Below are positions 1 through 64,000 of a stretch of DNA of 64,000 nt, piece by piece. Origin of the DNA: Bacillota bacterium (GTDB lineage Bacteria > Sysuimicrobiota > Sysuimicrobiia > Sysuimicrobiales > Segetimicrobiaceae); the NCBI GenBank assembly GCA_021324295.1, contig JAJPJJ010000037.1, forward strand, positions 1 to 64,000, written 5' to 3'. Position numbers and translations under genes: made by a program. How positions within the stretch are numbered: the first letter of the stretch is position 1; every line of letters begins with the position of its first letter. The notes below the pieces were generated by a model. That model had not been told where the DNA came from. It saw only the letters and a list, made by a program, of their open reading frames with translations, and did no database searches.

Positions 1-68
1 GTCGACATGGCGGCGTCGTCATCAAGCGCGCGCGCAACGCTGTCACTACCGACGCCGCGTGGCCCGAC

Positions 69-2180
69 TCAAAGAGGGTCAGAAGTGAAGTGCGGCTGTA
101 GTACTAGCGTGGATACCGCGCCCGCGACAGCGATGTGCTGGCGATGCGCGCACGCTACCTTGCGGCTCAGGGACAGGAGCCCGGGCAGCAGGTCCAGGCG
201 GTCCTTCGGCAAGATCGCGTGGGAAACGCGGGCGAGCGGCGTCCAACCAGGCCCGTCGAGTCCGATCGCGACGTCGGCGTGCGCCATGGCGAGCATGTCG
301 CCGGCGCTCGCCCCGATGACGGCCACCACGTGCCCGCGCCGCCGGAGCCGCCGCACAAGCGCCAGCTTCCCGTTCGGCCCCAGGCTCTCCCACGCGCGGC
401 CGACGCCGAGATCGGCGGCGAGCCGGGACGCCGGCACGGCCGGGCCCGCGCCCAGCACGCCGAGCTCCGCGACGCCGGCGGCCCGCAGGCCCTGCACGGC
501 CTCGCGGGCTCCGGGCAGGAGCCGCCCGCGCACGCCAATAACCCCGAGGAGCCGCCGCTTGCGCGCGACAAACAGCACTTCGCTCCCCCGGGCCCCGAGG
601 GCAGCGCCGGAGGCAGCATCGAGAGGGACTCCGTGGCCGGTCATGAATGGGGCCTCGCCCACCAGCAGCTCGGCGCCGTCGACGCGGCCCCGCACGCCGA
701 CGGCCAGGACTTCGTCGACCGCGCTCGCTTCCGGCACATCGAGGCCCATCTCTCGCGCCTTCTCGAGCAGCGGCACGCCGAGCGGATGGGCCGATGCGCG
801 CAGGACCGAGGCGGCGAGGCGCAGCACGGTCTCCGCGCGCACGCCGCCGACGGGGAGGACCGCGTCTACGGCCGGTGATGGAGCGGTGAGGGCGGCCGCG
901 CTGAAGAGCACGACGTCGACGCGCGCCAGCGGGTCCAATGCTCCGCGGTGCAGGACGCGAATCCCCGCCTCCGCCGCGGCTTCGGCAGCGGCCCCCGACG
1001 TCGCCTGCGCGGCGTGCCCCAGCGTAGACGGGTTGGACGCTGCGAGCACGGCGAGCGCCCTGCGCCAGCTCCAGGTGAAGACGAGGGTGCCGCAGGCCAG
1101 CGCGATGCCCGCGGCGCTCATTCGCCGGATGGCCCGCTCCACGTTCCGCGGCAGGGCACGGCCGCGCGCCGGAGGGACCCGGCGCAGCAGCCGGCCCATC
1201 CGCGTCCCCGATCCGGTGGCCACGATCCGGGCCAGCAGCGAGCCCTGCTCCAGGCGTGCCCCGAGGTACACGTGATCCCCCGGTCCCTTGCGCGCCGGCA
1301 CCGCCGATCCACCGACGACCCGCTCGTCCACAAGGGCCGCGCCTTCCTCGATCACGCCGTCGGCGGGCACCGGGTCTCCGGCGCGGAGGCGGACCACCTC
1401 GCCCGGTTGGAGCTCCGAGACGGGAATCGTCGTCTCGCGCCCGTCGCCCAGTTGCAGGCGGGCGCGACCGGCGGGGTGCAGCGTCTGCTCGCTGCACCGC
1501 CGGCCGCGCCAGTGCGCGGACTCCTCGAGCACACCGAGCAGCTGGGATGCGGCGGTCGCCGAGAGGCCCAGCAGCGATTCCCGGACCCCCTTGGTGGCGA
1601 TCGCCGCGTAGTCCTCGACCACGCTCAGCGGAAGCTGGGGACGCACGGGGCCGAAGATGGTCTTCGCCAGCCCGTGCAACTGAGGGTAGCCGGTCAGGGC
1701 CGAGAGAAACACCGAGAGGGCGCCGAGACGCTCGGACCGCGCCCGGGGGTCGTGTCCAAAGAGGGCAACCTTGATCGCCACACCCACCAGGATCCCGGCA
1801 GACACGAGTGGCGTGAGGGACCGGCCGAGGAGGTGCGCGCGCCCCTTGGGGGAACGCGGGATCAGCGGCTCGAGATGCTCCGGCGTGCGCGGCGCGGCAC
1901 GCACCCGCTGGAACGATTCGAGGCTCCCGAGGAGCTCGAGGAGCCGCTGCGGTCCCGTGGCGGCCGGATCGTAGAGGACGAGCACGCGGCCGGTGACGGG
2001 ATTTGCCTCGATCTGCCACACCCCGGGCTGCCGCCGGAAGACGCGCTCGATCCGCCGCGAGAGCGACGGGTTGTCTCGCAGTCCGGTGATCTCGGCGCGG
2101 ATGCGCCCGGGCAGCATCCGGAGCCGCCGAAACCCCGGCGTCCGCGCCGCTGCGTGCATCGTGGACGGTGCCGCGCTCAT
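69..2180 (-). CDS. Catalytically degenerate heavy-metal P-type ATPase-like membrane protein
   Basis: The fold is that of a P1B ATPase. An HMA-like ferredoxin domain (about residues 15-80, no CxxC) is followed by membrane helices, an A domain, a P/N domain and a last hydrophobic segment. Every catalytic signature is changed. The phosphorylation motif DKTGT reads SAAA (Ser near residue 427, codon 900-902), TGES reads VGGS, the CPC motif of the transport helix reads NPS, and GDGxND reads GASAGD. An HP motif (ASAHPLG) survives. By family knowledge it cannot form the aspartyl-phosphate, so it is probably a scaffold, sensor or regulator rather than a pump. The ATG at 2180 was chosen because an AT-rich inverted repeat with a -10-like element lies just upstream; the frame stays open to 2417. 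The last helix is missing in this frame, so the end may be frameshifted. The protein is about 703 residues as read. Confidence 0.75.
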   Translation of the reverse strand: MSAAPSTMHAAARTPGFRRLRMLPGRIRAEITGLRDNPSLSRRIERVFRRQPGVWQIEANPVTGRVLVLYDPAATGPQRLLELLGSLESFQRVRAAPRTPEHLEPLIPRSPKGRAHLLGRSLTPLVSAGILVGVAIKVALFGHDPRARSERLGALSVFLSALTGYPQLHGLAKTIFGPVRPQLPLSVVEDYAAIATKGVRESLLGLSATAASQLLGVLEESAHWRGRRCSEQTLHPAGRARLQLGDGRETTIPVSELQPGEVVRLRAGDPVPADGVIEEGAALVDERVVGGSAVPARKGPGDHVYLGARLEQGSLLARIVATGSGTRMGRLLRRVPPARGRALPRNVERAIRRMSAAGIALACGTLVFTWSWRRALAVLAASNPSTLGHAAQATSGAAAEAAAEAGIRVLHRGALDPLARVDVVLFSAAALTAPSPAVDAVLPVGGVRAETVLRLAASVLRASAHPLGVPLLEKAREMGLDVPEASAVDEVLAVGVRGRVDGAELLVGEAPFMTGHGVPLDAASGAALGARGSEVLFVARKRRLLGVIGVRGRLLPGAREAVQGLRAAGVAELGVLGAGPAVPASRLAADLGVGRAWESLGPNGKLALVRRLRRRGHVVAVIGASAGDMLAMAHADVAIGLDGPGWTPLARVSHAILPKDRLDLLPGLLSLSRKVACAHRQHIAVAGAVSTLVLQPHFTSDPL

Positions 2181-2197
2181 CTGCCGACCATTGAGAT

Positions 2198-2214
2198 ATA
2201 CATAGTATATGTAT
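2198..2214. promoter_or_regulatory. AT-rich inverted repeat, candidate operator and promoter of the ATPase-like gene
   Basis: ATACAT-AGTAT-ATGTAT is a perfect 6-bp inverted repeat with a 5-bp centre in otherwise GC-rich DNA. On the minus strand it contains TATACT (2204-2209), a good -10 hexamer, which would start transcription about 15-20 nt before the ATG at 2180. No clear -35 element is seen at the proper distance, which fits an activator-dependent or repressor-controlled promoter. It lies in the 230-bp gap between two divergent genes and could serve both. The regulator is unknown. Confidence 0.5.
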
Positions 2215-2410
2215 CCCGGAGACACGGGCGCGCTCGGCATCGGCCGGGTCGCACCATCTCGAAGCGGGGAATAACTGTCCATGGGCACGGCACGCTGCTC
2301 GTATGCCACCGTGCCCGTTTGGCGGCAGACAGGATCTGTCGCGACCTCCGCGTGGCGGCGGGTGCGGACACCGCGCCTCGGTCCTTGGCGAGCGGTGGGA
2401 GGAATGAGCG

Positions 2411-2896
2411 ATGCCATCGATATGGGAGATGCTCGGCGAAACTCTCGGGGAGACGGCGCTGGGTCCCCTGCTCGTCGGCGGGGCGATCGTCTCGATCGTG
2501 GCCGTGCCCGACGTCCGCAAGCGCCTCCGCCGATGGAGCGTACAAGGGGCCGCCGCCGCCCTCGCCGCCGCCGAGCTGGCGAGCAGGCAGATGCGGGTGA
2601 CCGGCGAAGGCACCCAGGGTGTCATGAGCCAGGTCGGCCGGCGTGTGCGCCGGGCCGCTGCGGATATCCGTGAGGAATGGGACGATTTCGTCGCCGAAGT
2701 GCAGGCCGCTCGCGAGCGCCGGGCGCCCGGCGCGGAGGAGCCGCAGGCCTCGCGGGAAGCGGGCGAGGAACGGCGACCGCGGGGCGGCGCGCCCCCCGCG
2801 ACCGCCGGAGGCGAGCCCACCGAGTACGGTGCCAACGATCGGGAGGGCGTGGAGCCGCCGGGACACCACGGTCCGGAGCACCGCGAGCCCGCATAG
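2411..2896 (+). CDS. Small membrane-anchored protein beside the ATPase-like gene (DUF5132/PacL-like in layout)
   Basis: The protein has 161 residues. It begins with a hydrophobic segment (about residues 15-33, LGPLLVGGAIVSIVAV), continues with a basic amphipathic Ala/Arg/Glu helix (about 34-100), and ends in a disordered, Pro/Glu/Gly-rich tail ending HHGPEHREPA. A strong ribosome binding site, GGGAGGA (2397-2403), lies 7 nt before the ATG. Its neighbour on the other strand is the degenerate P-type ATPase. Short single-helix proteins encoded next to P-type ATPases are known, for example the mycobacterial PacL/DUF1490 proteins and DUF5132 proteins. The similarity here is in size, topology and position; I could not confirm the family by sequence. 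The His/Glu-containing tail might bind metal, but that is inference. Confidence 0.6.
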   Translation: MPSIWEMLGETLGETALGPLLVGGAIVSIVAVPDVRKRLRRWSVQGAAAALAAAELASRQMRVTGEGTQGVMSQVGRRVRRAAADIREEWDDFVAEVQAARERRAPGAEEPQASREAGEERRPRGGAPPATAGGEPTEYGANDREGVEPPGHHGPEHREPA

Positions 2897-3238
2897 CACA
2901 ACGGTCCGCTGCCTTCGCGCCGTCGCCGCAGTTCGGCGGTCCCGCTCCGCCCTCAGGGGGCACGGCGGCGGCGAGGCCGGGACCCACGCCCGCTTCGGCA
3001 GATCCCTCTCCCCTGCCATCGTCGCCGCCAGATGCCGGCTGCGCACGGTGTCCCGGCGGCTAATTCGTCCCCGCGCGGGGAATAGTACCGGGGAGGACGC
3101 GCCCGTCGTCGCATCGCACGACGTCGAGACGCAGGGTCCGGCGGAGGCGGGATCAAACGACCAAACGGAGGACGTCGATTTGCACGAACGCCTCACGAAC
3201 GCCTAATGCACGAACCCTGACGCCCGATATCCCGATCG
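2897..3238. other. Intergenic region with 11-bp direct repeats before the MFS gene
   Basis: No convincing gene is present in these 342 bases. Just before the MFS gene there is a direct repeat, CACGAACGCCT at 3183-3193 and again at 3194-3204, with a third partial copy, CACGAACCCT, at 3209-3218. The array ends about 20 bp before the start codon, so it is placed like an operator or an activator site. No terminator hairpin with a T-run was found after the preceding gene. Confidence 0.4.
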
Positions 3239-4525
3239 ATGTCTGTCCCCGCCGCGATCGCCCACGTGGCTGGTCGCCTCGCTCGCGTCGTCACCGCACC
3301 GCTGGACGCGCTGAGCCCCCCGGTGCGCCGGATCGTCCAGATCGAGATCGCCGTGGCGGTGACGCTGTCGGCGTTCAATAGCCTGGCGCCGCCGTTCACG
3401 GGGCTGGTCCTGCGGCGGGACCTCCATGCCACGCCGCTCCAGTTAGCGCTCACGTCGTCGGCAGGCGCCGCCCTCATGCTGCCGTCGATGTGGTGCACGC
3501 GGCGCATCCACGGGCGATCTCCCCTTGCCTTCGTCGTCTGGCCCGGCTTCGTGGCGAGAGGCTTGTTCGTGCTGGCGCCGTTCATCCACTCCGCGTGGCC
3601 GCTCGTCGGGATTCTGGTGGCGGGCAGCCTGGCAAGTGCCATCGCGCAGCCCGCCTACACCGCAGTCGCCGAGGCCGTGTACCCGCGCGAGGAGCGAGGT
3701 CGCGCCCTCGGCATCATCCGCATGATGGGTTCGATGCTGCCGATCGGCCTGGCCCCGGTCGCCGGACACCTGGTCGACTCCCTGGGCTATCGAATCGTGT
3801 TTCCCATCGCCGCCGTGCTCGGCATGGGCGCTTCCCTGTGCCAGAGGCGGATCGGGCCGACGCCTCCGGCGGATCTGGGGCGCGTCGACCCGAGCGCGCT
3901 GCGCATGCTGCCGTCGCTGCTCCGCGAGGACCCCGCGTTTCGCACGCTGCTCGTGGCGTCGTCCCTCTTCGGGCTCGGCGTCTGGCTTCAGCAGCCGGTC
4001 AACCCGCTGATGTGGGTCGACGTCCTGCACGCGAGCGCGATCCAGGTCGGCGTCGCCGGGGCGGCCGCGAGCGTCGCAGGGCTCTTCGTGAGCGTCTACT
4101 GGGGGCGCGTCTTGGACCGGCAGTCGAGCCTGCGCACAGTGCGGACCGTGTACGCGCTCGGGATGCTGACTCCGCTCACCTACCTGGCCGCGTTCGTGGT
4201 CCGGACCCCGTGGGCCCTGGTCCTCAGCCAGGCAAACGATGCGGTGGCGCTCACCGGCGTCGACATGGTCGTGATCATGGCCATGATGGACCTCGGCCGC
4301 GGGCGGGGGGCGACGTATCAGGCGGTCTACCTCACCGTGGCGGGCGTCCGCGGCATCGTCGCGCCCCTGTGCGCCGCGGTCGCGGCCCAGTCCCTCGGCA
4401 TCGCGCCGGTGTACGCGGTTACGGCCGCCCTGATGCTGGCCGCCGTCTGGGTCGCCGCGCGCCTGACCGCCGAGCCGCGGGTCCGCGAGCGCTTCCAGGT
4501 TTGGGGCCGCGCGGGCGGTGGGTAG
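3239..4525 (+). CDS. Major facilitator superfamily transporter
   Basis: A 428-residue integral membrane protein with about twelve hydrophobic helices and a longer polar stretch in the middle (about residues 200-235), the usual MFS 6+6 arrangement. The first half carries a loop, YPREERGRALGIIRMM, like the conserved MFS segment between helices 4 and 5, where a basic cluster precedes a Gly-rich helix. It probably moves a small solute or drug by proton coupling at the cytoplasmic membrane; the substrate cannot be read from sequence. The start lacks a clear ribosome binding site, but the first helix begins near residue 30, which fits this start. The next gene begins 38 bp downstream and has its own strong ribosome binding site. 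Confidence 0.85.
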   Translation: MSVPAAIAHVAGRLARVVTAPLDALSPPVRRIVQIEIAVAVTLSAFNSLAPPFTGLVLRRDLHATPLQLALTSSAGAALMLPSMWCTRRIHGRSPLAFVVWPGFVARGLFVLAPFIHSAWPLVGILVAGSLASAIAQPAYTAVAEAVYPREERGRALGIIRMMGSMLPIGLAPVAGHLVDSLGYRIVFPIAAVLGMGASLCQRRIGPTPPADLGRVDPSALRMLPSLLREDPAFRTLLVASSLFGLGVWLQQPVNPLMWVDVLHASAIQVGVAGAAASVAGLFVSVYWGRVLDRQSSLRTVRTVYALGMLTPLTYLAAFVVRTPWALVLSQANDAVALTGVDMVVIMAMMDLGRGRGATYQAVYLTVAGVRGIVAPLCAAVAAQSLGIAPVYAVTAALMLAAVWVAARLTAEPRVRERFQVWGRAGGG

Positions 4526-4563
4526 ATTCTCAGTGCACACACCCGCACGGGGAGGATCTTCCC

Positions 4564-5061
4564 ATGGCAGAGAACGCGGCCGAGCGGCTCGGCCGGTACC
4601 TGGACGACGCGTGGGCAGTCGAGAAGACGCTCGTTGGCATGCTCGGGGACATGGCGCACGAAAGCCAGGACCCCAGCATCCGGTCGCTCTTCGAACAGCA
4701 TCAGCGCGAGACCCAGCAGCAGTGCGAAAGCCTCGAGGCCCGCATCCGGACGATGGGCCGGCAGCCTTCGACGGCCAAGGGGTTCCTCAACCAGATCATG
4801 GGCAAGATGGGAGACGCATTCCGCAGCGCCCACGACGAGTACGATAAGCAAACCGAGAACCTCATGAAGGGCTACGCGACCGAGCACTTCGAGATGGCGA
4901 TGTACACCGCGCTGGGGTCGTACGCGAGCGCGATGGGGGATCAGGAGACCGCGCAGCTCGCGCAGAGGTTGTACGAGCAGGAGCGGGAGGCGGCGCAGAA
5001 GATCTGGCCGCTCATCGGGCCGGCGGCCGGCGCGGCCGCGCACGCGGCCGCACCGCGGTGA
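4564..5061 (+). CDS. DUF892 (YciF-like) ferritin-superfamily protein
   Basis: A 165-residue, mostly helical protein. Its N-terminus, AAERLGRYLDDAWAVEKTLVGML, matches the opening of DUF892 proteins, in which Glu and His residues of a four-helix bundle can form a di-iron or other metal site. Candidate ligands are E in AVEKT, H in MAHES, E in FEQHQRE, and the helix containing TEHFEMAMY. Family members are stress-induced and often occur in compartment or oxidative-stress contexts; the biochemical role is unsettled. GGAGG at 4551-4555 lies 8 nt before the ATG. A GC-rich terminator-like hairpin follows at 5148-5178. Confidence 0.85.
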   Translation: MAENAAERLGRYLDDAWAVEKTLVGMLGDMAHESQDPSIRSLFEQHQRETQQQCESLEARIRTMGRQPSTAKGFLNQIMGKMGDAFRSAHDEYDKQTENLMKGYATEHFEMAMYTALGSYASAMGDQETAQLAQRLYEQEREAAQKIWPLIGPAAGAAAHAAAPR

Positions 5062-5147
5062 GGCGTGCTGTCACGTCACGAAAGAGACGCGGAGGGCCTC
5101 GCGGCGAGTGGCGAGGGCAGCCTGGCGGCGGTTTCGTGGCAGGCAGG

Positions 5148-5178
5148 GCGTGGGGGGCTGCCTGAGCGCCCCCCACGC
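5148..5178. terminator. Strong hairpin between convergent genes, likely terminator
   Basis: GCGTGGGGGGC (5148-5158) pairs perfectly with GCCCCCCACGC (5168-5178) across a 9-nt loop, and TTTCCC follows on the plus strand. It lies after the DUF892 gene and before the end of the convergent gene at 5283, so it could end transcription from either side. The T-run is short, so termination may be inefficient or Rho-assisted. Confidence 0.6.
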
Positions 5179-5282
5179 TTTCCCACTGCCGCGAGCGCAG
5201 CGCAACAGCACACCGGGAAGCACAGGCTCACCCGGCGGCCCCACCGGAGCTGCTCTCGGACTGCCCTTGCGCGACCGGCGCC

Positions 5283-5837
5283 TCAGGACGGTAGCACGCG
5301 CCGACGGCCCTGCCGCCCCGCTGGACCGCACCTCACGAGCTTGAAGAACCGGCCCTGCTCGCCGGCCCGCGTCGTGTCCTGGTAGAGGAAGGCCAAGCGC
5401 TTCCCGTCAAACTTCCGGAAGAACTCCTCCCACGAGATCGCCTGCAGGCGATCGTCGCCGTCCCCCGGGAAGTCGATCCGGAGCACCCCGGCCTCGCTGG
5501 CGCGGGCCCCTTGCGCCCCGCGGACGGTCGCCGGCCGGCCGCCGCGGTCCTCCACCTAGCGGCGGATCGTCTCGTGATCGGTCGTGGTCTTCGACTGACC
5601 CGCGCCGGCCGACTCAGCCGCCGCGGCCCGCTGTGTCCGCCGCGAGGTCGTCCCGGCGCGCGCGGCGCCGGCCCGGCCCCTCGCCCCTGCGCTCTGTGTC
5701 CGCGTCGCGGCGGCCCGGCCTCGGGTCCGGCCCCGCGCCCCCTTTCCCCGCGCGCCGCTCGCCCCGGCCCTGCGCTGCGCCGCGCTCGCCCGGCCTCGTG
5801 TCCTCCCCGCGGTCCTTCTCGCGCTCCCTCGTGCCAT
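5283..5837 (-). pseudogene. Conserved small protein with basic N-terminal tail, interrupted by an in-frame TAG
   Basis: The C-terminal domain (VLRIDFPG ... AISWEEFFRKFDGKRLAFLYQD ... FFKLV) belongs to a conserved uncharacterised small-protein family usually introduced by TTTDHxxIRRWVEDRGGRP. Here the codon for the family Trp is TAG (5556-5558), so the frame reads TTTDHETIRR, stop, VEDRGGRP. TGG to TAG is a single-base change. The frame begins at an ATG at 5837 preceded by GAGGAGGGG, and 185 codons run in phase to 5283. Residues 1 to about 80 form a low-complexity Arg/Ala/Gly/Thr tail like a histone H1 tail, which may bind nucleic acid. A GTG directly after the TAG (5553-5555) could restart translation of the domain. 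Sequencing error, true nonsense mutation and suppression cannot be told apart here. Confidence 0.7.
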
Positions 5838-6002
5838 CGCGCCCCTCCTCGCCCTCCCGCGCCGCCGCCCGTGCGACGCGCCGGCGGGCGTGCCCGTGCT
5901 CGTTACTTGTTTTCTCCCGCGGCCGCTTGCCGCCAAACCGGCCGCCGTTTGGACGCGGCGGGAGCGGGACACAATGCCCTACGGAGGCGACAACTCCGAC
6001 CG

Positions 6003-6782
6003 ATGCGTATGGATCCCGGCTGGGTCCGGCGCGCCGGCGTGGTGTGCCGGCGCTATGCGTCCGCGCCGCTCCTGGCGGTTGCCGGGCTGGGGCTGTCCGG
6101 GTGCGCGTCCCCTCTTCCCGGCGCGGCCACGGTCCAGGGACAGCGGATCGCCCACCTCTGGGCCGTCTTCTTCCTCTCTGCTGCGGGGGTCGCCGGCGCC
6201 GTCTACGGCCTGATCCTCTGGTGCATCGTCCGGTACCGCAGGCGCAGCGACGGGCTGCCTCCGCAGTACCGGGACAATATCCCGGTCGAGATCATGTACA
6301 CGGCCGTCCCGGTGGGCATCGTCGCCTTCCTGTTTGCCCTCACCTACGGCACCGAGATACACGTCGATCGCGTGGCGCCGCGGCCGGATGTCACCATCAA
6401 CGTCACCGCGTTCAAGTGGTCGTGGCTATTCGACTACCCGGGCACCGGCATCACCGTCGCCGGGACGCCCGACTATCCGCCGATCGCGATGGTGCCGGTC
6501 GGGCGGACGGTGCGGATCGTACTCACCTCCACGGACGTCGTGCACGCGTTCTACATCCCGAGCTTCCTGTACAAGCGCGATGCGACGCCGGGTCTCGTCC
6601 AGCGGTTCGATCTGGAGATCCGGCGCCCGGGCGAGTACCTGGGCGAGTGCGTCGAGTTCTGTGGCTTCGACCACACGCGCATGCGGTTCTGGCTGAGAGC
6701 CGTGCCGCCCGCGCAATTCGACCGCTGGATCGAGCAGGGCCCGCGCGTCGTCCACCAGCGCGTGCGGTACACCGCGCCGTGA
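6003..6782 (+). CDS. ctaC: Cytochrome c oxidase subunit II (first oxidase)
   Basis: A 259-residue lipoprotein-like subunit. It has a hydrophobic leader with lipobox LSGC (Cys34), two membrane helices (about 48-75 and 98-115), then the cupredoxin domain that carries the binuclear CuA centre. All CuA ligands are present: His181 (DVVHAFYIP), Cys216 and Cys220 (CVEFCG), His224 and Met227. It accepts electrons from cytochrome c, or directly from the QcrC haems in a supercomplex, and passes them to CtaD. There is no fused cytochrome c domain. The start is ATG 6003, with GGAGG 15 nt upstream; ATG 6009 is an alternative. Its stop overlaps the GTG start of ctaD. Confidence 0.93.
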   Translation: MRMDPGWVRRAGVVCRRYASAPLLAVAGLGLSGCASPLPGAATVQGQRIAHLWAVFFLSAAGVAGAVYGLILWCIVRYRRRSDGLPPQYRDNIPVEIMYTAVPVGIVAFLFALTYGTEIHVDRVAPRPDVTINVTAFKWSWLFDYPGTGITVAGTPDYPPIAMVPVGRTVRIVLTSTDVVHAFYIPSFLYKRDATPGLVQRFDLEIRRPGEYLGECVEFCGFDHTRMRFWLRAVPPAQFDRWIEQGPRVVHQRVRYTAP

Positions 6783-8440
6783 CCGCCGTCGTCGCCCCCG
6801 CCGCCGCAGAACCCCGGCGCCCGGCGCGCCGGGCCGGGGTCCTGGACTGGCTTGTGACCACCGACCACAAGCACATCGGCATCCTGTACATGGCCACCAC
6901 GCTGGGGTTCTTCCTCGTGGCCGGCGCGATCGCGCTCGTGATGCGCGCGCAGCTCGCCCAGCCCGGCCTCCACATCGTCGAGCGCCAGGCCTACAACCAG
7001 CTCTTCACCCTGCACGGAACGGCCATGATCTTCCTCGTCATCGCCCCGTTCGCGCTCGGCCTGGCGAACTACCTCCTGCCTCTCCACATCGGGGCCGCGG
7101 ACCTGGCGTTCCCCCGGATGAACGCGCTCACCTACTGGCTGCTGCTGGCCGGCGGGCTGACGATCTTCAGCGGGCTCCTCCTCAGCACCGGCGCCGCCGC
7201 CGCGGGGTGGACGATGTACGCCCCGCTGTCCGACTTCGAGAACACGCCGGGCCCCGGCGTCGACCTCTGGATCATGGGCGTGCTGATGATCAGCGCCTCG
7301 TCGATCATGACGGCGATCAACTTCCTCACGACCGTGATGCTGTTCCGCGCCCCCGGCATGACGATGATGCGGTTGCCCGTGTTCGTGTGGAACATCATCG
7401 TCACGTCCCTCATCATCCTCATGGCCTTCCCGCCCCTCGCGGTCGCGATGGCCGAGCTGTTCATCGACCGGCGCCTGGGCGGCCACTTCTTCGATGCCTC
7501 GCACGGGGGCAGCGCGATCCTGTACCAGCATGTCTTCTGGTTCTTCGGCCACCCCGAGGTGTACGTGATGATCCTGCCGTACTTCGGCGTGGTGACCCAG
7601 GTCGTCTCGACGTTCTCGCGCCGGCCAGTGTTCGGCTACCTCGGGATGGTGCTCGCCTCGTTCGCGATCGCGGGCCTCTCGATGGGCGTGTGGGCGCATC
7701 ACATGTTCACGACCGGGGCGGTCAACAACCCGTTCTTCTCGATCATGTCGTTCCTGATCGCGGTGCCGACCGGCATCAAGTACTTCAACTGGATCGGCAC
7801 GATGTGGCAGGGCGCGCTGGTGTTCCCGACCGCGATGCTGTTCGCCATCGGCTTCATGCTGAACTTCCTGCTCGGCGGGGTCACCGGGGTGATGGTCGCC
7901 TCCCCGCCGCTCGACTACCATGTGGAGGACACCTACTTCCTCGTCACCCACTTCCACTACACGCTCGCGGGGGGCAGCATGTTCGCCCTCCTGGCCGCGC
8001 TGTACTTCTGGTTCCCCAAGATCACCGGGCGTCTGCTGAGCGAGCGCCTGGGCATGCTCTCGTTCTGGCTCACATTTGTGGGATACAACATCACGTTCAT
8101 CCCGCTGTTCCTCGTGGGCCTCCTCGGGATGCCCCGCCGCGTCGTCACGTACCTGCCGCTGCCGGGGTGGCCGGAGCTCAACCTCACATCCACGGCCGGC
8201 GCCGGCGTGCTGGCCCTGGGCATCGCCCTCACGATGTGGAACCTCGTGGTCTCGTGGTCACGCGGGGCGCCGGCCGGGGACGACCCCTGGGGCGGCGGCA
8301 CGCTGGAGTGGGCCACGTCGTCCCCGCCGCCGGAGCGCAACTTCCACGCCCTCCCGCCGATCCGGTCGGATCGACCGGCCTTCGACATGCGGATGCCTCA
8401 GGGGACGCCGGGCGGCCAGGCGCGCGCCCGCGCCGGGTGA
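6779..8440 (+). CDS. ctaD: Cytochrome c oxidase subunit I (first oxidase)
   Basis: The catalytic subunit, 553 residues with about twelve helices. Haem ligands are His79 (LHGT), His391 and His393 (THFHY). CuB ligands are His258 with the His-Tyr pair of GHPEVY (Tyr262) and His307-His308 (WAHHMF). Glu260 in GHPEVY marks the A1 type of haem-copper oxidase, and Lys334 (TGIKYFNW) is the K-channel lysine. It reduces oxygen to water while pumping protons across the cytoplasmic membrane. GTG 6779 overlaps the ctaC stop by four bases, so the two are translationally coupled. The C-terminal tail (GGTLEWATSSPPPERNF) is typical of actinobacterial-type subunits. Confidence 0.95.
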   Translation: MTAVVAPAAAEPRRPARRAGVLDWLVTTDHKHIGILYMATTLGFFLVAGAIALVMRAQLAQPGLHIVERQAYNQLFTLHGTAMIFLVIAPFALGLANYLLPLHIGAADLAFPRMNALTYWLLLAGGLTIFSGLLLSTGAAAAGWTMYAPLSDFENTPGPGVDLWIMGVLMISASSIMTAINFLTTVMLFRAPGMTMMRLPVFVWNIIVTSLIILMAFPPLAVAMAELFIDRRLGGHFFDASHGGSAILYQHVFWFFGHPEVYVMILPYFGVVTQVVSTFSRRPVFGYLGMVLASFAIAGLSMGVWAHHMFTTGAVNNPFFSIMSFLIAVPTGIKYFNWIGTMWQGALVFPTAMLFAIGFMLNFLLGGVTGVMVASPPLDYHVEDTYFLVTHFHYTLAGGSMFALLAALYFWFPKITGRLLSERLGMLSFWLTFVGYNITFIPLFLVGLLGMPRRVVTYLPLPGWPELNLTSTAGAGVLALGIALTMWNLVVSWSRGAPAGDDPWGGGTLEWATSSPPPERNFHALPPIRSDRPAFDMRMPQGTPGGQARARAG

Positions 8441-8835
8441 GCGCCGTGCGGACCGGCGGCCGGATGTTCCTCAGCTCGGCGGCGTTCGGGATCGCGGTCG
8501 CCCTCGGCTACTGGTTCGTGTCGCACGAAGCCGCCGGCACCGCCCTGCTCGGGCTGATGGGCGTGAGCCTCGGGGCCGCCGGCGTCTACGTCGCGCGGCA
8601 CGCCCGCGGCGCCGCCCTCCCCGCGGACCAGCCCGAGAGCCGGCCGGAGCAACTGGCCGGCCAGCGCGTGGGAGCGTTCCCCACGTCGAGCAGCTACCCG
8701 GTCATGCTCGCCGCCGGGATCGCGCTGTTCTCGGTGGGGCTCATCTACGGCTGGTGGCTCGCCCTGCCGGGCGCGCTCCTCGGCGTCGCCGCGATCATCG
8801 GCCTCATGCGGGAAAGCCGGGCGATCGAGCGCTGA
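8437..8835 (+). CDS. ctaF: Cytochrome c oxidase small subunit IV (actinobacterial type)
   Basis: A 132-residue membrane protein with two pairs of hydrophobic helices (about residues 12-50 and 88-125) separated by a polar loop. It sits directly after ctaD with a GTGA overlap (GTG 8437). Size, topology and position match CtaF, the small subunit IV of actinobacterial aa3 oxidases, although sequence conservation in this family is weak. It probably stabilises the oxidase or the bc-aa3 contact. In-frame GTG 8446 and ATG 8464 are alternative starts. The gene ends the rightward operon; 225 bp without an obvious gene or terminator separate it from the convergent ctaG. Confidence 0.75.
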   Translation: MSAVRTGGRMFLSSAAFGIAVALGYWFVSHEAAGTALLGLMGVSLGAAGVYVARHARGAALPADQPESRPEQLAGQRVGAFPTSSSYPVMLAAGIALFSVGLIYGWWLALPGALLGVAAIIGLMRESRAIER

Positions 8836-9060
8836 GGCAGCAGCCCAGGCGCGGCCGCGGTCCGGAGCCGTTCGGCGCGAGCCGCCGTGGAGGACGTGGC
8901 GTCCGCCGCGCGACCCATGATGGCCGGCTAAGGTGCGGAGCCGGAGCCACAGCTTCGCGCGTCCCGTGAGGTTCTTGTTCGTGTCTCCACAGCATCCACG
9001 CCGCGGCCCGCTTGGCCGGTCTCCCGCCCTTGGGCTTGCCGGGGAGCGGAGAGGTTGCCG

Positions 9061-9882
9061 CTAGCCGCCGGCAGGCGCGCGACCGGCCGCCGCGTCCTCG
9101 ACCGCTTCGCGGCGGCGCGCCACCCGCTCCTCGTGCCGCATCCACGCCGCCACGACGAGGAGCACGGCGACGAGGGTGACGAGACTCCCCACGATCCACA
9201 TCGCCTCGCCGCCGAACTGCTGGTCGGCGAGCGCGGCCCCCTGCGCCGGGTGCTGCTCGGCGTAGTGCGGGTACAGCACCCGGCCGGACTCGTAGAGGGA
9301 GGCGCCGAGAAACGCGTTCTGGCCGGCCGCCAGGAAGAGGTAGAGCAGCCGCGGCGCATGCCCGAGGCGCCACCGCGAGGGCTCGATCCCCACCACGGGG
9401 AGCCAAAAGAGGAGCGCGGAGGTGAGGTACAGCGCGTGCTCCAGCGCGTGCGCGAGGGGATGCTCGAGCGCAACCTCGTACAGCCCGGAGTAGTGGGAGC
9501 CCCACATCACGGCGACGAAGAGCGCCCACGAGACCACCGGAAACGTGAGCGCGCCGACGACCCGCCCCCGCAGCGCGCGGTCCAGCGGTCGCCGCAGCCA
9601 GGGCGGCGCGGCCTGCCGGGCGAGCAGCAGCGGCGCTCCCAGCAGGAGGAGCGGGGCGGAGACGAGCGCCAGCAGCAGGTGCTGGACCATGTGCCAGACG
9701 AACCAGGCATCCGCGTACGCATCGATCGGATCCCCGAGCGCGGCGGCCGCCACCGCGACGCCGAGCGCGAAGCAGAGGACCCGGCCGCGCGGAGCGGCCC
9801 GCCGACGCGAGACCCGCCGCAGCCCCCACAGGTAGAGGGCGAGCGCCACCGCGCAGGTCAGGGTGACGGCGGGATGCGCCAT
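9061..9882 (-). CDS. ctaG: Cytochrome c oxidase assembly factor CtaG (caa3 type)
   Basis: A polytopic membrane protein of about 273 residues. Family-typical stretches are WHMVQHLLLALVSAPLLLLG and ALEHALYLTSALLFW near the middle, and LYLFLAAGQNAFLGASL followed by YPHYAEQ...DQQFGGEAMW toward the end, with several His in membrane segments. Caa3-type CtaG proteins are needed to build the copper centres of haem-copper oxidases. The ATG at 9882 begins right after the qcrB stop (one-base gap) and gives a normal N-terminal helix; ATG 9906, inside qcrB, is possible. It is the last gene of the leftward ctaE-qcrC-qcrA-qcrB-ctaG operon. Confidence 0.88.
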   Translation of the reverse strand: MAHPAVTLTCAVALALYLWGLRRVSRRRAAPRGRVLCFALGVAVAAAALGDPIDAYADAWFVWHMVQHLLLALVSAPLLLLGAPLLLARQAAPPWLRRPLDRALRGRVVGALTFPVVSWALFVAVMWGSHYSGLYEVALEHPLAHALEHALYLTSALLFWLPVVGIEPSRWRLGHAPRLLYLFLAAGQNAFLGASLYESGRVLYPHYAEQHPAQGAALADQQFGGEAMWIVGSLVTLVAVLLVVAAWMRHEERVARRREAVEDAAAGRAPAGG

Positions 9883-9883
9883 C

Positions 9884-11308
9884 CTACGACCCCGTCCCCG
9901 ATTCACCGCCCCCGGGCTCCGGCGCCGGGCTGTCCGGCGTGGGGAGCGTCTCCTCCTCGTATCCCCCGCGCGCGTTGACCCGGACGATCGCCCGGATCCG
10001 CCGCCGCTCCGGCTGGCGGTCCCTCTCCTGGAGCCCGTGGCAGACGAAGTAGGTCAGCACCGCCGCGAGGATCGGCGCGATCCCCAGCATGACGCGGAAA
10101 TACACCGTGACGATCTCCACCGGGACGCCGAGGAGATTGGCGATCACGTCGTTGCTCCCCGCGAGCGTGAGCGCGATGCCAAAGGCCACCGCCCACGCGC
10201 CGACCGCGCTCCGCCAGGGACAGTCGCGGGCGCGGTCGAGCAGGTGGTGCGGGCGCGCATCACCGGTGATCCACCGCTCGATCCACGGCCAGAGGTAGAG
10301 GACGAGGAAGAACACGACCGGGAACAGCACGGAGGGGAAGAACGGGTTCGCGACCAGGCGGCCGAAGAGGCGGATCTCCCAGGCCGGCCACAGCCGGAGC
10401 GCCCCTTCCGCCCAGCCGAGGTACCAGTCGGGCTGCGCCGGCGAACTGGCCTGCCACGCCTCGTACGGTCCGTAGAGCCAGACCGGGTTGATCTGCGCCA
10501 GGCCGCCGAGGAGCGCGAGGACCGAGAAGATCACGAGGGCCAGCCCGATCGACTTCATCGTATAGTTCGGCCACAGCGGGGACCCTACGACGTTGCGCTC
10601 GGTGCGACCGGGTCCGCGGAACTGCGTGTGCTTCTGGTGCCAGATGAGGAACAGATGCACCCCGATCAACGCGGCGATGAGCGCCTGGAGCAGGAAGATG
10701 TGCAGGATGAGGAACCGCCGGAGGATGTCGGCCCCCGGGTACACGCCCCCGAAGAGCAGGAACGCGCTCCAGGTTCCCACGACCGGGATGGAGAGCAGGA
10801 TCGAGTACGCGATGCGGAGCCCGGTCCCGGACAGCAGGTCGTCCGGCAGCGAGTACCCGGTGAAGCCGATCGCCATCGCCAGCAGGAGCAGGGTCACCCC
10901 GATCAGCCAGTTGATCTCCCGCGGCCGGCGGAACGCCCCGGTGAAGAAGATCCGCAACAGGTGGACCGAGATCGCGGCGGCAAAGACGAGCGCCGCCCAG
11001 TGATGGAACTGCCGGATGAGCAGCCCCGCCGGCACGTCGAACGAGATCCGCAGGATCGAGGCGTACGCCTCTGACATCGGTACCCCGTCGAGCGGCCGGT
11101 AGGTCCCGTGGTAGACGATGTGGTCGCCCGAGGCCGTGTAGAAGAACGTAAGATAGATGCCGCTCCCCAGGAGCGCGAGGTACGAGTACAGCGCGACTTC
11201 GCCCAGCATGAATGCCCAATGATCCGGGAAGGCCTTGCGCATCGCCTTGCGGAGGAACGAGGCGGCACCCAGCCGGTCGTCGAGCCAGAGCACGAGGTGA
11301 CCGATCAC
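9884..11308 (-). CDS. qcrB: Cytochrome b subunit of the bc complex
   Basis: The protein has 474 residues. It is the membrane core of the menaquinol:cytochrome c oxidoreductase, carrying two b haems and the quinone sites. Helix B and D histidines occur in RQFHHWAALVFAAAISVHLLRIF and LHIFLLQALIAALIGVHLFLIWHQKHTQF. The Qo-site loop reads PDWYLGW, where most proteins have PEW. The long single-chain form and charged C-terminal tail are like actinobacterial QcrB. The start is GTG 11308, which overlaps the stop of qcrA. Confidence 0.92.
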   Translation of the reverse strand: MIGHLVLWLDDRLGAASFLRKAMRKAFPDHWAFMLGEVALYSYLALLGSGIYLTFFYTASGDHIVYHGTYRPLDGVPMSEAYASILRISFDVPAGLLIRQFHHWAALVFAAAISVHLLRIFFTGAFRRPREINWLIGVTLLLLAMAIGFTGYSLPDDLLSGTGLRIAYSILLSIPVVGTWSAFLLFGGVYPGADILRRFLILHIFLLQALIAALIGVHLFLIWHQKHTQFRGPGRTERNVVGSPLWPNYTMKSIGLALVIFSVLALLGGLAQINPVWLYGPYEAWQASSPAQPDWYLGWAEGALRLWPAWEIRLFGRLVANPFFPSVLFPVVFFLVLYLWPWIERWITGDARPHHLLDRARDCPWRSAVGAWAVAFGIALTLAGSNDVIANLLGVPVEIVTVYFRVMLGIAPILAAVLTYFVCHGLQERDRQPERRRIRAIVRVNARGGYEEETLPTPDSPAPEPGGGESGTGS

Positions 11309-12318
11309 GGCATGCCCCAGAATCCGGGGCCGACGGGCTCCGTGAAGTCGCCGAGAGCCCGGAGGCGCCCGTCCGCGCCGAGGCGCAGCGGGAGCTGCGG
11401 GAGCGGCCGGGTGGCCGGGCCGAACACGGGCCTGGCCCCCGCCAGCACGTCGAACGTGGACTGGTGACACGGGCACACGAGCTCGTGGGTCCGGGCCCGG
11501 TACAGCCCGACCGGGCAGCCGGCGTGCGTGCAGATCTTGGAGTAGGCGACGAAGCCCTGCGGTGCCCCGGCCAGTTGCGCGGGAGGCAGTTCGAGGAGGC
11601 CCGGCTCCACGCGGATCAGCAGCGCCTGCGAGGAGGGATCCCCCACGTAGCCCTCGGGGAACACCGTCGCCACGGATCCGATCAGCAGGTCGGCGGCGCG
11701 GATCGGCTTGCCATCGATGCCGACGAGCGGCGCGCCCGCGCGCCACTTCGTGTGGAACAGCAGCCGGTCCGGGCCGGGGCCAAGAGACCGCACAGGAAAC
11801 AGCGCCGCGATCCCCAGCGACCCGAGGGCGCCGGCGAGCAGCCAGCCGAGGGCTCCCCTCCGGCTGATCTCCCGCTCGCCGCGCGCGAGCGCCTCCTCGG
11901 CCCCCCTCCTCGCCTCCTCGGGCGACGGCTCGGGCGCCCGCTCCTCCGTGATCTGCTCCTGCTGCAGCAACCGCTGTCCCCAGACGATGAACGCCACGGC
12001 CAGCGCCGCCAGCGAGACCCCCGACGTCCCGGCCAGGAGCTGCGTCTGCGCGCCGAGCGCGTAGGCCGCGCCGAACGCGATCGTGGCGGCGATCGACACG
12101 AGGAGCGCGCCGGCGACGAGAGCGGAGGCCCTTGCGTCCGGCGCGGGCGGGGCCGGCGCCGCCTCGCGGGAAGCCGGACCGGGCCGCTCCTGCCGGACGA
12201 TGTCTCCGAGCGTCAGGATCGCGGCCACCGCCCGGACGGCGGCCGCGAGCGCCCGCAGCAACATCCAGAGCACCGCTCCGGGAAGGCGAAGGAGCCCTGC
12301 CAGTGCGCGTCCGATCAT
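11305..12318 (-). CDS. qcrA: Rieske iron-sulfur subunit of the bc complex
   Basis: A 337-residue protein with an unusually long N-terminal part containing three hydrophobic segments (about 65-90, 98-115 and 155-175), as in actinobacterial QcrA. A Tat-like ISRRGALGWL stands before the third. The C-terminal Rieske domain has both cluster motifs, CTHAGC (Cys263, His265, Cys268) and CPCHQSTF (Cys282, Cys284, His285). It takes an electron from quinol and passes it to the c haems of QcrC. ATG 12318 was taken as the start; it follows the qcrC stop by 34 bp. Confidence 0.92.
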   Translation of the reverse strand: MIGRALAGLLRLPGAVLWMLLRALAAAVRAVAAILTLGDIVRQERPGPASREAAPAPPAPDARASALVAGALLVSIAATIAFGAAYALGAQTQLLAGTSGVSLAALAVAFIVWGQRLLQQEQITEERAPEPSPEEARRGAEEALARGEREISRRGALGWLLAGALGSLGIAALFPVRSLGPGPDRLLFHTKWRAGAPLVGIDGKPIRAADLLIGSVATVFPEGYVGDPSSQALLIRVEPGLLELPPAQLAGAPQGFVAYSKICTHAGCPVGLYRARTHELVCPCHQSTFDVLAGARPVFGPATRPLPQLPLRLGADGRLRALGDFTEPVGPGFWGMP

Positions 12319-12352
12319 CGAGCACCACCACGCCGGTACGGCGTGTCCGGCG

Positions 12353-13114
12353 TCACGTCGTCGTCCCGATCCACCGGATCGCAAGCACGATGAGCCCGAG
12401 CCCGGCGATCCACGCCACGAACCCCTCGGCCACCGGGCCGACGAAGCCGAGGCCCAGCCCGCCGGGGTTGGGGAGGGTACGCAGCGCCAGCAGGTACCGG
12501 ACGAGCGAGTCGAGGTCGTGCTGGTCGAGCGCCTCGGGGCCGAACCGGGGCATCACGCCGGGGCCGACCCGCACGGCCTCCGCGATCTGCGTGGCGGTGG
12601 ACTGCCGGAGGGAGGGGGCGACCGCGCCGCCGCCGACCGCGTCGCCGACCGCGGCCGCGCTATGGCAGGGCGCGCAGTTGCTCGTGAAGAGGCGATTCCC
12701 GCGCACCAGGTCGCCCCGCTCGGGGTGCACCCGGGGGACGGGCGGCCCCCCGGGGTAGAGCGACGTGACGTAGGCGACGAGCGCGTCGATCTCCGCGCGC
12801 GAGAACCTCGCCGTCTGGCGCTGGACCGTCGGCTGCTGGGTCGCGACGGCGAGCGGCATCCGCCCGGTGGAGAGCATGAAGTCCACCGCGGCGGCGCCGA
12901 CCCCGAGAAGCGGCGGGCCCTGGCTGGTCCCCAACCCGCCCGATCCGTGGCAGGACGCGCAGAACCGGTCGAAGAGCGCGCGGCCGCGCTCCACCGCCTG
13001 CGCCTGGGACCGCGGCGGGACCGCGCCCGATGCGCGGTGCGGGCGCACGAGCAACAGGAGGCCAGCCGCCGACGCGAGGCCGAGTGCGACGAGGCAGGCG
13101 CGCACCAACGCCAT
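12353..13114 (-). CDS. qcrC: Dihaem cytochrome c subunit of the bc complex
   Basis: A 253-residue protein with an N-terminal signal anchor (about 4-24), two cytochrome c domains and a C-terminal membrane helix (about 230-250). Haem attachment sites are CASCH (Cys52, Cys55, His56) and CAPCH (Cys147, Cys150, His151). Met residues in STGRMPL and GPGVMPRFG are the probable axial ligands. A dihaem QcrC with a terminal anchor replaces soluble cytochrome c in actinobacterial bc-aa3 supercomplexes, so direct electron transfer to ctaC is likely here. It lies between ctaE and qcrA in the same operon. Confidence 0.92.
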   Translation of the reverse strand: MALVRACLVALGLASAAGLLLLVRPHRASGAVPPRSQAQAVERGRALFDRFCASCHGSGGLGTSQGPPLLGVGAAAVDFMLSTGRMPLAVATQQPTVQRQTARFSRAEIDALVAYVTSLYPGGPPVPRVHPERGDLVRGNRLFTSNCAPCHSAAAVGDAVGGGAVAPSLRQSTATQIAEAVRVGPGVMPRFGPEALDQHDLDSLVRYLLALRTLPNPGGLGLGFVGPVAEGFVAWIAGLGLIVLAIRWIGTTT

Positions 13115-13137
13115 CGATCATCGCCGGCCCGGCTGGC

Positions 13138-13725
13138 CTAGCGGATCAGGTAGATCGTGCTGAAGACGCCGATCCACACCGCATCGACGAAGTGCCAGTA
13201 GTACACGGCAGCCTCCGGTCCCGCCTCGGCCTCCGGCCCGCCCCGGTACGCGCCCAGGGAGACCTTGACCGCCACACCGCCCAGCAGGAGCAGCCCCACC
13301 AGCATGTGCAGCGCGTGGAACCCGGTCAGCGCGAAGAAGATCGATCCGTACACGTGGGAGGCGATCGTGAACCCGGCGGTCCTCCAGTCGTCTACCTTCA
13401 GCGCGAGGAAGAGGACCCCGAGCAGGACCGTCAGGAGCAGCCGCCGCTGCACCGCCTCGTAGTCGTGCCGGCGAAGCGCGAGCGCGGCCCCGTGCGCCGG
13501 CACGCTGGAGAGCAACAGCAGGACCGTCATGGCGATCGGCTCCGGCATGCTGAGGGCGATGCCGTGCCCCGGCCAGGGGGCGGCCGAGGTCCGGAGGGTA
13601 AAGTAGGTCCCGAACAGCCCCGCGAAGAACATCGTCTCCGAGGCGATGAACAACATCATCCCAAAGACGATGGGTTGCGGGCGCTGCGCCGGGCCCGCGT
13701 ACGGTCGAGGTGTCGCGGCGGCCAC
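13138..13725 (-). CDS. ctaE: Cytochrome c oxidase subunit III (first oxidase)
   Basis: A membrane protein of about 195 residues with five main helices. Family motifs include IVFGMMLFIASETMFFAGLF at the start, GFHALHMLVGL near residue 150, and the final YYWHFVDAVWIGVFSTIYL. Subunit III stabilises subunit I and the entry of the proton path. It heads the leftward operon ctaE-qcrC-qcrA-qcrB-ctaG, the arrangement typical of Actinobacteria. GTG 13725 gives a normal N-terminus; GTG 13770 is also in frame but would leave only one base before the divergent dehydrogenase start at 13772. The start is uncertain, as no clear ribosome binding site is seen for either. Confidence 0.9.
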   Translation of the reverse strand: MAAATPRPYAGPAQRPQPIVFGMMLFIASETMFFAGLFGTYFTLRTSAAPWPGHGIALSMPEPIAMTVLLLLSSVPAHGAALALRRHDYEAVQRRLLLTVLLGVLFLALKVDDWRTAGFTIASHVYGSIFFALTGFHALHMLVGLLLLGGVAVKVSLGAYRGGPEAEAGPEAAVYYWHFVDAVWIGVFSTIYLIR

Positions 13726-13771
13726 ACTCTGAGTTTTTGCCCGGTGCGGCGTCCGAGTAACAGGGACCACG

Positions 13772-14734
13772 ATGCCGCGGATCGTCGTCCCGGACGATAG
13801 CCCGCCCGTGATCTCGGGCAGCGCGGCCCTGGAGCGCCTGCGCGAGGCGGGAGAGACGGTCGTCTATGCGTCCCTCCCCTCCTCGGAGGACGACCTGATC
13901 CAGCGGCTCGGCGGCGCGCATACCGCGGTGAACATCCGCGGCTCCACGAAGTTCCCGGCGCGCGTGCTGGAAGCCGCGGCCGGCTCGCTCAGGCACCTGG
14001 CCGTGTGGGGGACCGGCGTCGACAACATCGACCTCGCCGCCGCCCGCCGGTTGGGGATCGCCGTCTCGAGCACGCCCAACACGGCGACCGACGCGATCGC
14101 GGAACACTGCCTGGCGCTGCTCCTCGCGGTGGCGCGGCGGCTCCCGGCGCTGGATGCCGCGGTGAGACGGGGGCGGTGGGAGCGCGGCGCGCTGGTGCAG
14201 TGCCTGGGCAAGACCCTCGGGATCGTCGGCACCGGCGCGATCGGCACGCGCTTCGCGGAGCTGGGGCGTGCGATCGGCATGCGGGTGATCGCGTGGACGC
14301 TGCACCCCGACACGGGCAAGGCGCGGGCGGCCGGGTTCACCTACGTTCCTACCCTGGACGCGCTGCTGGCGCAGTCGGACGTGGTCTCGCTCCACCTGCG
14401 CTCGAGCCCGCAGACGCGGGGGTTGCTGGGCGCCGCGCAGTTCGCCCGGATGAAGCCCGGCGCGATCTTCCTCAACACGGCGCGCGGCGATCTCGTGGAC
14501 GAGGCGGCGCTCGTCGACGCTCTCGCGTCGGGGGCGCTCGGGGGGGCCGGCCTCGACGTGTTCGTCTCGGAGCCCGTCGCCCCGGGGAACCCGCTGCTCC
14601 GCCTCCCGAACGTGGTGCTCACCCCGCACACGGCGGGCACGACGCCCGAGGCGCTCGCGCGCGGGCTCGACCTCTGCGCGGAGAACGTCGTGCGCTACAT
14701 CGCGGAAGGCGAGGTCGTGCACCGCGTGGTGTGA
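13772..14734 (+). CDS. D-isomer-specific 2-hydroxyacid dehydrogenase
   Basis: A 320-residue NAD-dependent dehydrogenase of the SerA/PdxB/LdhA superfamily. The Rossmann motif is GIVGTGAIGTRFAELG (about residues 150-165). Substrate and catalytic residues are in NTARGDLVDE, the Glu of VSEPV, and the His of TPHTAG near residue 290. It reduces 2-oxoacids or oxidises D-2-hydroxyacids; the substrate is not predictable. There is no ACT domain, so it is not a typical regulated phosphoglycerate dehydrogenase. It diverges from ctaE with almost no intergenic space, so its promoter must lie within or overlap the ctaE start region. Confidence 0.88.
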   Translation: MPRIVVPDDSPPVISGSAALERLREAGETVVYASLPSSEDDLIQRLGGAHTAVNIRGSTKFPARVLEAAAGSLRHLAVWGTGVDNIDLAAARRLGIAVSSTPNTATDAIAEHCLALLLAVARRLPALDAAVRRGRWERGALVQCLGKTLGIVGTGAIGTRFAELGRAIGMRVIAWTLHPDTGKARAAGFTYVPTLDALLAQSDVVSLHLRSSPQTRGLLGAAQFARMKPGAIFLNTARGDLVDEAALVDALASGALGGAGLDVFVSEPVAPGNPLLRLPNVVLTPHTAGTTPEALARGLDLCAENVVRYIAEGEVVHRVV

Positions 14735-14741
14735 CGGGACA

Positions 14742-15101
14742 TCAAAAGACCTTGCCTCCGAGCGGCACCTCCCGCTCTGGGGCGAGCAGCACCACCCGGC
14801 CCCGCTCGTCCGGCACGCCGAGGACGTGCACCTCGGAGGGGAACCCGGCGATGGAACGGGTGCCGAGATTCATCGCGGCCACCACCCGGCGACCCACGAG
14901 GTCCTCGGGCCGGTACAGCTCCGTGAGCTGCGCGCTCGATGTCTTGACCCCGAGCGGGCCGAAGTCGATCCAGAGCCGGTAGGCCGGCTTCCGGGCCCGA
15001 TCGTGCACCTCGGCCTGCCGGACCCGCCCCACCCGCAGGTCGAGCGTTCGAAACGCCTCCACCGGATCCATCGCGCCCCAGAGTTCCACGCGGGCGGGCA
15101 C
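14742..15101 (-). CDS. CsaA-like tRNA-binding-domain protein
   Basis: A 119-residue protein consisting of one tRNA-binding OB-fold like CsaA. Recognised stretches are FRTLDLRVGRVRQAEVH, YRLWIDFGPLGVKTSSAQLTELY, VVAAMNLGTRSIAGFPSEVHVLG, and the end PLGGKVF. CsaA-type domains bind tRNA and have been described as export-related chaperones in Bacillus. GTG 15101 is chosen because GGAGG lies 4 nt upstream. ATG 15071 would give the shorter canonical protein and cannot be excluded. It is convergent with the dehydrogenase gene, only 7 bp apart. Confidence 0.82.
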   Translation of the reverse strand: MPARVELWGAMDPVEAFRTLDLRVGRVRQAEVHDRARKPAYRLWIDFGPLGVKTSSAQLTELYRPEDLVGRRVVAAMNLGTRSIAGFPSEVHVLGVPDERGRVVLLAPEREVPLGGKVF

Positions 15102-15254
15102 GGCGCCTCCGCGCGGCGGCAGGAAGCCTCCGCCGGCGGCCAGAACCCTTCTCCATCCCGATCACACGCGAGGCGGGCTGCTTGGGCCTCCGGCGTGGCC
15201 GCGCCGCGGCCCCGGGGCGCTTTCGGGACGCCCGCTCGCCGGCGGAGGATGCGC

Positions 15255-16448
15255 ATGCTGACGCGGCGGAGGCCCACTTTGACCCCGGAGGAGGCGCGGC
15301 GGCTTCACAGCGAGGCGCTGGTGATCGACGCCCAGCAGCCCCCGGCGATCAGCGGGTTCCTGTTCACCGACCGGATGCGGGCGGCGCTGGCCGAGTGCGT
15401 CCGGCGGGGCGCTGTGGCGCGGGACGAGATCGCCCCGCGCATGGCCGCGATGGCCGCGCGCGAGCTCCGGCGCTCCCCCGAGGCTCGTCGGCAGTACCTC
15501 GACCTGTGGCGCCGGTCCGGGGTGACGGTCGCGTGCGGCACGTTCTCCGGATCCCATCAGCTCAGCGGCGCGTTCGAGCGGGCCAGCGAGCAGATCGCGA
15601 GGGCGTACGGGGTGGTGGACGCGCTCGAGGGCGAGCTCACCATCGTCCGGCGCGCGGCCGACATCGAGCGGGTCCACCGGGAGCGCACGCACGGGCTCGT
15701 CATCGACTTTCAGAACACGACGCCGTTTGCGGACAGCCTCGATCGGATCGAGTACTTCCACAACCTGGGCGTCCGGATGGTCCAGTTGACCTACAACCTG
15801 CGCAACCTCGTGGGCGATGGCTGCACCGAGGCCTACCAGGGCGGCCTCTCGCACTTCGGCCGCGAGGTGGTGCGCTGCCTCAACGAGTTCGGCATCCTCG
15901 TCGACGTCAGCCACTGCAGCGAGCGCGTCGGGTGGGACGCGCTGGAGGTCTCGACCGCTCCGATCGTCGTCTCCCACTCGTGCAGCAAGGCGGTCTGCTA
16001 CCACGATCGGGGCAAGAGCGACGAGCTCGCCAAGGCGATCGCGGATCGCGGCGGGTTCTTTGGCGTCGTGGTCATCGCCGGGTTCATCTCCGCCGAGCGC
16101 GAGGTATCGCTCGACGCCTTCGCCGACCACGTCGAGCACCTGGTCAACGTCTGCGGGATCGACCACGTCGGCATCGGCACGGACAAGGCGGGCCCCGGCC
16201 CGGGGACCGAGTCGCTGGTGGAGTATCCGGCCGGGATGCCACGGCACGACCCGGCCACCTTCGACTGGGCCGGCTTCCGGCTGGCGGAGCACCGGCTCAC
16301 CAACGATCACCGGCTGCGCGGGTACGAGAACTTCGGCGACTGGCCGAACCTCACCGTCGCGCTCGCGGAGCGCGGCTTCACGGAAGAGGAGCTGCGGAAG
16401 CTGCTCGGGCTGAACTTCCTGCGGGTGTTCCGGGCCGTCTGCGGCTGA
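15255..16448 (+). CDS. Peptidase M19 (membrane dipeptidase)-like protein with altered metal site
   Basis: A 397-residue TIM-barrel protein of the renal dipeptidase family. Recognisable segments are GVRMVQLTYNLRNLVGDGC, GILVDVSHCSERVGWDAL and PIVVSHS (the two conserved His), and HVGIGTDKAGPG (conserved Asp). In classical members the first zinc is held by an HxD pair after beta strand 1 (GHND). Here that segment reads VIDAQQPPA and has no His. The bridging Glu also appears to be replaced (GLVIDFQNTTPF). It is therefore either a divergent subfamily with another metal arrangement or not a hydrolase. The start is ATG 15255, 6 nt after GGAGG; ATG 15249 is adjacent. Confidence 0.78.
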   Translation: MLTRRRPTLTPEEARRLHSEALVIDAQQPPAISGFLFTDRMRAALAECVRRGAVARDEIAPRMAAMAARELRRSPEARRQYLDLWRRSGVTVACGTFSGSHQLSGAFERASEQIARAYGVVDALEGELTIVRRAADIERVHRERTHGLVIDFQNTTPFADSLDRIEYFHNLGVRMVQLTYNLRNLVGDGCTEAYQGGLSHFGREVVRCLNEFGILVDVSHCSERVGWDALEVSTAPIVVSHSCSKAVCYHDRGKSDELAKAIADRGGFFGVVVIAGFISAEREVSLDAFADHVEHLVNVCGIDHVGIGTDKAGPGPGTESLVEYPAGMPRHDPATFDWAGFRLAEHRLTNDHRLRGYENFGDWPNLTVALAERGFTEEELRKLLGLNFLRVFRAVCG

Positions 16449-16537
16449 CCGCCCGCCCGGCCCGCGGCCATCTACCGGCTCGATCCCTCGGGGCAGACCC
16501 CTCGCATCCGCTCGGCGCGCCGCACCGGCGATCGTGG

Positions 16538-17620
16538 TTACGTGGTGGCCACGGGGTGCGGCAGGTCGCGCGGCGAGAGGCCGGCGGTCTCCGCGGCCGC
16601 CACGATCGCATCCCAGGTATCCTCGGCCACCTCGATGCCGGCGGCGGCGCGCGCCCGCCGGGCCTCCGCCTCGGGCTCGCCCGGCGTGAGCACGCGGTCG
16701 ACGCCGGGGGCAGGCGGCACGGAGCGCAGGCGATCGACGACGCGCCGCGCCGCCGCGCGCGCCTCGTCGGACGGCCGGAACACCCCCGCATCGATGGCGC
16801 AGAACAGCGCGCCGGACAGCCGGTGCCGGTGCCGCTCGTCCGCGGTCTGGCCCAGCCGGTCTCCGCCGGTCAGCGCCTGGCCCAGCAGCTCGATCAGGAC
16901 CGAGAGCGAGTACCCCTTGTGGCCGGCGAACGGCAGCAGGGCGCCGCCGTTGAAGTAGTCCTCCGGATCCGTGCTCGGCCGTCCCTGGCCGTCCACGATG
17001 CAGCCGGGCGGGAGGGGCTTGCGCGCCGCGCGGGCGGCCATGATCTTGCCCGCGGCGACCGCGGTCGTGGCGAAGTCCAGGAGGGCCGGAGGCTCTCCTT
17101 CAACAGGAAACCCGATCGCGATCGGGTTCGTGCCCAGCACCGGCTCGCGTCCGCCGTGCGGGACCGCGGCGCGCCCAAGGCCCCCCACCAGGACCACCGC
17201 GGCGCAGCCCGAGGCGGCTGCGCGCTCCACGTACTCTCCGACGCGGCCGAGGTGGTTGCACCGCACGAGGCCCGCAGCTCCGATCCCGTACTCCCGGCAG
17301 CGCTGCACCGCTTCCGCGATCGCCGCTTGCCCGGCCGGCTGGCCGAAGCCCCACTCGCCGCTCAGGAGCGCGGTGGCGTGCCGGGCCTGCAGGACGCGCG
17401 GCCGGGCCGCCACCACGATCTCCCCGGCGCGCGCCTGCCGGACGTACTGCGGGATGCGCAGCACGCCGTGCGAGTCGTGCCCCGCGAGGTTCGCGTCGAC
17501 GAGAGACCCGGCGACCAGATCCGCGATGTCCTCGGGCGTCCCCAGCGCCGCGAAGACGCGCGCTCCCAGCGCGCGCAGCGCGTCTGGCCGGAAGCGGAGC
17601 ACGTGCACGGGCGGGCTCAC
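16538..17620 (-). CDS. Ldh2-family (malate/L-lactate/ureidoglycolate type) dehydrogenase
   Basis: A 360-residue NAD(P)-dependent oxidoreductase of the Ldh_2 family. Typical motifs are [17 protein letters not shown] (about residues 43-60, including the catalytic His), [22 protein letters not shown], and [16 protein letters not shown]. Members oxidise L-malate, L-sulfolactate, ureidoglycolate or 2,3-diketogulonate; the specificity here is unknown. It starts with GTG at 17620. A convergent dipeptidase-like gene ends 89 bp away, and 226 bp without a gene separate its start from the rpoD end. Confidence 0.87.
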
Positions 17621-17846
17621 CTCACTCTCGGCGCATGCTCGGAGCCCTCCTGCGCGGCGTCCACGGCCGCAGGAGGCCCCGCCCAGCCGTGGACCGAAGG
17701 GCGAGAGGGAGCTTCCCGAAGCGGCCCCTTCGACGCCGCAACGGGCGAGGCCCGGCAGATCAGGTCGCAGGCGCGCCGGGCATCCGCGGCGACGGCATCG
17801 TCGAAGCCGCGGACGGGACGGTCCCCTCGTCCCCCGATGCGGCGAT

Positions 17847-18998
17847 CTACTCGATGAAGTCCTTCAGCCGCTTGCTCCGGCTGGGATGGCGAAGCTTGCG
17901 CAGCGCCTTGGCCTCGATCTGCCGGATGCGCTCGCGGGTCACCCCGAACTCGCGGCCGACCTCCTCGAGCGTCCGCGGCCGGCCGTCGTCCAGGCCGAAG
18001 CGCAGCTTGAGGACCTTCCGCTCGCGCGGCGTGAGCGTATCCAGCACGCCCTCCAGCTGCTCCTTGAGCATCGTGAACGACGCGGCCTCCGCCGGGGCGA
18101 GCGCGTCCTGGTCCTCGATGAAGTCGCCCAGGTGGCTGTCCTCCTCCTCACCGATCGGCGTCTCGAGCGAGATCGGCTCCTGCGCGATCTTGATGATCTC
18201 GCGCACACGCTCGGTCGGCATCTTGAGGGCCTGGCCGATCTCCTCCGGCGTCGGCTCCCGGCCCAGCTCCTGCAGGAGCTGGCGGGAGACCCGGATCAGC
18301 TTGTTGATCGTCTCCACCATGTGCACCGGGATGCGGATCGTGCGCGCCTGATCGGCCAGCGCGCGCGTGATCGCCTGCCGGATCCACCAGGTGGCGTACG
18401 TGCTGAACTTGTACCCCTTGCGCCAATCGAACTTCTCGACAGCCCGGATGAGGCCCAGGTTGCCCTCCTGGATCAGGTCGAGGAACAGCATGCCGCGGCC
18501 GACGTATTTCTTGGCGATGCTGACGACCAGGCGCAGGTTGGCTTCGATCAGGCGGCGCTTGGCCTCCTCGTCCCCCCGCTCCATCCGCTTGGCGAGCTTG
18601 ATCTCCTCGGCGGACGTCAGCAGCGGGACCTTCCCGATCTCCTTGAGATACATGCGGACCGGGTCGTCGATGCTGATGCCCTCGAGCGGCTCCAGCTCGA
18701 CCGGCTCCGCCTCTTCGTCCTCGCCGGCCTTCTCCGCCTGCTTCGGATCATCGACGACCTTGACATCGAGATCCGTGAGCATGCCATAGATGCGATCGTA
18801 CTCGTCGAGGTTGTGCTCGACCTCGGGGACCGCTTCCTGGAGCTCGTCGTAGGTCACGTACCCACGCCGGCGGCCCTGCTCGACGAGCTGACGCACCTCG
18901 GCCGGGAGGGTTCCGAGCAGCTTCTCCGCCTCGGCCCTCCGCTTGGAGGACGCCGCCTCCGCGTCCGGGGTGATGTGTGCTCTCCGGGGCTTAGACAC
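17847..18998 (-). CDS. rpoD: Primary RNA polymerase sigma factor
   Basis: A 383-residue group 1 sigma-70 factor. An acidic region 1 is followed by region 1.2 ([18 protein letters not shown]), region 2 ([34 protein letters not shown], then [10 protein letters not shown], which reads the -10), region 3, and region 4 ([20 protein letters not shown], which reads the -35). The short N-terminus resembles SigA of Gram-positive bacteria. It overlaps the end of dnaG by eight bases and is co-transcribed with it. Consensus-like -10 and -35 elements at argC and the CNNM gene fit this factor. Confidence 0.97.
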
Positions 18999-20778
18999 CG
19001 ACCTTCAACTCCCTGACCCGGTCCTTTTCTCTTCGGGCTCGCATCAACTCGGCCGCCAGCGCATCCCGGCGCGTGTCATCCTGCCGCTGCACGGCCTCGG
19101 TAAGGGCCTCGAGCAGCCGCTCGATCCGCTCGTCCAGGTCGCACAGCCGGATCTGCTGCACGCAGCCTTCGGCGACCCGCCGCGGGTCGCCCCGCACCGG
19201 CGGCTCGGCAATCAAAAATCGGCTCAGGAGCGAGACCGCCGTCTCGTCCTGCAGCCGCTCACGTAACCGGTTGGCGTCCGCGCCCTGCGCCTCTGCGGCC
19301 AGGAGCGCCTCAGCCAGGGCCCGGTGCCCGGGATCCCGAAATGCGTCCGGCTCGACGGCGTCCCGAAACGCGCGCCGAACCTCGACGTCGGCCACGAGGA
19401 GGTGCAGCAGCAGCTCCTCGGCCCGCGCCCGCGCCGTGGCCTCGGGCACAGGTCTGACCTCGATCCCCGTGGACCGTCCGGGCCGGCCTCTCCCGCCGAC
19501 CCGCCGGAGCTGGCCCCGGACCGCGTCCTCCCGCACGCCGAGGCGCTCCGCCAGCACGCGCACATACTCGGCCTGGCGCACGGGATTCGACACCTTAGTG
19601 ATCAACGACTCCATTTCGTCAACTATTCCAACCTTTCCTTCCACCGTCCGCCGATCGTGCCGGCGCTCGGCCATCGCCAGCCGGTACTCGAAGATCGGCA
19701 GCGCCCCGGAAAGGCGCTGCCGGAATGCCGCGGCACCATGCTCCCGGAGGAACGCATCGGGATCGGCCCCGCCCGGCAGCACCGCCACGTACACCGGAAG
19801 CTCAGCCTGGTCGAAGATCTCGATGCCCCGCTCGGCCGCATCCACGCCGGCGGCGTCCGCGTCGTACACCAGCACGGCGCTGGACGCGAACCGCTTCAGC
19901 AGCAGCACCTGGTCCAGCGTCAGGGCGGTGCCCAGGGACGCGACGGCGTTCCGGACGCCGAACTGGTGACACGAGAGCGCGTCCATGTACCCTTCTACTA
20001 CTACGGCCTGGCCGGTCTCGCGGATCGCCTGGCGGGCCGCATCGAGCGCGTACAGCGTCTTGCCCTTCGTGAACAGCGACGTCTCGCGCGTGTTGAGGTA
20101 CTTGGGCGTGCCGTCGCCGAGGGCCCGGCCCCCGAACGCGACCGGCCGGCCCTGCAGGTCGTGGATCGGGAACACGACGCGGTCGCGCAGCGCGTCGTAG
20201 TACCCATCGCCGCCCGGCCGGGGCACGATGAGCCCCGCCTGCTCGAGCACCGACGCCTCGAAGCCGCGGCCCCGAAGGGCGGGCCCGAGACGATCCCAGC
20301 CCGGGGGCGCGTACCCGAGCCGGAACGCCTCCTGCGTCCCGTGGTCGACCCCCCGCGAGGCGAGGTACTGCCGCGCGGTCGCCCCGTCGCGACCCTCAAG
20401 CTGCGAGCGGAACCACGCCGCGGCGTCCGCCACCGCGCGCAGCAGGCGCTCTCGCTCGCCGGCGCGATGCTCCTCCGCCGGCGTCTGCGGAAGGCGTACC
20501 CCGGCCCGGTCCGCCAGCTCCGCGAGCGCGTCCTTGAAGGGCAGCGAGCCGATCCGCATCGCGAAGTCGAAGACGTCGCCGCCGGCGTGGCACCCGAAGC
20601 AGTAGAAGAATCCCCGCTCGGGATCGACGGTGAACGAGGGCGTCTTCTCGGAGTGGAAGGGGCACAGGCCCTTGTAGCTGCGCCCGGCCCGGCGCAGCGT
20701 GACGTGCGGCGAAACCACCTCCAGGATGTTCACCCGGCGGCGGATCTCATCCGTGACATCCCGGAAGCGCCCGCCCAT
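18991..20778 (-). CDS. dnaG: DNA primase
   Basis: A 595-residue primase. The N-terminal CHC2 zinc ribbon has Cys39, His42, Cys60 and Cys63 (CPFH...CFGC). The RNA polymerase core and TOPRIM domain follow, with [15 protein letters not shown] and the acidic [10 protein letters not shown], and a helicase-binding C-terminal domain ends the protein. It makes RNA primers for lagging-strand synthesis. Only 16 nt separate the start from the T-run of an intrinsic terminator hairpin, so expression of dnaG-rpoD may depend on read-through. The ribosome binding site is poor (GCGGGTG). Confidence 0.96.
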
Positions 20779-20794
20779 CGTATCGACACCCGCG

Positions 20795-20826
20795 AAAAAA
20801 GCCTTATCCTCGAGGAGAGATAAGGC
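20795..20826 (-). terminator. Intrinsic terminator between livF and dnaG
   Basis: On the minus strand GCCTTATC (20826-20819) and GATAAGGC (20808-20801) form an 8-bp stem with a 10-nt loop, followed at once by TTTTTT (20800-20795). This is a textbook Rho-independent terminator. It ends the liv operon, and because dnaG begins at 20778 it may also act as an attenuator for dnaG-rpoD. Confidence 0.88.
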
Positions 20827-20903
20827 CCTTGCCCGATCGCGTCCTCCGTTCTTACTACTATTCTCCCCTGGCCCGCAGCGCTCCTCTCACGGCAGGGTCC
20901 CGA

Positions 20904-21656
20904 TCAGGCGGTCTTGATCTCCCCCAGGTACGCGTGCCGAATCATCTCGTTCTCCCGCAACTCCCGCGCCGTCCCGGAGAGCACCACCTGGCCGGCCTGG
21001 AGGACGTAGCCGCGTGTGGCGATCGACAGCGCCATATTGGCGTTCTGCTCGACCACGAAGATCGTCGTGCCCTGGCGGTTGATCTCCTGGATGATATCGA
21101 AGACCTGCTCCACGAACGCCGGCGAGAGCCCCATCGAAGGCTCGTCCATGCACAACAGGGACGGCCGGGCCATGAGTGCCCGCCCGATCGCGACCATCTG
21201 CTGCTCGCCGCCGCTGAGCGTCCCCGCGAGCTGCCCGCGCCGCTCCTTGACGCGCGGGAAGAGGCTGTAGACCCGCTCCAGATCCTCCTGGATCGAGGCC
21301 GGATCCGTCCGCGTGAACGCGCCCATCTCGAGGTTCTCGTACACGGTCATCCTGGGGAACAGCCGGCGCGCCTCGGGGACCGGCGCGATCCCGCGGCGGA
21401 CCCGCTCGGAGGTCGAGAGATGGTTGATCGGCTCGCCGCGGTACAGGACCGTGCCCCGAGTCGGACGCACGATCCCCAGCACGGTCTTCATCGTCGTGGA
21501 CTTGCCTGAGGCGTTGCCCCCCAGCAGGCAGACGATCTCCCCGGCGCGGATCTCGTAGTGCACCCGCTTGAGGACGTGGAGCTCACCGTAGTAGGTGTCG
21601 ACGTCCCTAAACTCGAGCAGCGGACGTCCGTCCAAGATACGCGCGGATGACGTCAT
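20904..21656 (-). CDS. livF: Branched-chain amino acid ABC transporter ATPase LivF
   Basis: A 250-residue ABC ATPase. The Walker A is GGNASGKST (GxxxxGKS), the signature LSGGEQQMVAIGRALM, and the Walker B LLCMDEPSMGLS. PEARRLFPRMTVYENLEMGA is typical of LivF. It energises uptake of Leu, Ile, Val or related amides together with the LivH and LivM membrane parts and LivG. The ATG at 21656 has GAGGTG upstream and lies 50 bp inside the end of livMG, a long overlap suggesting translational coupling. It is the last gene of livK-livH-livMG-livF. Confidence 0.93.
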   Translation of the reverse strand: MTSSARILDGRPLLEFRDVDTYYGELHVLKRVHYEIRAGEIVCLLGGNASGKSTTMKTVLGIVRPTRGTVLYRGEPINHLSTSERVRRGIAPVPEARRLFPRMTVYENLEMGAFTRTDPASIQEDLERVYSLFPRVKERRGQLAGTLSGGEQQMVAIGRALMARPSLLCMDEPSMGLSPAFVEQVFDIIQEINRQGTTIFVVEQNANMALSIATRGYVLQAGQVVLSGTARELRENEMIRHAYLGEIKTA

Positions 21657-23688
21657 CGTTGCGCTGCACCTCTTCCGCCCGGCCCTCCGCGATCTTCTCG
21701 CCGTAGTCCAGCACCGCGACCCGGTCGGAGATGTCGTTGACGACGCCCAGCTTGTGCTCGATGAGGAGCACCGTGAGCCCCATCTCCTTGAGGCTGCGGA
21801 TCTGGTCGGCGAGCTCCATCGTCTCCGCCGGATTCATGCCTGCCGTGGGCTCGTCGAGCAGCAGGAGCTGTGGCCGCGAGGCGACGGCGCGGGCGATCTC
21901 CAGCCGCCTCCGGTTGGCGTAGGAGAGGCTGCTCGCGAGGTGATTGACGCGCGGGAGGAGCCGGTTGCCGAAGATCCGCAGGACCTCCAGCGCCCACTCC
22001 CGGGCGGCCGCCTCCTCGGCGCGCACGGACGGCGGACGCACGACCGCGCCGACCGCGCTCGCCCGGGTGCGGGCGTGCATGCCCACGAGGACGTTCTCCA
22101 GGACGGTCATATTGTTGAAGAGACGCAGGGTCTGGAACGTGCGGGCGATCCCGCGTTCGACGATCTCGTGCGCGGGCCGCCCGGTGATGTCCCGCCCCAT
22201 GAAGAACACACGGCCGCCGTCCGGGACGTCCAGGCCGGTGACGAGGTTGAAGAACGTCGTCTTGCCGGACCCGTTCGGCCCGATCAGCCCCACGATCGTG
22301 TGCGGCTGGACCACGAGGTCCACGTCCCTGACCGCGGTGATGCCGCCGAACCGCTTGGTGAGCCCGCGCGTCTCCAGCAGCGGCGTCCCCACGGGCAGCT
22401 CGACCTTCCGGATGCCGCTGAGCGTCACGCCGATCCCGCCGCGCGACGGCTGGGCCGCCTGCTCGGCGAGCGAGAGCGCGGCCGTCGTCCGGGTCGCGGG
22501 GATGAGGCCCTCCCGACGAAACAGCATCATCACCACGAGGATGATGCCGAAGATCAGCTCGATCGACTGCACGAGCTCCACCCGCTGCAGCCATGGGCTG
22601 CCGACGAGCCGGCCGAGCGCGTGGGTCCACTGCGTGACGTCCTGCAGGAACCAGGACTGCAGGAGCTGCAGGATGAGCGCGCCGACGACGACGCCCGCCG
22701 GGTTCCCCGTCCCGCCCAGGACGATCATCACGAGGATCATCACCGAGACGGGGAACATGAACATCTCCGGGGTCGCGGTCTGCAGCTTGGCCACGTAGTA
22801 CGTGCCGGTGGCCCCGGCGAACGCGGCGCCGACGGCAAAGGCGAGCAGCTTCAGCCGCGTCCGGTTGACGCCCATCGCCCCGGCCGCGATCTCGTCTTCC
22901 CGGATCGCCATCCACGCGCGCCCGATCCGGGAATCCTTGAGCCGGTAGCTGATGAAGATCAGCAGCGCGATCATCACCACGCCGAGGTAGTAGAAGGGGA
23001 GCGCGTTCACCCCGAACCGGTACCCAAAGATCTGCGGCGAGATCACCCCGTTGAGCCCCATCGCGCCGTTGGTCAGCGTCGGGGTGTTGCGCACGACGAT
23101 CGGCACGATCTCGCCGAACCCCAGGGTCACGATCGCGAGGTAGTCGCCCTTGAGGCGCAGCGTGGGGGCGCCGAAGAGGATGCCGAAGAACGCGGCGACG
23201 AGCGCGGCCCCGGGGAGCATGAGCCAGAAGGAAAAGTGCATCTGCACGGTGTCGGGCGCGCCCGCGATGTGGAAGCGGCCGACGAGCCCGAGCCAGCGGA
23301 GCGGCTCCCAGAGGGGGCTCCACAGCGGGTGCACCTGCCCCGAGGCCACGATCCCGTACGTATACGCCCCGATCGCGAAGAACGCCGCGTAGCCGAGGTC
23401 GAGCAGCCCCGCGAAGCCCACGACGATGTTGAGCCCCAGCGCGAGGATCGCAAACGCCAACGCGTTGGCCATCGCATCGATATCCCCGCCGTTCCTGACG
23501 ACCGCCGGGAACAGCAGCGCGGCCGCAAGCGCGGCCCCAGCGCCCACCCGCGCGCGCGCCGCGGCCGGGACCCACTGGATAGGGCCCAGGAGACGAGCCC
23601 CGAGCTGCGCGACCCAGGGCGCGCCCGCGCGCGCCGCGGCCGCGCCGGCATCGACGTCGGCGGCCGGGGTCGGTGTCACGTCAGCCAT
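21607..23688 (-). CDS. livMG: Fused branched-chain amino acid permease LivM and ATPase LivG
   Basis: A 693-residue fusion. Residues about 1-400 are LivM: many membrane helices with AFAILALGLNIVVGFAGLLDLGYAAFFAIGAY and the permease loop GRAWMAIREDEIAAGAMGVN. Residues about 430-693 are LivG, with Walker A GPNGSGKTT, LRLFNNMTVLENVLVGMH and Walker B LLLLDEPTAGMNPAE. The signature motif is LSYANRRRLEIARA, so its glycine is replaced by alanine. The fusion joins one membrane half of the importer to one ATPase. livH ends 9 bp upstream, and livF starts inside the 3' end. Confidence 0.93.
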   Translation of the reverse strand: MADVTPTPAADVDAGAAAARAGAPWVAQLGARLLGPIQWVPAAARARVGAGAALAAALLFPAVVRNGGDIDAMANALAFAILALGLNIVVGFAGLLDLGYAAFFAIGAYTYGIVASGQVHPLWSPLWEPLRWLGLVGRFHIAGAPDTVQMHFSFWLMLPGAALVAAFFGILFGAPTLRLKGDYLAIVTLGFGEIVPIVVRNTPTLTNGAMGLNGVISPQIFGYRFGVNALPFYYLGVVMIALLIFISYRLKDSRIGRAWMAIREDEIAAGAMGVNRTRLKLLAFAVGAAFAGATGTYYVAKLQTATPEMFMFPVSVMILVMIVLGGTGNPAGVVVGALILQLLQSWFLQDVTQWTHALGRLVGSPWLQRVELVQSIELIFGIILVVMMLFRREGLIPATRTTAALSLAEQAAQPSRGGIGVTLSGIRKVELPVGTPLLETRGLTKRFGGITAVRDVDLVVQPHTIVGLIGPNGSGKTTFFNLVTGLDVPDGGRVFFMGRDITGRPAHEIVERGIARTFQTLRLFNNMTVLENVLVGMHARTRASAVGAVVRPPSVRAEEAAAREWALEVLRIFGNRLLPRVNHLASSLSYANRRRLEIARAVASRPQLLLLDEPTAGMNPAETMELADQIRSLKEMGLTVLLIEHKLGVVNDISDRVAVLDYGEKIAEGRAEEVQRNDDVIRAYLGRTSAARV

Positions 23689-23697
23689 CGCGGCGCC

Positions 23698-24627
23698 TCA
23701 CGACCTCTGCGGCGTGGACAGCCCGAGGAGCCCGGCCGGGCGGAACACCAGCACGGCGATCAGGATCGAGAAGATGATCACGTCGGTCCAGCGGACGGCC
23801 AGGAGCTGCCCGCCCACCGACTCGATGAGGCCGATGACGAGCCCGCCCAGCATCGCCCCCACGATGTTGCCGATCCCGCCGAGCACCGCGGCGGTGAAGG
23901 CGCGCAGGCCGGCCTGGTACCCGATCAGGAAGCTCGTGTAATTGTAGTAGAGGCCGAAGATGAGCCCAGCCGCCCCCGCCAGCGCGGAGCCGATGAAGAA
24001 CGTCAGCATGACGACCTGGTCGACCTCCACGCCCATCATCCGGGCCGCCTCCTGGTCCTGCGCGGTCGCCCGCATCGCCTTGCCCATCTTGGTCCGGCGG
24101 ACGAACACGTGCAGCGCGGCCATGAGCGCCAGCGACACCACCCAGAGGAGCACCTCGCGCAGCCGCAGCACGGCCCCGCCGAGATGCCACGTGCCCGCCG
24201 GCAGCGGGTTGGGGTAGTTCTGCGCCTGCGCCCCCACGGTCAACAGGATAACGTTGAACAGGATGTAGGAGATGCCGATCGTGGTGATCATCGCGGCCGT
24301 CCCTTTGACGTGCCGCATCGGGCGCAGCGCCGTCCGCTCGATCGCGACGCCGATCAGGCCGGAGACGAGCATGGTGATCCCGAACGCCAGGACGAGCGCG
24401 TTGACGAGCGGCACCCCGGTGAGGACCCGGGCCTGGCCGCGCAGACCGATCCCTTCCAGCACGAACATCGCGATGAACGAGCCCACCATGAAGACGTTGA
24501 AGTGCGCGAAGTTGATGAGCTCGATGATGCCGTACACCATCGTGAATCCCAGCGCGAGCAGCGAGTACATCGCGCCGAGGCTCAGGCCGTTGATCACCTG
24601 CTGGAGGAGGATGTCGTGGAACGTCAT
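23698..24627 (-). CDS. livH: Branched-chain amino acid ABC transporter permease LivH
   Basis: A 309-residue permease with about eight helices. Typical segments are QQVINGLSLGAMYSLLALGFTMVYGIIELINFAHFN at the start, the cytoplasmic loop KMGKAMRATAQDQEAARMMGVEVD (the ATPase coupling region), and AAVLGGIGNIVGAMLGGLVIGLIES. It pairs with the LivM half of the fused protein. The ATG at 24627 was chosen because GAGGGG lies upstream and this is the usual N-terminus; the frame is open further. A strong intercistronic hairpin separates it from livK. Confidence 0.93.
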   Translation of the reverse strand: MTFHDILLQQVINGLSLGAMYSLLALGFTMVYGIIELINFAHFNVFMVGSFIAMFVLEGIGLRGQARVLTGVPLVNALVLAFGITMLVSGLIGVAIERTALRPMRHVKGTAAMITTIGISYILFNVILLTVGAQAQNYPNPLPAGTWHLGGAVLRLREVLLWVVSLALMAALHVFVRRTKMGKAMRATAQDQEAARMMGVEVDQVVMLTFFIGSALAGAAGLIFGLYYNYTSFLIGYQAGLRAFTAAVLGGIGNIVGAMLGGLVIGLIESVGGQLLAVRWTDVIIFSILIAVLVFRPAGLLGLSTPQRS

Positions 24628-24663
24628 CGCCCGCCCCCTCAGGCACAAGGGCGGGGAGACGGC

Positions 24664-24696
24664 GATGGAGCGAGCCACCTTACGGCTCGCTCCATC
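24664..24696. other. Perfect 13-bp hairpin between livK and livH
   Basis: GATGGAGCGAGCC (24664-24676) and GGCTCGCTCCATC (24684-24696) pair perfectly around a 7-nt loop. No T-run follows. A stable hairpin after a binding-protein gene commonly protects the upstream mRNA and lowers expression of the permease genes, which would give an excess of LivK over the membrane complex. That role is inferred from position. Confidence 0.7.
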
Positions 24697-24723
24697 CGCG
24701 CATGCCCCCGCACGTCGCTGTCC

Positions 24724-25983
24724 TCAGTCCTGGGGCGCAATCCCAATGTACTTGATCTGGTGCAGGATGTCGTCGTCGGGAAACTCCTTGTTGTGCCGGT
24801 ACTGGAAGACGCTGACCACACGGTTCTTGATGTCGCCGTTCTCGTCGAACGAGATCAGGCCCTGGACCGTCATGAGGTGCGTGGTCTGGATCGCGTCGCG
24901 CACGCTGTGCCGGTCGACCGGCTTGCCGCTCGCGGCGACCCGCTTGATCGCGTCCATGATCACGAGCGCGGCGTCGTACGCGGTGATCGAGTAGTCGTCC
25001 GGGTTCTTGCCCCACCGCTTCTTGAACGCCTGCACGATCGCCTGGGCCTTGGGATCCTCCGTGACGTGCGGCCCGGCGATCGTCGAGTACCATCCATCGA
25101 CCGCCGGGAACCCGGCCTTGAGGAAGGACGCCCCCTGCACGCCGTCGCCACCGGCCTTGATGAGCTTCGGGACGACGTCGTACGCCTGCTTGGCCAGCTT
25201 CACGCCCGCCTGGGCCACGCCGCCGTAGTAGATCGCGTCGGGATTGAGGCCCTTGATCTTGGTCAGCACGGTCGTGTAGTCGGCTTCCTTGGGGTTGAGC
25301 TGATCGCGGCCGAGGACTTTCATGCCCTTCACGCCGGCGCGCTTCTGGAACGCGTCGGCCATCCCGACGCCGTACGCGCCCGAGTCATCCAGCACGTAGA
25401 CGGACTTCACCCGGAGCTTCTCCGCCATGAAGTTGGCCATGTTGGGGCCCTGGTACGCGTCCGTCGTCACGGTGCGGAAGTAAACCGCCTTGCCGTTGGG
25501 CCGGTACTGGGAGGCGAACTTCGGGTCCGTGATGTCCGGGTTGGTCGAGCTGGGCGTGATCGTGGCGAGGTCCGCCTCGCTCAGGATGGGCGACATCGCC
25601 TTGCCGGAGCCGCTCATCTGCGGGCCGATGTTGGCGACGACGCCGACGTTCGCGACGAGCTTCCGGATGTTGGTCGCGGCCTGCGCCGGATCGTACTGCC
25701 CGGCCGTCGCGGTGCCGTTGTCCAGGATGATCGGCTCGATCTTGTAGCCGGCCACCCCGCCCTTCGCGTTCTGCTGCTCGATCGCGAGCAGCGCGCCGTC
25801 CTTGATGAGCTCCGCGTCCTCGGCGTCCGCGCCGGTGAGCGGCAGGGTGATCCCCACGTAAAGGGTCTTGCTCTGGGCCAGGCCGCGCGGCAGAGCGCCG
25901 AGCACGACGAGCGTCGCAACGAGACACACGATCGCGGCCAGCCCGAGTGCCCTGCCAAGCGCCGGCGTGTTCCTTCTCCTCAT
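24724..25983 (-). CDS. livK: Branched-chain amino acid ABC transporter substrate-binding protein
   Basis: A 419-residue exported protein with a signal peptide (about residues 1-36, ending GLAQS). The mature part is a Peripla_BP_6 fold: LYVGITLPLTGADAEDAELIKDGALLAIEQQN, ANIGPQMSGSGKAMSPI and SSTNPDITDP near the ligand site. It captures amino acids or related amides outside the membrane and delivers them to LivH/LivM. A strong ribosome binding site (GGGGGAGGGGAG) precedes the ATG. It heads the operon; upstream lies a long non-coding region with hairpins. Confidence 0.93.
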   Translation of the reverse strand: MRRRNTPALGRALGLAAIVCLVATLVVLGALPRGLAQSKTLYVGITLPLTGADAEDAELIKDGALLAIEQQNAKGGVAGYKIEPIILDNGTATAGQYDPAQAATNIRKLVANVGVVANIGPQMSGSGKAMSPILSEADLATITPSSTNPDITDPKFASQYRPNGKAVYFRTVTTDAYQGPNMANFMAEKLRVKSVYVLDDSGAYGVGMADAFQKRAGVKGMKVLGRDQLNPKEADYTTVLTKIKGLNPDAIYYGGVAQAGVKLAKQAYDVVPKLIKAGGDGVQGASFLKAGFPAVDGWYSTIAGPHVTEDPKAQAIVQAFKKRWGKNPDDYSITAYDAALVIMDAIKRVAASGKPVDRHSVRDAIQTTHLMTVQGLISFDENGDIKNRVVSVFQYRHNKEFPDDDILHQIKYIGIAPQD

Positions 25984-26643
25984 AGGCTCCCCTCCCCCAG
26001 CGAGTGAGTCGTCTGGCGCACGGGTCGCCCCGTGCCAGAACCTACGCGCTTACGGATGAGTGGTGGCGTAGGATTCCGCTGCCACCCCCGCTTCTCCTCT
26101 CGGTGTTCGCAGGTACATTACCGCAGTCACGAGGCGGAAACGAGAATTGTTCTCGGGCCGTGAATACGAACATATGTTTGCTAGATTTGAGCGGCGACGA
26201 CGGCCCCTTGTAAAGGCCAGGCGACAGATAGTACGGTTGCTGGGCGGGGCCTGCCCTCCGCTCTCGGCCGATGCGGTCTTCCTTCAGTTTGCAGCGACGA
26301 CCGGGCAGAAGGCGCCGCGTCGAAACGCCCGCTCCGGGCCGATCCCCCCTTCCCCGGCCTCACCGGGTGCGGCATCCTACGCGCCCGACAACCCCGTCTG
26401 TCGGACGCATGGACACCGTACCTGACCCACCGTGCCCCGTGGCTGGATGAGCGTCTCGCGGCCCGCGCGGCCTGTCGCGGGGCCGCGCAGGTGGCGTGGC
26501 GCGGGCAGCGCTTCACACGATCCGCGCCGTGCGGTAGCGTAATGTAGGGATCGCCGCCGCTGAGCACGAAGTCAGCAGAATGGCTGGAGGTGGCGAACGC
26601 ATGCCCGAGGGGCGACGTATTCCGCGATGGAGGCCGGTTTGAG
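25984..26643. promoter_or_regulatory. 660-bp divergent control region between livK and the second oxidase operon
   Basis: No gene is supported here. Features seen are as follows. A leader hairpin of livK lies at 26012-26039 (arms TCTGGCGCACGGG and CCCGTGCCAGA, with a 2-nt bulge). An inverted repeat CGAGAA-TTG-TTCTCG lies at 26141-26155. A 10-bp palindrome AACATATGTT lies at 26169-26178, in the most AT-rich stretch of the region (about 26110-26190). The AT-rich stretch is the likely promoter zone for livK, for the oxidase, or for both. I could not assign -35/-10 pairs with confidence, nor recognise the operator class. Confidence 0.5.
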
Positions 26644-27471
26644 ATGAGCGCGCTGGAGCGACGCCCGGACGAGCGGCGCGCCGGGACATGGATGGGGGTG
26701 CTCATCCTGTTCATCCTGGCCGCCGGCTTCGTCTCGTTCGTCGTGGCCGCCCGCATCTGGTGGCTGCCGCCGCTTGCGTCGAGGCAGGGCGTCATCACCG
26801 ACCAGATCTTCAACGCGATCCTCATCGCCACGGCGATCGCGTTCGTGGCCGTGCACGCGTTCCTCGGCATCGCGCTGATCCGTTACGGCGCACACGGGGA
26901 GAGACGGGCGGCGCACTGGCACGAGCACCTCGGCGCCGAGCTGACGTGGACGCTCGTGCCCGCGTTCGGCCTCGTCGTCCTGGCGATCCTGAGCGAGGTC
27001 GTCTGGGCGCACGTCTACAGCGCGCCCCCGCGAAACGCGCAGGTCGTGGAGGTCGTGGCGAGGCAGTTCGACTGGCACGTCCGCTACCCGGCTCCGGACG
27101 GCAGGTTCGGCCGGACCGATCCGAAGTTCCGCTCCACCAGCAACCTCTTCGGCGAGGATCCCAGCGATCCGGTCAACAAGCAGAACGTCGTCACCACGAA
27201 CGACCTGCACCTGGTGGTGAACCGGCCGGTCGCCGTTCGCATCACCGCGGTGGACGTGATTCACAGCTTCTTCCTGCCGAACTTCCGCGTCAAGCAGGAC
27301 GCCGTGCCCGGCCGGACGGTCACGATCTGGTTCACCCCGGACCGGACGGGTACATATCAGATCGCCTGCGCGCAGCTCTGCGGCGCCGGGCACTACACGA
27401 TGCGCGGCAACGTGACGGTGGAGTCGCAGGCCGCGTTCGACGCGTGGCTGCGGTCGCAGCAGAAGCCGTAG
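26644..27471 (+). CDS. coxB: Cytochrome c oxidase subunit II (second oxidase)
   Basis: A 275-residue subunit with two N-terminal helices (about 17-38 and 55-80; a third hydrophobic stretch 100-122) and a CuA cupredoxin domain. CuA ligands are His207 (DVIHSFFLP), Cys242, Cys246, His250 and Met253 (CAQLCGAGHYTM). Gln244 stands where many proteins have Glu. No lipobox and no fused cytochrome c domain are seen, unlike ctaC with its lipobox. ATG 26644 is 10 nt after GGAGG (26629-26633). It starts the operon coxB-coxA-coxC-coxC-coxD. Confidence 0.93.
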   Translation: MSALERRPDERRAGTWMGVLILFILAAGFVSFVVAARIWWLPPLASRQGVITDQIFNAILIATAIAFVAVHAFLGIALIRYGAHGERRAAHWHEHLGAELTWTLVPAFGLVVLAILSEVVWAHVYSAPPRNAQVVEVVARQFDWHVRYPAPDGRFGRTDPKFRSTSNLFGEDPSDPVNKQNVVTTNDLHLVVNRPVAVRITAVDVIHSFFLPNFRVKQDAVPGRTVTIWFTPDRTGTYQIACAQLCGAGHYTMRGNVTVESQAAFDAWLRSQQKP

Positions 27472-27502
27472 GCGCAGGCCCTCACACGGAGGAGCGGTAT
27501 CG

Positions 27503-29257
<1,755 letters not shown>

Positions 29258-29280
29258 GCCCGGAGGGGCAGGCGCTCGCG

Positions 29281-29934
29281 ATGCCCACCGAGCTTCTCAA
29301 GGAGAAACCGGCGGCACGGCCGCGCCGCGGCCCCGGCGCGCCGGGACGGGGGTACGGCGGCGACGGCGCCCGGCCGCGGGGGCCCGAGTCGCCCGTGGTC
29401 GCCCCGCTCACCGCCTTCATCGCCGTCGGCGCGGTGCTGGCGGCGGTCGCGATGCTCTTCGTCGCGTTCACGACGGCCTACCTGGCTCGCCGGCAGGAGG
29501 CCGGCTGGACGCCGATCGCGCTGCCCGCCGTCCTCTGGCTCAACACCGCGGTCCTGCTGGCGAGCAGCGGGACGTTCGAATGGGCCCGCGCGCGCCTCGT
29601 CCGGGCGGACCCGGCCGGGGCGCGCCACGGGCTGGGCTGGACGGCCGGCCTCGGCGCGGCGTTCGTGATCGGCCAGCTCGCCGCGTGGCGGCAGCTCGCC
29701 GCCCAGGGCGTCTACCTGGCGAGCAACCCGCACAGCTCGTTCTTCTACCTGCTGACGGGGGCGCACGGCCTGCACCTCCTCGGGGGGCTCGTGGCGCTCG
29801 CGGTCGTGATCGTCCGGGCGCACCGGAACCGGTACACACCGGCCGCGCACACCGGCCTCGCGGTGTGCGCCCTGTACTGGCACTTCATGGATGCGCTGTG
29901 GCTGTACCTGTTTGCGCTCCTCTTCTGGCTCTAG
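29281..29934 (+). CDS. coxC: Haem-copper oxidase subunit III, first copy of a tandem pair
   Basis: A 217-residue membrane protein with a basic, Pro/Gly-rich N-terminal tail (about 40 residues) before the first helix. Subunit III signatures are NPHSSFFYLLTGAHGLHLLGGLVAL and the terminal ALYWHFMDALWLYLFALLF. It starts 23 bp after coxA. A second subunit III gene follows 256 bp later in the same direction. That intergenic stretch has no gene but contains an 8-bp GC hairpin. Confidence 0.88.
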   Translation: MPTELLKEKPAARPRRGPGAPGRGYGGDGARPRGPESPVVAPLTAFIAVGAVLAAVAMLFVAFTTAYLARRQEAGWTPIALPAVLWLNTAVLLASSGTFEWARARLVRADPAGARHGLGWTAGLGAAFVIGQLAAWRQLAAQGVYLASNPHSSFFYLLTGAHGLHLLGGLVALAVVIVRAHRNRYTPAAHTGLAVCALYWHFMDALWLYLFALLFWL

Positions 29935-30114
29935 TGCGTGCTCTCCGAAGTCTGACAGGGGTGCCGCGAGACGGATCCGCCGCGGGGCCTCGTCGAAATG
30001 GCGCGACGCTGCACTAGGACGGCGGCGCGGGAGGTCCGTGCCAGGTACGGGGTGTGGGGCCTGTCCTTCGCTCTCCTCCGAGGACCGGATTCCCGACCGA
30101 CGATCGCGTCGGCT

Positions 30115-30140
30115 GGGGGCGGAGGGCACGCCCCGCCCCC
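30115..30140. other. GC-rich hairpin between the two subunit III genes
   Basis: GGGGGCGG (30115-30122) and CCGCCCCC (30133-30140) form an 8-bp stem with a 10-nt loop, about 50 nt before the next start codon. No T-run follows. It may be a processing or partial termination site inside the cox operon. Beyond it, nothing recognisable was found in 29935-30190. Confidence 0.4.
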
Positions 30141-30190
30141 ACGACTGGAGCTGTCGCCGGACTCATGACAGAGAGCATCGGGAGGCGCTG

Positions 30191-30814
30191 ATGGCGGCGG
30201 TGGACGCGCGGGAACAGCAGCAGACCCTGGCCGATCGGTGGGGCGGCGGGCGGTCGCCGTTCGACGTCGGCTGGCCCAAGCTGATGATGTGGCTGTTCCT
30301 CGTCTCGGACGCCCTCACGTTCGCCGGGCTGCTGATCGGGCTGTGGGTGGTACGGCTCGGCCTGCCGAGTTGGCCGAACCGGGCCGAGATCATGAACATC
30401 CAGCTCGCCGCCGCGATGACCGCGATCCTGATCTGCAGCAGCCTGGCGATGGCGTTGTCGGTCTACACGCTCCGCCAGGGGCTGCGCCGGCAGGCGCTCT
30501 GGTTTCTGGCGGCGACGATCGTCGCCGGGGCGGTGTTCGCCGGGCTGCAGGGCTTCGAGTGGACGCACTTCATCAGGGAGGGCGCGCGCCTCGACGGGAA
30601 CCCCTGGGGCGTGCCGGCCTTCAGCTTCACGTTCTTCGTCATCACGGGCCTGCACGGCCTTCACGTCGTGGGCGGCGTCGTCTACTTGTGGGCGATGGCC
30701 GTGCGAGTCGCGAAGGGACTGTCGACGGACGAAGGGCTCGAGGTCGCGGGGCTATACTGGGGCTTCGTGGACCTGGTGTGGGTCTTCATCTGGTCGTCGA
30801 TCTACCTGTTGTAG
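30191..30814 (+). CDS. Haem-copper oxidase subunit III, second copy of a tandem pair
   Basis: A 207-residue subunit III paralogue. Signatures are PKLMMWLFLVSDALTFAGLL at the N-terminus, FSFTFFVITGLHGLHVVGGVVYLWAM in the middle, and LYWGFVDLVWVFIWSSIYLL at the end. It is clearly different from the copy at 29281 rather than a recent duplicate, and it keeps the N-terminal helices typical of subunit III better than that copy. GGGAGG precedes the ATG by about 6 nt. Two adjacent subunit III genes are unusual; one may belong to the first oxidase or be a specialised variant. Confidence 0.88.
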   Translation: MAAVDAREQQQTLADRWGGGRSPFDVGWPKLMMWLFLVSDALTFAGLLIGLWVVRLGLPSWPNRAEIMNIQLAAAMTAILICSSLAMALSVYTLRQGLRRQALWFLAATIVAGAVFAGLQGFEWTHFIREGARLDGNPWGVPAFSFTFFVITGLHGLHVVGGVVYLWAMAVRVAKGLSTDEGLEVAGLYWGFVDLVWVFIWSSIYLL

Positions 30815-30852
30815 CGGGCACGTCGGACGGCGCGAACCGGCAGGGGGGCGAG

Positions 30853-31152
30853 ATGGCTGAGGCGCAGCGGGCATCCATCACCCGGATCTATCTGATGGCG
30901 TTCTTCGTGCTCCTCTTCGTGACCGCGGTCGAGGCCGTCACCGTGCTCGTGTTCCGCTTCCCCGCGGCCCTGCGCGTGACGATCCTGCTCATCTGCGCGC
31001 TCGTGAAGGCCACCCTGATCGGCGCGTACTACATGAACCTGAAGTTCGAGCGGCTGACCATGGTCTTCATCGCCACAGTGCCGCTCACGCTCGGCATCCT
31101 GATGTTCTTTGCGATCGTGCCGGACGCCGCCCGCGTGCTGGGTCTCCACTAG
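30853..31152 (+). CDS. coxD: Cytochrome c oxidase subunit IV (caa3 type)
   Basis: A 99-residue small membrane protein with three helices: MAFFVLLFVTAVEAVTVLVF, VTILLICALVKATLIGAYYMNLKFE and TMVFIATVPLTLGILMFFAIV. The middle helix, with ALVKATLIGAYYMNLKFE, is the hallmark of the COX4_pro / caa3 subunit IV family. It ends the second oxidase operon. The start is ATG 30853 with a GGGGGG-type ribosome binding site. Confidence 0.88.
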   Translation: MAEAQRASITRIYLMAFFVLLFVTAVEAVTVLVFRFPAALRVTILLICALVKATLIGAYYMNLKFERLTMVFIATVPLTLGILMFFAIVPDAARVLGLH

Positions 31153-31177
31153 CGCCCTTGCCCGTGTCGGCGCGCGC

Positions 31178-31289
31178 CGCCCGGACAGCAGGGCCTCGAA
31201 GAGGGGGCCCCTTGGGCGCGTAACGACCATGCGGCACCCCCCGGAACGCCGCGCCCCGGGGGGCACGGGGAGGGCGTGCTGTCCGGGCG
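31178..31289. repeat. 13-bp perfect inverted repeat enclosing a second hairpin, between convergent genes
   Basis: CGCCCGGACAGCA (31178-31190) and TGCTGTCCGGGCG (31277-31289) are perfect inverted repeats 86 bp apart. Inside them, CCCCCCGG (31237-31244) and CCGGGGGG (31256-31263) form a smaller stem. The whole lies in the 198-bp gap between coxD and the convergent HpaB-like gene. A large folded RNA on either strand could act as a bidirectional, probably Rho-assisted, terminator. It could instead be the trace of a short mobile element, but no coding content or target duplication was seen. Confidence 0.6.
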
Positions 31290-31350
31290 CCTGCGGCGAC
31301 GGCGCGCTGCCCATCCTCGATGCGCCGCGGCGGGCACCGCCGGATGGCGC

Positions 31351-32784
31351 TCAGTCGCTGATGCCGGCCATCTCCTTCGCGAGCGTCGCGTAGCGGGCGA
31401 GGGGCGCCGTGCGGTAGATCGTGAGCTTCTCCGCCTCGATCGACCCTTCGGCGTGGATCGCCAGCACCGCGTGGTATCCGCCGAGGGCCGACGTGGTCAC
31501 GTCGCTGATCAGGTGGAGGAGCCGCAGCCGGGCCTCCGCGGTGACCCCCTTGCCGCCCAGGTACCGCTCGAGGAACGGGCGCGTCGCCGGGCTCTCCCAA
31601 TCCGCCTCCCCGGGCGCGGTCACGAGCAGGCCGCCGGCCAACTCCTGCACGTACGCGACGGCCTGGTGAAACTGGCTCGCGAAGTAGAGCTTGGCGATGT
31701 TGACCGTGGCGACATCGGGCACCGCGAGGTCCAGCCGGTCGCAGCGGCAGTCGTGCGCCGCCATCCGCACGAGCGCCCGCAGCGTCTGCGCGTACGCAGC
31801 CAACCAGGTGATCTTGTCCCGCACGTGCGCGGCGCCCGCAATCCCGTTGTACTCGGCGACGAGCTGGCCGCAGCCCGCGAGGAGATCCACGAGCGGCAGC
31901 TTGTAGGAGACCGCGGTGAACCGGTGGTACTCGACGAACGTGCGTGCCAGAGCTCCAGCGTACTCCCACTCGCCCTGCAGGAACACACGCTCGCGCGGCA
32001 CGAAGACGTCGTCGAACACCGTGAGCGACTCCATCATGCGATGGCGGGACGAGAGCGGGTGCTCCAGCGCCGAAGTCGGATGGCCCCCGTACGGGCTCAC
32101 GACCAAGCTGACGCCGGGGGTCGCGACCGGGACCGCAAACGCGACGGCGTAGGCGCGGTCCCGCTCGCCGAGCGCGCGCGTCGGCAGCACGATCAGCTCG
32201 TTCGCGTTCATGCTCACCGACGTGTGGACCTTGGCGCCGCGCACGACGATGCCGTCCGGGCGCTCCTCGACGATCCGCACGTAGTAATCCGGGTGCGCCT
32301 GCTCGGAGGGACCGGCGCCCCGGTCTCCCTTCACGTCGGTCTGGGCGACCGCCATCGCGAGGTCGCCGTCCCGGCAGTGCGCGTGGAAGGCCCGGACCCG
32401 CTCCAGATAGCGCGTCCCCATCCGCTCGTCCATCTCGTGCGCAACCAGGTGCAGAGCAAGCAGCGCGTCGGTGCCGATCTCCTTGATGAGGGGCACGATC
32501 GTCCGGCCGAGGCGCGTGGCCGTCTCGATCAGCTCCATCCGCCGCACCAGATCGTCGGCGCCGCGCGGGAGCGCGAAGTACCGGCTCATCTCGCCGCCCC
32601 CCGGCCGCGGGACGACGGCGAGGGCCCGGTAGCGCGGATCCTCGGCCATCTCGTAGTCGAGGGCGGCGTGGTCCACGGCGACACGGAGCACGGGATGGAC
32701 GGTGACGTCGGGGACCCGCTCGCCGTGAAAGTACACGACGCGGCCATCCCGCAGGCTCGCCCGGTACTCAGCCGCGGTCCGCAT
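31351..32784 (-). CDS. HpaB-family flavin-dependent enzyme (4-hydroxyphenylacetate 3-monooxygenase/4-hydroxybutyryl-CoA dehydratase fold)
   Basis: A 477-residue protein of the acyl-CoA-dehydrogenase-like HpaB family. Matching stretches are PDYYVRIVEERPDGIVVRGAKVH, SLTVFDDVFVPRERVFLQGEW and YHRFTAVSYKLPLVDLLAG...AEYNGI. In 4-hydroxybutyryl-CoA dehydratase the 4Fe-4S cluster is held by Cys99, Cys103, His292 and Cys299. Here the His of YHRF is kept, but the Cys seven residues later is Tyr and no CxxxC pair is found near residue 100. A flavin monooxygenase role on a phenol-like substrate is therefore more likely than dehydratase. It overlaps the end of the AroM-like gene by 17 bp and is the last gene of a six-gene operon with an ABC transporter. 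Confidence 0.82.
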   Translation of the reverse strand: MRTAAEYRASLRDGRVVYFHGERVPDVTVHPVLRVAVDHAALDYEMAEDPRYRALAVVPRPGGGEMSRYFALPRGADDLVRRMELIETATRLGRTIVPLIKEIGTDALLALHLVAHEMDERMGTRYLERVRAFHAHCRDGDLAMAVAQTDVKGDRGAGPSEQAHPDYYVRIVEERPDGIVVRGAKVHTSVSMNANELIVLPTRALGERDRAYAVAFAVPVATPGVSLVVSPYGGHPTSALEHPLSSRHRMMESLTVFDDVFVPRERVFLQGEWEYAGALARTFVEYHRFTAVSYKLPLVDLLAGCGQLVAEYNGIAGAAHVRDKITWLAAYAQTLRALVRMAAHDCRCDRLDLAVPDVATVNIAKLYFASQFHQAVAYVQELAGGLLVTAPGEADWESPATRPFLERYLGGKGVTAEARLRLLHLISDVTTSALGGYHAVLAIHAEGSIEAEKLTIYRTAPLARYATLAKEMAGISD

Positions 32785-33499
32785 CTCCCCTGCCCTCCAA
32801 GAGCTCCCGGATCACCAGGGCCACGGCGCCGGCCGCGAGCACAGCGGGGACGCCGCTCGCGCGGCTCACCGCCCGCTGCGTCGCGCGGGTGTACCCCATG
32901 CAGTCCATCACGATGAGGTCGGCGCCGGCGGCCCGCAGCGCGCGCGCCGCGGCCTCGGGGCCGTCCGTGTCCGCATAGGGGGACGCCGGGGCGGCGACCG
33001 CGGGGGCCAGCGCCCGCCACCGCGCCTCGGCGCCGGCCACCTGGGCCGCGTCCGGCACCAGGACCCCGAGGCGCATCTCCTCGCGCGGCCGCGTCCGGAT
33101 ACCGTCGAGCACAGCGGCAGCGACGTGGCGCACCACCCGCTCCGGCCGCAGCAGCGTGCCTCGTGGCCGGAGCGAGGGGAAGTCCCCGGTGCAGAGCAGG
33201 ACCGCGAGATCGACCCCCTCCTCCGCGAGACGGTCGAGACACGCCTGCACCCGCGGCTCGATGTGCCGGTGCGCCAGGCGCACCTCGCGGCCGGAGCGGA
33301 GCCGGCTCACGAGCACCGCCTCGCCGCCCTGCGGGGCGAGCTCCTCCACGGCTCCGTCGCTCAGGTCGTCGAGGGCGCCCGCCTGCACAAACCGGCACTC
33401 CCCGAGCGTGCGCTCGAACTCCCCGAGGATATCGGGCCGCGGTGACTGGCCGATCGTGATGAATCCCACGGCGCGCGTCCGTCGTGTCCCTGCCGCCAT
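32768..33499 (-). CDS. AroM family protein
   Basis: A 243-residue protein with AroM features: the opening TRAVGFITIGQSPRPDIL, the central DLAVLLCTGDFPSL with its Cys, and ADLIVMDCMGYTRATQRAV near the end. The two Cys-containing segments resemble the paired catalytic Cys of the Asp/Glu racemase superfamily, to which AroM-like proteins are related. AroM itself, from the E. coli aro region, has no settled function. It lies between the permease gene and the HpaB-like gene (49-bp gap upstream, 17-bp overlap downstream), so it is probably needed with them. Confidence 0.82.
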   Translation of the reverse strand: MAAGTRRTRAVGFITIGQSPRPDILGEFERTLGECRFVQAGALDDLSDGAVEELAPQGGEAVLVSRLRSGREVRLAHRHIEPRVQACLDRLAEEGVDLAVLLCTGDFPSLRPRGTLLRPERVVRHVAAAVLDGIRTRPREEMRLGVLVPDAAQVAGAEARWRALAPAVAAPASPYADTDGPEAAARALRAAGADLIVMDCMGYTRATQRAVSRASGVPAVLAAGAVALVIRELLEGRGDADRG

Positions 33500-33548
33500 G
33501 ACGTCGCCCCCTCCCGCCCACGGACCCAGGCCGGCCGCCGGGCAGCCC

Positions 33549-34352
33549 CTACCCGCCTCCCATGTAGAGCGACTCCAGCCCCACGAGCCGCTGCGTGAGG
33601 AGCACGACCACCACGGCCATCGCGATGCTGATCGTGCCCGCGACGGCCGCGGTGGGATCGAAGGAGAACCGCAGGTAGTCGAAGAGCTGGATCGGCAGCG
33701 GCGTGTTCCCCACGCCGCTGAGGAGCAGCGAGATGTTGAACTCGTCGTAGCTCGTCACGAAGGCGAAGATCGCGCCGGAGATGACGCCTCCCTTGATGAG
33801 GGGGAGCGTCACCCGCCGGAACGTGGCGAACGGGCTCGCGCCGAGGTTCCGGGCCGCCTCCTCCAGGCTCTGATCGAACCGCACCAGGACGGCGCTCGTG
33901 ATCAGGAAGACGTAGGGGATGCAGATCAGCGTGTGGCCGATGACGAGCCCCCCGAACCCCGTCTTGCCCCACCCCAGCGCGTAGAAGAAGATCAGGAGCG
34001 CGATCCCGGTGAGGATCCCGGGCACGGCGAGCGGCGCGGTCAGGAGGATGCGCAGCGTGGTCCGCAGGCGACCCCCGAAGCGCACGAGCCACAGGCTCGC
34101 CATCGTCCCGAGGACCGTCGAGAGGACCGTCGCGGTGGCCGCGAGCTTCAGGCTGAACGCGAGGGAACGCGTGAAGGAGCGGCTCTGGGCAAACGCCACA
34201 AACCACCGCAGCGAGAGGCCTTCGGGGGGGAACCGCAGGTAGGCGCCGGCGTTGAGCGCGGCCAGCACGACGATCACGATCGGCGCCAGCAGGAAGGCGT
34301 AGACCAGCGCCACCGCCGCGTTCAGCCACACCCGCTCACCGCGCCTCAGCAT
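33549..34352 (-). CDS. ABC transporter permease, PotC type
   Basis: A 267-residue permease with six helices. The EAA coupling motif is LEEAARNLGASPFATFRRVTLPLIKGGV (about residues 170-200), followed by FAFVTSYDEFNISLLLSG as in PotC proteins. It forms a heterodimeric membrane pore with the PotB-type permease encoded directly upstream. The transporter family imports polyamines, but related systems carry other solutes, and the neighbours here suggest a different substrate. Confidence 0.9.
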   Translation of the reverse strand: MLRRGERVWLNAAVALVYAFLLAPIVIVVLAALNAGAYLRFPPEGLSLRWFVAFAQSRSFTRSLAFSLKLAATATVLSTVLGTMASLWLVRFGGRLRTTLRILLTAPLAVPGILTGIALLIFFYALGWGKTGFGGLVIGHTLICIPYVFLITSAVLVRFDQSLEEAARNLGASPFATFRRVTLPLIKGGVISGAIFAFVTSYDEFNISLLLSGVGNTPLPIQLFDYLRFSFDPTAAVAGTISIAMAVVVVLLTQRLVGLESLYMGGG

Positions 34353-34361
34353 CGCCGACCG

Positions 34362-35243
34362 CTACGTCGTCCGGCCGGTCCGGCCGGCCAGCCGGAGGTA
34401 CACCCAGAGCGCGCCCAGCGTGATCGCGAAGAACAGGATCGCCAGCGCGCTGCCCCCGGGCCAGTTGAACAGCTCGGTGATCGTGCGGACCACCAGGATG
34501 GGGATGGTAAGGACCGTGAACCCGCCCAAGAGGGACGGGATCACGTACGAGCTCACGGTCAGGACAAACACGAGGACCGTCCCGGCGATGACCCCCGGCA
34601 GGCTGAGCGGGAACGTGACGCGCCAGAAGGCCCGCCAGGCCCCGGCGCCGAGCGAGCGCGCGGCCAGCTCGAGCTCCGGGTCGACGCCCTGGATGGTGCC
34701 GGCGATCGAGAGCACCATGAACGGGATGAAGACGTGGGTCAGGCCGATCAGCACCCCGAGGTTGTTGTACATGAGGGGCACCGTCCTGAGGCCGAGCGCG
34801 CGGAGGAGCTGGTTGATCAGGCCCGTGTCCTGCAGCAGGATCATCCATCCGTAGGTGCGGATCAGCACGCCGACGAGCAGCGGGGAGATCACCAGGACCA
34901 TCAGCGCCCCGCGAGCGCCCCGCGGCGAGCGGGCCAGGTGGTACGCGAGCGGGTAGGCGAGCACCAGGCTGAGCGCGGTCGTCGCCATCCCGAGCCACAT
35001 CGTATGCCAGACGACGCTCCAGGTGAACGGATCGCGCACGAGCCGCGCGTAGTTGTCGAGGGTCAGGACGCGCAGGTAGGCCGCGCGAGGGCTCGGGGTC
35101 ATCACGCTGATCAGGAGCAGGTTGAGGTACGGGGCGACGAAGAAGACGACCAGCACGGCCAGGGCCGGGAGGATCAACAGGTGCCGCCCGGACACCCGGC
35201 CCGCCGGGCGGGCCGGCGCTACCGTGGCCTCCGCGACCGACAC
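34362..35243 (-). CDS. ABC transporter permease, PotB type
   Basis: A 293-residue permease with six helices. Typical stretches are LLILPALAVLVVFFVAPYLNLLLIS, LAYPLAYHLARSPRGARGALMVLVISPLLVGVLIRTYGW, and the EAA motif ELAARSLGAGAWRAFWRVTFPLSLPGVIAG. The start is GTG 35243, three bases from the ATPase stop, with GAGGGG upstream. A much longer open frame extends upstream but lies antisense or out of frame to the ATPase gene and is not real. Confidence 0.9.
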   Translation of the reverse strand: MSVAEATVAPARPAGRVSGRHLLILPALAVLVVFFVAPYLNLLLISVMTPSPRAAYLRVLTLDNYARLVRDPFTWSVVWHTMWLGMATTALSLVLAYPLAYHLARSPRGARGALMVLVISPLLVGVLIRTYGWMILLQDTGLINQLLRALGLRTVPLMYNNLGVLIGLTHVFIPFMVLSIAGTIQGVDPELELAARSLGAGAWRAFWRVTFPLSLPGVIAGTVLVFVLTVSSYVIPSLLGGFTVLTIPILVVRTITELFNWPGGSALAILFFAITLGALWVYLRLAGRTGRTT

Positions 35244-35245
35244 GC

Positions 35246-36328
35246 CTACCCCTCGCGCCTGGGGAGCGCCCAGGCGGCCGTCGTGTCGAACGATACGCTC
35301 ACCTGCTCCCCGACCCGCTGGGGCGCGCCGCCGCGGCCCTGCACGCGCAGCAGGACGCCGCCGCCCACGTCTACCCGGAAGTCGATCAGGCTGCCGAGAA
35401 AGGTGCGCTCCTGAACGACCCCCCGCAGGCGGTTCACCCCGTCCCGGGACGCTGGCTCCCCCGGCCGGTCGAGCTCGATGTGCTCGGGCCGGACGCTCAG
35501 CATCGCCTCCATCCCCTCCCGCAGATCCGGCGCGCCGGCGGCGCGCACCGTCCCGGCCGGCGTCTCGAGGACGAGCCGCTCCCCGGATCGGCCCGTCACC
35601 CGGCCGGGGAGCAGGTTCGTCAGCCCGATGAACGCGGCGACCGCGGGCGTCCGCGGCCGGTGGTAGATCTCCTCCGGAGCGCCGACCTGCTGGAGCCTGC
35701 CGTTCATCAGCACGGCGACGCGGTCCGCCAGGACCAGCGCCTCCGCCTGATCGTGGGTGACGTAGAGGGTCGTGATGTGGAACTCTCGCTGCAGCGAGCG
35801 GATGTAGAAGCGCATCTCCTCCCGCAGCTTGGCGTCGAGGTTGGCCAGGGGTTCGTCCAGCAGCAGCACGCGGGGGCTGATCACGAGTGCCCGCGCGAGC
35901 GCCGTGCGCTGCTGCTGCCCCCCGGAAAGCTGCCGGGGATAGCGCCGCCCGAGCCCGCCGAGCCCCACGCGCTCCAGGATCTCCCCGACGCGCCGCTCGA
36001 CGTCCGGACGGCGGAGGCCGCGCATCTCCAGGCCGAAGGCCACGTTCTGCTCGACGGTGAGATGCGGGAACAGCGCGTAGTGCTGGAACACCATGCCGCA
36101 GTCGCGCCGCTCGGGCGGATCCGCGGTGATGTCGCGGTCGCCCAGCACGATGCGCCCGCGCGTCGGCACGTCGAAGCCGGCGACCATGCGCAGCGTGGTG
36201 GTCTTCCCGCACCCGGAGGGGCCCAGGAGCGCGACCAGCTCACCGGACGGGACCTCCAGCGTCAGCTCGTGGACGGCGACGACGTCGCCAAATCGCTTCG
36301 TCAGTCCCTGCAGCCTAAGGCTCGCCAT
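35246..36328 (-). CDS. ABC transporter ATPase, PotA/UgpC type
   Basis: A 360-residue ATPase. The Walker A is GPSGCGKTT, the Q-loop VFQHYALFPHLTVEQNVAFGLEMRG, the signature LSGGQQQRTALARAL, the Walker B VLLLDEPLANLDA, and the H-loop VTHDQAEAL. The C-terminal TOBE_2 domain (about 270-355; LSVRPEHIEL, GVVQERTFLGSLIDFRV) is typical of spermidine/putrescine and iron ATPases. ATG 36328 gives the normal N-terminus MASLRLQGLTKRFGD; an in-frame extension to 36406 exists. Confidence 0.92.
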   Translation of the reverse strand: MASLRLQGLTKRFGDVVAVHELTLEVPSGELVALLGPSGCGKTTTLRMVAGFDVPTRGRIVLGDRDITADPPERRDCGMVFQHYALFPHLTVEQNVAFGLEMRGLRRPDVERRVGEILERVGLGGLGRRYPRQLSGGQQQRTALARALVISPRVLLLDEPLANLDAKLREEMRFYIRSLQREFHITTLYVTHDQAEALVLADRVAVLMNGRLQQVGAPEEIYHRPRTPAVAAFIGLTNLLPGRVTGRSGERLVLETPAGTVRAAGAPDLREGMEAMLSVRPEHIELDRPGEPASRDGVNRLRGVVQERTFLGSLIDFRVDVGGGVLLRVQGRGGAPQRVGEQVSVSFDTTAAWALPRREG

Positions 36329-36412
36329 CTCGCCGGAGTCCGACCCCGCCGCCCCGCTCGCGTCGGTCAGCGGCCGTGGAAGACGCTGCCCCCAAACCAC
36401 CGCCACGGCGCA

Positions 36413-37573
36413 TCAGCAGTGGCCGGTCACCTCGTGATTCCACGCCTCCGTCATCCCCTCGCGGGCGCCGGAGGTATTGAGCCAGACGTAGTCCCAGCGC
36501 GGGATCCGCCCGAGCTGCTGCGGCGTCACCGGGATCAGCTTGGCGAGGTCGCTCGAGATCTTCACATGGCTGTTGGCCGGCGTCCAGTAGAACTTCTCGG
36601 CCCACTTCTGCTGGATCGGGGGGCTCAGCCAGTAGTTGACGAACGCGTAGGCCAGGTCCTTGACCCTGCTCCCCGCGGTCACGTTCATGTCCTGCTCGAA
36701 CATGCCGCAGTAGCCCTCCTTGGGGAGGACCCACTCGACGGGGAGGCCCTTGGCCTTGAGCAGCGCCCAGTCCGGGGCGTCGATCAGGCCGACGTACGTC
36801 TCGCCTTGCGTCAGCATCGTCTGCTCGGTGCCGCTGAAGTCGACCTGCCGGGCGGCGCAGAGGTTCTTGCCGATCCACTGGACGGCCGGCTTCCAGTTCT
36901 TGTAGTTCCCGGTGAGGATCTGCGCCATCTTCATCACGTGCTGGGGTTCGCCGGAGTTTCCGATCGTAAAGATCGTCGTCTTGTTCCCGTACTTGGGGAG
37001 GTCCAGCCACGACGTCGGCGGAGCCTGCACCTTGTCCGTCCGATAGGTGATGCCGAGCGCCCCGACCAAGCCCAGCACGCCGACGTCGCGAGGCTGGCGG
37101 AGCTCCTTGGGCACGAACGCGAGGTTGGGGACCTTGTCGGCCGGCAGCGGCGCGAAGTAGCCCTCCAGGCGGAGCTGTGCGAGGTAGGTCTCGTTCGCCA
37201 CGAAGACATCGTACGGCGGGTTGGCCTTGCCGGCCGCGCGCATCTTGGCGAACCAGTCCTTGGCCAGGCCGATCGCGAGCTCGACCTTCGCCCCGGTCAG
37301 CGCTTCGAAGGGCGGGATGTGCTCGTCTTCCATGAACTGCTGCCAGGTGCCCCCGTAGCTCGTGACGACGAGCGTCTGGCCCTTGAACTGCTGGCCCGCC
37401 GCGGCCGCCACGCCGGAGTCTCCAAAAGCGGCGAGCAGCGCCGACGCCGACGAGACGCCGACCCCGAGGATCCCCAGCCGGCGCAACAGATCGCGCCGGC
37501 TCAGCCGGCCGTCCATCCACGCGGCGAGCTCCGTCCGGACCTCTGGATCCTGTAGCACCTGCCCGATCTTCAT
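36413..37573 (-). CDS. ABC transporter substrate-binding protein, PotD-like, with Tat-type signal
   Basis: A 386-residue exported binding protein. The N-terminus carries SRRDLLRRLGILGVG (residues 25-39) followed by a hydrophobic stretch and GVAAAAG, a twin-arginine signal; Tat export suggests folding before transport. The mature part has TLVVTSYGGTWQQFMEDEHIPPFEALTG, typical of PotD/extracellular family 1 proteins. GGAGGGG lies upstream of ATG 37573. It heads the operon with potA-, potB- and potC-like genes, the AroM-like gene and the HpaB-like gene. The substrate is unknown; an aromatic or amino-acid-derived compound would suit the downstream enzyme. Confidence 0.9.
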   Translation of the reverse strand: MKIGQVLQDPEVRTELAAWMDGRLSRRDLLRRLGILGVGVSSASALLAAFGDSGVAAAAGQQFKGQTLVVTSYGGTWQQFMEDEHIPPFEALTGAKVELAIGLAKDWFAKMRAAGKANPPYDVFVANETYLAQLRLEGYFAPLPADKVPNLAFVPKELRQPRDVGVLGLVGALGITYRTDKVQAPPTSWLDLPKYGNKTTIFTIGNSGEPQHVMKMAQILTGNYKNWKPAVQWIGKNLCAARQVDFSGTEQTMLTQGETYVGLIDAPDWALLKAKGLPVEWVLPKEGYCGMFEQDMNVTAGSRVKDLAYAFVNYWLSPPIQQKWAEKFYWTPANSHVKISSDLAKLIPVTPQQLGRIPRWDYVWLNTSGAREGMTEAWNHEVTGHC

Positions 37574-37867
37574 CGTCCCCTCCGCCTTCCGGGCGCTCCT
37601 ACGCCCCTGGAGTCGGCACCGCGGGCCTCGCACGCACAGGCGCGCTCCCCGTGTTCAAGGCGCGGCCGGCGCGTTCCTTCACGGAGGCGCAGACCGCCCT
37701 GCGCGCCGGGGGCCTGCTGGCGCCATCTCCGCTGAGACGCACGCGCGACCGGGTACGCAGGTTCTTGGGTGCGCGCGATGATTCCTGCGCGTGCACGCCA
37801 GGAGCGCCGGGACCGTTTGCGGGAAAAAAGAAGGGGGCGCGTGGCGCCTCACGGCGGGTATGAAACG

Positions 37868-39301
37868 ATGGGCCGCGCTCTGAGGGACTTTGCCGCGTCG
37901 GTACGGATGCCGCCCGCAGCGATCGCCGTGCTGGGAGGCAGCGGCCTGACCCTGGCCGCGGGACTGGTGTTCCTCCACCACGCGCTGGGGCGGCCGCTCG
38001 ACGTCTCCTGGCTCTACTACCTCGACTTCGTGGCCGTGTTCGGCCTGTACGTGGGCCCGACCCTCTTCTACGCCGCGGCCGCTCTCAGGCAGCCGCGGAC
38101 GTTCCCGCCGCATCCTCCGCAGATCCGGTTCCTGTGCCTGATCCCGGCCCGCAACGAGGAGCGCGTCGTCCACAACGCGGTGCTGAGCCTCCTCCACCAG
38201 GACTACCCCCGATCCCTCTACGAGGTCTACGTCATCTCGGACGGCAGCACCGACCGCACGGACGAGATCGCGCGGCAGCTCGGGGCCCGGGTGCTGCGCA
38301 CGGATTCCGGCGGCCGGGGCAAGCCGCAGGCGCTCGGCGAGGCGTTCGACCGCCTGTTGGACGGCGGCCGGGACCCCCGCTATGTGTGCATCGTCGATGC
38401 GGACAACCGGGTGGACCCGCGCTTCCTCGCGGAGATGAACAACGCGATCTGCGCCGGGGACAACCGGTGCCTGCAGGGCTTCCGCGACGTTCTCAACGGC
38501 GGCGATAACTGGCTCACGAAGGGGTTGTGGGCCACGATGATCGCGTCGTCCCGCCTTTACTACCCCGGCCGGTTCCGCAGCCTCGGCAACACGTTGATCT
38601 GCGGGAGCGGCTGGTGCTGTCAGGCCGGGTTGCTTTGGAAGTACTGGCCGCTCATCCAGACGCAGACCGAGGACGTCGAGCTCAGCTCCCTCCTGCCGTT
38701 GCACGCGGGCGTCGGTATCCGCTGGGTGCCCGCCGCCCGCGTCTACGACGAGCAACCGCAGAACCTGTGGATCGCGATCCGGCAGCGGCAGCGCTGGATG
38801 ACCGGCCACATGCGGGTGGCCGGCAGGCTCTTCTGGCCGTGCCTGCGGGAGGGGATCCGCCGGCGGGACCTCCGGCTCGTCGATCTCGCGGCGTTCTACC
38901 TCATGCCGTTCGTGGCCAACCTGGGCACCGTGCAGCTCCTGCTCCTGGGCGGTATGCGCCTCGGCGCCTTCACGGTCCACGGACCGCTGACGCACCCGGT
39001 CGCGATCTGGTGCGTCAACGTGATCGCCGTCCTGTACGTCTTCGCCTACCAGATCTACGGGTTCGGACGGGAGACGGGGCTGTGGGCACGGGGCGTCCTG
39101 TACAGTCTGTACGCGGCTGTCGCGGCGTTCCTGGCCTGGACGCCCGCGCTGGTCTGGGCCTGCTTCACCTTCCCCCGCAACGACTGGATCTTCCAGACCC
39201 CTCACGTGGCGGCGGCCGCCCCGCCGGCGCCGGTGCGGTTCCACCCGCGTTCGTACCCCAGGGCGCGCGTCGGAGGCCGCCGCGGGCTCCAGGCCCCGTA
39301 G
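37868..39301 (+). CDS. Processive-type family 2 glycosyltransferase, membrane-bound
   Basis: About 477 residues. Two N-terminal helices (about 18-38 and 50-72) precede a cytoplasmic GT-A domain: LIPARNEERVV, ISDGSTD (Asp125), the metal-binding VDADN (Asp177, Asp179), the catalytic TED (Asp269) and QRQRW (Gln306-Trp310). Three or four C-terminal helices follow. The D, DxD, TED, QxxRW set is that of cellulose, hyaluronan and poly-GlcNAc synthases, which extend and extrude a sugar polymer. No partner genes for export or regulation are nearby. GTG 37841, preceded by AAGGGGG, is an alternative start. The gene is divergent from the ABC operon across 294 bp. Confidence 0.88.
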   Translation: MGRALRDFAASVRMPPAAIAVLGGSGLTLAAGLVFLHHALGRPLDVSWLYYLDFVAVFGLYVGPTLFYAAAALRQPRTFPPHPPQIRFLCLIPARNEERVVHNAVLSLLHQDYPRSLYEVYVISDGSTDRTDEIARQLGARVLRTDSGGRGKPQALGEAFDRLLDGGRDPRYVCIVDADNRVDPRFLAEMNNAICAGDNRCLQGFRDVLNGGDNWLTKGLWATMIASSRLYYPGRFRSLGNTLICGSGWCCQAGLLWKYWPLIQTQTEDVELSSLLPLHAGVGIRWVPAARVYDEQPQNLWIAIRQRQRWMTGHMRVAGRLFWPCLREGIRRRDLRLVDLAAFYLMPFVANLGTVQLLLLGGMRLGAFTVHGPLTHPVAIWCVNVIAVLYVFAYQIYGFGRETGLWARGVLYSLYAAVAAFLAWTPALVWACFTFPRNDWIFQTPHVAAAAPPAPVRFHPRSYPRARVGGRRGLQAP

Positions 39302-39444
39302 CGCCGTCGCCGGCGCCCCCTCCGGTCGACGCGGCCCCTCGTGACCCGCCGCCGCTCCGAACCGAAGACCGCGTCGCGGAAGCGGAGGGCAGGCCGCGGG
39401 CGCTCCGCCGCCGGACCGGAGACGGACCGATAGCAGGCAGACCG

Positions 39445-40530
39445 CTACAGGCTGGCCCACGCCCGGGGGACGAACAGCCGCTCCTGCATGCGGATCGCGA
39501 ACCTGTCCGTCATCCCCGCGAGGAAGTCGCACACCGCGCGGTGCACCGTCGCCTGCCCGCGCTCGATGCTCCGCCGGAACTCCTCGCTCATCTCCTGCGG
39601 ATGCTCGACGAAGTAGACGAACAGGTCGGCGATCAGCCGCTGCGCCTTCCCGACCTCGGCCTTGGCCGCCGATCCGTTGTAGACGGTCTCGAAGAGGAAG
39701 TCCTTCAGCCCGTTGAGCGCGATGCGGACCTCGTCGCTCATCGCGAGCCTCACGCCCTCTGCAGAACGGGCCACGATGTCCCGCACGGTGGTGTCGACCC
39801 ATTCGCCGCGGGTCTCGCCGAGCACCTGGCGGACGGCCTGGGGGACGTCGCGCTCGTCCACCAGCCCGGCCCGGATCGCGTCGTCGGTATCGTGGTGGAC
39901 GTACGCGACGCGGTCGGCGACGCGGGCGATCTGCCCTTCGATGGTGGCCGGCACGCTCTCCGGCGGCTCGTCCTCGATCCCCGGCAAACGCTCGAGGTCC
40001 CTGGGCCCCTTGGAATGGCCGCCGATCCCGTTCCGCACCTCCCAGGTCAGGTTGAGGCCGTCCACGTACGTCCCCTCGCGCGTCCGGCGGCGCTCCAGCA
40101 CTTCGACGATGCGGAGGCTCTGCAGATCGTGCCGGAAGCCCCCGTGCCCGGCCATCAGCCGGTCGAGCGCCTCCTCGCCGGCGTGGCCAAACGGCGGATG
40201 GCCGAGGTCGTGCCCGAGGACGATCGCCTCGGTGAGGTCCTCGTTGACGCGGATCGCCCGGGCGATGGTCCGGGCGATCTGCGCGACTTCCAGCGTGTGG
40301 GTCAGGCGCGTCCGGTAGTGGTCACCCTCCGGCGCGAGGAACACCTGCGTCTTGTGCATCAACCGGCGGAACGCCTTGGAATGCAGGATCCGGTCGCGGT
40401 CCCGCTGGAACTCGGTCCGGATGTAGTCGGGCGGCTCCGGGCGCACCCGCCCGCGCGACCGCGCGCTCCGCATTCCGTGCGGCGACAGGAGCTGGTCCTC
40501 CCAGGCCTCGGTCCTCTCGCGCGGGCTCAT
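39445..40530 (-). CDS. dgt: dGTPase-like HD-domain triphosphohydrolase
   Basis: A 361-residue HD hydrolase of the Dgt family, which cleaves dNTPs to deoxynucleosides and triphosphate. The metal motif is complete: RLTHTLEVAQIART, LGHDLGHPPFGHAGE and the later Asp in ADRVAYVHHDTDDA. The N-terminal FQRDRDRILHSKAFRRLMHKTQVF is characteristic of the deoxyguanosine triphosphohydrolase-like group 2 proteins. In Firmicutes this gene commonly precedes dnaG-rpoD; here it is separated from them by about 18.7 kb. The start is ATG 40530; GTG 40542 is possible. Confidence 0.92.
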   Translation of the reverse strand: MSPRERTEAWEDQLLSPHGMRSARSRGRVRPEPPDYIRTEFQRDRDRILHSKAFRRLMHKTQVFLAPEGDHYRTRLTHTLEVAQIARTIARAIRVNEDLTEAIVLGHDLGHPPFGHAGEEALDRLMAGHGGFRHDLQSLRIVEVLERRRTREGTYVDGLNLTWEVRNGIGGHSKGPRDLERLPGIEDEPPESVPATIEGQIARVADRVAYVHHDTDDAIRAGLVDERDVPQAVRQVLGETRGEWVDTTVRDIVARSAEGVRLAMSDEVRIALNGLKDFLFETVYNGSAAKAEVGKAQRLIADLFVYFVEHPQEMSEEFRRSIERGQATVHRAVCDFLAGMTDRFAIRMQERLFVPRAWASL

Positions 40531-40736
40531 CGCCGGCTCCACCTTCGGCCCGACCGGCAGCGACAGATCTCACCCTGGGCCCCGCGTCTCCCTCGCGTCC
40601 TCCGTGTCGCCGGCCCGTGAGATCGAGCTGGGAGCGGGGCTTGGCAGATCCCCCTTCGTCTCCCTCCTGGTGCCGCTGGGCAGAAGTTCCCTGGCCGCTA
40701 CGGCGGGGCCCGCCTCCGAGCGAACGCAACGACGCA

Positions 40737-43574
40737 CTAGCGATCGCGCTCGGCGCGGGCCTGCTTCTCCCGGAGGACCGCCTGGGCCGCGGCCAGCCGC
40801 GCCGTCGGGACCCGGTATGGGGAGCAGCTCACGTAGCTCAGCCCCACCTGGTGGCAGAACTCGATGCTCGACGGATCCCCGCCGTGCTCGCCGCAGATGC
40901 CGAGCTCGATCCCCGGGCGCGTCTTCCGTCCCAGCTTGACGGCCGTCTCGATGAGGGCACCCACGCCGTCCCGGTCCAGCACCTGGAACGGGTTGTCCGG
41001 GAGGATCTTCTGGGTGATGTACTGCAGCAGGAACTTCCCCTCAGCATCGTCCCGGCTGAACCCGAAGATCATCTGGGTCAGGTCGTTGCTGCCGAACGAG
41101 AAGAACTCGGCGCGCTCCGCGATCCGATCCGCGACCACGCAGGCGCGCGGGACCTCGATCATCGTCCCAAACTTGTACCGGACGCGGACCCCCTGTTCGG
41201 CCATGATCTGCTCCGCGAGCGGCCGGAGCCGATCTTCCACGACCCGCAGCTCGTTGGGATGGCCGACGAGCGGGATCATGATCTCGGGGTGTGTGCGCAC
41301 CCCCTGCTTCGCGAGCGTGCACGCCGCCTCGAGGATCGCCCGGACCTGCATGTCGATGATCCCGGGGAAGAGGATCCCGAGCCGGATGCCACGCAGGCCC
41401 AGCATCGGGTTCTGCTCACGCATCCCGGCGACCGCCCGCAGCAGCCGCTCCTTCTCCGCCAGCGCCGCCGGGTCGCGCCCCGTGACGCGCAGCTCGGTGA
41501 CCTCGGCCAGCAGCTCGTCGTAGCGGGGGAGGAACTCGTGCAGCGGGGGATCGATCAGCCGGATCACGACCGTGGCGCCCGCCATCTCGCGGAGGATGCC
41601 GATGAAGTCTTCCCGCTGGATCGGGAGCAGCTCGTCGAGCGCCCGCTGGCGTTCGGCGTCCGTCTCGGCCAGGATCATCCGCCGGACGATCGGCAGCCGG
41701 TCCTCCTCGAAGAACATGTGCTCGGTCCGGCACAGCCCGATGCCCTCGGCGCCGAAGGCGCGGGCGCGGGCGGCGTCCCGCGGGTAGTCCGCGTTGGCCC
41801 AGACGCCGAGCCGCCGCACCTGGTCCGCCCACCCCAGCAGCGTCCCGAGATCGCGCTCCTGCGAGAGGTCCGGGTCGATCGTCCGGATCGCCCGGCCAAA
41901 CACCTCGCCGGTCGTGCCGTCGATCGAGATCGGCTCGCCCTGGCGAATCACCTGGCCGTTGACGCTGAGCTGGCGCGAGGCGGGGTCCACGCGGATCGCC
42001 TCCGCGCCGGCCACGCAGGGCTTGCCGAGCCCGCGCGCCACCACCGCCGCGTGACTCGTGGCGCCGCCCCGGGCGGTCAGGATGCCGCGTGCCACGAGCA
42101 TGCCGTGGACGTCGTCCGGGTTCGTCTCGGGCCGGACCAGGATCACGGCCTGGCCGTCCCGTCCCAGCTCGACCGCGGTGTCCGGGTCGAACACGGCGAT
42201 GCCCGTCGCGGCGCCCGGCGAGGCGTTCAGCCCGCGGGCGAGGAGCTTCCCCTCCCGCTCCGCCGCCGCCTTGTCGTCGGGGTCGAACCGCGGCAGGAGG
42301 AGCTGATAGATCTGCTCCGGTTCCACCCGCATGAGCGCCTCGTCCCGGGTGATCAGCTTCTCGCGGACCATGTCCACCGCAACCCGGACCGCCGCCTGCG
42401 CGGTGCGCTTGCCGCTGCGGGTCTGCAGCATCCAGAGCTTGCCCCGCTCGACGGTGAACTCGAGGTCCTGGACGTCCTTGTAGTGCCGCTCGAGCATCCG
42501 GGCCACCTGTTGGAACTGCCGGTAGACCCCCGGCATCTCGTCCTTCATCTGCGAGATCGGGTGCGGTGTGCGGATGCCGGCGACGACATCCTCCCCCTGC
42601 GCGTTGGGCAAATACTCGCCGTACAGCTCCTTCTCCCCGGTCGCGGGGTTCCGGGTGAACGCCACGCCGGTCGCGCTGTCCGGCCCCATGTTGCCGAAGA
42701 CCATCGCCTGCACGTTGACCGCCGTGCCGAGGTCGTGCGGGATCTTGTTGAAGTTCCGGTAGTCGACGGCGCGCTTCCCCATCCACGAATCGAACACCGC
42801 GCGGATCGCCATCTCGAGCTGCACCCACGGATCGCCCGGGAACTCGATGCCCTTCTCCCGCCGGATCAGCTCCTTGAATGCACGGGTGATCTCGCGGAGA
42901 TCCTGCGCGCTCAGATCCGTGTCGAGCTGGACGCCGGCCCGGCGCTTATGCTCGGCAAGGATCTCCTCGAACCGCTCCCCCGGTACATCCAGCACGATCT
43001 TGCCGAACATCTGGACGAACCGGCGGTACGCATCCTCGGCGAACCGCTCGTTCCCGGTCTGCGCCGCGAGCCCACGCAGGGTGTCCTCGTTCAGCCCGAG
43101 GTTGAGCACGGTGTCCATCATGCCCGGCATCGAGAACTTCGCGCCGGAACGCACGGAGACAAGGAGCGGGTTTACGGGGTCCCCGAAGCGCTTCCCCATC
43201 TTCCGCTCGACAACGCCCAGCGCCCGGCGCACCTCGTCCATCAGCCCCGGCGGGAACGTCCGTCCCCTCGCGTTGTAGTCGTTGCAGACCTCGGTGGTGA
43301 TCGTGAAGCCGGGCGGCACCGGCAACCCCACGCGGCTCATCTCGGCCAGCCCGGCGCCCTTCCCGCCGAGGAGCTCACGCATCGAGGCGTTGCCTTCCTC
43401 GAACAGCCAGATGCGCTTCCTGCGCGCCGTCCCTCGTCCCGCCGGCGCGGCGCTCCGGCTCGCGACCCTGCCGTCGCGGCGCCCGACCGCCCCGCGGCCT
43501 TTGCCGTCCTGCCGCGCGGCCGATGGCGCGGCGCCCGTCCGCCGCGACGTGCCCGTGGTACTGCGGATGGCCAT
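40737..43574 (-). CDS. ppdK: Pyruvate, phosphate dikinase
   Basis: The protein has 945 residues. It interconverts pyruvate, ATP and phosphate with phosphoenolpyruvate, AMP and pyrophosphate. The N-terminal ATP-grasp domain starts at IWLFEEGN (about residue 55). The swivelling phosphohistidine domain has LTARGGATSHAAVVARGLGKPCV, and the C-terminal TIM barrel ends with FSFGSNDLTQMIFGFSRDDAEG and the Cys of LGICGEHGGDP. About 50 extra Arg/Gly-rich residues precede the usual start. No PPDK regulatory kinase gene (yqfL type) is adjacent. ATG 43574 has GAGGTG upstream. Confidence 0.96.
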   Translation of the reverse strand: MAIRSTTGTSRRTGAAPSAARQDGKGRGAVGRRDGRVASRSAAPAGRGTARRKRIWLFEEGNASMRELLGGKGAGLAEMSRVGLPVPPGFTITTEVCNDYNARGRTFPPGLMDEVRRALGVVERKMGKRFGDPVNPLLVSVRSGAKFSMPGMMDTVLNLGLNEDTLRGLAAQTGNERFAEDAYRRFVQMFGKIVLDVPGERFEEILAEHKRRAGVQLDTDLSAQDLREITRAFKELIRREKGIEFPGDPWVQLEMAIRAVFDSWMGKRAVDYRNFNKIPHDLGTAVNVQAMVFGNMGPDSATGVAFTRNPATGEKELYGEYLPNAQGEDVVAGIRTPHPISQMKDEMPGVYRQFQQVARMLERHYKDVQDLEFTVERGKLWMLQTRSGKRTAQAAVRVAVDMVREKLITRDEALMRVEPEQIYQLLLPRFDPDDKAAAEREGKLLARGLNASPGAATGIAVFDPDTAVELGRDGQAVILVRPETNPDDVHGMLVARGILTARGGATSHAAVVARGLGKPCVAGAEAIRVDPASRQLSVNGQVIRQGEPISIDGTTGEVFGRAIRTIDPDLSQERDLGTLLGWADQVRRLGVWANADYPRDAARARAFGAEGIGLCRTEHMFFEEDRLPIVRRMILAETDAERQRALDELLPIQREDFIGILREMAGATVVIRLIDPPLHEFLPRYDELLAEVTELRVTGRDPAALAEKERLLRAVAGMREQNPMLGLRGIRLGILFPGIIDMQVRAILEAACTLAKQGVRTHPEIMIPLVGHPNELRVVEDRLRPLAEQIMAEQGVRVRYKFGTMIEVPRACVVADRIAERAEFFSFGSNDLTQMIFGFSRDDAEGKFLLQYITQKILPDNPFQVLDRDGVGALIETAVKLGRKTRPGIELGICGEHGGDPSSIEFCHQVGLSYVSCSPYRVPTARLAAAQAVLREKQARAERDR

Positions 43575-43629
43575 TGCGATGTCACCTCTTCCCGGCCTCT
43601 GTGCCGAGCGTTTGTCCACCTGATCTCAG

Positions 43630-45864
43630 TTAGGAGGCTGCGACCGGCTTTCCTTCTCCCATCACCACGCGCGAGAGGTCGGCGATCGGCCGGATCATCG
43701 CCACGACCGCCTCGAGCAGCGCCAGCCGGTTGGCGCGGACGCGCTCGTCCGGATCCATCACCAGCACATCGGTGAAGAACCGGTCGACGGGCTCACCCAG
43801 CGCAGCCAGGTGACCGAGCGCCTCGGTGTAGCGGTCGACCAGCGCGGCGACGCGCGCACCCCAGGGGCTCTCCGGAGAGCCCGCCCCGGTGCCGGCACCC
43901 GAGCGAGCGCTCGCGGCGCCGGCGTCCTGCACCGCCTCCAGCGTCTGCAGCCGCCGCACGGTGGCGAAGAGGGCGCGCTCCGCCGGCGCCGCGAGCGCAT
44001 CCTCACGGATCTCGCCGGTGAAACCGTGCGGCAGGATGCGCGCAGCTCGATCGTAGGCCATGTGGACCTGCGTGAACTCCGGGCGCCGGCGGAAGGCCCA
44101 CAGGGCCCGCGCCCGGGCCGTCGCGTCCGCCAGATCGTCGGCGCCGGAGGCCAGCACGGCGTCCACGGTATCGTAGCTGATCCCGTCCTCGATCAGGGCG
44201 GTCCGCAGGCGCTGCTGGAGCATCTCCATCGCCTCGCGCAGCGCCCGCGCGCGGCGGTCCGGGTCGGCCACCGCGTAGGCGTCGAGCGCAGCGGACGCCA
44301 GATCGCGCATCCGGAGCGGCCATCCCCGGTCCACGGCGACGGCGACGATGCCCTGCGCCGCCCGCCGCAGCCCGTACGGGTCCTGCGAACCGCTCGCCGC
44401 GATCCCCGCGGCCAGCGCGCCCAGGAGCGTGTCCACGCGGTCGAGCACCGCGAGGTAGGCACCGAGCTCCGAGCGCGGCAGCGCCGCGCCCCGCGGCAGG
44501 TACTGCTCCCGGATCGCCCCGGCCACCGGCTCCGGCTCCCCATCGAGCCTCGCGTAGATCCCGCCCATGACGCCCTGCAGCTCCGGGAACTCGCGCACGA
44601 TCTGCGTCACCAGATCGGCCTTGCTGAGGCGCGCGGCGCGAGCGAGGTGCGCGGCCGCCTCCGGCGCGAGGCCGAGGAGGCGGCGCAAGCTGTCCGCGAG
44701 ACGCTCCAGACGCTGCGCCTTCTGCGCCATCGTGCCGAGCGGCTCGAGGAAGACGAGGCCCGCGAGATGCTCGACGCGCGAGGCGAGCGGTTGCCTGCGG
44801 TCCTCATCGAAGAAGAAGCGCGCGTCGGCGAGGCGGGCGCGCAGCACCCACTCGTTGCCCTCGCGCACGATGTCGAGGCCCTGGGTCCCCCCGTTGCGGA
44901 TCGCGACGAACGCGGGGAGGAGCCGGCCGGAGGCGTCCTCGACGGCGAAGTACTTCTGGTGGTGCTGCATCACGGTGATCAGAACCTCGCGCGGCAGGTC
45001 GAGGAACTCGTCCGCAAACCGTCCCGCGAACGCCTCGGGCCACTCGACGAGCTGCACGGTTTCGTCGACGAGGTCCGGATCCAAAAGCGGGCGGCCGCCG
45101 GCGTCGCGCGCCGCGCGCGCGGCGCCGGCGGTGATCCGCGCGCGCCGCTCCTCCGGATCGAGGAGGACGTAGCCCTCCCGCAGCGCCTCCTCGTACGCAT
45201 CCGCGGAGTGGACCACAAGCGGCCGCGGGTGCAGGACGCGGTGCCCGAACGTCCGCCGCCCGGCCCGCACGCCGGCGAACTCGCAGGCCACGACACGGCG
45301 GCCGAGGAGCGCGAGGAGCCACCGCACCGGCCGGGCGAATCGCGTAGCGCCGGTGCCCCAGCGCATCGCCTTGGGAAAGGCGAGCCCCTCGGCGAGCTGC
45401 GGCAGCAGGCCGGCCAGCACCCGGGCCGCGGGCGCACCCGGCTCGCGCCGCACGGCGAACACGTAGTCCCCCTGCGGCGTCTGGCGCCGCTCGAGGCTCG
45501 CCGTCGCCACACCCTGCGCCCGCGCGAAGCCTTCGGCCGCCTGCGTCGGCCGGCCGTCCGGCCCGAACGCGATGCGGGCGGCGGGGCCGCGCACGGCACG
45601 GATCAGGTCCTCCTGGCGGGGGGCGACGCGGTCGACGATCAGCGCGAGCCGCCGCGGCGTGGAATACGCGCGGACGCCGGCGGCGGGGAGCCGCGCCGCG
45701 TCGAAGGCCGCCAGGGCGTTGTCGCGGAGCTGGCGGGCGCCCTCCCACGCGGCGGCCGGGGGCAGCTCCTCGGTCCCGATCTCGAAGACGAGGCGCGCCG
45801 GCTCGTCCCGGCCGCCCCGCCGCCCGCGGCCCGCCGGCGACGTGCCCGGCGCGTCAGGCGGCAT
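43630..45864 (-). CDS. glyS: Glycine-tRNA ligase beta subunit
   Basis: The protein has 744 residues. The beta subunit of the bacterial tetrameric glycyl-tRNA synthetase recognises tRNA(Gly). Family segments are [59 protein letters not shown] and the C-terminal anticodon-binding part [25 protein letters not shown]. It overlaps glyQ by 11 bp and is translated with it. Confidence 0.96.
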
Positions 45865-46741
45865 GCGTGCGGCTGCGGAGCAGCGGCCAGCCCAGCTCCT
45901 CTCGCCGGGCCAGGTACAGCTCAGCGCACCGGCGCGCGAGGGCGCGGGAGCGGCCCATCAGGCTCGCCCGCTCCGCGACCCCCACGGCCCCGCGCGCGTC
46001 CAGGAGGTTGAAGACGTGTGAGCACTTCAGGACGTGATCGAACGCCGGGAGCACGAGGCGGCGGTCCAGGAGGCGCCCCGCTTCCCGCTCGTAGGCATCG
46101 AAGAGGCCGCGCAGCGTCGGCACGTCCGCGGCCTCGAACGCGTACGTCGAGTGCTCGACCTCCTCCTGGCGGCGGATCTCGCCGTACGTGATCCCCGGCG
46201 CCCACACCAAGTCGTAGACGTTGTCCTTCCGCTGGATGAACTGCGCGATCCGCTCGGGGCCGTACGTGATCTCTGCGGAGACCACCGGGAGGTCGATGCC
46301 GCCCATCTGCTGGAAGTACGTGAACTGGGTGATCTCCTGGCCGTCCAGGAACACCTGCCATCCCAGCCCGGAGGCGCCGAGCGTGCGGTCCTCCCAGTCG
46401 TCCTCGAGGAAGCGAAGATCGTGCTCTCGCAGGTCGATCCGCAGCGTGCGCAGGCTCTCGATGTACAGCTCCTGGGCGTCGTCCGGCGACGGCTTCAGCA
46501 CCACCTGGTACTGAAAGTAGCGGCCCAGGCGGTTGGGGTTCTCGCCGTATCGCCCGTCCGCGGGCCGCCGGCTCGGCTGCACGTACGCGGCCCGCCACGG
46601 CTCCGGGCCCAGGGTTCTCAGGAACGTCGCCGGGTGCATGGTGCCCGCCCCCACCTCGAGGTCGTAGGGTTGCTCGATGACGCATCCCCGGGCGGCCCAG
46701 TATCGCTCGAGCGCGATGAGCACATCCTGAAACGTCATCAC
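45854..46741 (-). CDS. glyQ: Glycine-tRNA ligase alpha subunit
   Basis: The protein has 295 residues and is the catalytic class II subunit that forms glycyl-adenylate. Conserved stretches are [35 protein letters not shown] (the start of the family), [20 protein letters not shown] and [25 protein letters not shown] codons at 46741 and 46738 are tandem; GGGGGAG lies about 12 nt upstream. No T-box leader was recognised in the short region before it. Confidence 0.96.
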
Positions 46742-46834
46742 GACGGTAGCTCCCCCAACGCGCTACTGCGCCGTGGCGCCCGCCCCGAGGCGAACCGGGC
46801 GGGCGGCGCGGCACCGCAGCGGATCCGGACGTCT

Positions 46835-47086
46835 CTACCCGATGCCGAGCGGCTCTTCCTCGCGCTCCCGCTCCCGCCGCGCCGGCAGGGAGGTCAGCAC
46901 GCTCGCGATCGCGAAGGCGGCGAGCCCGACGGCCGCCCAGGTGAGCGGCAGCTCCATCACCCGATCCTCCGTGTGGAACCGCACGGTCCCGGACTGCCCG
47001 CCGGGGCGCACGATGCGCTGGGCCTCCTCCATCGCGGAGCCGAAGTGAATGAGCGCCCGCTTGGCCCGCTCCAGATCGATGTCCAT
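46835..47086 (-). CDS. Small single-helix membrane protein of unknown function
   Basis: The protein has 83 residues: a polar N-terminal part (MDIDLERAKRALIHFGSAMEEAQRIV), a short beta-like stretch (SGTVRFHTEDRVMELPL), one membrane helix (about 48-67, TWAAVGLAAFAIASVLTSLP) and a highly charged tail (ARREREREEE). GGAGGTGG is correctly placed before the ATG. An AT-rich stretch in the 71-bp gap upstream (47087-47157) may hold its promoter. I do not recognise the family. It lies between recO and glyQ, where some Firmicutes also carry a small uncharacterised membrane protein. Confidence 0.65.
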   Translation of the reverse strand: MDIDLERAKRALIHFGSAMEEAQRIVRPGGQSGTVRFHTEDRVMELPLTWAAVGLAAFAIASVLTSLPARREREREEEPLGIG

Positions 47087-47157
47087 CGGACCACCTCCGT
47101 GGCTATCCTACCATCATTATTGTGCCCTGGGGACGGCCGCTGTCCGAGCGGAGCGGA

Positions 47158-47940
47158 TCACGCCGGCGGCGGCAGCGCTCGCAGGCGCTCGATCACCGCG
47201 GGCGCCCGCAGCCTGCCCTCCAGGCGGTACTCCAGGTGCGCCTGCACGAGCCGCGCCAGGTCGGCCCGCTGCTCGCGAGGGATCCGCAGCCGGATCGGCT
47301 GGCCGGAGGGCGCGCGCAGCAGGTGGGCGACCATCGCCAGCACGCCGGGCGCCGTCCGCACCGCCTCCTGGTTCCGCCCCGCGCATCCCGGGCACAGCGC
47401 GCCCCCGAGGGCCGGGCTGAACGCCCACCGCTCACCGGGCCCGCCGCCCCGCGGCAGCGGTCGCCCGCACCCCACGCACTCCCCGGCCCGGGGCCGGTAG
47501 CCCAGGGCCGAGGCCAGATGGAGCGCGAACCGCAGCGTGACGAGCTCTGCCTCGTCCTCGCCCGCGAGGTCCAGGGCGCCGAGCGTCGCACACACCAGGG
47601 CGAACACGTCCTCGTGCCGGTCGCGCTCCGGGAGAAACCGGTCCGCGAGCTCGGCGACGTAGGCGGCGTACGCCGACCGCATCAGGTCGGCGCGGATCCC
47701 CGCGAACGCGTCCACGACCTCGACCTGCGCGATGACGTCGAGCGTCCTGCCACGAGCCAGGAGGAAGCGCGCGCGCGTGTACGGCTCCAGCCGGCCGCCG
47801 AGGCGGCTCGTCACGCGCCGGCTCCCGCGCGCCGCCGCGCGCAGCTTGCCGTGCTCGCGCGTCAGCAGCGTGAGCACGCGGTCGGCCTCGCCGATCGTCT
47901 GCCGCCTGAGGATGACGCCCTCCGCCTTAAAGACCGGCAT
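47158..47940 (-). CDS. recO: DNA repair protein RecO
   Basis: The protein has 260 residues. RecO loads RecA onto SSB-coated DNA with RecR and anneals strands. It has the N-terminal OB fold (VFKAEGVILRRQTIGEADRVLTLLTREHGKLRAAARGSRR) and a helical C-terminal part with a four-Cys zinc site, CVGCG and CPGC (about residues 145-175). ATG 47940 lies within the last codons of cdd, an overlap of 14 bp. In Firmicutes era lies between cdd and recO; it is absent here. Confidence 0.93.
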   Translation of the reverse strand: MPVFKAEGVILRRQTIGEADRVLTLLTREHGKLRAAARGSRRVTSRLGGRLEPYTRARFLLARGRTLDVIAQVEVVDAFAGIRADLMRSAYAAYVAELADRFLPERDRHEDVFALVCATLGALDLAGEDEAELVTLRFALHLASALGYRPRAGECVGCGRPLPRGGGPGERWAFSPALGGALCPGCAGRNQEAVRTAPGVLAMVAHLLRAPSGQPIRLRIPREQRADLARLVQAHLEYRLEGRLRAPAVIERLRALPPPA

Positions 47941-48358
47941 GGGACGCACGCGCCGGCGCTCGGGCCACCCGCCCCCCCGGCTGCCCCGTGAAGGGTCGCG
48001 GCAGGAGATCCCGCAGCGCGACGACCGCCGGCGGCGCACCGGGGGACACCAGGATCACGGCCCCGACCCCGAACTCGTCCATGACCTGCCGGCAGGCCCC
48101 GCAGGGGGAGATCCCGGCGGGGCCGGCGACCGCGACCGCGACGAGCCGGCGGCGCCCGGTCGCCACGGCGGACTGGATCGCCACGCGCTCGGCGCACGCC
48201 GTGAGCCCGTACGACGCGTTCTCGACGTTGCAGCCAGCGTAGATCGACCCGTCCGCGGCCAGCACCGCTGCCCCGACCGCAAACCGGGAATACGGCGCGT
48301 AGGCATTCCGCCGGGCCGCGGCGGCCGCCCGCGCGAGCCGGCGGTAGGCGTCCGCCAT
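47927..48358 (-). CDS. cdd: Cytidine deaminase
   Basis: The protein has 143 residues, a tetrameric-type cytidine deaminase for pyrimidine salvage. Zinc ligands are Cys55 (TACAER), Cys86 and Cys89 (PCGAC), and Glu57 is the proton shuttle. Substrate contacts are in FAVGAAVLAADGSIYAGCNVENASY. ATG 48358 gives the family N-terminus; the open frame extends to 48439 across a promoter-like region, which argues against the longer form. The C-terminal tail of about 20 residues is longer than usual. Confidence 0.93.
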   Translation of the reverse strand: MADAYRRLARAAAAARRNAYAPYSRFAVGAAVLAADGSIYAGCNVENASYGLTACAERVAIQSAVATGRRRLVAVAVAGPAGISPCGACRQVMDEFGVGAVILVSPGAPPAVVALRDLLPRPFTGQPGGRVARAPARASHAGL

Positions 48359-48420
48359 CGCACCGCGCGGGGGCGTCGTGCCCGACGACCGCGATCGCCG
48401 GTTCGAGCGAGGCGCGAGCA

Positions 48421-48446
48421 TGATACTGAGAGTATACACTACCGCG
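48421..48446. promoter_or_regulatory. Divergent promoter region of cdd-recO and the sensor kinase operon
   Basis: An AT-rich stretch (TGATACTGAGAGTATACACT, 48421-48440) stands in GC-rich DNA between divergent genes. On the minus strand it contains TATACT (48436-48431), a good -10 for cdd. On the plus strand TATACA (48433-48438) could serve the kinase gene. The two -10 elements overlap, so the two transcripts may compete. No convincing -35 elements were found. Confidence 0.5.
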
Positions 48447-48456
48447 CCGGGTCACC

Positions 48457-49818
48457 GTGTCCGGAGCCTCGGGGCGATCGAGGGGAACCGCCGCCCGCCA
48501 CGAACTCTCGGGTGTGGAACGCGTGGAGCCGCCCCGTACCCCGAGGTCCGCGGCGGGATCGCCGCCGCCCGGCGGGGCGCCCGCGCGCGCCCGGGTCGCG
48601 CGCCGGGCGGAGGCGGACGCGCACATCCGGGAGCTGCGCGTCCTCGCCGCGATCGCGGAGGCGCTCAACAGCGCGCCGGACGTTCGGCGGGCGCTCGAGC
48701 GGACGCTCGCGATGGTGGCCGACCTGCTGGGCCTCCGCACCGGCTGGGTGTGGCTGCTCGACCCCGAGACCGACCGGTTCTACAACGCTGCGGCGCGCAA
48801 TCTGCCGCCGTACCTGCAGGAGCCGGTGCGCATGACCGGGCGCTCCTGCTGGTGCATCGAGGAATTCCGCGACGGCGAGCTCACCCCCAAGAACATCGAC
48901 ATGCTGGAATGCAGCCGCCTCCGCCCCGCGGTCAGGCGACAGGCGACCGACCTGACCCACGGGCTCGCGTATCACGCCAGCATCCCGCTCTACTTCCGGG
49001 ACAAGCCCCTCGGCATCATGAACGTCACGGGCCCCTCGTGGCGGAAGCTCACGGCCGACGAGCTGCGCCTTCTGTCCACGATCGCGTATCAGGTCGGCAT
49101 CGCGATCGAGCGCGCGCGGCTGGCCGATGAGAGCGCGCGGCTCGCCCGGGCCGAGGAACGGGCGCGGATCGCGCGCGAGATCCACGACACGCTGGCGCAG
49201 GCCCTCACGGCGATCGTCCTCCAGCTCGAGGGCGCCGTGCGCGCGTGGGCGGCCGATCCGCCCCGGGCGAGCCAACGGGTCGCCCGCGCGCTGCAGGTCG
49301 CACGGGAAGGCCTCGAGGAAGCCCGCCGCTCCGTCCTGAGCCTCCGGGTCGCTCCCGCCGCCGGCAGGCCGCTGCCGGAGGCGCTGGCCGCCCTCGGCCG
49401 CGCGCTCACGGCGGACACGGGGATCCGCGTGCTCGTGCACGTCGTCCCCCCGCCCGCGCCCGGCGGGGGGCGTCCGCTACCGCCGGCGATCGAGGCGGAG
49501 CTGTTCCGCATCGCCCAGGAGGCGCTCACGAACATCCGTCGGCACGCCGGCGCCAGGCGGGTGGACCTCACGCTCCGTACGATGCCGCGTCGTGTCCGTC
49601 TCTCGATCCGGGACGACGGTCGGGGATTTGCTCCCGAGGCGGTCCCCGCAGGACGCCTGGGCCTCGTCGGCATGCGGGAGCGGGCGCAGGGACTGGGGGC
49701 GCGGCTGCGCGTGCGCAGCACGCCGGGGCGGGGCACCACGGTGACGGTGTCCGTGCCGCTTGCCAGCAGCGGCGATCGGCCCGGAACGGCGGCCCCGGCG
49801 CGGGATCGCGCGCCATGA
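48457..49818 (+). CDS. GAF-domain sensor histidine kinase, NarL/DesK class (HisKA_3)
   Basis: A cytoplasmic sensor of 453 residues with no membrane helix. A disordered Pro/Arg-rich start (about 1-50) is followed by a GAF domain (about 60-225), the HisKA_3 phosphoacceptor helix with His243 (REIHDTLAQALTAIVLQLEG), and an HATPase_c domain (EAELFRIAQEALTNIRRHAGA, IRDDGRGFAPE, GRLGLVGMRERA, GRGTTVTVSVPL). The GAF domain carries Cys131, Cys133 (SCWCIEEF) and Cys152 (MLECSRL), a possible metal, iron-sulfur or redox site. GTG 48457 is used as start; internal GTG codons could also serve. The response regulator gene overlaps by four bases. Confidence 0.87.
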   Translation: MSGASGRSRGTAARHELSGVERVEPPRTPRSAAGSPPPGGAPARARVARRAEADAHIRELRVLAAIAEALNSAPDVRRALERTLAMVADLLGLRTGWVWLLDPETDRFYNAAARNLPPYLQEPVRMTGRSCWCIEEFRDGELTPKNIDMLECSRLRPAVRRQATDLTHGLAYHASIPLYFRDKPLGIMNVTGPSWRKLTADELRLLSTIAYQVGIAIERARLADESARLARAEERARIAREIHDTLAQALTAIVLQLEGAVRAWAADPPRASQRVARALQVAREGLEEARRSVLSLRVAPAAGRPLPEALAALGRALTADTGIRVLVHVVPPPAPGGGRPLPPAIEAELFRIAQEALTNIRRHAGARRVDLTLRTMPRRVRLSIRDDGRGFAPEAVPAGRLGLVGMRERAQGLGARLRVRSTPGRGTTVTVSVPLASSGDRPGTAAPARDRAP

Positions 49819-50435
49819 TCCGCGTCCTCGTCGTCGACGACCACCCGGTGGTCCGGGAGGGCCTCGTGGCCATCCTCGAGGACGACCCGGACCTCCAGCT
49901 CGCCGGATCCGCGGGCTCGGCCGAGGAGGCCCTCGCGGCGGCGGCCAGGGCCCGGCCCGATGTGATCCTGCTGGACCTGGAGCTGCCGGGACTCGGCGGG
50001 GTCGAAGCGATCCCCCAGCTCGCGGCGGCGGCCCCGGCCTCGCGCATCCTCGTGCTCACGGCCTACGACACGGAGGAGCGCGTCCTCGGTGCGATCCGGG
50101 CCGGCGCCCGCGGGTACCTGCTGAAGGGCGCGCCGGCCGATGAGATCGCGCGCGCGATCCGAGCGGTCCACGCCGGCGGCTCCTACCTGGCCTCCCCCGT
50201 CGCCGCCAGGGTCCTCGGGCACGTGCGCACACCGGGGCGGCCCGGCACGCTGAGCGCGCGCGAGCGCACGGTGCTGCGCCGCATCGCGGATGGCCTGTCC
50301 ACCAAGCAGATCGCGCGTGAGCTCGGGATCACGGAGCGCACTGTGAAATTCCACGTGAGCTCGATCATGAACAAGCTCGGTGCCGACACCCGCGCCCACG
50401 CCGTCGCGGAGGCCACCCGGCGCGGCCTCCTCTGA
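49815..50435 (+). CDS. NarL/FixJ-family response regulator
   Basis: The protein has 206 residues: a receiver domain with Asp8-Asp9 and the phosphorylation site Asp54 (VILLDLELPG) and Lys in GYLLKGAP, then a LuxR-type helix-turn-helix (TLSARERTVLRRIADGLSTKQIARELGITERTVKFHV). The ATGA overlap with the kinase gene makes them a cognate pair. Likely targets are not visible; respiratory operons in the window are candidates because this class often senses oxygen or redox signals. Confidence 0.93.
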   Translation: MIRVLVVDDHPVVREGLVAILEDDPDLQLAGSAGSAEEALAAAARARPDVILLDLELPGLGGVEAIPQLAAAAPASRILVLTAYDTEERVLGAIRAGARGYLLKGAPADEIARAIRAVHAGGSYLASPVAARVLGHVRTPGRPGTLSARERTVLRRIADGLSTKQIARELGITERTVKFHVSSIMNKLGADTRAHAVAEATRRGLL

Positions 50436-50700
50436 CGCGCCGCGGGCGGCCCGCGGAGCCTGTCCGCCCGAACAGGTCCTGACCCTCCCCACGTCACAGG
50501 CCGGCCTCTGCGCGCTCGTCCGGCGCCGCAAAGGTGCCCGGCGCCGCATACTGGAGGCGTGAGGAGCACAGAAGGATGGCGATGGATCATGGAACACACG
50601 ACGGTGTATCTGGCGATGGCCGCCGACGGCGGTGCGTGGAAGCGCCCCCGGCCGGCGCCGGCCGGGGGCGGACCGTCACGGGTGCGGAGGGTTGCGTGTG

Positions 50701-51459
50701 ATGCTGCTCCGTGACTCGATTGCGCTGATCACCGGAGCCTCGCGCGGCCTGGGCTACGAGCTCGCGGCCGCGTTCGCCCGGCGCGGCGCGCGCCTGGTCC
50801 TGACCGCGAGGGGCGCGGACGCGCTGGAGCGGGCCGTCCGCGTGCTCGGCCGCGAGGGCGAGGCATCCGCTCGGCCCCACGAGATCCTGGCGCTCCCCGG
50901 GGACGTCGGGGACCCGGCGCACGCGGAGCGCCTCGTCCGCACCGGCCTCGCGCGGTTCGGCCGGATCGATATCCTGGTCAACAACGCGTCCACCCTCGGG
51001 CCGACGCCGATGCCCCGGCTCGACGCGCTGTCCCCCGCCGCCCTGCTGGAGACACTCCGCGTGAACGTCGCCGCGCCGCTAAATCTCGCGCAGCTCGTCC
51101 TGCCGCAGATGAAGGCGCGCCGGGACGGGGTGATCATCAACGTCACCTCGGATGCGGGCGTGGAGGCCTACCCGGGGTGGGGCGCGTACGGCACCAGCAA
51201 GGCGGCCCTGGAGCAGCTCACGCGGGTCCTCGCGGCGGAGCTCGCGGGCACCGGAATCAGGGTCTACCTCGTCGACCCGGGGGACATGGACACGCAGATG
51301 CACCGCGAGGCGGAACCCGGCGCGGACCTCTCCCGCCTGCCGCCGCCCCGGGTCGCGGCGCCCGCGTTCGTGCGGCTCGTGGAAGCGGAGACCGCCCCCT
51401 ACGGCCGGTTCGCGGCGCAGCGGTGGGACGCCGCGCCGGCCGCGGCCCCCTCCCCATGA
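50701..51459 (+). CDS. Short-chain dehydrogenase/reductase
   Basis: A 252-residue classical SDR: cofactor motif TGASRGLG (residues 12-19), NNAS, the catalytic Ser in NVTSDAG and YGTSK with Tyr and Lys. Arg residues after the second strand (LTARGADAL) suggest NADP(H). The substrate is unknown. ATG 50701 follows GGAGGG; GTG 50698 is an alternative. The next gene starts within its stop codon (ATGA), so the two products may act together. The 265 bp before it contain no gene. Confidence 0.9.
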   Translation: MLLRDSIALITGASRGLGYELAAAFARRGARLVLTARGADALERAVRVLGREGEASARPHEILALPGDVGDPAHAERLVRTGLARFGRIDILVNNASTLGPTPMPRLDALSPAALLETLRVNVAAPLNLAQLVLPQMKARRDGVIINVTSDAGVEAYPGWGAYGTSKAALEQLTRVLAAELAGTGIRVYLVDPGDMDTQMHREAEPGADLSRLPPPRVAAPAFVRLVEAETAPYGRFAAQRWDAAPAAAPSP

Positions 51460-52490
51460 CCCCCACGCTCCCGCAGGCGCACGCGCGCGGCGCGATGGAG
51501 TTCGCGCTGCCGCCCGAGCTGGAGGCCCACGAGCCGCCGGAAGCCCGCGGGCTCAGGCGCGACGAGGTCAGGCTGCTGGTCACCTACCGGGGGGCGGATC
51601 GGATCGTCCATGCGCGCTTCGCGGATCTGCCCGGGTTCCTCCGGCCCGGCGATCTCCTGGTCCTCAACGACTCCGCCACCCTGCCCGCGGCACTGCCGGC
51701 GCGGCGCGCCGACGGGAGCGCGGTCGCCCTCCACCTGTCCACGGCGCTGCCGGCCGCGTTGTGGGTCGTCGAGCCGCGGCGGGTCCGGGTGGCGGCCGGC
51801 GAGGTCCTCTCGCTGCCCGCCGGCGGCACGGCCCGGCTGCTGGTCCCCTACCGCGGGTCGCCGCGGCTCTGGGTCGCACAGCTCGATCTGCCCGCGCCGC
51901 TGCTCCCCTACCTCGCCACGCACGGCCGGCCGATCAGGTACCCCTACGTGCGCGGGGAGTGGCCGCTCGAGCTGTACCAGACGACGTATGCGCGCGAGCC
52001 GGGGTCGGCCGAGATGCCATCGGCGGGGCGCGCGTTCACCCGGGAGGTGCTCGACCGGGCGGCCGCCCGAGGCATCCGGATCGCGTACCTCACGCTGCAC
52101 ACGGGGGTGGCCAGCCCCGAGCGGGACGAGCCGCCGGCCGAGGAATGGTACCGGGTCCCGGCGGGCACCGCGAACCTGGTGAACGGGGCGCGCCGCGGCG
52201 GCGGGCGCGTCGTCGCGGTCGGCACGACGGTCGTGCGGGCGCTCGAGACCGCCGCGGACGAAGCCGGCCGCGTCATCGCCTCCCAGGGCTGGACCGACCT
52301 GGTGATCACCCCGGAGCGCGGCGTGCGGGTGGCGGACGGGCTGCTGACCGGGTTCCACGAGCCGCGGGCATCGCACCTCGCGATGCTGGAGGCGTTCGCG
52401 GGGCGCGCGCACCTCGAGCGCGCGTACCGGACCGCGCTCGACGCCGGCTACCTCTGGCACGAGTTCGGGGACCTGCACCTCATCCTCTGA
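51456..52490 (+). CDS. Divergent QueA-like protein (S-adenosylmethionine:tRNA ribosyltransferase-isomerase family)
   Basis: The protein has 344 residues. It has the QueA family outline: FALPPELEAHEPPEARGLRRDEVRLLV at the start, FLRPGDLLVLNDSATLPA, GEWPLELYQTTYA, IAYLTLHTGV, GRVVAVGTTVVRALE and LLTGFHEPRASHLAMLEAF. The canonical HVGAGTFxPV is replaced by HTGVASPERDEPP, so it is a paralogous subfamily rather than a standard queuosine enzyme. No other queuosine gene (tgt, queC-G) is in the window. It is coupled to an SDR gene by a four-base overlap, which suggests a modified substrate. Confidence 0.8.
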   Translation: MTPTLPQAHARGAMEFALPPELEAHEPPEARGLRRDEVRLLVTYRGADRIVHARFADLPGFLRPGDLLVLNDSATLPAALPARRADGSAVALHLSTALPAALWVVEPRRVRVAAGEVLSLPAGGTARLLVPYRGSPRLWVAQLDLPAPLLPYLATHGRPIRYPYVRGEWPLELYQTTYAREPGSAEMPSAGRAFTREVLDRAAARGIRIAYLTLHTGVASPERDEPPAEEWYRVPAGTANLVNGARRGGGRVVAVGTTVVRALETAADEAGRVIASQGWTDLVITPERGVRVADGLLTGFHEPRASHLAMLEAFAGRAHLERAYRTALDAGYLWHEFGDLHLIL

Positions 52491-52508
52491 CGAGGCGGCG
52501 CGATCCCG

Positions 52509-53798
52509 CTACAGCGCGGCCCGCTGTTCCGCCGGCAGCGGCGCGGAACGGGTGATCCGCACCTTGGTGATCCGCTGGCCGAGCGTCTTCTCCACGCGGA
52601 GCTCCGCGCCGGCGAGCGAGAGCGTCTCCCCCTGCGCCGGGACACGCCCGAGCTGCGCGTAGACGAGCCCGGCGATCGTGTCGACGTTCTCCTCGGGGAG
52701 CTCGAGCCCGAGCAGCTCGTTGACCTCGTGGATGGAGGTCCGCGCGTTCACGACGGCCGTGCGGTCGTCGACGAGCTGGATCGGCCGCTCCTCCAGGTCG
52801 TACTCGTCCTGGATCTCCCCGACGATCTCCTCGAGGAGGTCCTCCAGCGTCACGAGGCCCGCCGTGCCGCCGTACTCGTCGAGCACGATGGCCATCGAGA
52901 CCTTCCGGCGCCGCATCTCCTCGAACAGCTCGTCGACCTTCTTCGTCTCCGGGACGAAGTAGGCGGGGCGCTTCACGTCCATGACGGCCTGGTCGAGCCG
53001 GCCCTGACGGAGCGCCGGGAGGAGGTCGCGCACGTACACCACGCCGATGATGTGGTCCACGCTGCCCTCGTAGACGGGGAGCCGCGAGTGGCCGTGCTCC
53101 ATGACGAGACCCAAAGCCTCGTTGATCGTCGCATCGGACCGCACCGCGACGATGTCGATCCGGGGCCGCATGACCTCGCGCACGAGCGTATCCCCGAACT
53201 CGAACACAGAGTGGATCATCTCGCGCTCTTCCTGCTCGATGACCCCTTCCTCCTCCCCGACCTGAACCAGGAAGCGCAGTTGCTCCTCGGTCACCAGCGG
53301 AGGCCGTGTGGTGATCGATGCCCCGAACGGCCGGATGAGCGCCGTGGCGAACACGGACAGAACCCGGATCATCGGGGCGAACACCCGCGCGAAGGTATCG
53401 ATCGGGCCGGCGACCCACAGCGCCATCCGGTCGGCATGGCGCGCGGCGAGGGTCTTGGGCGCGAGCTCCGAGACGATGAGCACGAGCAGGGTGACGGAGA
53501 CGAACGCGATCCACTCGCCGCGTGCCCGGCCCACGAGCGACAGGGTGATCGAGGTCGCCAGTACCGAGGCGCCGATGTCGGCGATCGTGTTTGCGACGAG
53601 GAGCGCGGTCAGGAGCCGGGCCGGATCCTCCAGCAGCCGATGGGCGACACGCGCCCGCCGGTCACCGCGGTCACGCAGGCTGCGGAGAGCCAGCCGGTTC
53701 GACGAGAAGAGAGCCGTCTCGGCCGCGCTGAAGAACGCGCCGCAGAAGACCAGCGCGGCCAGCACGATGAGCCGTAAGGTATGACTTGAATCCTCCAC
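52509..53798 (-). CDS. CNNM/CorC (hemolysin C)-family membrane protein
   Basis: A 429-residue member of the CNNM-CBS-CorC family, implicated in Mg2+ or Na+ transport. The N-terminal DUF21/CNNM domain has three or four helices (CGAFFSAAETALFSSNRLAL, LVSELAPKTLA). Two CBS domains follow (about 200-320; VMRPRIDIVAV, HSRLPVYEGSVDHIIGVVYVRDLL, SMAIVLDEYGGTAGLVTLEDLLEEIVGEIQDEYD), then a C-terminal CorC_HlyC domain. The GTG start at 53798 is about 90 nt downstream of a perfect TATAAT. In Firmicutes this gene often lies near ybeY and dgkA, as here. Confidence 0.92.
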   Translation of the reverse strand: MEDSSHTLRLIVLAALVFCGAFFSAAETALFSSNRLALRSLRDRGDRRARVAHRLLEDPARLLTALLVANTIADIGASVLATSITLSLVGRARGEWIAFVSVTLLVLIVSELAPKTLAARHADRMALWVAGPIDTFARVFAPMIRVLSVFATALIRPFGASITTRPPLVTEEQLRFLVQVGEEEGVIEQEEREMIHSVFEFGDTLVREVMRPRIDIVAVRSDATINEALGLVMEHGHSRLPVYEGSVDHIIGVVYVRDLLPALRQGRLDQAVMDVKRPAYFVPETKKVDELFEEMRRRKVSMAIVLDEYGGTAGLVTLEDLLEEIVGEIQDEYDLEERPIQLVDDRTAVVNARTSIHEVNELLGLELPEENVDTIAGLVYAQLGRVPAQGETLSLAGAELRVEKTLGQRITKVRITRSAPLPAEQRAAL

Positions 53799-54130
53799 GG
53801 GGGCACTCGACCTACCCTTCCTGAGCGGGACGCACTGCGCACATGATCATGCTCGAGCGGTAACACTCGGGGCGGCGCCCATCGACACACCAGAAATTAT
53901 ACCACAGACGGGCCCCGGTGTAGCGCTGCTCCTCACGCGCTTCACGCGCGTCGGGCGTCCAACGGCACATCGAGCATCAGTTCGGAGCTCCTCCTGGGCC
54001 ATCGCATTGGTGCGGCGCCGCCTGCCCCACCCCGACGAATCGCGGGCGAACGGCGATGCGTTGGGGGTCCCGGGGAGGACGCGGAGCGCGGGCCCCCCGC
54101 GGCCCCTCGTCGACAGTGCGCGACGCGGCG
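53799..54130. promoter_or_regulatory. Promoter and leader region of the CNNM/CorC gene
   Basis: On the minus strand a perfect TATAAT lies at 53901-53896 in the only AT-rich stretch of the gap. The -35 position (about 17 nt upstream) holds only a weak match (CTACAC). Transcription would start near 53889, leaving a leader of about 90 nt. I looked for a magnesium-type riboswitch and saw none that I could support. The remaining sequence up to the dgkA stop shows nothing recognisable. Confidence 0.6.
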
Positions 54131-54658
54131 CTAGCGCGCGGGACGCACCGCGCCGCCCAGGAAGGCCGCGAGGAACAGCGCGGCCAGGATCGCCGCAACG
54201 CCGCGGGTGAGCACCGAAGGCGCGCCGGCGACGTGCGGGAGGAACAGGAACGCGCCGACCGCAGCAGCGCAGAGCGACGCCACCAGGACCGCGCCGGCCG
54301 ACGCATCCTTGACCGCGGCGGCGCGCGCATCCGGACGCGGGGCCACGAGATCGGTGAGCATCTCCACCGCGGTGTTCACCAGCTCGGCGGCAAGGACGAG
54401 CCCGATCGTCGCGGCGAGCACGCCGAGCTCGGTCGCGGTCAGCCCGGCCTCGATTGCCGCGACCAGCGCGGCTACGGCGATCAGCAGGTGAGACCGGAAG
54501 TGGCGCTGGGTGCGGGCCGCGTGCCCGATCCCGCGGAGGGCGCAGGCAACTGCCTCCGGAAAGGATCGCGGACGCGATGCTCGCTCCACCGCTGCATCAC
54601 CCCACGGCATCGCGCCGGGCACCGATGTCCCGGGGCCCCGTATCGCCCTCCGCGCCAT
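54131..54658 (-). CDS. dgkA: Diacylglycerol/undecaprenol kinase, DgkA type
   Basis: A 175-residue small integral membrane kinase of the DagK family. The soluble N-terminal helix reads FPEAVACALRGIGHAARTQRHFRSHLLIA, and the active-site helix ELVNTAVEMLTDLVAPRPDARAAAVKDASAGAVLVA includes the conserved Glu, Asn and Lys-Asp. In Gram-positive relatives it phosphorylates undecaprenol or diacylglycerol. ATG 54658 with GGGGGAG upstream is the start. The gene follows ybeY by 40 bp in the same direction. Confidence 0.9.
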   Translation of the reverse strand: MARRAIRGPGTSVPGAMPWGDAAVERASRPRSFPEAVACALRGIGHAARTQRHFRSHLLIAVAALVAAIEAGLTATELGVLAATIGLVLAAELVNTAVEMLTDLVAPRPDARAAAVKDASAGAVLVASLCAAAVGAFLFLPHVAGAPSVLTRGVAAILAALFLAAFLGGAVRPAR

Positions 54659-54698
54659 GCGCGCTCCCCCGGCCGTTCCGCGGGGCGCCGGCGGCTCG

Positions 54699-55154
54699 TC
54701 ACCGTCCGCCCTTGGCTTCGGTCCCCAGGATCCGATCGAGCAGTTCCTTCTGCCGGGACAGCATCGCCGACGCGCCCGTCTCGGTCTCGTCCTCGTAGCC
54801 GAGGAGGTGGAGCAGCCCGTGCACGGCCAGCAGGGCGATCTCGCGCCGCAGCGGGTGCCTGAACTGCCGCGCCTGATCGCGCGCGCGCTCGACCGAGATG
54901 ACGATGTCACCCAGGGTCGGCTCCCCGCCGGTGGCATCGGCGGGGTCCATGGGGAACGCGAGGACGTCCGTGGGTTGGTCCGCCCCGCGGTACTCCCGGT
55001 TCAGCACCTGGATGTACGCGTCGTCGACCAGGGCCACGCTCACGTCCGGCAGATCGTCGTACCCCTGCAGACGCAGCGCCTTCGTCACGACGTCCCGGAG
55101 GAACTCCGTCTCAACTGCGATCTTGCTCTGCAGATTGGTGATCCAGACTTCCAT
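54699..55154 (-). CDS. ybeY: Endoribonuclease YbeY
   Basis: The protein has 151 residues. YbeY is a zinc-dependent RNase involved in 16S rRNA 3' maturation and ribosome quality control. Conserved stretches are ALVDDAYIQVLNREYRGADQPTDVLAFP, LGDIVISVERA and HGLLHLLGYED. The zinc site normally has three His (HGxxHxxGYxH). Here His112 and His116 are present, but the third is Asp122. Asp can bind zinc, so activity is possible but altered. Confidence 0.92.
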   Translation of the reverse strand: MEVWITNLQSKIAVETEFLRDVVTKALRLQGYDDLPDVSVALVDDAYIQVLNREYRGADQPTDVLAFPMDPADATGGEPTLGDIVISVERARDQARQFRHPLRREIALLAVHGLLHLLGYEDETETGASAMLSRQKELLDRILGTEAKGGR

Positions 55155-55446
55155 CCGCGCTTCGCCTCATGCGAGGGACCCGCCGCGCGGGTCAACGCGT
55201 CGACCGGTGGGACCGAACCCGGGCGTCGAACAGCGAGACCTCGGACGCGCCGCGAGGGCACGGCCTGCGGCTCGCCACACCCTCCGCGCTGGACGAGAGG
55301 TTCGGCCTGCCGCCACCGGACACCTTCCTAGTGCTTATGGTCCCGGGACATCGACCGCGCGCGCCATCGAGATGCGGACGCGGGGATCGCCGGCGGTGGA
55401 CCGTTGGTCACGTGCCGCCGAACGGGCGATCCCCCGAGCGCCGGCG

Positions 55447-55995
55447 CTACGTCGCCTGTCCCGCCATGAGGCGGCGAAGGCGCTCGAGCAGGCGGTCACG
55501 CAGTGCACGCCGACGCGGAACGATCAGGATCGTATCGTCCCCGGCGACTGTGCCGACCACGTCCTCCCACTGCATCTCGTCGATCGCAGCGGCGACGGCG
55601 TGGGCGCGGCCCGTCAGCGTGTGGACGACGACGAGGTCCTCCCCGGCGTCGACCGACCGCACGTACTCGCGCACGGCGTGTTGGAGCCGGCGCACGACGT
55701 CCCCCGGCGACGGGCGGTCGGGCGCGGCATAGCGGGACCCGCCGTCCCCCGACGGCACCTTCACGAGGCCGAGGCGCTTGATGTCGCGCGACACCGTCGC
55801 CTGGGTCACGGCGAGGCCCTGCCGGCGGAGCAGGTCGACGAGCTCCTCCTGCGTCTCGACAGCGTGCTGTGCGATGATCTCGCGGATGCGGCGCTCTCGC
55901 TCGGCCCGGCTCGCCTCGCGGCGGGAGCGACCCGGGCCGCTTGCACCGGGCGCCGGCGGGGCGTCGTGGTCTGCGCGGGCGCGGCCGGCCGGCAT
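55447..55995 (-). CDS. argR: Arginine repressor ArgR
   Basis: The protein has 182 residues. An N-terminal winged helix (RREREASRAE.. then ETQEELVDLLRRQGLAVTQATVSRDIKRLGLVKV) binds ARG boxes. The C-terminal domain has GTVAGDDTILIV, whose two Asp bind arginine in the hexamer. About 35 extra Pro/Ala/Arg residues precede the usual start if ATG 55995 is used. It is the last gene of the arginine operon, 7 bp after argH, and two ARG-box-like sites lie at the operon promoter, so the operon is probably repressed by its own last product. Confidence 0.92.
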   Translation of the reverse strand: MPAGRARADHDAPPAPGASGPGRSRREASRAERERRIREIIAQHAVETQEELVDLLRRQGLAVTQATVSRDIKRLGLVKVPSGDGGSRYAAPDRPSPGDVVRRLQHAVREYVRSVDAGEDLVVVHTLTGRAHAVAAAIDEMQWEDVVGTVAGDDTILIVPRRRALRDRLLERLRRLMAGQAT

Positions 55996-56002
55996 TCCCC
56001 TG

Positions 56003-57526
56003 CTACGCCCCGTGATCCGGGCGCGCCTGCGCGGGTCCCGGATGCGGGGAGGGAGCCTCGCGCTCCACGGGCGCCGCGGGGACCGCGGCAACCCAGGAGA
56101 GGCTCCGGGCGATCGCGGCCCGCGCCGCCCCGAGCTGCTCGGCGACGCGCTCCGGGGCGGTCCCGCCGGCGGAGCGCTTGCTCGCCACGGCGCCGGTGGG
56201 CGACGCGGCGTCCGCCAGCGCCGCCGCGGCGGCGGCATCCAGCAGGGGGCTGAACTGCCGGTACTCCTCGGGGGAGAGCTCCCACAGCTCCTTGCCCTGC
56301 TCCTGCGCGTAGAGCACGATGCGCCCGGCGAGCTCGTGCGCCTGCCGAAACGGCAGCCCGCGCCGGGCGAGGTGGTCGGCGATCTCGGTCGCGCCCATGA
56401 ACCCGCCGCGCAGCCGGGCGTCGATCACCTCGCGGTTGAACCGGATCCCGTGGAGCACCAGGCCCATCGCGTGCAGGCTCGCGTTGGCGGTATCGATGGC
56501 GTCAAAGACCGCCTCCTTGTCCTCCTGCATGTCGCTGTTGTAGGCGAGCGGCAGCCCGCGCAGCATCGCCAGCAGCGTGGTGAGATCCCCGAGCACCCGT
56601 GCGGCCTTGCCGCGCACAAGCTCCGCGGCGTCCGGGTTCTTCTTCTGTGGCATGATGCTGCTGCCTGTGCTGATCGTATCCGAGAGTTCGACGAATCCGA
56701 ACTCCGAGGTGGCCCACAGCACGATCTCGCCCGCGAGGCGCGAGAGATGGACCATGAGCAGCGCCGCCGCCGCGACGAACTCCACGGCGAAGTCCCTGTC
56801 CGCGGTCGCGTCCAGGCTGTTCTCGGAGACGCGGGCAAACGCGAGCAGCTCGGCAACCATCTGCCGGTCGACCGGGTGCGGCGTGCCGGCGAGCGCGGCG
56901 GACCCGAGGGGGAGGACGTCGGTGCGCACGAACGCGTCCCGGAGCCGTTCGACGTCCCGCTGGAGCATCCACAGGTAGGCGAGGAGGTGGTGCGCCAGGA
57001 GCACCGGCTGGGCTCGCTGCAGGTGCGTGTACCCGGGGATGATCACGGAGGGGTGCGCTTCCGCCAGCGCGAGCAGGACCTGCTGCAGCGCGATCGTCCG
57101 GCTGACGATCTTCACGATCTCGCCCTTGAGGTAGAAGCGGAGGTCGGTGGCGACCTGGTCGTTGCGCGACCGGGCGGTGTGGAGACGCCCGGCGGGCTCG
57201 CCGATCCGCGCACGCAGAGCCGCCTCCACGAACGTGTGAATGTCCTCCGCGCCCTGGATCGGGAGCACGCCCGCGTCGATCTCGCCCAGGATCTCCCGGA
57301 GGCCCTGGACGATCCGCTCGGCATCCGGCGCGGGGATGATTCCCCGGCGTCCGAGCATCGTCGCATGCGCGATGCTCCCGAGGATGTCCGCGCGGTAGAG
57401 GCGCCGGTCCACCGGGAGGGACGTCGTGAACGCGGCGATCTGGGGATCGAGCTCACCCCGGAACCGCCCTCCCCAGAGACGGGCCCACGCCGGATCGTGC
57501 GGTCGCCCACGCGTCGCGTCGTCCAT
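56003..57526 (-). CDS. argH: Argininosuccinate lyase
   Basis: The protein has 507 residues. It splits argininosuccinate into arginine and fumarate, the last step of arginine synthesis. Signature sequences are WGGRF at the start, HTARSRNDQVATDLRF, GYTHLQRAQPVLLAHHLLAY and the catalytic-loop GSSIMPQKKNPD. The C-terminus has a variable Pro/Ala-rich tail of about 30 residues. The gap to argG is 70 bp. Confidence 0.96.
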   Translation of the reverse strand: MDDATRGRPHDPAWARLWGGRFRGELDPQIAAFTTSLPVDRRLYRADILGSIAHATMLGRRGIIPAPDAERIVQGLREILGEIDAGVLPIQGAEDIHTFVEAALRARIGEPAGRLHTARSRNDQVATDLRFYLKGEIVKIVSRTIALQQVLLALAEAHPSVIIPGYTHLQRAQPVLLAHHLLAYLWMLQRDVERLRDAFVRTDVLPLGSAALAGTPHPVDRQMVAELLAFARVSENSLDATADRDFAVEFVAAAALLMVHLSRLAGEIVLWATSEFGFVELSDTISTGSSIMPQKKNPDAAELVRGKAARVLGDLTTLLAMLRGLPLAYNSDMQEDKEAVFDAIDTANASLHAMGLVLHGIRFNREVIDARLRGGFMGATEIADHLARRGLPFRQAHELAGRIVLYAQEQGKELWELSPEEYRQFSPLLDAAAAAALADAASPTGAVASKRSAGGTAPERVAEQLGAARAAIARSLSWVAAVPAAPVEREAPSPHPGPAQARPDHGA

Positions 57527-57596
57527 GATCGCGTCACTCCGCCTCGATGCCCGTGCGCCGCGCGGCCCGCCGGCGCATCCCCGGCCGCCGCCTCCG

Positions 57597-58871
57597 CTAC
57601 CCGCGCGCGGGGCCCGCGTCCCCCCGGCCGGGCGCCTCAGCCGCCACGAGGCCGACGCGGCCGGTTAGCTCGGGGTTGACGCGCGCAAACACCTTCGCCG
57701 GCAGCCCGAACAGCCGGATGAACCCGGCAGCATCCTTGTGATCGTAGCCCTCCCCTCGCCCGAAGGTGGCCAGCGCGTGGCTGTACAGCGACCGGTCGGC
57801 CCGGCGCCCCACGACGGTGCACGCCCCCTTGAAGAGACGCACGCGCACGGTGCCGGTCACGGTCTCCTGGGTGGCGGCCACAAACGCGTCGAGGGCGCGC
57901 CGCAGCGGCGAGTACCACAGGCCGTTGTACACCAGCTCAGCGTACTTCGGCGCCACGAGGGCCTTGTAGTGGTGCGTGTCGCGGTCGAGCGTGATCGTCT
58001 GAAGGTGGTGGTGCGCCTCGGCGAGCACCGTGCCGCCGGGCGTTTCGTACACTCCCCGGCTCTTCATCCCCACGAGCCGGTTCTCCACGATGTCGACGCG
58101 CCCCACGCCGTGCGCACCGGCGCGTCGGTTGAGCGCCTCGACGAGGGAGACGGGATCGAGCCGCTGCCCGTCCACCGCCGTCGGGATCCCCCGCTCGAAC
58201 GCGATCTCGAGGTCCTCGGGGACGTCGGGGGCGCGCGCGGGGTCCACCGTGAGCCGGAACATGTCGGCCGGCGGCTCTGCCGCCGGGTCCTCGAGGATGC
58301 CGCCCTCGTAGCTCAGATGCCAGAGATTCTGGTCCATGCTGTACGGCCTCTCGCGGGTCACCGGCACCGGCACGCCATGGGCCCGCGCGTAGTCGATCTC
58401 CTCTTCGCGCGAGCCGAGCGTCCACTCACGCCACGGCGCGATGATGGCCAGCTGCGGCGCGAGCGCCTGGTAGGCCAGCTCGAAGCGCACCTGGTCGTTT
58501 CCCTTGCCGGTGCAGCCGTGCGCGAGCGCGTCGCACCCCTCGGCCCGCGCTACCTCCACCTGGACGCGGGCAATGAGCGGCCGGGCGAGGGCCGTACCGA
58601 GCAGGTACCTGCCCTCGTAGACCGCGTCGGCGGCCAGCGCCGGGTAGATGTAGTCGGTGACGAAGGCGCGCCGGACGTCCACCACGTGCACGGCATACGC
58701 GCCGCTCTGCCGCGCCTTGCGGCGGACCTCGTCGAAGTCGTCGCCCTGGCCGACGTCCGCGACGACCGCGACAACGCGGCAGCCCGGGTACCGTTCCTTG
58801 AGCCAGGGAATGATCACGGAGGTATCGAGACCGCCGCTGTACGCGAGCGCCACGCTGGTCGGGTGTGCCAT
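57597..58871 (-). CDS. argG: Argininosuccinate synthase
   Basis: The protein has 424 residues. It joins citrulline and aspartate using ATP. The pyrophosphatase-type ATP site is [11 protein letters not shown] (residues 8-18). Other conserved parts are [31 protein letters not shown] and [15 protein letters not shown]. It starts with ATG after GAGGGGGG, 12 bp after argD. Confidence 0.96.
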
Positions 58872-58883
58872 CAGCGCCCCCCC

Positions 58884-60167
58884 TCATCGAGTGCCGGACT
58901 GCGTCGCGGTCGGAGGACCGCCCGGCGCTGCGCCGCCTCCCGCCGGGGTCGCGGCGGCCGTCCCCTGCGCGGCGACCGCCGCGAGCGCTTGTCCGAAGAT
59001 GTCGATCGCCTCGTCGATCTCCGGGCGGCCCACGATCAACGGCGGCACCATGCGCACCGTCGTCGGCCGGACGCCGTTGAGCAGCAGCCCACGGCTGAGG
59101 CAGGCGGCGACGACCTGGTCGGACGGGACCGCGAGCTCCACGGCCACCATGAGGCCGCGGCCCCGGACGTCCGTGATCGCGGGCGCGGTGGCCGCCAGCG
59201 CGCGCAGGCGGCCCATGAGGTAGCCGCCCATCTCCTCGGCGCGCCCCACCAGGCGCTCGTCCTCGATCGTCTGGATCACCGCGATCGCCGCGGCACACGC
59301 GAGCGGGTTCCCGCCGAACGTCGTGCCGTGCGACCCGGGCTCGAGCGCCGCGGCGACGGCCTGGCGCGCCACGACCGCGCCGATCGGGAAGCCGCCGCCG
59401 AGCCCCTTGGCCAGCGCCACGATGTCCGGCGTGATCCCGGCGTGCTGGTAGGCGAACCACCGGCCGGTCCGCCCGAACCCGCACTGGATCTCGTCGAGCA
59501 CCAGGAGGAGCCGCCGCTCGTCGCAGAGCCGCCGCAGGCCGGCCAGGAACGCGTCGCTCGCGGGGTGGATCCCGCCCTCCCCCTGCACCGGCTCCATCAT
59601 CACCGCCGCCGTCCGCGCCGTGATCGCCCGCTCCACCGCGGCCAGGTCGTTGAACGGCACCTCCACGAACCCGGGCACGAGCGGCTCGAACCCTTCATGG
59701 TATTTCGGGTTCATCGTGGCCGACAGCGCGCCCATCGTCCGCCCATGGAAGCTGTGGCTGGCGACGATGATCTCGAAGACGTCCTCGCCGCGCAGCCGGC
59801 GCGCGGCCCGGCGCGCCAGCTTGATCGCCCCCTCACACGCCTCGGCGCCGCTGTTGCACAGCAGCGCCTGCGCGTCCGGGATGCCGGTCACCTCCCCGAG
59901 CAGGCGGCCCAGCTCCGCCTGCTCGGGGATCTGGAAGATGTTGGAGACGTGGACGAGACGGGCGGCCTGGGCCTGGATCGCCGCGACGTGGCGCGGATGG
60001 CAGTGGCCGAGGACGTCCACGGCGATGCCGGCGAGGAAGTCGAGGTACTCCTTGCCCTCCAGGTCCCACAGCCGCATCCCGCGTCCTTCGCGAAACGCCA
60101 CGGGGAGCCGCCGGTAGTTGGGCATGAGCACCCGGGCGCTGAGTTCCACGACCTCGTGCGTGGTCAC
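58884..60167 (-). CDS. argD: Acetylornithine aminotransferase
   Basis: A 427-residue class III PLP aminotransferase. The PLP lysine is in DIVALAKGLGGGFPIGAVVA. Other family segments are FLAGIAVDVLGHCHPRHVAA, LLCNSGAEACEGAIKLAR, VMMEPVQGEGGI and LVLDEIQCGFGRTGRWFAYQ. It makes N-acetylornithine and may also serve lysine synthesis. The start is GTG 60167 with an ideal GGAGGTG ribosome binding site. About 97 bp separate it from argB. Confidence 0.95.
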   Translation of the reverse strand: MTTHEVVELSARVLMPNYRRLPVAFREGRGMRLWDLEGKEYLDFLAGIAVDVLGHCHPRHVAAIQAQAARLVHVSNIFQIPEQAELGRLLGEVTGIPDAQALLCNSGAEACEGAIKLARRAARRLRGEDVFEIIVASHSFHGRTMGALSATMNPKYHEGFEPLVPGFVEVPFNDLAAVERAITARTAAVMMEPVQGEGGIHPASDAFLAGLRRLCDERRLLLVLDEIQCGFGRTGRWFAYQHAGITPDIVALAKGLGGGFPIGAVVARQAVAAALEPGSHGTTFGGNPLACAAAIAVIQTIEDERLVGRAEEMGGYLMGRLRALAATAPAITDVRGRGLMVAVELAVPSDQVVAACLSRGLLLNGVRPTTVRMVPPLIVGRPEIDEAIDIFGQALAAVAAQGTAAATPAGGGAAPGGPPTATQSGTR

Positions 60168-60264
60168 GCGTCACCTCCGCATATGCGTCCGATCAGCGTC
60201 CGGAGCCCTGCTCCGCGCGGCCACGATGATCGGAGTGTGCCGCGCCGCGCCGCGGGGGAGCGGC

Positions 60265-61176
60265 TCACGACGGCAGGAGCATCGTTCCAATGCCGCGCTC
60301 GGTGAACAGCTCGACGAGGAGCGCGTGCGGCACCGACCCGCTGATGATGTGCGCGCTGGGCACGCCGCCGCGCAGCGCCTCCAGGCACGCCTCGACCTTC
60401 GGGATCATACCCCGGCTGATGGAGCCGTCCCGGATGAGTGCCTCGGCGTCCGCGGCGCGCAGGTCCGAGATGAGACGGCGCTCGCCGTCGTAGTCCCGGT
60501 ACACGCCCTGCACGTCCGTCAGCAGGATGAACTTGCTCGCCCCGACCGCCACGGCCAGCGCGCCCGCGGCCGTATCGGCGTTCAGGTTGTAGCTCGCGCC
60601 GTCCTCGCCGATGCCGAGCGAGGCTACCACGGGAATGTACCCCTGCTCGCTGAGCCGGATCAGCAACTCGGGGTGGACCTCCTGGATTTCCCCTACCTGG
60701 CCGAGGTCCACGTCGCCTTGGCGCTTGCGCGCGACCAGGAGCCGGCCGTCCTTGCCGCTCAGCCCGACCGCCTGTCCGCCGTGCTGAATGATCATCGAGA
60801 CCAGCGCCTTGTTCGTCCGGCCCGCGAGGACCATCTCCACGACCTCCATCGTCTCCGCATCGGTCACCCTCAGCCCGTTCACGAACGTGGAGGCCCTGCC
60901 CAGCCGCTCCAGGACCCGCGTGATCTCCGGCCCGCCGCCGTGCACGAGCACCGGGTGGATCCCCGCTCCCTTGAGGAGCACGAGGTCCTGCGCGAGCGTG
61001 CCGCCGCCGTTCGCCTCGAGGACGCTGCCGCCAAACTTGACGACCACCGTCCTGCCCTTCCAGGCGTTGACGTAGCGGAGGCCCTGGGCGATCAGCGCGC
61101 CCTCCCCGGCAGCCCCCGTGGGAGCCCCGGCGTCCTCGGCCGCCGGCCGCGCAGCGCTAGGTGATCGTTCCGGCAT
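60265..61176 (-). CDS. argB: N-acetylglutamate kinase
   Basis: The protein has 303 residues. It phosphorylates N-acetylglutamate, the commonly feedback-regulated step of the cyclic pathway. Motifs are VVVKFGGSVLEANGG, HPVLVHGGGPEITRVLERLG, YNLNADTAAGALAVAVGASKFILLTDVQGVY and SRGMIPKVEACLEAL. A variable N-terminal segment of about 30 residues precedes LIAQGLRYVNAWKG, the region that in arginine-sensitive enzymes forms the regulatory helix. It overlaps argJ by 20 bp. Confidence 0.95.
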   Translation of the reverse strand: MPERSPSAARPAAEDAGAPTGAAGEGALIAQGLRYVNAWKGRTVVVKFGGSVLEANGGGTLAQDLVLLKGAGIHPVLVHGGGPEITRVLERLGRASTFVNGLRVTDAETMEVVEMVLAGRTNKALVSMIIQHGGQAVGLSGKDGRLLVARKRQGDVDLGQVGEIQEVHPELLIRLSEQGYIPVVASLGIGEDGASYNLNADTAAGALAVAVGASKFILLTDVQGVYRDYDGERRLISDLRAADAEALIRDGSISRGMIPKVEACLEALRGGVPSAHIISGSVPHALLVELFTERGIGTMLLPS

Positions 61177-62371
61177 TTTCCTTGATGTATCCTTCCGTCA
61201 GATCGCAGGTCCACACCGTGGCCTCGCCGCGCCCCAGGCCCAGGTCCACGGTCACCTGCACGTCGTCGCCGGCCAAGTGCCGCGCGGCGGCCTCCAGGCT
61301 CTCGGGATCACCGGCCGGACCTCCCCTCTCGGCCACCAGGACGGGCCCGATCCGGATCGACGCCCGATCGGTCTGCACCTCGGCCCCGGAGTATCCCGCC
61401 GCGCACATGATCCGCCCCCAGATGGGGAGCCCCCCGTGGATCGAAGTCTTGACGAGCTGCGAGGAGGCGATCGCCAGCGCGGCACGGTGCGCGTCTTCCT
61501 CGCTCTGCGCGCCGCGGACCGTGACCTCGATCAGCTTCGTCGCCCCCTCGCCGTCGCGGGCAACCATCTTGGCCAGCGTCACCGCGACGGTCACGAGCGC
61601 CTCCTGAAACGCATCCAGCGGCTCGCCCGGTCCCGAGATCTCGGGGACCCCCGCCTCGCCGTTCGCCAGGAGCAGGATCGTGTCGTTCGTGCTGCGGTCC
61701 CCATCGACCGTGATGCGGTTGAAGGACAGATCCGCGGCCCGGCGCAGCGCGGCCTGCAGCACCGGGGGTGCCACCGCAGCATCGGTGGTGAGAACGCTGA
61801 GGGTCGTCGCCATCTGCGGGTGGATCATCGCTGCTCCCTTCGTCATCCCCCCCACGGTCACGACCTGACCTCCGATCGACACCTGCACCGCCGCGGCCTT
61901 GGGAACGGTGTCCGTCGTCATGATCGCCTCGGCCGCCGACGCGCCGTCCGGGCCGAGGAGCTTGACCGCTTCCCGAACGCCGCGGCGGACCGCGTCCATC
62001 GGCAGGGGCCGGCCGATGACACCGGTGCTGCAGACGTAGACCAACTCCTCTGCGATCTCGAGGCTCTGGGCCGTGAGCTGGGCCATCTCCCGCGCGTCCC
62101 GCATCCCCTGCTCCCCGGTGCAGGCATTCGCGTTACCGCTATTGAGCACGACCGCCTGGCCCCGCCCGGAGCGGATCCTCTCGATGTCGAGCAGCACGGG
62201 CGCCGCCTTGACCTTGTTCGTCGTGAACACGCCCGCGGCGGCGGCCGGCGCGCGGGAGAAGACGAGCGCGAGGTCCTTCTTCTGCGGCTTGATGCCGCAA
62301 TGCACGCCCGACGCGAGAAACCCCTGCGCCGAGGTAACGCCGCCCTGGATCAGCCTGGACACGCGCGCCAT
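61157..62371 (-). CDS. argJ: Bifunctional ornithine acetyltransferase/N-acetylglutamate synthase
   Basis: A 404-residue self-cleaving acetyltransferase that recycles the acetyl group between acetylornithine and glutamate. The autoproteolysis site is in KGAAMIHPQMATTL, between Ala and Thr, where Thr becomes the nucleophile. The start has QGGVTSAQGFLASGVHCGIK. A strong ribosome binding site, AAAGGAGG, precedes ATG 62371. Upstream lies a 427-bp gap with 79-bp tandem repeats that separates it from argC. Confidence 0.95.
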   Translation of the reverse strand: MARVSRLIQGGVTSAQGFLASGVHCGIKPQKKDLALVFSRAPAAAAGVFTTNKVKAAPVLLDIERIRSGRGQAVVLNSGNANACTGEQGMRDAREMAQLTAQSLEIAEELVYVCSTGVIGRPLPMDAVRRGVREAVKLLGPDGASAAEAIMTTDTVPKAAAVQVSIGGQVVTVGGMTKGAAMIHPQMATTLSVLTTDAAVAPPVLQAALRRAADLSFNRITVDGDRSTNDTILLLANGEAGVPEISGPGEPLDAFQEALVTVAVTLAKMVARDGEGATKLIEVTVRGAQSEEDAHRAALAIASSQLVKTSIHGGLPIWGRIMCAAGYSGAEVQTDRASIRIGPVLVAERGGPAGDPESLEAAARHLAGDDVQVTVDLGLGRGEATVWTCDLTEGYIKENAGTIT

Positions 62372-62798
62372 CGTCTCGCTGCCTCCTTTAGCTCATTCAA
62401 AGGCCCGGGCCCCCATCGGCCGCAGCATAACGCTTCACGTCCCCTGCCGTTTCCCCACGTGCGGGCCCCGGGGGTCCAAAGGCCCGGGCCCCCATCGGCC
62501 GCAGCATAACGCTTCACGTCCCCTGCCGTTTCCCCACGTGCGGGCCCCGGGGGTCCAAAGGCCCGGGCCCCCATCGCACGGAGCGCGATCCTTCACGTCC
62601 ACTGCCGTCAGTCCACGTCGCGAGACCGGAGAGGGGCCCGGGCCCCCATCGGCCGCGGCATCCGCCGGACAAGGCGTTTCGCTTCCGCCGCCGGTCGCCG
62701 ACGTCGCGATCCCATCGCCGCCCTTCCACGTTGCGCCCCTCCCACGCACAGCGCCGGCCCGGAGGACCGGGTCGGCGGCCGGCCCGGCGGCGGTGTGC
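62372..62798. other. Long intra-operon gap between argC and argJ
   Basis: These 427 bases carry no supported gene. Bases 62402-62656 hold the 79-bp repeat array; 62657-62798 show nothing recognisable. Other gaps in the operon are at most about 100 bp, so this one is exceptional. A structured RNA, an internal promoter or an expanded repeat are possible; the strong ribosome binding site of argJ starts just after the array. Confidence 0.7.
62402..62656. repeat. 79-bp tandem repeat array inside the arginine operon
   Basis: Two copies, 62402-62480 and 62481-62559, are identical over all 79 bases. A third, diverged copy of about 75 bases (62560-62634) keeps GGCCCGGGCCCCCATCG and a CTTCACGTCC-ACTGCCGT core. 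A fourth copy begins at 62635 (GGCCCGGGCCCCCATCGGCC) and then diverges. Each unit contains the palindromes GGCCCGGGCC and, in the exact copies, CACGTG. The period is not a multiple of three and no frame is favoured, so it is not coding. It lies between the argC stop and the argJ start, transcribed as part of the operon. Confidence 0.88.
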
Positions 62799-63842
62799 CT
62801 AGGGATACAGGCCGGGGACGCGGAGCCCCGTCTCCTCGGGGAATCCGCACATGACGTTGAGGTTCTGGACCGCCTGCCCGGCCGCCCCCTTCCCGAGGTT
62901 GTCGAGCGCGGCGATCGCCACGGCCCACTGCGCGCGCGGATCGATGCGCACGGCCACGTCGCAGAAGTTGCTGCCCATCGTCGCCTTGGTCTGCGGCAGC
63001 GTCTCCCCGAGGAGGGCGCGCACGAACGGCTCACGGGCGTACGCGTCCCGGTACAGCGCCGCCGCCGCCCCGGGGTCGAGTGGACGCACGAGCGGGGCGT
63101 ACGCGGTCACGAGGATGCCGCGGGCCATCGGGACGAGGTGCGGCACGAATGTCACGCGCGTCTCGCCGCCCCCCGCCGCCGCCAGCTCCTGCTCGATCTC
63201 CGCTGTGTGGGCGTGTCGTGGGACGCTGTACGCCCGCACGTCGTCGCTCGCCTCGGCGAACGGGTGCCCGCCGCCGGCGCCGCCGCGGCCGGCGCCCGAG
63301 ATGCCGGACTTGGCGTCCACGATGATATGCTGGCCGCAGACCCCCGCGCGCAGCAACGGGACGAGCGCGAGGAGGGCTGCGGCCGGGTAGCACCCCGGGT
63401 CGGCGACGAGGCGGGCCGTGCGGATGCGGTCCCGGTACAGCTCCGTGAGGCCGTACACCGCTTCGGCGAGGTAGCGCGGGGCGATGTGCGTAAAATCATA
63501 CCACGCCGGGTACAGCGCCGGGTCCCGCAGCCGGAAGTCCGCGCCCACGTCGATTACGCGGACGCCGCGCTCGAGGAGGTCGGGGACGAGCGCCATCGAC
63601 TTCCCGCTCGGGAGCGAGACGATGGCGAGGTCGGAGTCGCGGCCGATCGCCGCAGCGTCCGCAGCCTCGGTCTCGAGATCCACGAAGCCGCGCAGGTTGG
63701 GATAGAGATCCGCGAGGCGCTGCCCCTGGCGTGTCTCGGCGGTGACGTGGACGAGCCGGACGTGCGGGTGGCCGGCCAGAAGCCGGATCGCCTCCGCCCC
63801 TCCGTACCCCGATGCCCCGATGACGCTGACCCGGATCGCCAC
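62799..63842 (-). CDS. argC: N-acetyl-gamma-glutamyl-phosphate reductase
   Basis: The protein has 347 residues. It reduces N-acetylglutamyl phosphate with NADPH. The dinucleotide motif is VIGASGYGGAEAIRLL (residues 7-22), and the catalytic Cys151 is in VADPGCYPAA. SGISGAGRGGAGGGHPFAEASDDVRAY is family-typical, as is the His of PHLVPMARGI. GTG 63842 is preceded by GAGGG. It is the first gene of the operon and lies about 20 nt after the predicted transcription start. Confidence 0.96.
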   Translation of the reverse strand: MAIRVSVIGASGYGGAEAIRLLAGHPHVRLVHVTAETRQGQRLADLYPNLRGFVDLETEAADAAAIGRDSDLAIVSLPSGKSMALVPDLLERGVRVIDVGADFRLRDPALYPAWYDFTHIAPRYLAEAVYGLTELYRDRIRTARLVADPGCYPAAALLALVPLLRAGVCGQHIIVDAKSGISGAGRGGAGGGHPFAEASDDVRAYSVPRHAHTAEIEQELAAAGGGETRVTFVPHLVPMARGILVTAYAPLVRPLDPGAAAALYRDAYAREPFVRALLGETLPQTKATMGSNFCDVAVRIDPRAQWAVAIAALDNLGKGAAGQAVQNLNVMCGFPEETGLRVPGLYP

Positions 63843-63862
63843 GGCCGCCCTCTGCGCGGAAT

Positions 63863-63897
63863 GGCATAATTATACCTACCAGTGCATAAATTTGCAA
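63863..63897 (-). promoter_or_regulatory. arg operon promoter overlapped by two ARG-box-like sites
   Basis: On the minus strand TTGCAA (63897-63892) and TATAAT (63874-63869) are separated by exactly 17 bp, a near-consensus sigma-70 promoter. TGCATAAATTTGCA (63883-63896) matches the Bacillus-type ARG-box pattern TGMATWWWWATKCA at 13 of 14 positions and overlaps the -35. GGCATAATTATACC (63863-63876) matches at 11 of 14 and covers the -10. The two centres are 20 bp apart, close to the spacing of paired ARG boxes. ArgR bound here would block RNA polymerase. Confidence 0.85.
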
Positions 63898-64000
63898 GTC
63901 GCGCCGCCCCGCCCTCGACTCACCGGCCGCGGCACGCGCGGTTGGTGAGGACCGCAGCCCGCCACCCACGAGGAGCTGCAGGCTCGTCGCCGCCCCGCCC

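Follow-up and report, generated by a model that had tools for sequence, protein, structure and literature searches.

The argC-argJ tandem array of a Sysuimicrobiota genome is one member of a dispersed repeat family, probably a REP/MIRU-like mosaic

The window analyzed here is a stretch of 64,000 nucleotides from contig JAJPJJ010000037.1 (assembly GCA_021324295.1, Sysuimicrobiota). In its arginine operon, argJ (start at 62371) and argC (end at 62799) are separated by a gap of 427 bp. This gap stands out because the neighboring junctions of the operon are small: argJ and argB overlap, argB and argD are 97 nt apart, and argD and argG are 12 nt apart. Four head-to-tail units occupy the gap, and TRF reported them as the top-scoring array within the window (period 79, 2.7 copies, score 359). 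Copies 1 and 2 are identical, copy 3 shares 71% identity with them, and copy 4 retains the GGCCCGGGCCCCCATCGGCCG start. The sense strand of unit 1 is the minus strand, and its GGGGGCCCGGGCCTTT end adjoins the argJ leader. The 79-bp tandem repeats described in the first-pass annotation are thus present. That annotation placed them at 62402-62656; the array continues to about 62710, and copy 4, of which only the first 22 nt had been caught, is a whole unit. A CACGTG site had been assigned to each unit; it exists in copies 1 and 2 only, and copy 3 reads CACGTCG. The features are listed in Table 1.

Table 1. Features of the argC-argJ locus and copies of the E0 element (coordinates without a locus name are window positions)
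Feature	Location	Strand	Basis
argJ, downstream gene	61157-62371	-	gene call and homologue search
Short leader from array to argJ start codon, Shine-Dalgarno AAAGGAGG	62372-62397	-	sequence
Repeat unit 1, gene-proximal, 79 bp	~62399-62477	-	R1, 65.1 bits
Invariant palindromic core GGCCCGGGCCCCC of unit 1	62402-62414		13-mer count in genome
Repeat unit 2, same sequence as unit 1	~62478-62556	-	sequence comparison and R1 profile
Repeat unit 3, full-length, 71% identity to unit 1	~62557-62634	-	R1, 65.8 bits
Repeat unit 4, gene-distal, decayed but whole, 8-nt insertion inside	62635-62710	-	R1, 32.7 bits
Core GGCCCGGGCCCCC of the other units	62481-62493, 62560-62572, 62635-62647		same 13-mer
Remainder of gap	62711-62798	-	read from sequence
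argC, upstream gene	62799-63842	-	gene call; tblastn in relatives
E0, ~90 bp, CTAG-type ends	L015:3665-3755, L038:2850-2925, L072:2244-2335, L086:1673-1768
E0-similar copies, other genera of the family	L135, L152, L137, L153, L138
Likely E0 copy, another family	L136

The remainder of the enlarged gap is filled by a GC-rich inverted repeat directly 3' of the argC stop codon (GCACA..GCCGGGCCGG / CCGGGCCGGC..TGTGC). In profile searches, this segment gave no significant match to the unit or to the E0 element described below.

When the array was used as a BLAST query against its own genome, 46 matches were obtained (E = 1.7e-130 for the array itself and 1.1e-69 for the best other place), far more than chance would give, so neither the objection that the unit has no homologue nor that of a chimera applies. 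A profile grown from these places detected 135 units in 67 arrays of the retrieved loci. With R1, a sequence-only covariance model built from 55 units, at least 146 unit matches at E <= 0.01 were found among the matches listed for this genome. The 13-mer GGCCCGGGCCCCC occurs in 97 copies, against 4 for its reversed control. Throughout the genome the unit is 78-79 bp long, and arrays of one, two, three, four and five units number 32, 16, 8, 8 and 3, respectively. Contig ends truncate seven arrays; arrays therefore break the assembly and explain several of its contig breaks. Since near-identical units also lie where separate contigs break off, the copy numbers are minimum values. Such units were seen at the ends of L020/L018, L024/L011 and L027/L032, which suggests that these are neighboring contigs broken at arrays. 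The distal flanks of L029 and L076 have about 180 bp in common at 78% identity and may be paralogous genes.

The genes downstream of the arrays are diverse (purS, sufB/D-type, hisIE, argJ, apgM, SDRs and ferredoxins among them). A common regulon was rejected, because the 20 downstream genes analyzed with Pfam are functionally unrelated. Thus, the argC-argJ array is one member of a dispersed family that is not confined to arginine genes, nor is it a control element specific to a ligand or to arginine. An attenuator, as had been suggested for this place, is not supported, since the downstream genes are unrelated and relatives lack the array. The variable-number repeat suggested alongside it is the reading that survives: arrays hold 1-5 units, appear to grow by in-phase tandem duplication, and are dispersed over the genome.

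Plain arrays are those without E0 arms. Between co-directional genes, 26 of them are in the sense orientation and three in antisense (p = 1.5e-5), the sense strand being the one on which the GGGGGCCCGGGCCTTT end comes before the downstream gene. The invariant end GGGGGCCCGGGCC is usually found 15-30 nt 5' of the next start codon. Genes in the retrieved loci were called by a codon model trained on the window, so that starts are approximate and single gaps could be wrong by tens of bases. Over all arrays, this distance was found for 22 of the 45 start-facing ends and, with respect to the stop codon, for 1 of the 18 stop-facing ends. In six arrays, the upstream gene ends within the distal unit, with its stop codon 22-32 nt from the edge of that unit (27-32 nt in five of the six). 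The starting phase is common to all plain arrays (AAAGGCCCGGGCC on their plus side). Unit identity is 0.80 within arrays (0.87 without the distal unit) and 0.69 between arrays. The identity of neighboring units is 0.92 for the first, gene-proximal pair, 0.85 in the middle and 0.72 for the last, distal pair. Because similarity falls from proximal to distal, we infer that arrays grow by tandem duplication in phase at or close to their proximal end, while older copies decay distally. Stronger selection on the proximal copies would give a similar gradient. The strict orientation of the plain arrays could reflect function rather than insertion preference.

In multi-unit arrays, a 14-bp palindromic block is conserved at 97-98%, whereas the other positions of the unit reach 72-75%. 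For the 30 most diverged units the values are 94% and 68%, and something therefore constrains the block, either in place or during spread. The 92% found for the block in single units is biased upwards, because detection leans on the block. Its conservation could serve the spread of the unit or could indicate a binding site. The hairpin pattern CCCCGGGCC..TCCCGGGG by itself proved too restrictive and was found at 2 places.

For the unit, the RNAalifold consensus had 5 pairs, an energy of -6.6 kcal/mol and a covariation term of -0.11, and the mean folding z over 30 arrays was -0.75 for the sense and -0.91 for the antisense strand. Rfam gave no relevant match, relaxed thresholds included. One pair with strong mutual information (34-50) was considered and rejected, because its neighbors form no helix; the remaining high-ranking pairs result from unit subtypes or from shifts in the alignment. 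The covariance analysis of the copies thus provided no conserved fold with covariation, and the unrecognised structured RNA proposed for the unit is not borne out. The accompanying hint of selection on structure holds in part, for the 14-bp block and for the compensatory changes in the E0 hairpins, whereas no fold was obtained for the unit. GTCTAAC/GTTAGAC occurs at some junctions, but it is not conserved, and an integron attC site was rejected.

A two-hairpin element of about 90 bp, which we call E0, encloses about 15 arrays; the flanks shared by these arrays are its two halves. Its layout is CTAGCCCACCCCACGAAT.CGC...GCGAATTCGTGGGG-GCCCCGGGCCTTCC...GG...CCGGGACATGCTCCTAG, and unit-less copies also exist in the same genome. 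A structured model (R3) built from four E0 copies matched 32 places in this genome and, more weakly, 16 of the 39 relatives. The best of the relatives' matches (G007, G011, G003 and G034) share this layout but have swapped bases in the stems, for example CCCCACGAATTC/GAATTCGTGGGG versus CCCCAAGAATTC/GAATTCTTGGGG. Among 56 aligned matches, changes on both sides were found in 20 of the 24 pairs, which none of 500 shuffles reached, and the paired fraction fell to 41-55% in slid controls; this alignment leans towards structure because it was fitted to the model and contains a few opposite-strand duplicates. Unit-less copies of E0 occur in other genera and apparently in other families of the order, with compensatory changes in each of the two hairpins; some of the weak matches from other families may be hairpins that arose by chance. 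E0 often begins exactly at the TAG stop codon of an adjacent gene, on either side, and supplies that stop. E0-nested arrays have no orientation bias (5:7). At the argC-argJ locus, no E0 arms were found. Elsewhere in the window, positions 54019-54088 (CCCCACCCCGACGAATCGC...GCGATGCGTTGGGGGTCCCGGGG; R3, E = 0.0036) are a possible decayed copy.

The invariant end of the unit, TGGGGGCCCGGGCCTT, resembles the E0 center, TGGGGGCCCCGGGCCTT. Together with the nesting, this resemblance points to an origin of the unit within E0, followed by spread on its own; the nesting is observed, and the descent is drawn from 16-17 GC-rich bases.

As described, Sysuimicrobiota (CSP1-3) contains a single class with a single order (PMC11604079), and our sample of the phylum comprised 43 genomes of one order and seven families. 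No array was found by R1 in the 11 other genomes of the family or in 31 others of the order. The only match outside the genome itself was weak and single (G005, E = 2e-4) and formed no tandem array. In ten relatives of the same family, the argC-argJ gap is 19-91 nt (19-44 nt in nine) versus about 430 nt here, and a Shine-Dalgarno-like sequence is kept at argJ in relatives without the array. The gap had been called exceptional on first inspection, and both its size and this comparison agree. With the comparison of empty sites made at this one locus and the genus represented by one genome, the argC-argJ array is best read as a recent, lineage-specific insertion into a conserved tight operon. In the wider genome contigs, the unit pattern matched two Nocardioides stretches only; these had no profile support and were taken as chance. 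Viral contigs gave no match to the unit pattern or to the E0 pattern. The unit pattern recovered only 23 of the roughly 135 units of the genome itself, so that a diverged relative could be missed.

REP and REPIN sequences are palindromes of 20-40 bp with a terminal GTAG or CGTC tag, and the RAYT (Y1_Tnp) gene is flanked by such repeats. E0 is partly like GTAG REPs and BIMEs in its two hairpins, TAG-tagged ends and covarying stems, and in the TAG stop of the neighboring gene; GTAG REPs often supply this codon (PMC3733652). The E0/unit family as a whole is, like a BIME, a mosaic of hairpins and other modules. However, the two E0 hairpins are unlike in sequence rather than inverted copies, the tag is mostly CTAG, and most genomes with E0-like matches have no RAYT-type gene. 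Furthermore, the 78-bp module is much longer than a REP, forms head-to-tail arrays and lacks the REP build.

MIRU sites are overlapping stop and start codons, whereas the array sites here are not. The MIRU minisatellites of Mycobacterium tuberculosis occupy 41 loci as tandem repeats of 46-101 bp (PMC3914561); most lie between genes and are believed to be transcribed as part of polycistronic operons (PMC3635867). The units described here, of 78-79 bp, are similarly intercistronic at about 67 loci, tandem or single in 1-5 copies. Plain arrays have a uniform orientation (26 sense, 3 antisense), and six arrays carry the stop codon of the upstream gene at a near-fixed place inside the repeat. Unlike MIRUs, some of the arrays lie within a hairpin element, and the likeness that we claim is one of architecture only.

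ERIC/RU sequences of enterobacteria are non-autonomous, MITE-like intergenic elements of about 100-170 bp that can supply or remove stop codons (PMC2759123). The present family shares with them the small, non-autonomous, intergenic character but differs in sequence and in phylum. ERIC/RU sequences are not known to form tandem arrays at operon junctions. The regular period and degenerate distal repeat are reminiscent of CRISPR; a CRISPR array was rejected, because there are no unique spacers, entire 78-bp units align over their full length, and the loci are dispersed and number in the dozens.

Taken as a whole, the explanation that we consider probable is that the argC-argJ array is a copy of a lineage-specific, non-autonomous interspersed family with a REP/MIRU-like mosaic build. 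Its ancestral part would be E0, the TAG-tagged two-hairpin element that is wider in the order and often lies 3' of stop codons. Within E0, the 78-79-bp module, whose conserved end GGGGGCCCGGGCC is like the E0 middle, would have arisen in this lineage. The module would then have dispersed without the outer arms of E0 into gaps between co-directional genes, mostly in one orientation, at sites just upstream of the next ribosome-binding site (RBS), where insertions between the stop codon and the RBS may be tolerated. Tandem duplication in phase would expand the arrays and, judging from the similarity gradients, leave the youngest copies nearest the downstream gene. The argC-argJ array is presumably transcribed as spacer RNA within the operon. 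Its main effect would be passive, a longer spacer that separates translation of argC from that of argJ, and the effect on argJ is probably limited to this spacer.

As for a mobiliser, the genome has one Y1_Tnp transposase gene (L047), with no unit in the surrounding 3.3 kb, and no such gene was found in five of the six relatives with E0-like matches. Since the sole Y1_Tnp gene is unlinked to the units and most relatives with E0-like matches have none, RAYT-driven spread is not supported. The L047 gene is followed by a TnpB-like reading frame and probably belongs to an IS200/IS605-type element rather than a RAYT.

Within this explanation, the placement could also result from selection only: insertion would occur anywhere, and only copies between the stop codon and the RBS in a harmless orientation would survive. 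Operon gaps are short (19-44 nt in nine of the ten relatives), so surviving insertions must end close to a start codon, and the E0-nested copies are without orientation bias. However, nothing known explains why the antisense orientation would be harmful, and no U-tract terminator was seen in the reverse complement. We regard this version as possible but doubtful. An assembly or binning artefact is hardly credible: the assembly is fragmented into 129 contigs and seven arrays are cut by contig ends, but about 67 arrays have differing unit variants and differing flanks, and the genes flanking the argC-argJ array are syntenic with those of relatives.

The remaining alternatives give the arrays a role in expression. 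They could be functional cis elements, in which the GGCCCGGGCC palindrome of the unit binds a protein or a translation or RNA-processing factor that acts immediately upstream of the RBS and the copy number tunes the downstream gene. The palindromic block (94-98% conserved, 68-75% elsewhere) and the fixed orientation of plain arrays 15-30 nt from start codons would agree with this. However, conservation of the block is also expected for a sequence needed in spread, the downstream genes share no function, the units are absent from other genera of the family, and many copies are decayed single units; such a role seems unlikely. Quite unlikely, too, is a lineage-wide operon-tuning system made of the plain arrays, in which the module would have escaped from a hairpin element sited at stop codons and been recruited upstream of the RBS, where its core would be bound and the number of units would set or uncouple downstream translation. 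A structured leader RNA, an attenuator or tandem riboswitch that controls the operon, is very improbable. Many arrays are in a 5' leader position, GC-rich stems can be drawn, and the RNAalifold consensus contains a GCCCC/GGGGC hairpin in which C/U wobble changes occur. Against it stand the mere 5 consensus pairs with -0.11 kcal of covariation, the folding z values of -0.75 (sense) and -0.91 (antisense), the lack of an Rfam match even at relaxed thresholds, and the unrelated downstream genes.

The repeats are thus probably a REP/MIRU-like mosaic transcribed in operons. The results suggest how a hairpin element sited at stop codons may yield a shorter module that forms tandem arrays and takes up another kind of site, ahead of start codons and in one orientation. 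They also caution that an 'exceptional' gap in an operon, even one with conserved repeats, may have no regulatory role, and orientation-dependent tolerance of intercistronic insertions becomes testable.
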